From a virus: 20,284 nucleotides of DNA. Positions 1 through 20,284 of the stretch are shown here, piece by piece; within the stretch, counting starts at the first letter, position 1; each line of letters begins with the position of its first letter. The stretch lies in IMG/VR virus record IMGVR_UViG_3300025131_000556, positions 1-20,284 of that record; one strand, written 5' to 3'. The position numbers were made by a program, and so were the translations under genes. The notes beneath the pieces were generated by a model, which worked only from the letters and a program-made list of their open reading frames with translations, was not told the origin of the DNA and ran no database searches.

Positions 1-1099
1 CATTCTGCAAAACTTCAGCCACGGTAATAGACTTAAACTTAGAAGAATCTAGTAAGTCAGGATCATTAAACTCTTTTATCGCACCGCCGGAATACCTACC
101 TGGATTTTTAGGGAGGGCTTTACCTATGCCGTGATTAATTTGCTTTTTCCCTGTAAGAAAACTAGCTCTTGCTGGGGAACACTGGGGGCAAGCATAGGAA
201 TTATCAAATAATACTCCTTGATTAACCATATCTGTTAGTACAGGAAGATGAGCATAAATATTTTTACCAGCAGCATCAATCGCCTCATTATAAGGATTAT
301 CTATTTCCGTAGAAGTAACATCAATTGCAGAATATCCATCCCCACTCAGCGGGCCCGTTGAATTATCTGGGTCCTGTGGGTATCGCCAATCTGCGGCCAT
401 TCCGTTCATGTGATGGCAAAAGGAAAATAGCTCTGGCCCAGCATCATCAAGGAGGACAAAAACGAAGTTGGGCGTATCTTCCAAAGACCTAAAACTAAAA
501 ATCCATTCAATTATTATCTCAAAATTACTTTCTTTCTTTATTGGGCTTACAAGCTCTTTGTATGCAGCCAAAATAGGTTTATCAAAATTGGCTATATTAT
601 CAACAGATGATGCTCCATCAGGATTTTTAATAAACATACCAAATTCTTGTAAGTCCTGGCCGTTCGCAGTATTTCTATCAATTACAATGCGGTGATATAC
701 CGAATCCTGCTCCCGTTTAGTTATCTGAGATGTTGGTAGGGTTGCTAGTGCATCAAATCTATTAGAAAGCTCTAAAGAAGAAACATACTCATCTACGGCC
801 ACTACTGCCCGAAGTTTTTCTATATCTAAATTACTATGCTTGCCGTAGTCCTCTTTTGTTAGGGGGGAAGCTAAAGTTAAAAATTTACTTCCGAATTGAG
901 TAGTGGGTTGAGAAGATTTCCCCCCCGTCCCAGCTTGAAAATAGCCTATCCTGTAGTTATCAACATGCTCAGAAGAAGAGGTAGTTAAGATATCTGTAAT
1001 AGTCTTACCAAACCCCACAGTAAGAATATTATTATCATCTAAAACAACCTCTTTATTTCCATCGGAATAAAGTTTAGTAATTATAATTCTTCCGTTCAT
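1..1099 (-). CDS. Tail adhesin-sulfatase fusion protein (3' end outside window)
   Basis: I translated this frame by hand from the ATG at 1099; it stays open for 366 codons to the window edge. Residues 1-205 look like a phage tail-fibre/adhesin domain: they begin NGRIIITKLYSDG and close with a strand FEIIIEWIFSF, matching the two ends of the upstream 572-residue protein. From about residue 209 the protein is a type I sulfatase (alkaline-phosphatase superfamily): PNFVFVLLDDAGPE (210-223) supplies the metal-binding aspartates, LPVLTDMVNQGVLFDNSYA (286-303 region) is the usual segment before the active site, and CSPARASFLTG (307-317) is the C-x-P-x-R signature whose cysteine becomes formylglycine. 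Such enzymes hydrolyse sulfate esters, often on polysaccharides; the substrate cannot be read here. The start is supported by an ATGA overlap with the preceding stop and GGAG 12 bases upstream. The later metal and substrate residues lie outside the window, so activity is inferred. Confidence 0.85.
   Translation of the reverse strand, partial: MNGRIIITKLYSDGNKEVVLDDNNILTVGFGKTITDILTTSSSEHVDNYRIGYFQAGTGGKSSQPTTQFGSKFLTLASPLTKEDYGKHSNLDIEKLRAVVAVDEYVSSLELSNRFDALATLPTSQITKREQDSVYHRIVIDRNTANGQDLQEFGMFIKNPDGASSVDNIANFDKPILAAYKELVSPIKKESNFEIIIEWIFSFRSLEDTPNFVFVLLDDAGPELFSFCHHMNGMAADWRYPQDPDNSTGPLSGDGYSAIDVTSTEIDNPYNEAIDAAGKNIYAHLPVLTDMVNQGVLFDNSYACPQCSPARASFLTGKKQINHGIGKALPKNPGRYSGGAIKEFNDPDLLDSSKFKSITVAEVLQN
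149..181 (-). other. Sulfatase formylglycine signature CSPARASFLTG
   Basis: Encodes residues 307-317. C307-S-P-A-R311 fits the C-x-P/A-x-R recognition core of formylglycine-generating enzymes and of the radical-SAM sulfatase maturases; the following LTG (residues 315-317) completes the family signature. C304, three residues earlier, does not fit the motif. The predicted catalytic cysteine codon is at 181-179. Confidence 0.88.
437..469 (-). other. Sulfatase metal-binding Asp-Asp motif
   Basis: Encodes residues 211-221, NFVFVLLDDAG. In type I sulfatases a hydrophobic beta strand ends in two aspartates (here D218 and D219) that bind the active-site calcium. This marks the start of the catalytic domain in the fusion protein. 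Confidence 0.8.
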
Positions 1100-2814
1100 A
1101 GTGTTTTAATTCTCCAAAGAATAGTTAAAGCAGAATAATTCCTTACCCCAGCGTCAGTGCCATCATCCTCAATATAGGTTAAATCTTTCGTAAAGTTCTT
1201 TTTAGCAAATAATTTATACTTTATAGGATTATTAGTCTTATTAAAAGTAAACGGCGCAGTATATCCACCAGCCTGAGTTTTCTCTAGATCTATTGACCAC
1301 AACCCAATATTGTATATACCTCCAAACGCATTTCCCAAAATTAAATCTCCAACAAAAGTGCCCGAACCAATTGAAGTATAATAAGTAATCACCCCAGTAT
1401 CAGAAACATTAGCTTCAGAGGAAGAAGAAAATCCTTTACAGGTATATCCCCCGTCCGCACTAGCAATGAAACCATATCTATCTACTTTCCCATAATAATT
1501 ATAAGACGAACTAGTGTCTGCACTAACTACCAAGTTAGCGGAAGGGTTATCAAGAAAATCAGCATCAAAACTAGATACATAATAACAAGAAATGTTAGAT
1601 GGGGATACATTAAACTTTGGGCCATAACACCCCAAAAATAGTGCCGGGAAATTACTCACACTTGTTTCAGCTTCATTTGACCATGCCGAAGCTGAAGCAC
1701 CGTACTCTAACTGAGCGTGACTCAAATATATATGTTTTTGGAGTAGTTGTGGGGCTAGATCATTATCATCCTTATCGTCAGGAATGGATATATATACGAT
1801 AAGTTTATTATCAAGAACCTCTTTCCCAGTAGAGAATGAAATAGTTGCTCTATACCAAGTACCCGTTGTTGTTAGTTCAGTATCAGCATATCCAGCAAGC
1901 TCAATATCAGTACCTGCCTCTTGAACTCTTAATCTAATAGAGGATAAATCATTTGACCCATCTCCATCTACCCGTCTACAATAAATACTGAAAGTAAATT
2001 TCTTCTCTGAAATATCTTCTGGAAATTCAACAATTTGTCTTATCCAAGAAGTAGTTCTTGAAAAATCAATTAGTGAGTCCGACTCCTTTGAATTCATTCT
2101 AGCCACTTGTACAGTACCAGGAAGACTACTTGGAGGGGCTAGTACTGAGGAAGGAACATTTACTACCTCAGTTAAATCGTTTTTTATATTCACCCCCCAA
2201 ATCCCAGGTTCAGCATAGTCTACATCAAAATCTAATCTATTAGGATAAGAAAGCCAGTTATAATTTCCAGATGCCCCAGACCCAACATTAAGTACCCCAG
2301 ATAAAGTATACCCGTTGTTAGATGTCCCGTATTGAGCAAAATTTAAATTCTGGCCGAACTCTAACCCCTGAATACCCAACTCCCTTTCTATAGCAGTCAA
2401 AGCTTTATCTACTAATTTAATATCTTCTGGTTTTGGCGCAACGCCCTTAAAATTTGGAGGAGTATAACTAGAAGTTGTTGCAGACGATACAGCAACCCTA
2501 ATAATACCATCTATTTCGGTTTGGGTAACTGCGGAGTCTATTCCTGTAACATCCCTATCTTCGGCCTTCTTCCAATAATGTGCGTTCTGTAAATAGGCTT
2601 CCCTAGGCTTTCCAAATGACAGAGCTTGAACAATATAGTTAGAAGTATCTAATAAGGCACTTGTGCTGGTAACTTCCGCCAAACTAGGAGAAACTGTCAT
2701 CAAATCAGCAAGTAATTCCGATGCCCCATCAACAACTAGATTCTCCCCCTCCTGGACTAATTCCTGGTTTGGTTTCCCATAATTTTTATAAACTTCTATT
2801 TTTCCTTTTAACAT
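1096..2814 (-). CDS. Putative tail adhesin/fibre protein with carbohydrate-binding-like module
   Basis: A 572-residue protein, not recognised as a named family. Its start (LKGKIEVYKNYG, then a hydrophobic stretch to about residue 67) and its end (YSALTILWRIKTL) resemble the N-terminal domain of the downstream sulfatase fusion, suggesting a common tail-attachment or adhesin fold. Residues about 262-378 form a beta-rich module with KFTFSIYCRR, a WYRATISF strand and the signature HAQLEYGASASAW. This layout is typical of carbohydrate-binding-like domains in phage tail proteins. The gene overlaps its neighbours at both ends (TAATG with the wedge gene at 2814, ATGA with the sulfatase gene at 1099), so the three are probably translated together. 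No Shine-Dalgarno precedes its start. Likely role: a distal baseplate or fibre component touching the host surface; this is inference from position and module content. Confidence 0.75.
   Translation of the reverse strand: MLKGKIEVYKNYGKPNQELVQEGENLVVDGASELLADLMTVSPSLAEVTSTSALLDTSNYIVQALSFGKPREAYLQNAHYWKKAEDRDVTGIDSAVTQTEIDGIIRVAVSSATTSSYTPPNFKGVAPKPEDIKLVDKALTAIERELGIQGLEFGQNLNFAQYGTSNNGYTLSGVLNVGSGASGNYNWLSYPNRLDFDVDYAEPGIWGVNIKNDLTEVVNVPSSVLAPPSSLPGTVQVARMNSKESDSLIDFSRTTSWIRQIVEFPEDISEKKFTFSIYCRRVDGDGSNDLSSIRLRVQEAGTDIELAGYADTELTTTGTWYRATISFSTGKEVLDNKLIVYISIPDDKDDNDLAPQLLQKHIYLSHAQLEYGASASAWSNEAETSVSNFPALFLGCYGPKFNVSPSNISCYYVSSFDADFLDNPSANLVVSADTSSSYNYYGKVDRYGFIASADGGYTCKGFSSSSEANVSDTGVITYYTSIGSGTFVGDLILGNAFGGIYNIGLWSIDLEKTQAGGYTAPFTFNKTNNPIKYKLFAKKNFTKDLTYIEDDGTDAGVRNYSALTILWRIKTL
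1112..1115 (-). promoter_or_regulatory. Ribosome binding site of the sulfatase fusion gene
   Basis: GGAG on the coding strand, 12 bases before the ATG at 1099, lies inside the end of the upstream gene. Together with the ATGA stop/start overlap (1099-1096) it supports ATG 1099 as the true start. The spacing is somewhat long. Confidence 0.45.
1681..2031 (-). repeat. Carbohydrate-binding-like module, copy in the 572-residue protein
   Basis: Encodes residues about 262-378 of the adhesin. The pattern is FTFSIYC, then an IRLRV strand, a WYRATISF strand, and closing HAQLEYGASASAW. It is related at protein level to the two modules in the wedge protein upstream, not as an exact DNA repeat. Confidence 0.55.
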
Positions 2815-5800
2815 TATAAATCATCAAAAACTAAACTAGAGACCTGGAAATTACTATTTTTACCTGGAGAATACCAATCTGGGTGGGCTCTATAATTCAA
2901 CCTACTTCCACCATCTAATCCATGAACTGAAGAAGTACCCGAATCAAACGGATCTACAACAAAGGTGCCACTAACTGTTGGACCATTAGTAGCCCATATA
3001 GATATGTCCCTAGCATAATCATCAGCATCAACACCAGACACCAGCAAATTAGTTCGGTAATTTGGTGTCCAAGGACTTAAGCCTCCCCGCTCTAGCTGTG
3101 CATAACCAACAAAAATATAATCATTCGTACTCCAGCCCATAGATTCCCAAAGCATACAAGATAAGGATAAAGAGCTTCCATCATACGGCGCAGCGGAAGT
3201 TGGTGTAAAGGTTATAGCCCCCCTAATCCAACCATCAATAGAAAATTCTTCATGGTCTGTTAACACTACTGTCGATATCTGGTGCAGACCAGCGCCCCAT
3301 CTTGCAAGCAACTTAATGTTTGCCAACTCCCCGTCCTCAGCTATAGCGCCCGACAACTGAAAGCCCTTCTTTAGATATATACTAAAAGTATAAGTTTCTC
3401 CTGAAACAGCGTGATCCAAAGTCACATCCAAACCAATGCCAGATGCGTCAACCAGCGAAACAGGCAGTAGTAACTTGTGTCCTTCCGAGGTTTTTTGTCT
3501 TGTTGCTCTACCTATATTATCTGCTGATGGAGTCAAGAAAGTTTTCGTAGCCTCTTCCCCAACAACTGCCATATTTATAGTCGTAATAGAATGCTCGTTA
3601 GTTTTAAAATTAGAAAGATCGTTAAAGTACCTTATTATAGGCAGTAATTCCTGCTTAGAAATAGGAATATTTCCATTAGCTACTGGAATATTAGTACGCT
3701 CATTTAAAGTTATATCTTTTAAAGATATTGAATCTACAATAAGATAACTGTCTTCCGCAGTAGGCAAGGTAAATATCTCAATATTATAATTTTGATCACC
3801 TCTATGGATCTGGTTGTGATTAATATAGTAAGAATCTTCTAATGCTAACGGCAGGTTTCTTGTAGAAAACTTAACTACATAGTCCCTAAACATAGAAGCA
3901 GTTATCCTTGAGAAGGCTGTATAAGAAAAATTATTATCCGTAATAATCCCCTCCTCATCAAAATCTATATCTCCCCCAAGAATACAGTGTTCTTCTTCTG
4001 TTACCTCGCCCTCACCAGAAAGAGTGGTAGTAAATACATAACTTTGCGCCGCTACAGCAGCGTACCCACTCCTACTATTTGTTGTGCTTGTATCTGCCTG
4101 CCTCCAATCATAATTAAATATATCATGACCCACAGCACTTGGAGAAGGATACCAATACTTACCCTCCTCATCATCAGTATGAATCCACACTCCAAACGGC
4201 ACAGGAGCTAAACGATCTTCACCATAAAGCCCTGCTGCCCGAACGGTCAGCTCATACTCATGTTCTGGAATTAACAAATTACTTACAGTCGGACCCACTT
4301 GCGCGGACGCAGCAATTGGTCCAACAAGCAAATCTCCACTTACGCTTGTGCCCGTCTGCTTTATCCACCTATTAAAGTCTGTGGCATCAAAACTATCGTT
4401 TGGTTTACTTGTATCCCCCAAAATATTAGAAGTGCTAGAATCTTCCCAACTAGGATTTAAAAAGTCCTCCTCAGACAACCTAGCCTGAGCAAGATAATAA
4501 TAATCGTCATTCTCCCAAGTATTTAAAGTTACTGGGTCAAACTCATCCGAAGGGAATGCTTGAACAAGAATCCCTATACCTCCGTCATAATTGCCGCCCG
4601 CAGCAAATCTTGTTGAAAAAGTATGAGTTATTGAGGCTCGTAAATATTCCGAATCATATTTATGTTCCCAGAAAAACTCTTTTGCTGTATAGGGTACTGA
4701 AGTATCTTCCCCAGAAACAAAATAAGTGCCATCAAAAATTTTATCAGTACCACTAGTCTCAAATAATGCTACTCTAATTCCCGGTGTATACTTACCTGAA
4801 TACTTACCTACTTTTGCGTATACTGAAAAAGTAAGCGTTTGACCAGAAACACTACCGCCGGGGGGAATTACCATTAGAGCTACCCCCCCATTATTATTAT
4901 CCTGGTAAATTATTTTGTCGCCGCTTACACTATATTGTTCCTCATGATATCCTTTATTTTTTAAATCAAACTTAATTCTAGTTGATCCTGCCTTATCAGA
5001 AGCTAGTTTTATAAGAGTATTATTAATTAAAAAGTTCTCTGATCCTGCTTTAGCGTATTCTGGGGCAACCTTAATAATAGAGAAGTAGTTCTTTTCGGGG
5101 CTTACTCCTGAAGTATAAATTAAATCTACACCATCTATGATATTATCATTTCTAAACTCGTAATCATTTACATAAAGGTTTGTTGAATCGCTGGCAACAT
5201 AAGTACCCATTTGCATGCCACTAGAATCATTAGTAAATACATTTCCAGAGGCCCCCGTTAGTTTACTAACAACCTCAATATTATCAGCTACGCTAGAAGC
5301 AGTAGGATCTTTTTGTTCAACCCCAGTAACAAGATCACCTACTATTGTTTTGGGTTTATCTATAACCTTACCTAATTTTTCAAAGTTAGCATTATAAACT
5401 AAGGGTCCATAAGTATGAGAAAAAATATTAGGAACAGATGCTTGATTTTCTAATAAATGTTTATTAAGTTCATGCTTATTAAAATACTTAGCATAATCAT
5501 GGTATAGTTTATGAATCCCTCGACCAAACTTAAAGTCTTCATAAACATCATAAGAACTAACAGAACTTCCCAAAACATTAGCATAAGAAGTAATAAAATC
5601 TACATCAGACACATCAAAAGTAACTTCTCCCCTTGTTTCCTGTTGGTTTTGGTAATATGCTGAAGCCTCCAAAAGTTGCTTTTTTTCTAAAAGCTTGTGC
5701 ATCTCTACAATGATCTCTGGGGTTTCTCCTCTTGTAGTAAACTCATGACAACCACTAAAGGTAAAATCTCTAATATTATCCTGAGTATCCCCTCCCCTAC

Positions 5801-8174
5801 AAGGGAAAGTATTACTCACATCAATATCAAAATAAGTAGAGGAGGATCCTAAATTTTCGCACGGGTCATATACTGGGTGCAAATTATGGACATCTGAAGC
5901 CTCTTGGAATCTTGCAGCAGAGGGTGTATATCCCAGGGGGATCCACCCAATATTTGAGGCATCAGAGATAGACTTCTCCAACGCAGAAGGAGATAGTAAC
6001 GGGGGCATATTATCCCCACCTCTATAATACGCTCCATTATGAGGGAGTAAGTGCTTATAATTTCTCCTTCTAATAGAGGCTCTAGGAGCAGAAATTACAG
6101 AGGTTGTACTTATTTGATAATCATCAATATTATCAGCCTCGGTTCTAACAAATGTGTGGCCAGTACTATCAGAACCGGATATAGCATAGTTTCTTCCTAC
6201 ATCCCCCGAACCAACAAATACCTCATCACTATAATATGCAAGGTTTGGACAGGCGATTTCAAATGTACCTAAAGAATCAACAACAGTTGATACTGTTAAT
6301 GATATATTAGGGATGGCGTGTGCTGGAACCACTTGATCAATTGCGTGGGCCACCTCCCTAATAGCTAATCCAGAATCTTTAGTTATGATATCAAGTTTTT
6401 CAAAATCAAAAGAAGAAGTATAGAAAGGTAATGCAAAGTGGGAGGATTTCCCATTCCACAAACTTAGATATTCAATTTTTTGCTCTGAGGGGTTACTTAG
6501 TAACTCAGCATAATTAGGGGCCTGCTCCAAACCAGAGGTAAAGAATAGCCAAGCATTATCAATATAAAGAATAGATTCATTCTCTTCTAATTCTCTTCTA
6601 GAAACATACTTATTAATATAATCAATTAATGCTTCTCTTAATGGTTTTCTTACACCAAAACAAAGTAGAAGTGCTTTTAGTCGTTCTAATAATGCAGTAG
6701 AAACCCCGGTATGTTCGTAGTACCTCTCTTCTTCCCAAGGAGGCATTGGAAAGTTTCTACCTCTATAGTAAAAGATAAATTTTTCATGCTCATTAAAAAA
6801 CTTATCACCAAGCTTAAAATGATCTGGGAATTTCTGAGTTAAATCGTAAATTATAGTATCTACAGCGTAGCGTAGATTTAAATCCATGTCCTCATAACTA
6901 TAATTTTGAACTCCTAGTGTCCTGGAAATCTCAGGGGTCCAACTTCTAAATCTATTTTTGAATAAAATAGAGTCTGTGGCTAAAGCATAATAAATTAAGT
7001 TTGGAATATAAGATTCATATAATTCATATAAATTATCACCGCTTACAGCAACAGTATCTGAACCGAAAACAAGGTTCACTAAAGTTTGAATAGATTCCTT
7101 TGTTCCTTTTCGCTTATATATGGATACTATGTGTCTAAGTTGGGTTCTCCATCTCCTAGTATCATTACCTAAAAGCTTCCACCCAATCAAATCTGCCATA
7201 TAAGGAAGTAGCTCCTCTGGGCATCGTTCTATATCATATAAGAACTTTATTAAATCCGCTTCTGCTGTGTTATCCGCAAGCCCATAACTTATAGCTCGCA
7301 AAAACTTATGCATCGGCCCCACAGGAATTTTGCCCTCTTCTAAAAGTCCCGCATCCTCATAAGATTCAAAGGCATCCCTTACAAAAGTATCTTTAATATT
7401 AAACCTATCAGAAGAATAAATAATACCAACTAAGGTTTTCAGCTTTTCTAGGTTCTGTGTTCCACTAGTCCAAGTCCCTACCCCAGAAGTATACGAATCT
7501 ACAACTAACTTAGAATCCACCCCAGGATAGAAATTATTTCTCCACAAATATTCTTGAAAACACTTAACTCCATCAGTGATAGTTATGTGATCACCATCAT
7601 AAAGAGTGCCTAAAACATCAATAATGGTAGAAGAGGGCGCATAACCATTTCCTCCACCCTCAGCATAAGGTCCAGTATTAAGAAACCAAAACCAAGACAG
7701 TGAGTTAGTCAAGTAGCTTCTTGTAGCTGATAAAGAGTTTCCAAAAACACTACTTGTGTCAGTATGAAGTGTTGTTGAAGAAGCAGCTAAAGTAGGAAGT
7801 AGGGTTCCACTCAAATAACTTATAAAAGCATCTTTTGTTTTATACTTAGAATATGCAGTTTTTAGTGGGGCTAAAATCTCTATTTCAAAATCATAAGGAG
7901 TAATATCAGTTCTATTAGCAGCAACATTAAAATAAGGAGCTATTCCAGATAAGCTATTAACCTCTGTGTTACCCAACAAGTCCGAGATATTTTCTGCTGC
8001 TATAATATGTGAATTAATTAAATCATTATATACATCCTCCCCCAGACCGCTTAGATTTATATCTTCCTGTAAATAATTTCCTGGGACTATACTTTCAACG
8101 ACATCACTATAGTTTCGTTTAAAGTATATTTGGGGCTTCCCACCAAAATCACTAGGATGAGATATATTAGACAT
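2814..8174 (-). CDS. Giant baseplate wedge protein (gpI/gp7-like) with C-terminal adhesin modules
   Basis: A 1786-residue protein. Residues about 285-370 match the P2 tail protein I/T4 gp7-type wedge segment: a helical stretch with DLIKFLYDIERCPEELLPYM, then IGWKLLGN, and SIYKRKGTKESIQTLVNLVFG at 351-371. This family joins baseplate protein J/gp6 to the tail fibres, and the gene sits directly after a J/gp6 gene, as in many myoviruses. P2 gpI is only about 175 residues and T4 gp7 about 1030, so this version is greatly extended. Residues about 1110-1243 and 1591-1708 are beta-rich modules of carbohydrate-binding type; the latter ends YAQLERGGLSPWTPNYRTN. The middle (about 450-1000) is unrecognised. 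The start overlaps the J stop by eight bases and has no clear Shine-Dalgarno, implying coupled translation. The wedge assignment is good; the adhesin role of the C-terminal part is inferred. Confidence 0.8.
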   Translation of the reverse strand: MSNISHPSDFGGKPQIYFKRNYSDVVESIVPGNYLQEDINLSGLGEDVYNDLINSHIIAAENISDLLGNTEVNSLSGIAPYFNVAANRTDITPYDFEIEILAPLKTAYSKYKTKDAFISYLSGTLLPTLAASSTTLHTDTSSVFGNSLSATRSYLTNSLSWFWFLNTGPYAEGGGNGYAPSSTIIDVLGTLYDGDHITITDGVKCFQEYLWRNNFYPGVDSKLVVDSYTSGVGTWTSGTQNLEKLKTLVGIIYSSDRFNIKDTFVRDAFESYEDAGLLEEGKIPVGPMHKFLRAISYGLADNTAEADLIKFLYDIERCPEELLPYMADLIGWKLLGNDTRRWRTQLRHIVSIYKRKGTKESIQTLVNLVFGSDTVAVSGDNLYELYESYIPNLIYYALATDSILFKNRFRSWTPEISRTLGVQNYSYEDMDLNLRYAVDTIIYDLTQKFPDHFKLGDKFFNEHEKFIFYYRGRNFPMPPWEEERYYEHTGVSTALLERLKALLLCFGVRKPLREALIDYINKYVSRRELEENESILYIDNAWLFFTSGLEQAPNYAELLSNPSEQKIEYLSLWNGKSSHFALPFYTSSFDFEKLDIITKDSGLAIREVAHAIDQVVPAHAIPNISLTVSTVVDSLGTFEIACPNLAYYSDEVFVGSGDVGRNYAISGSDSTGHTFVRTEADNIDDYQISTTSVISAPRASIRRRNYKHLLPHNGAYYRGGDNMPPLLSPSALEKSISDASNIGWIPLGYTPSAARFQEASDVHNLHPVYDPCENLGSSSTYFDIDVSNTFPCRGGDTQDNIRDFTFSGCHEFTTRGETPEIIVEMHKLLEKKQLLEASAYYQNQQETRGEVTFDVSDVDFITSYANVLGSSVSSYDVYEDFKFGRGIHKLYHDYAKYFNKHELNKHLLENQASVPNIFSHTYGPLVYNANFEKLGKVIDKPKTIVGDLVTGVEQKDPTASSVADNIEVVSKLTGASGNVFTNDSSGMQMGTYVASDSTNLYVNDYEFRNDNIIDGVDLIYTSGVSPEKNYFSIIKVAPEYAKAGSENFLINNTLIKLASDKAGSTRIKFDLKNKGYHEEQYSVSGDKIIYQDNNNGGVALMVIPPGGSVSGQTLTFSVYAKVGKYSGKYTPGIRVALFETSGTDKIFDGTYFVSGEDTSVPYTAKEFFWEHKYDSEYLRASITHTFSTRFAAGGNYDGGIGILVQAFPSDEFDPVTLNTWENDDYYYLAQARLSEEDFLNPSWEDSSTSNILGDTSKPNDSFDATDFNRWIKQTGTSVSGDLLVGPIAASAQVGPTVSNLLIPEHEYELTVRAAGLYGEDRLAPVPFGVWIHTDDEEGKYWYPSPSAVGHDIFNYDWRQADTSTTNSRSGYAAVAAQSYVFTTTLSGEGEVTEEEHCILGGDIDFDEEGIITDNNFSYTAFSRITASMFRDYVVKFSTRNLPLALEDSYYINHNQIHRGDQNYNIEIFTLPTAEDSYLIVDSISLKDITLNERTNIPVANGNIPISKQELLPIIRYFNDLSNFKTNEHSITTINMAVVGEEATKTFLTPSADNIGRATRQKTSEGHKLLLPVSLVDASGIGLDVTLDHAVSGETYTFSIYLKKGFQLSGAIAEDGELANIKLLARWGAGLHQISTVVLTDHEEFSIDGWIRGAITFTPTSAAPYDGSSLSLSCMLWESMGWSTNDYIFVGYAQLERGGLSPWTPNYRTNLLVSGVDADDYARDISIWATNGPTVSGTFVVDPFDSGTSSVHGLDGGSRLNYRAHPDWYSPGKNSNFQVSSLVFDDL
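3051..3404 (-). repeat. Carbohydrate-binding-like module, second copy in the wedge protein
   Basis: Encodes residues 1591-1708: SGETYTFSIYLKKG, an IKLLARW strand, WIRGAITFTP, and YAQLERGGLSPWTPNYRTN. The AQLE-x-G-x(n)-W ending is the common closing signature of such modules in phage tail proteins. Confidence 0.55.
4446..4847 (-). repeat. Carbohydrate-binding-like module, first copy in the wedge protein
   Basis: Encodes residues about 1110-1243: SGQTLTFSVYAKVG, then IRVALFE, YLRASITHTF, and LAQARLSEEDFLNPSW. It is more diverged than the other two copies; the same strand order and closing motif can be followed. Confidence 0.45.
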
Positions 8175-9756
8175 ATTCTATATTTACAGTAGCATTATTT
8201 AGTTGGATAATCTCATTAAAGTCCGTTGTAATATCGTCCTCTATATTATCCACAGTTGAATATCTTACCTCTTTCAAAGAGGAGAATATCTCTCTATTTA
8301 ACTCTCCTAAAACTAGGGTTTTTCCAAAATCCATATTGTTTACATCAAAGAAAGATTTAACAATCCTCATAATTTTTTGTTTAATTACTTCTTCAATTGC
8401 GCGAAGCTCTTTATCAACTCTAGATGTGATTACTAAATCTACAGTCCTTATTACTCCATCTACAATTACAATATCATCAGTAACCATTCTTAATGGATCA
8501 ATATCATCTAAAAGTTCTTTTTTGTATGTGGGAGAAGCTTTTTGTAGTTGTAGGTCTGATGCTTTCTCTAAGGTATAGATATCAATAACATTCCCCGAAC
8601 TGTAAGCCTTTCTAGTAGCAGCTAAAGCCTTACCAGTCTTTCCAGTAGTACTAACAAACCTATTACAAAAAGAAGTATAATCTTCTAATGTTACTAGCCT
8701 ATTTATCTGCTTAAATGCTAATGGTCCGTATTTTTTAGCGTGTTCTAGGGTTTCTGCGTCTGCGCCGCCCGTAGCCATAGAAATGTTTTCTACTATACCG
8801 CTATCAGGACCAATAGTAATAGGAACATTTATAACCTCACTTTTAATATTCCCCCTAGTTCCTCCGCCCACTCGATAATTCACAAAATACTTAGCCCCTG
8901 TTGGGGGCGAGTTCGCCGCTACCCCATCCCCAAATACGATAGTAGCCCCATGAGTATCATCGTACACTATTTGATATTTATTTGTTCCAGAAGTGCTATC
9001 AAAATATAAATTCTCTACATAATCCCAAGAGCCGACAATAGACTCATCTAAAGAAGAAACATAAACATTAACACTACCCTCAATTACAGGACTTTTGTTA
9101 AGAGAAATTCGTTGCACAGTATCTAAGGAAGTAAACTCTCCTTCTTCTGTAATAAAAGCTCCCTCTAACAGAGCCAAATTAGTGTATACACTACTCAACA
9201 TATTATCAGATTCTGCAACATTTAAAGTAATTCCACTATCCTTCTCCATAGGATCTAGTGTTCCATTATTATCAACTTTATACAAGGTATAATTTACGGG
9301 GGTTCCGTCCTCTGGAGAAGTAATACTAAATACTCTTTTACCCGCTGGGATAGTAATATTTGATGCGTCATAAGAAGGTACACCATCAAAAGTTAGCTTG
9401 GCTGTTGCTGCCGCTGCTGCGGGGCCCAACATTCTAATCCCAATAAGCTCTAATAACTTCTTAACACTTGTACGCTTCTTTGCTGTTTTTAAATAATTCT
9501 CATTGGCAAGCATATCGGATTTTAAGGAAACTACTGCGCCCATATAGGCAACCAGCTCAATCAGCATTACACCTAAATCAGACTCTTGAAAATTATTGTA
9601 GTCTAGCGGATATACTGCCTTAATATAATTTATTAAGCTATCTCTAAGATCTAAGAAATCTGATCCCGCAAAATTAATAAACTCCTCTTTTTTACTATCA
9701 GGAATACTAAAAACTTTCAGGAAATCAGACTTAACTTCTCCAGTAAAACCAGTCAT
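8167..9756 (-). CDS. Baseplate wedge protein, J/gp6 family
   Basis: A 529-residue protein of the baseplate J-like/T4 gp6 family, which forms the inner ring of the baseplate and holds the wedges around the hub. Residues 56-112 show the usual N-terminal feature FQESDLGVMLIELVAYMG followed by a helical arm and LLELIGIRMLGP. The central domain has FGDG (275-278) and a glycine-rich strand. The diagnostic segment MATGGADAETLEHAKKYGP (327-345) is followed by RLVTLEDYTSFC (353-364), equivalent to the family's TGG-x-DAE and RAVT-x-x-DY motifs. The start overlaps the gp25 stop as ATGA, and GAGG lies about ten bases upstream. Order gp25, then J, then gpI is the conserved order of P2-like and T4-like baseplate clusters. 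Length is intermediate between P2 gpJ (about 300) and T4 gp6 (about 660). Confidence 0.92.
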   Translation of the reverse strand: MTGFTGEVKSDFLKVFSIPDSKKEEFINFAGSDFLDLRDSLINYIKAVYPLDYNNFQESDLGVMLIELVAYMGAVVSLKSDMLANENYLKTAKKRTSVKKLLELIGIRMLGPAAAAATAKLTFDGVPSYDASNITIPAGKRVFSITSPEDGTPVNYTLYKVDNNGTLDPMEKDSGITLNVAESDNMLSSVYTNLALLEGAFITEEGEFTSLDTVQRISLNKSPVIEGSVNVYVSSLDESIVGSWDYVENLYFDSTSGTNKYQIVYDDTHGATIVFGDGVAANSPPTGAKYFVNYRVGGGTRGNIKSEVINVPITIGPDSGIVENISMATGGADAETLEHAKKYGPLAFKQINRLVTLEDYTSFCNRFVSTTGKTGKALAATRKAYSSGNVIDIYTLEKASDLQLQKASPTYKKELLDDIDPLRMVTDDIVIVDGVIRTVDLVITSRVDKELRAIEEVIKQKIMRIVKSFFDVNNMDFGKTLVLGELNREIFSSLKEVRYSTVDNIEDDITTDFNEIIQLNNATVNIEYV

Positions 9757-10211
9757 GCTATTTTAACCTCAACATCAAAAATAAGATCTTCATACTCTTT
9801 TAGGGAAGCGATTAAGACTATTTTTAGTGCTTGTAATCCCTCGGCCCCATAATCATCTAACGGAAAAACACTAAGCTTGTTTAGTGTTACTTGGGGAGCA
9901 TAATTAGAAACAGCACTAATAATCTCCTCTTTAATCTCCCTAAAGAGAAAAGAGTCCATTGGTTGGAATAAAAATCTCTTTAAGTTTGCACCATAGTTGG
10001 GCAGCATAATTCGCTCGCCGCGCTCAGTAGCTAATAATTGGTGTAAGTTCTTTTTGGCTAGTTCAATTCCCGACTGTTTAGCAAAATAACCCCCCTCAGT
10101 CTGTTTGCCTATAGGGAAAGCTAAACCATATCTCTTGGCCCAACCTTTTCTCTCTACATCAAACCTTTCTGGTTTTTCTGATAAAACTCCGTAAATAGAT
10201 ACTTCACTCAT
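9753..10211 (-). CDS. Baseplate wedge protein gp25/gpW family
   Basis: A 152-residue protein matching the gp25-like/gpW baseplate family. The core is at residues 44-82: FAKQSGIELAKKNLHQLLAT, then ERGERIMLPNYGANLKRFLF, corresponding to the family's GERxxxPxFG-x(n)-LF segment. The C-terminal half has helices and strands ending in a beta hairpin (LQALKIVLIASLK, then a final strand ending VEVKIA). The protein locks the sheath to the wedge and nucleates sheath assembly; despite old names it is not an active lysozyme. An extension of about 40 residues precedes the core. It begins at a TAATG overlap with the preceding gene, has no recognisable Shine-Dalgarno, and ends in an ATGA overlap with the J gene, indicating tight translational coupling. 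Confidence 0.93.
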   Translation of the reverse strand: MSEVSIYGVLSEKPERFDVERKGWAKRYGLAFPIGKQTEGGYFAKQSGIELAKKNLHQLLATERGERIMLPNYGANLKRFLFQPMDSFLFREIKEEIISAVSNYAPQVTLNKLSVFPLDDYGAEGLQALKIVLIASLKEYEDLIFDVEVKIA

Positions 10212-13045
10212 TATGTTTGAATATTTTTAAAGAATATTGATTGTGCATCAAAATTCTTTTTAGCCTCCTCTATAGTTAGGGCTTTTCCGTAAATTTTAAA
10301 ACTTCCTAGGTGCCCCTCCAAGCCACTTCTTGTGCCTTGATTAGTTCCCATAAAACCACCATCATATCGCATACCGTCAGTATACCCACTTCCTAAAATC
10401 CAAGGAGTAAAATAAGAAGTTAGTTTTGGTCCATGCTGTAAAGGAGACACCCTACCCATGTTTGAAGAGTTGTAATTAAAACTATTTTCCTTCACAAAAG
10501 TTGGTAAGGATGGGGGAGTAAAGGCCCCATTTCCAAATGTTTGGGGTATAGATGAGGTTGTTAACAACTCTCCATCACATGCTATCCGTACTTCATTCTT
10601 TGGAACATCAACAGAAACATTAATATGCACAAAATTAGAAGAAGTATCAGCTAAACTAGCCCCATTAACTGTTTTCTGTATATCAACTGCACATTTATAA
10701 AATCCTGGATCAGCAGCACAATTAACTATATCAGTTGTGTTATTAATAAAAACCACATCGCAAGTGTTTACAGATTGAGTAGGAGCAATATAGAAATTAA
10801 TTCCGTTGTCTGGGTGATTATCGGCAATATCAGTACTTGAATTTAATCCAGATACTATGGACCTGTCAGTAGTAAATCCCATAACAAAACCCTTTGTAAC
10901 ATCTGATCTATCAGAATATGGCATTCTTTCTGGGTTTGTTACTTCATAATCCCCTCCAGTGTTTTCACATCCTAAAATAATCTTGTGAAATTGTGGGGTT
11001 CCAGTAAAATCCCAGCCCGCAACAGTACTAGCAGAACCTATTTCGGGTACATGGGTCCAAAAATCAAAAGAGAACCCCGTATCTGCATAAGTTAAATCAT
11101 TAATTTCTTTAATATCGGGTAATTTTACATAGCTTCCTACCGAAGAGAACGAAGAAGTTGTAGAATCATACCCTCCGCCACCAATTCCCCTTAGATACGG
11201 TATCCCCAGCCCAGAAACAATAGTACTTTCTGAAGACTCCCCTACTAATTGAGCATTTCCGTATAAATTATCCGTAGCACAGTTCAATACTTGATATGTT
11301 GGTGACCCAGGATTACTTAAAACATTGGATTCTAAGAAATTATAAACAAATAATAGGTCTTCAGAAGTAATATGGTCATTTAGGCTCAATATTTGGGTTC
11401 CGTCAGACACCTCTGTAGTGCTTGAATCTAAAGTAACGATCCCTCCCCGCCCAATCTTAGGGACTAGTAAATAATCGAAGGTATTCGCCTCATTTACCTC
11501 CTTAGGAACCACAAATTTAGGTACATGGGGCAGCACTACCCCAGACACCTCTCCAGCAACGAAGGATATTTTTTGCTGTTTTCCTAAAGAAACAGGTAAA
11601 TTTAACTCCTGAAGATAACCAAAATCATTTATTGGAATTTCCCCAGGAGCGTATAAAGTTTCGTCGGCAAAAACCCTAGGAGCAACTACAGCAACCTCAA
11701 TCTGTTTCTTTCTTCTATTTATTTTACTTTGATATAGGGCAATATTTGAATATAAACTTTGCCTTTTATTAACCACAATAGCGGAGTGCGTACCCTCCTC
11801 ATCAATAAGATCAGTTAGCTCCCCAGATAAATCATAAATGTGCTTATTCTTTTGTTGAATTATAGTTTGTAAAAAATGATCCTTATCATAATAGGGTATC
11901 AAAGTATTAGAATCACCAATTTGATTAGGATCAAATATCGTATCTATAAATCTATCTAAAATACTCTTGGAAATTGCAGTTCCTTTACCACCTAAATTAG
12001 GATCATACTCAAACAACCACTCTAAACCCTCATCTGGGATAGCGAGGGGGTGTTCAGCGGAAACACTAATACCTCTAGAATTTAGTAAATAATCATAATA
12101 CAACCCATCAACACTAAGAATAAATTGTCCTTTTTTAGATTTGGGGGGTCCGTAAACCAAATCAAAAATTTTGTTATTTTCGTCTGGGTAAACTACCTCC
12201 CAAATACCCCCAGACCTTTCACAAGCTTCCCTAGTGGGGAAATTCTCACCCAAAGAACAACGACCTTCGCTACCCTCTAAAAGAAGAAATCCTGATGCTC
12301 TCAAAAACGATTTAATCTCCTCTTTTATTTCCTCATTAAACAGCACTGAATTATCAATAGCATCTAAATCTAATACTGGTTCTGGGGCTAAACCCTGCTC
12401 ACGATCAGATAGGGTTTTTCCAATAACGCTTAATGCAGCATTAGCCTGCTCTATAAAAGCCATAGCGCCAGCTACTGCGGCCTTCTTGTCCGCATAATTA
12501 TTAAGAACTTCTTGAGCCGTTGTAGGTAAATCATTTGGGTCAAAATCTATCCCAGCCTTTAAATCAGAACTATTTCCTCCAGCAAATTTTTGTTGCCCCA
12601 ACCACGAATCAAAACAATCTTTCATCTGATCAATCTGATCACCGATTGATTGAATATTAGCCCAAACAGCAGACCCAAAAGCAAACGCCCCAACCAACCC
12701 CTTTAATCCAGCTAAAAAAGTAGACTCATCTTTATCTAATCCATTTCTAGACGCAGAAGAGATAAATTTTAACTTTCCTGTAACAGTATCAAACTCAATT
12801 ATCCCACTATCTAAAAATATAGCTTTAATGGCATCAGCAACTGCTTGATCAGCAGCAGCTTTAGCATCAGAAATAACATCACTCATTCCCCCAAGAATAC
12901 TTGAAGGTAATATTGCTGCGAGGGCACCAGTAGCTAATCCCATAACGCAGTTTGGGATACCAAACCCCATTTGGAGAGAATCCATAATTCCTCCGCCGCC
13001 CTCACCTAAAACTGCTGCCGCTTTTTCTAAATCAAACTTTGCCAT
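10211..13045 (-). CDS. Baseplate-cluster protein of unknown role with LamG-like C-terminal half
   Basis: A 944-residue protein I cannot assign to a named family. The N-terminus has a hydrophobic, glycine/alanine-rich stretch (about 27-75) including GLATGALAAILPSSILGG, and another hydrophobic helix near 110-130; neither looks like a signal peptide. Residues 263-282 hold a small cysteine motif, C263 to C275 then GGIW. The C-terminal about 300 residues look like a concanavalin/LamG-type jelly roll: FSFDFWTHVPE near 658-668, then strands around HKIILGC, NFVHINVSVD and VRIACDGELL, closing with GHLGSFKIYGKALTIEEAKKNF. That ending is characteristic of LamG-like domains, which often bind sugars. It sits between the spike and gp25 genes, where many phages have only small genes. 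A structural, possibly ligand-binding, baseplate component is the best guess. The start is one base after the spike stop. Confidence 0.7.
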   Translation of the reverse strand: MAKFDLEKAAAVLGEGGGGIMDSLQMGFGIPNCVMGLATGALAAILPSSILGGMSDVISDAKAAADQAVADAIKAIFLDSGIIEFDTVTGKLKFISSASRNGLDKDESTFLAGLKGLVGAFAFGSAVWANIQSIGDQIDQMKDCFDSWLGQQKFAGGNSSDLKAGIDFDPNDLPTTAQEVLNNYADKKAAVAGAMAFIEQANAALSVIGKTLSDREQGLAPEPVLDLDAIDNSVLFNEEIKEEIKSFLRASGFLLLEGSEGRCSLGENFPTREACERSGGIWEVVYPDENNKIFDLVYGPPKSKKGQFILSVDGLYYDYLLNSRGISVSAEHPLAIPDEGLEWLFEYDPNLGGKGTAISKSILDRFIDTIFDPNQIGDSNTLIPYYDKDHFLQTIIQQKNKHIYDLSGELTDLIDEEGTHSAIVVNKRQSLYSNIALYQSKINRRKKQIEVAVVAPRVFADETLYAPGEIPINDFGYLQELNLPVSLGKQQKISFVAGEVSGVVLPHVPKFVVPKEVNEANTFDYLLVPKIGRGGIVTLDSSTTEVSDGTQILSLNDHITSEDLLFVYNFLESNVLSNPGSPTYQVLNCATDNLYGNAQLVGESSESTIVSGLGIPYLRGIGGGGYDSTTSSFSSVGSYVKLPDIKEINDLTYADTGFSFDFWTHVPEIGSASTVAGWDFTGTPQFHKIILGCENTGGDYEVTNPERMPYSDRSDVTKGFVMGFTTDRSIVSGLNSSTDIADNHPDNGINFYIAPTQSVNTCDVVFINNTTDIVNCAADPGFYKCAVDIQKTVNGASLADTSSNFVHINVSVDVPKNEVRIACDGELLTTSSIPQTFGNGAFTPPSLPTFVKENSFNYNSSNMGRVSPLQHGPKLTSYFTPWILGSGYTDGMRYDGGFMGTNQGTRSGLEGHLGSFKIYGKALTIEEAKKNFDAQSIFFKNIQT
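12200..12259 (-). other. Small two-cysteine motif (C-x11-C-x4-GG-x-W)
   Basis: Encodes residues 263-282 of the 944-residue protein: CSLGENFPTREACERSGGIW. This resembles short cysteine motifs of the C...F/Y-T...C...GG-x-W type that I recall from phage structural proteins. Function unknown; it may be a small disulfide or metal-stabilised loop. Confidence 0.5.
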
Positions 13046-13046
13046 A

Positions 13047-14126
13047 TTAGTTTAAATCAATCCTTGTTCCATCTATGTCAACATTCCCTTCTGCCGTAGC
13101 TAGAATATTTCCCCCAGCATCTATATCTACATCAGAAGTATCACTAGCTATAGTAAGTTTATTCCTAGATGTTAATTGCATAGTTCCCTCTGAACGAACT
13201 CTAATATTACTACCTTCCCCCTCAGAGGTAACATTAATAGTCCCTTCGTCCCCGTGAGAGGTAATATTAATGTTACCGTCTGGGGCTCGTACATCTATAT
13301 TTACATCATTATATTGACTGTAAATATTAATATTCCCCCAAGCGTCACCAGACTTTAGCTGTTCTAATGCCTGTAGATGGGGGCCCCCAGCATTATTTGT
13401 TCCCCCAATACGAACCTCGTCTGGATTTTTATGTGATCCAGTAGAGGTATTAGCAATGTTAATCTCTTTTCCATCTACAACCCTAAGATCAATAGACCCC
13501 TCATGACTAGTAGTTCTGGCAGGCCCCAAACACTCTGCTTCAATCATTCTTGCAGCTTCTCCGCGCCCCTTATGTCCTTTTGTAGAAATTTTAATATAAT
13601 CCCCATGCTCATTTCTTAAAATAATAGAGTCTATATGATCACTATCATTTAGAGTTAATATTTTTCCTCTGGGGGATCTTAGTCTAAGCTGAATATTTTC
13701 AAAGTCCTTATTTCTAGAATCGGATAATGTAATCTTATTTCCTAATGGAGACTTCCACACATATCTATCAGGAACCCCTGCGGCCTTAAACATTAGTGCG
13801 TCTGGAAATATATGTCCCTTTCTAGGGGCATCAAGATTATCTGCGGTTGGTCCGTCTTCAAAACCCCCCTCAGAAAGAGCAGCAATCTTAGGCACCCTCC
13901 AAATTGTATTTAAGTAAAACCACTCTGAAGAGTTTGTTGGCTGAACAATTAATACTTCATCGTGTTCTTCTGGCATAGCAACAATTCCGTGCGTAGGAGA
14001 GCCTCCATACGGAGAAGTATAGTTTACAGGGATACTTTCATACGGAGAACCCACATCTGCAGTGGTTACATAAAAAACCCCCCTAATATCTGGGGGCATA
14101 GCAACTGTTCCTGTTAGTATTTTCAT
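13047..14126 (-). CDS. Baseplate spike protein (gp5/gpV/VgrG-like) with beta-helix tip
   Basis: A 359-residue protein. The first about 80 residues look like the OB-fold found at the base of membrane-piercing spikes, with HGIVAMPEEHDEVLIV (46-61) followed by EWFYLNTIWR. The middle (about 120-185) has short beta repeats such as KSPLGNKITLSDS and RSPRGKILTLNDS, common in the spikes of contractile tails. From about residue 259 the sequence is a near-perfect alternating polar/hydrophobic beta-helix: INIYSQYNDVNIDV, INITSHGDEGTINVTSEG, MQLTSRNKLTIAS, DVDIDAGGN, NVDIDGTRIDLN. These proteins trimerise on the hub and puncture the cell envelope. Unlike T4 gp5 there is no lysozyme domain between the OB-fold and the helix, and I see no obvious His-x-His metal-binding tip motif at the C-terminus, which simply ends IDLN. 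Its start has AGGA eleven bases upstream. Confidence 0.88.
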   Translation of the reverse strand: MKILTGTVAMPPDIRGVFYVTTADVGSPYESIPVNYTSPYGGSPTHGIVAMPEEHDEVLIVQPTNSSEWFYLNTIWRVPKIAALSEGGFEDGPTADNLDAPRKGHIFPDALMFKAAGVPDRYVWKSPLGNKITLSDSRNKDFENIQLRLRSPRGKILTLNDSDHIDSIILRNEHGDYIKISTKGHKGRGEAARMIEAECLGPARTTSHEGSIDLRVVDGKEINIANTSTGSHKNPDEVRIGGTNNAGGPHLQALEQLKSGDAWGNINIYSQYNDVNIDVRAPDGNINITSHGDEGTINVTSEGEGSNIRVRSEGTMQLTSRNKLTIASDTSDVDIDAGGNILATAEGNVDIDGTRIDLN

Positions 14127-14144
14127 GTGGAATCCAATCCTGTT

Positions 14145-16820
14145 TCAGTAAATAGCAGCATTGGTCTGATTCTGCTGCTGATCTGGGGGCGCGTTCACAA
14201 GAGGGGCCACTAAATCAGGTATTGATAATTTCGCAAGAGAAAAATTAGACACTACCTCAGAAGAAGACATCGTATGCTTAAAACCTATTATAGAATATAA
14301 TCCACTATAAAGAGATTTTGTGTCAGGAATATCAGAGGATATTCCAGCAAACGGAAGACCAGCAGGCTCTTTTACAAAAAGCAAGGCGGGTTTTCCTAAT
14401 AAATTAGTTCCCCTAGACAAATGAAACATAGGTAAAGTTTTTATAGATACTATCCAGCTCTGTTTATACATGCTCTTAAATATTCTATTACTGTGGGTAA
14501 TCGGATCTAAACCATCAATTTCCTCTAAAACTATCATTGTTTTTGGATAAGTTTTTGCTATATTTTTATATGCCACAATAAGCAGATTTAATGTTTTCTT
14601 AGCCTCTTCCTCTTCTAAACTAAATTTAGCCCCAAAAACTTTTTGGGCTTCAAGAAGATCATCACCAGTAAGGGTTCCAGCAGCAACATCAACATGAATA
14701 AATTTTAGTAAATCTGTAATATTAACTTTGGATAATAATCCAGTAGAAACCTCTTCTGCCAAGGGGGCGTATGCTGCCCTATTAGTCTGGTCGGTAACAT
14801 ATGCGGCACCCAACGCCCCCGTATAAAACCCCTTTAGATCGGCAGTCATTGATAACACATTAGAGTCTTCTGCGCCTAATTTAAAAACTGGGACTTGGTG
14901 TTCTGCCATTAAGTCTTCATCGAAATCGGTGCCTAGGGCCATATCATCTGGTAATTTATTTGTTCCTCCAAAAGGCCCAGCAGATTTAGACTTAAAATGA
15001 CTTGCTTCCCAAATAGCAGTATTATACTCCTCATTTAAAAACCTATCTATATCGTCTTCATACATAATCTCACTTAATATAGTTTTATGGTGGTCTGAGG
15101 CGGGTGATCCGTCAGCTAACCACCCCCCAGCGTGAAGTACCTTAGATATTAAATTTCCCGCACCAAAAACTAAGGCGGGAGAATGCCTAGTTTTTATTAT
15201 CCCTCGCTCCTCCCATAATTTTAATATCCTATAATCTGTTTCAAAATGTAGTTGTAAGTCTAAATTTTCCTTAGACTCTTTCTCCAACATATCTTTTAGG
15301 TCTACTAGTTTTTCCGAAACCTCCTTTAAAGTATTTGCATTAATAGTACACTGAAATGATGTCTGAAAGAAATCATTGGGGTCGGCGCTCTTCGAAGCTT
15401 CTTTAGCCCGACTAGTCCGCCTTTCAAGCTCGTTCGCCCAACCTTGAGTCCCAGGTTTAGCTCTGATACCCCTAGTACTAATTTTCTTGCTACTTAATAA
15501 TCGGTAAACCTCTTTATTAATCAGAGGATCCTTAGTTCTAAGAATATTATGCTCAGCGGGGCCTGCCGCAGCACCACCGGCTTTTTGAGTGTATACCGTG
15601 CCGCCGGAATAGTTATCAGAGAACATCAACCCATCCAGATTATTTAGATCAGGGGCGGGTTTTCTCCAAACAGCTTTAGAGCAAGTAATTCCTAATTCAG
15701 TAAAAAATCTATAATATGCATTTAATAATGACATACTTTTAACTATATCAACTGTCCAGGCCGCAGGACCAAAAGTAGGTTTAGGAAACCCAATCTTATT
15801 TTGTGCCGTCAAGTGGTTATTTAACTTTTTAATATAAGTTTTTCCTAAATTGGGCAATAAAACTATAACTTGTTTCCTGTCCACACAATCAGTAATCTTA
15901 TATAAATAATCCTGAATTAAAGATGCTATTATGGGATGAGGATTAATTAAATTTCCTTGTTCAGTAAGTAACTCAGATAACTCCCAAGAATTTTTATCCT
16001 CTCTAGTAGGCGCAGCCATTAGATCAAAATGATTAAATGGGATAGAGGCGGCACAAGTTTTTATTTTCTCTCGCTTTATTCCAAAATCAATAACTTTTCC
16101 AAGTTCGTTCTCTCTAGAAAATCCTGCTACACTAGCAACAAATTCCATAACAAGTTTTCTTGCCCCCTTTCCATCAAATTTAACATCAGCAGACAGAAGT
16201 ACGCATAAAGTTGGTTGACACCAAGAAGAAAGATCGTCCCCAACCCCATAAGCAATATAAAAACTGGGCCTGCTTTTAATATCAGACATAGCAGCCTCTT
16301 CTTCGGAGGTGTCTTCGGCTTCCACCTCCGAACCCCTCAAATCTTCTTCAACTTCTTCTTGTGCTTTTGCATCTGCTTCTGCTGCTACTCTAGCATCGTA
16401 CTCATCCCTGGTCGCAGAAGGATAATTTTTTTTCTCATCCTCCTCCATAATTTTCCATTGCTCGACCATATACGCAATGTTGTCCTCACGCTCATTGTCC
16501 AGTTGGGCCTTATAACCCTCATTTCTATATTCAGGAGGTAAAATTTCAGAAAACCTATTTCTAATAATACGCGCCTCAAAATTCTGGGCGGGATCAACAA
16601 CTTCCAAAATAATACTGAGCGACTTATCGGACTCCCCAGTATAATTAAAATTATGCTCTAACCTTAATAAGTTATGATTTTCACCAGCCCCAAAAATAAA
16701 AGTATCAGAAGAACCCGCCTCTTTTTTTGAAAACATACCTAGACTTCCCCCTGAGTCAAAAAGATCAGTAATTTTCTCTAAACTAAAAGAGGCAATAACT
16801 CCTGGTACGGGAACTTTCAT
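14145..16820 (-). CDS. Large baseplate hub protein (gp27/gpD-like)
   Basis: An 891-residue protein placed directly before the spike, where the hub gene is expected. The C-terminal part is the clearest: FHLSRGTNLLGKPALLF and then GLYSIIGFKHTMSSSEVVSNF (about 838-858), matching the SGxYxIxGxxHxIxxxxxxSxFxL closing strand pair of gpD/gp27-type hubs. The N-terminus (about 40-95) also has hub-like beta strands, such as LRLEHNFNY and SLSIILEVVD. Between them are large unrecognised domains. Residues about 107-180 form a charged insert, very rich in Glu and Asp (for example EEVEEDLRGSEVEAEDTSEE), probably a helical or flexible excursion. At 891 residues it is more than twice T4 gp27 (about 390). The ATG directly follows the stop of the gp53-like gene with no close Shine-Dalgarno. 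Hub identity rests on position and the C-terminal motif. Confidence 0.72.
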   Translation of the reverse strand: MKVPVPGVIASFSLEKITDLFDSGGSLGMFSKKEAGSSDTFIFGAGENHNLLRLEHNFNYTGESDKSLSIILEVVDPAQNFEARIIRNRFSEILPPEYRNEGYKAQLDNEREDNIAYMVEQWKIMEEDEKKNYPSATRDEYDARVAAEADAKAQEEVEEDLRGSEVEAEDTSEEEAAMSDIKSRPSFYIAYGVGDDLSSWCQPTLCVLLSADVKFDGKGARKLVMEFVASVAGFSRENELGKVIDFGIKREKIKTCAASIPFNHFDLMAAPTREDKNSWELSELLTEQGNLINPHPIIASLIQDYLYKITDCVDRKQVIVLLPNLGKTYIKKLNNHLTAQNKIGFPKPTFGPAAWTVDIVKSMSLLNAYYRFFTELGITCSKAVWRKPAPDLNNLDGLMFSDNYSGGTVYTQKAGGAAAGPAEHNILRTKDPLINKEVYRLLSSKKISTRGIRAKPGTQGWANELERRTSRAKEASKSADPNDFFQTSFQCTINANTLKEVSEKLVDLKDMLEKESKENLDLQLHFETDYRILKLWEERGIIKTRHSPALVFGAGNLISKVLHAGGWLADGSPASDHHKTILSEIMYEDDIDRFLNEEYNTAIWEASHFKSKSAGPFGGTNKLPDDMALGTDFDEDLMAEHQVPVFKLGAEDSNVLSMTADLKGFYTGALGAAYVTDQTNRAAYAPLAEEVSTGLLSKVNITDLLKFIHVDVAAGTLTGDDLLEAQKVFGAKFSLEEEEAKKTLNLLIVAYKNIAKTYPKTMIVLEEIDGLDPITHSNRIFKSMYKQSWIVSIKTLPMFHLSRGTNLLGKPALLFVKEPAGLPFAGISSDIPDTKSLYSGLYSIIGFKHTMSSSEVVSNFSLAKLSIPDLVAPLVNAPPDQQQNQTNAAIY

Positions 16821-17111
16821 TTATAACTTAGGTATTACTATCCTATCTCCTGTATTAAGCCCCTCAAAAGGGTCATCTAAATTATTAGCCTGTAAAATCA
16901 GCCACCATAAACTAGGAGTATCATAAAATAAATTAGATATCAAGTCTGGTCTGTGTTCATAACCAATAGGAATATAACCAACATCATAATTATAACGAGA
17001 ACCCAAAGTAACTAAATAATTTTCATGAGCAGGAGAAGTTACAGTAGTTACAATATTTTTTCCTTTATGATTAATAACCTCTGATCCAACAAAATATCTA
17101 TTTTTTCTCAT
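16821..17111 (-). CDS. Baseplate wedge protein gp53-like (LysM-like)
   Basis: A 96-residue protein. Its second half, RPDLISNLFYDTPSLWWLI (54-72) followed by NNLDDPFEGLNTGDRIVIP (76-94), matches the T4 gp53 baseplate family, whose core is a LysM-like fold (conserved LWWLI, DPF and a final GDxIxIP). In T4, gp53 clamps neighbouring wedges around the hub; in contractile injection systems the equivalent LysM domain is fused to the tube-initiator protein. Here it is a separate gene directly downstream of that tube-like gene. The preceding 18-base gap contains only a weak Shine-Dalgarno. T4 gp53 is about 196 residues, so this is a minimal version. Confidence 0.87.
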   Translation of the reverse strand: MRKNRYFVGSEVINHKGKNIVTTVTSPAHENYLVTLGSRYNYDVGYIPIGYEHRPDLISNLFYDTPSLWWLILQANNLDDPFEGLNTGDRIVIPKL

Positions 17112-17129
17112 AAGTAGTCTTTATATTTA

Positions 17130-18125
17130 TCAAAATAAGTTCTTGAAGCCCAAGAGGCCGGTGGCCAAGTTGCCCGCAGCAACAGAGGCTTTGGTGGTCG
17201 CATCCTTGATACTCTCCAAATCCATAGTATTAAAATCATGTGGGTCTAAAGTATAAGGGGCTTCTAGTACAGACTCCCACCCAGGTAAATTGTCCCTAGA
17301 AGCCTCTGCGTTAGTGAATCTAGGCGTATAATCTCCGAAATTATCCCCACGAACCTCCTGTAACTTTAAAGAAATTTTAAGAATTCTAGGTAATAAGGTA
17401 ACATTATCATAGCCGCCCCTTTCAACGGCTTCAATGGAATAATCTGAACAAATACAAGGTATATGCTGATAAAGTATTCCGTGAGTTAATCTAATAATGG
17501 GTGGCCCCAAAGAGGGGTTTTTTGAATTATTGATAACACTCGATCTTAGTATATTAATCCAAAAAGTTATAATATCAACCGTGCTAGAGAAAGATTTTCT
17601 ATTCTCAGCAGAGGGTAGTTTTTTATACTTATCAGCCAAAGTTTCTTCGGACCCTGGGCTACTTTTAATAAATGCATCAATATCATCAGAAAGTGCCCGA
17701 ACATAGACTCGCCTGTTATCACTATAATTACCAACCATTGAAAAATTTGCTGTGGTAATATTAGATTTAAACCTAGCTTTTTCACTCTCTTTATTAGCAG
17801 AAGACTTTAAAGCAAACTGCTCCCAACTAAGTTGATAACTTCTTAGATGATCTAATGTTAAATTAAAAGACAATGATAAATCCCTGGCCTTCGCCCCAGT
17901 ATAAGCAAATAAGGAGCTAGATCTGCCTAAAGGGTTATAAGTACTATAATTTGCTTTTTTACTTTCTTTAATAGAAATATTCTCATAAAAAGGCAAATAC
18001 ACCGTGTCCGTCTTATTAGCCCCCGTTGGTTGAGGAAACTCAAACTTTAGGTATGATCTTTCCTGTAATTTTCTAGGCAGAACTGCGTTTGGGAGTTGTG
18101 GCGCAGGATCATAGTGCAAGCCCAT
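17130..18125 (-). CDS. Baseplate tail-tube junction protein (CIS tube/gp48-gp54-like)
   Basis: A 331-residue protein. The pattern YLPFYENISIKESKKANYS, then GRSSSLFAYTGAKARDLSLSF (67-87), and later GPPIIRLTHGILYQHIPCIC (207-226) with DYSIEAV and LPRILKISLKLQEV strands resembles the contractile-injection-system tube protein domain (Afp7-like), related to T4 gp48/gp54. Such proteins form the first tube-like ring on the hub from which the tail tube polymerises. Position supports this: just after the tape measure and just before the LysM-like gp53. The stretch 100-205 is an insert of mixed helices, and the last 40 residues are alanine-rich. The start overlaps the tape-measure stop as TAATG and has a strong GGAGGG six bases upstream. 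Confidence 0.75.
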   Translation of the reverse strand: MGLHYDPAPQLPNAVLPRKLQERSYLKFEFPQPTGANKTDTVYLPFYENISIKESKKANYSTYNPLGRSSSLFAYTGAKARDLSLSFNLTLDHLRSYQLSWEQFALKSSANKESEKARFKSNITTANFSMVGNYSDNRRVYVRALSDDIDAFIKSSPGSEETLADKYKKLPSAENRKSFSSTVDIITFWINILRSSVINNSKNPSLGPPIIRLTHGILYQHIPCICSDYSIEAVERGGYDNVTLLPRILKISLKLQEVRGDNFGDYTPRFTNAEASRDNLPGWESVLEAPYTLDPHDFNTMDLESIKDATTKASVAAGNLATGLLGFKNLF

Positions 18126-20182
18126 TATTTACCCTCCACCCTTTTAGCTGGCCCCGAATCTGGCCTCTCTGTGTTAATAACAATTTGTGCCAGAGCTGTG
18201 TTTAAATCACCTAACGCCGCTAATTGGCCTGCCGCATGTTCATTACCTTCCATAGCTAACGCTTTGTTAGCATCATTTAGTCCTAATGCACTCATCATAG
18301 ATTTATTTAAACTCCTTCTTGTTTCTTCTAAATATTTATTTGTGTTTACAGCCGCAGCTAAAGCTTCCTTATCCTTTCTTTGCTCCTCTTTCTCTGTTCC
18401 ATCAGCGACAGTTTTGATGTCATCCCCCATCTCTTCTAATACCTTTAAGAATTCGGAAGCTAGGTCACCCCCCAACCAATCAGGAAGAAACGACCACAGC
18501 TTGACAATCGACAGCGCCAAAAATTTAAAACCATCCCACAATTTCTGTATCCCAATACCAACAGTCGTGGCTACCGAATTTAACCCCGCTATCACGGGCT
18601 TCAGCAAGGTGCTAACTTTCCCCCACATTTTAACTCCCACCCGAAAAATAGCTATTCCAAAAGCCTTTATTCCCGTCCAAATATCTTTAAATATTGTAGT
18701 GTGTTTAGATAAAAAAGCAACCACTCCAATTACGGTGGCGACAATAGCTGTTATCGGACCCCCCAAAGCAGCTAATATTTTTCCAATAAACGGAATCTTA
18801 GTAGCAAATTTGAATATCCCCCCTAAAAACTTACTAATAGGCGATAATACAACCTTAAGAGTAGTTAGTAATTTTGAAGACCTCCCAACCTTCGCAGCAA
18901 CAGCGAGCTTCGGGCCATAGCCAGGAACCCCTGCGCCAAATGCAGATGGAGTCTTACTAATCTTCATCTTCGAGAATGCTTTGAGCTTCGCAGCGTGGTC
19001 GGAGGAGAGCTTCGTACCAGGGAGTTTTGGACCAAACTGGGGAAGCTTACCCGTCCTTTCGGGCAACTTCCAATTCTTACTCAAAGACTTCATCTTCGTG
19101 TTGGCCCACATAGCGGTTGTTAGGACTGCAAGGGCTATTGAAGTAGCTTGAAGTGCCTTCTTATTTTTTATTAACCAGTCAATTAAAGAGGGCAACTTTT
19201 CCACTACTAACTTATTGAGAGGGTCTAAAAATTCCCTATGAAATGCTTCAAGACTTTGATTAAACTTAGTTGTTATCACCTGTTCTTTTGTAAGACCTAT
19301 ACTGAGACCCCTTTGTATTTCAGTGGCTGCCATGGTAGTACTACCAAAAATCTCTAGCTGCTTTCCTTGGGCATACATCTTATCCCCAATTCCAGCTAAA
19401 CTAGCAGCTAATCTTTTATCTTCTTTTGCTGCGGACTCAACAGCAACCCTTAGAGATTCCGTTGTTATCTCCCCGGATAAAAAAGCATCTCTAACCGGAA
19501 GTAGTCCCGTCCTAGCAAGTTTAGTGTACCCAGCCGTAGTAGAATCAGTAAGCCCCTTAACAAATTCATTAAGTTGCGGACCAAAAGCCTCGCCCATCTG
19601 AGCGGTCAGGCCAGCAACTGCCTCCGTCATTTCTGGGGCAATACCCGCTCTTGCGTAAATGCGTAAATTATCACCAAAGTCGCTTATTGCTCCCACCATA
19701 GCATCAGCCTTAACACCAAACTTTTCTGAAAACTCTAATATTTTTGTAGATAATTCGCTGCGGCTAGATTGATCCATTTGCCCCATAGATAATAATTTAG
19801 CTTGCACACCTATCATTTTCTTACTATTTTGATTAGTAAGATTCATAGCCACACCTAACTTAACTGTACCCTTTGAGAAATTCTTTATACCTGCTGCATT
19901 AGCCTCAAGTCCAACCCCTAAAGCAGTATGGATCCCCCCAGGTAGATTATTTAATGCTTCAGAATTTTTTTTGGAAAACTCTCTTATGCTAACCCCAACA
20001 CCAAGGGATCTCTGCTGTAACTCACTAGTTTGCTTAATACTAGAAGTTAGTTCGGATATTACCCCCTGTAAAGTTAGAGTTTTAATTCCAAAGCTGGCGG
20101 CACCTTTATTAAGATTCCCAATAGTAGTATTAAGGAGATTAATACTACCTGATAAGTTTTCTTTTGATTTATCTTCAGCCAT
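18125..20182 (-). CDS. Tail tape-measure protein
   Basis: A 685-residue protein that sets tail length and is ejected through the tube. Residues 1-330 are almost wholly helical, Ser/Thr/Ala/Lys-rich and of low complexity. Hydrophobic helices lie at about 344-361 (ALQATSIALAVLTTAMWA) and about 466-492 (including ITAIVATVIGVVAFLS), with amphipathic helices at 500-570, as is usual for tape measures that interact with the host inner membrane. The C-terminal about 100 residues are charged and helical. Using the usual 0.15 nm per residue, the length would fit a tail of roughly 100 nm (estimate). Residues about 364-436 are a Lys/Pro/Gly-rich linker encoded by DNA of clearly higher GC than its surroundings. 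The start has AGGA seven bases upstream. Tape-measure identity comes from composition, hydrophobic segments and position, not from a sequence motif. Confidence 0.85.
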   Translation of the reverse strand: MAEDKSKENLSGSINLLNTTIGNLNKGAASFGIKTLTLQGVISELTSSIKQTSELQQRSLGVGVSIREFSKKNSEALNNLPGGIHTALGVGLEANAAGIKNFSKGTVKLGVAMNLTNQNSKKMIGVQAKLLSMGQMDQSSRSELSTKILEFSEKFGVKADAMVGAISDFGDNLRIYARAGIAPEMTEAVAGLTAQMGEAFGPQLNEFVKGLTDSTTAGYTKLARTGLLPVRDAFLSGEITTESLRVAVESAAKEDKRLAASLAGIGDKMYAQGKQLEIFGSTTMAATEIQRGLSIGLTKEQVITTKFNQSLEAFHREFLDPLNKLVVEKLPSLIDWLIKNKKALQATSIALAVLTTAMWANTKMKSLSKNWKLPERTGKLPQFGPKLPGTKLSSDHAAKLKAFSKMKISKTPSAFGAGVPGYGPKLAVAAKVGRSSKLLTTLKVVLSPISKFLGGIFKFATKIPFIGKILAALGGPITAIVATVIGVVAFLSKHTTIFKDIWTGIKAFGIAIFRVGVKMWGKVSTLLKPVIAGLNSVATTVGIGIQKLWDGFKFLALSIVKLWSFLPDWLGGDLASEFLKVLEEMGDDIKTVADGTEKEEQRKDKEALAAAVNTNKYLEETRRSLNKSMMSALGLNDANKALAMEGNEHAAGQLAALGDLNTALAQIVINTERPDSGPAKRVEGK
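18132..18137 (-). promoter_or_regulatory. Strong ribosome binding site of the tube-junction gene
   Basis: GGAGGG on the coding strand, six bases before the ATG at 18125, embedded in the last codons of the tape-measure gene. It is the best Shine-Dalgarno sequence in the window and fixes the start codon. Confidence 0.75.
18875..19093 (-). other. GC-rich, Lys-AAG-rich island within the tape-measure gene
   Basis: Encodes residues about 364-436, a basic linker with GPKLPG, TKLSS and YGPKL units. By hand count, 18901-19080 is about 53% GC, against about 32% at 19141-19200. The plus-strand octamer GAGCTTCG occurs at 18905, 18983 and 19007, and CATCTTCG at 18965 and 19091. Lysine is mostly AAG here. 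The reading frame is intact throughout. Confidence 0.6.
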
Positions 20183-20185
20183 GGG

Positions 20186-20284
20186 TTATTCCTGTTCGGA
20201 GGTTTTCACAATAGATAACTTATGTACTCCATGAACATAGTCTACAATATAGGTTCTAAAGGAGGCTTTATCTAGAAAAGTCCC
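20186..20284 (-). CDS. C-terminal end of an unidentified upstream structural gene (5' end outside window)
   Basis: The complement of the right edge reads in one frame as 32 codons and a TAA at 20188-20186, three bases before the tape-measure ATG. The peptide contains FRTYIVDYVHGVHKLSIV and ends KTSEQE. Same strand, close spacing and the embedded ribosome binding site for the next gene all fit a real gene of the same operon. By position it could be a tail assembly chaperone or another tail component, but the fragment is too short to identify. Confidence 0.65.
   Translation of the reverse strand, partial: GTFLDKASFRTYIVDYVHGVHKLSIVKTSEQE
20190..20193 (-). promoter_or_regulatory. Ribosome binding site of the tape-measure gene
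   Basis: AGGA on the coding strand, seven bases before ATG 20182, overlapping the last two sense codons of the upstream gene. It supports the chosen tape-measure start. Confidence 0.6.

Follow-up and report, generated by a model that had tools for sequence, protein, structure and literature searches.

A sulfatase domain fused to a tail anchor module as a candidate virion enzyme of T4-like myoviruses

Virion-associated enzymes that modify glycans are an established class, which includes deacetylases that do not cut the sugar chain (PMC5380687). In tailspike depolymerases and deacetylases, the glycan-modifying enzyme sits on the tail behind an N-terminal attachment module, and the deacetylases act by altering a substituent (PMC5380687). 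Words beginning with 'sulfat' are absent from that 2017 review of virion-associated carbohydrate enzymes. In S1 sulfatases, the cysteine of a CxPxR motif is matured by FGE or anSME, and calcium is bound by DD and DN motifs (PMC8746622). The locus described here points to a virion enzyme that removes sulfate, within the known class of virion glycan enzymes. Its layout would resemble that of the tailspike enzymes, while its chemistry (a sulfate ester), its fold and its need for a maturase differ. We found no earlier description of a virion sulfatase in the open-access literature, where one may still exist elsewhere; the publications consulted that pair sulfatases with phages concerned host genes, FGE-like folds in the targets of diversity-generating retroelements, or annotations unrelated to virions.

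We analysed the complete IMG/VR record IMGVR_UViG_3300025131_000556 (20,284 bases, hereafter the window), whose end cuts the gene of interest. This gene (2..1099, minus strand) is a single open frame of 366 codons that starts with ATG and is open at the position-1 edge. The original prediction was that one frame links an N-terminal tail module to the start of a type I sulfatase, and the reading frame, the Pfam match and the homology of the anchor module all bear this out. The search against PF00884 that it had proposed gave a match to the Sulfatase family at residues 283-337, with E=2.3e-7 and 30.9 bits against a curated cut-off of 25. Querying the PDB with the fusion protein (phmmer) returned an N-acetylgalactosamine-6-sulfate sulfatase as the best match (E=3.4e-5), in an alignment that also covers the DD block. 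This block reads VFVLLDDAG from residue 213 and contains the Asp218-Asp219 pair (443..448, minus strand), the calcium-binding DD of S1 sulfatases, kept in 15/15 viral relatives. The CxPxR motif lies within CSPARASFLTG (residues 307-317; 149..181, minus strand; bases checked), where Cys307 is the would-be formylglycine. Both the DD at 218-219 and the complete signature are thus where they had been predicted. Judged by these matches and by its place in a clade of viral sulfatases, the segment from about residue 210 (the start is approximate) to residue 366 (2..472, minus strand) is the beginning of a true S1 (PF00884) sulfatase domain, of which the window holds the first third only.

The remaining motifs can be followed in relatives, which we found by scanning viral contigs for the sulfatase signature and then with a profile (L numbers designate loci in these contigs). 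The six S1 motifs (DD, CxPxR, GKWH, a later His, DN/DNG and a Lys before (S/T)xY) are complete in 15/15 viral domains examined; in the window sulfatase, the last four would fall past the record edge. Four longer relatives score 84-104 bits against PF00884, and a profile built from the viral domains retrieved solved sulfatases with E down to 1.7e-25. Carrageenan and other glycan sulfatases are among the closest solved relatives of this profile, and a phosphonate monoester hydrolase is also among its PDB matches. The viral domains share DD and CxPxR with other S1 enzymes but differ from them in forming a separate clade, in their C-terminal position within tail proteins and in a longer insert between these motifs. 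This insert spans 63-69 residues in the viral relatives, 89 in the window sulfatase and a median of 39 in 74 other sulfatases. With 26-42% identity to the other viral domains, the sulfatase of the window is a divergent one. In two relatives (L077:6329-10396 and L079:6344-10513), the sulfatase domain is enlarged by an extra insertion of about 300-370 residues, placed after GKWH and before the conserved block that follows. Full-length AlphaFold prediction of a complete relative (L065, nine aligned sequences) gave a pLDDT of 30.7, and we set this model aside.

The N-terminal part of the fusion protein has relatives that mostly occur on their own. Residues 1-203 are 30% identical (E=5e-29) to a 271-aa protein in the same gene place of the syntenic contig L006, where a second, paralogous anchor of 205 aa adjoins it. 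A profile of these three anchors found 39 loci in viral contigs, the majority of them stand-alone proteins of about 185-270 aa. AlphaFold run on 59 aligned anchors produced a confident, beta-rich model (pLDDT 85.8, pTM 0.86), for which Foldseek found related predicted viral folds, including tail fibre and baseplate proteins. Matches of the model to solved structures were weak, none reaching E <= 0.001, yet they were of a fitting type, with the phi812 arm segment, the HFTV1 tail and A511 gp105. No anchor relative was found in GenBank phage records. Because of the homology to tail-region anchors and the resemblance of the predicted fold to tail proteins, we read residues 1-204 (488..1099, minus strand) as a putative virion attachment module, a slot-1 anchor in the anchor tree. 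The N-terminal domain had first been called adhesin-like; its tail-type character stands, but it belongs to a paralogous family of mostly stand-alone anchors, and we rename it a virion anchor module. In four of the 39 loci (L015:6001-9030, L039, L040 and L044), the slot-1 anchor is fused to an unrelated, conserved C-terminal domain of about 800 residues that matched nothing by sequence in Pfam, NCBIfam or the PDB; this domain is possibly another virion enzyme.

The other genes of the window on the same strand form a tail/baseplate set that includes several unnamed tail-region proteins. Next to the fusion gene lies ORF2 (1096..2814), a tail protein; in relatives, its homologue stands before the slot-1 anchor. 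Against L006:12063-14240, ORF2 shows 37% identity in its C-terminal and 32% in its N-terminal part. It is followed on the map by a Tail_P2_I-type protein of 1786 aa (2814..8174; PF09684, 21.9 bits, over the cut-off), a baseplate wedge gp6/J-like protein that served as backbone marker (8167..9756; phrog_219, E=3.4e-35) and a gp25-like baseplate wedge protein (9753..10211; PF04965, 43.6 bits). Further along are a LamG-like baseplate-region protein (10211..13045; weak LamG match), which is 37-44% identical to proteins of L069-L076 and L078 and is without a sulfatase here, a spike-like protein (13047..14126; weak DUF2345 match, below the cut-off) and a tape-measure-like protein (18125..20182; phrog_8125, E=1.8e-4), all on the minus strand.

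The viral sulfatases occur in two architectures. In nine lineage A contigs (L063-L068, L077, L079 and L080), an anchor fused to a sulfatase occupies the same slot as in the window, and where the contig is long enough the gene order is Tail_P2_I, ORF2, anchor-sulfatase fusion, anchor-only protein and large fibre. Six of these fusions are complete, measuring 1,051-1,062 aa in L063, L065, L066 and L067, 1,355 aa in L077 and 1,389 aa in L079; in L064, L068 and L080 the contig ends before the fusion is complete. In nine lineage B contigs (L069-L076 and L078), the sulfatase forms the C-terminus of a LamG-like protein homologous to that at 10211-13045 in the window, and the slot-1 anchor is absent from the two lineage B contigs that could be followed far enough (L165 and L166). 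Lineage C (L006, L010, L014, L029 and L032) carries a sulfatase on neither scaffold. Anchor-only tail proteins, for example in L006, L010, L014 and L032, stand in the same slot after ORF2, with about 31-36% identity over 200 residues, and unlike the window fusion they carry no catalytic domain. Several loci represent the same contig (L054=L063, L051=L064, L058=L068, and the B contigs of L049-L062 recur as L069-L078). Each of the 10/10 sulfatase-bearing genomes checked has one anchor- or LamG-fused sulfatase protein, which in L057/L078 is split over two frames. In that contig (L078:4214-9537), the LamG-sulfatase gene lies in two overlapping frames, and a short tract is duplicated. The gene is intact in L074, which is closely similar; the break in L078 is either an assembly error or real variation.

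We then compared trees of the backbone, the anchor and the enzyme. The tree of the backbone marker gp6/J resolves lineages A and B as clades, each with 100/100 support, and puts the window with lineage C (91/90), outside both. In the anchor tree the window has the slot-1 type but again lies outside lineage A. In the sulfatase tree, the viral domains, that of the window among them, group together as one clade (98/94) apart from the 53 other sulfatases included; the alignment has only 64 columns and the window branch is long, so that the exact place of the window within the clade is poorly determined. With the window left out, lineages A and B are set apart from bacterial sulfatases at 100/99, and their domains are only about 32-38% identical to each other. 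Together, the three trees argue for one viral sulfatase family on two scaffolds in three backbone lineages. Its history is either one old fusion followed by losses or a series of later moves. Since the same domain occurs on two different scaffolds of the tail, phages may be able to move an enzyme from one place in the virion to another.

The baseplate markers gp6 and gp25 relate the window to T4-like myoviruses. The window has no terminase gene, and a gp17-type terminase (Terminase_6N) is present in five related contigs; for the one compared with phage records, the best named matches are gp17 proteins of T4-like phages, and its identity to these and to the terminase of a 595-kb uncultured phage is just 32-36%. 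This phage (LR756511.1) is the best public relative of both the window gp6/J and the terminase of the related contig, hinting at a possible link with huge phages. A search of 50,697 phage records for the fusion gave only a weak sulfatase match and nothing closely related. The cyanophage marker psbA was not found in the related, partial viral contigs. Several IMG sample numbers of these contigs are, we presume, those of ocean viromes.

The fused domains, the slot in the tail operon, the conserved architecture and motifs, and the single sulfatase per virus on either scaffold are read directly from the sequence. From them we consider it probable that these T4-like myoviruses carry a virion-borne sulfatase that acts on a host surface glycan at adsorption. 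The protein would be a structural component of the tail or baseplate, with a virion anchor at the N-terminus and an S1 sulfatase of the formylglycine type at the C-terminus. It would be translated in the host cytoplasm, and an FGE or anaerobic maturase of the host would turn Cys307 into formylglycine; the anchor would mount the protein in the distal tail. On contact, the virion may split sulfate esters off the surface or capsule glycan of the host. This would unmask or alter the receptor layer, so that other fibres could bind and the tail could get to the cell. Some bacteria are known to make sulfated extracellular polymers, such as synechan in Synechocystis (PMC8205485) and those of marine Pontiella (PMC7356697), which makes a bacterial target plausible.

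Whether the enzyme would turn over its substrate depends on its maturation. No FGE (PF03781) was found in 18 partial viral contigs, and the sole radical-SAM match lies in a contig without a sulfatase, for which reason we rejected that protein as a maturase. Either the host therefore supplies the maturase, or the domain only binds; this is the chief weak point of the catalytic reading. The latter would make the tail sulfatase fold a receptor domain for a sulfated glycan, with an unmatured cysteine and no turnover. We regard this as unlikely, since a pure binder would be expected to lose some catalytic motifs, while the viral domains kept all of them despite the low identity between lineages; moreover, these contigs are incomplete, and a maturase may be encoded by the host. 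An active enzyme might instead desulfate algal or particle-bound matrix polysaccharide and ease the movement of the virus to its host. Algae are rich in sulfated polysaccharides (PMC9096561), and the glycan sulfatases among the closest solved relatives fit such a substrate. The gene, however, sits among baseplate and fibre genes, and we give this non-host target the same low probability as pure binding; a sulfated glycan of the host would be the most economical choice. Hydrolysis of another ester, phosphate or phosphonate, as by some PF00884 enzymes, is less probable still. An S1 sulfatase with additional aryl phosphate activity is known (PMC8746622), and the phosphonate monoester hydrolase match points the same way, but the best profile matches are sulfatases, and CxPxR, GKWH and DN together make up the sulfatase set.

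Two further readings both appear very improbable, to about the same degree. One is that the virus captured a host sulfatase as an auxiliary metabolic gene that frees sulfate for the infected cell, as the free-standing sulfatases of other viral contigs (L048, L182 and L183) might suggest. In every case in this virus group, however, the sulfatase forms one reading frame with a tail protein, in both architectures and inside the tail operon, and the viral domains form their own clade apart from bacterial genes. The fused tail-type module, the tail operon and the recurrence of the slot with complete motifs therefore favour a part of the virion over an auxiliary metabolic gene, in line with the original prediction, which had argued for a virion role from the location in a tail cluster. 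The other is an artefact or decay, in which the contig end is chimeric or the gene breaks off shortly past the edge. The record end does cut the gene, no other viral contig overlaps it (scans with the fusion protein and with the first 24 bases), and the relative in L078 is frame-broken. Against this, the identical architecture and slot recur in nine other contigs, and the frame remains open and collinear with sulfatases up to the edge.

A virion sulfatase acting on the host surface thus remains our preferred reading. The virion enzymes known so far act on host sugars by cutting or deacetylating them, and the removal of sulfate would widen the chemistry that phages bring to bear on surface glycans. 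If true, it implies hosts with sulfated coats, and a protective effect of surface glycan sulfation in bacteria against phage becomes open to direct testing. Infection would be tied to host FGE or anSME, because the catalytic residue is made post-translationally. More tentatively, and with some doubt, we propose that this would be the first known virion sulfatase and a transplantable module, present as one copy per virus on either of two unrelated scaffolds in separate backbone lineages, and that host formylglycine maturation would be required for infection since the viral sulfatase depends on it.

Other sulfatases were seen in viral sequences. Phages with a P22-type portal carry free-standing sulfatases near head and packaging genes (L181:11173-13218, 681 aa; L192:10280-11866, 528 aa), which are a case separate from the tail-fused family. 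Free-standing sulfatases of about 465-490 aa, unlike the tail-fused family, occur at L048:8978-10375, L060, L182, L183, L189 and L194. In the 174-kb records of Campylobacter phages A11a (MG065691.1:83112-84434) and A18a (MG065686.1:89689-91011), an unannotated stretch shares about 28% identity with the free-standing L048 sulfatase.
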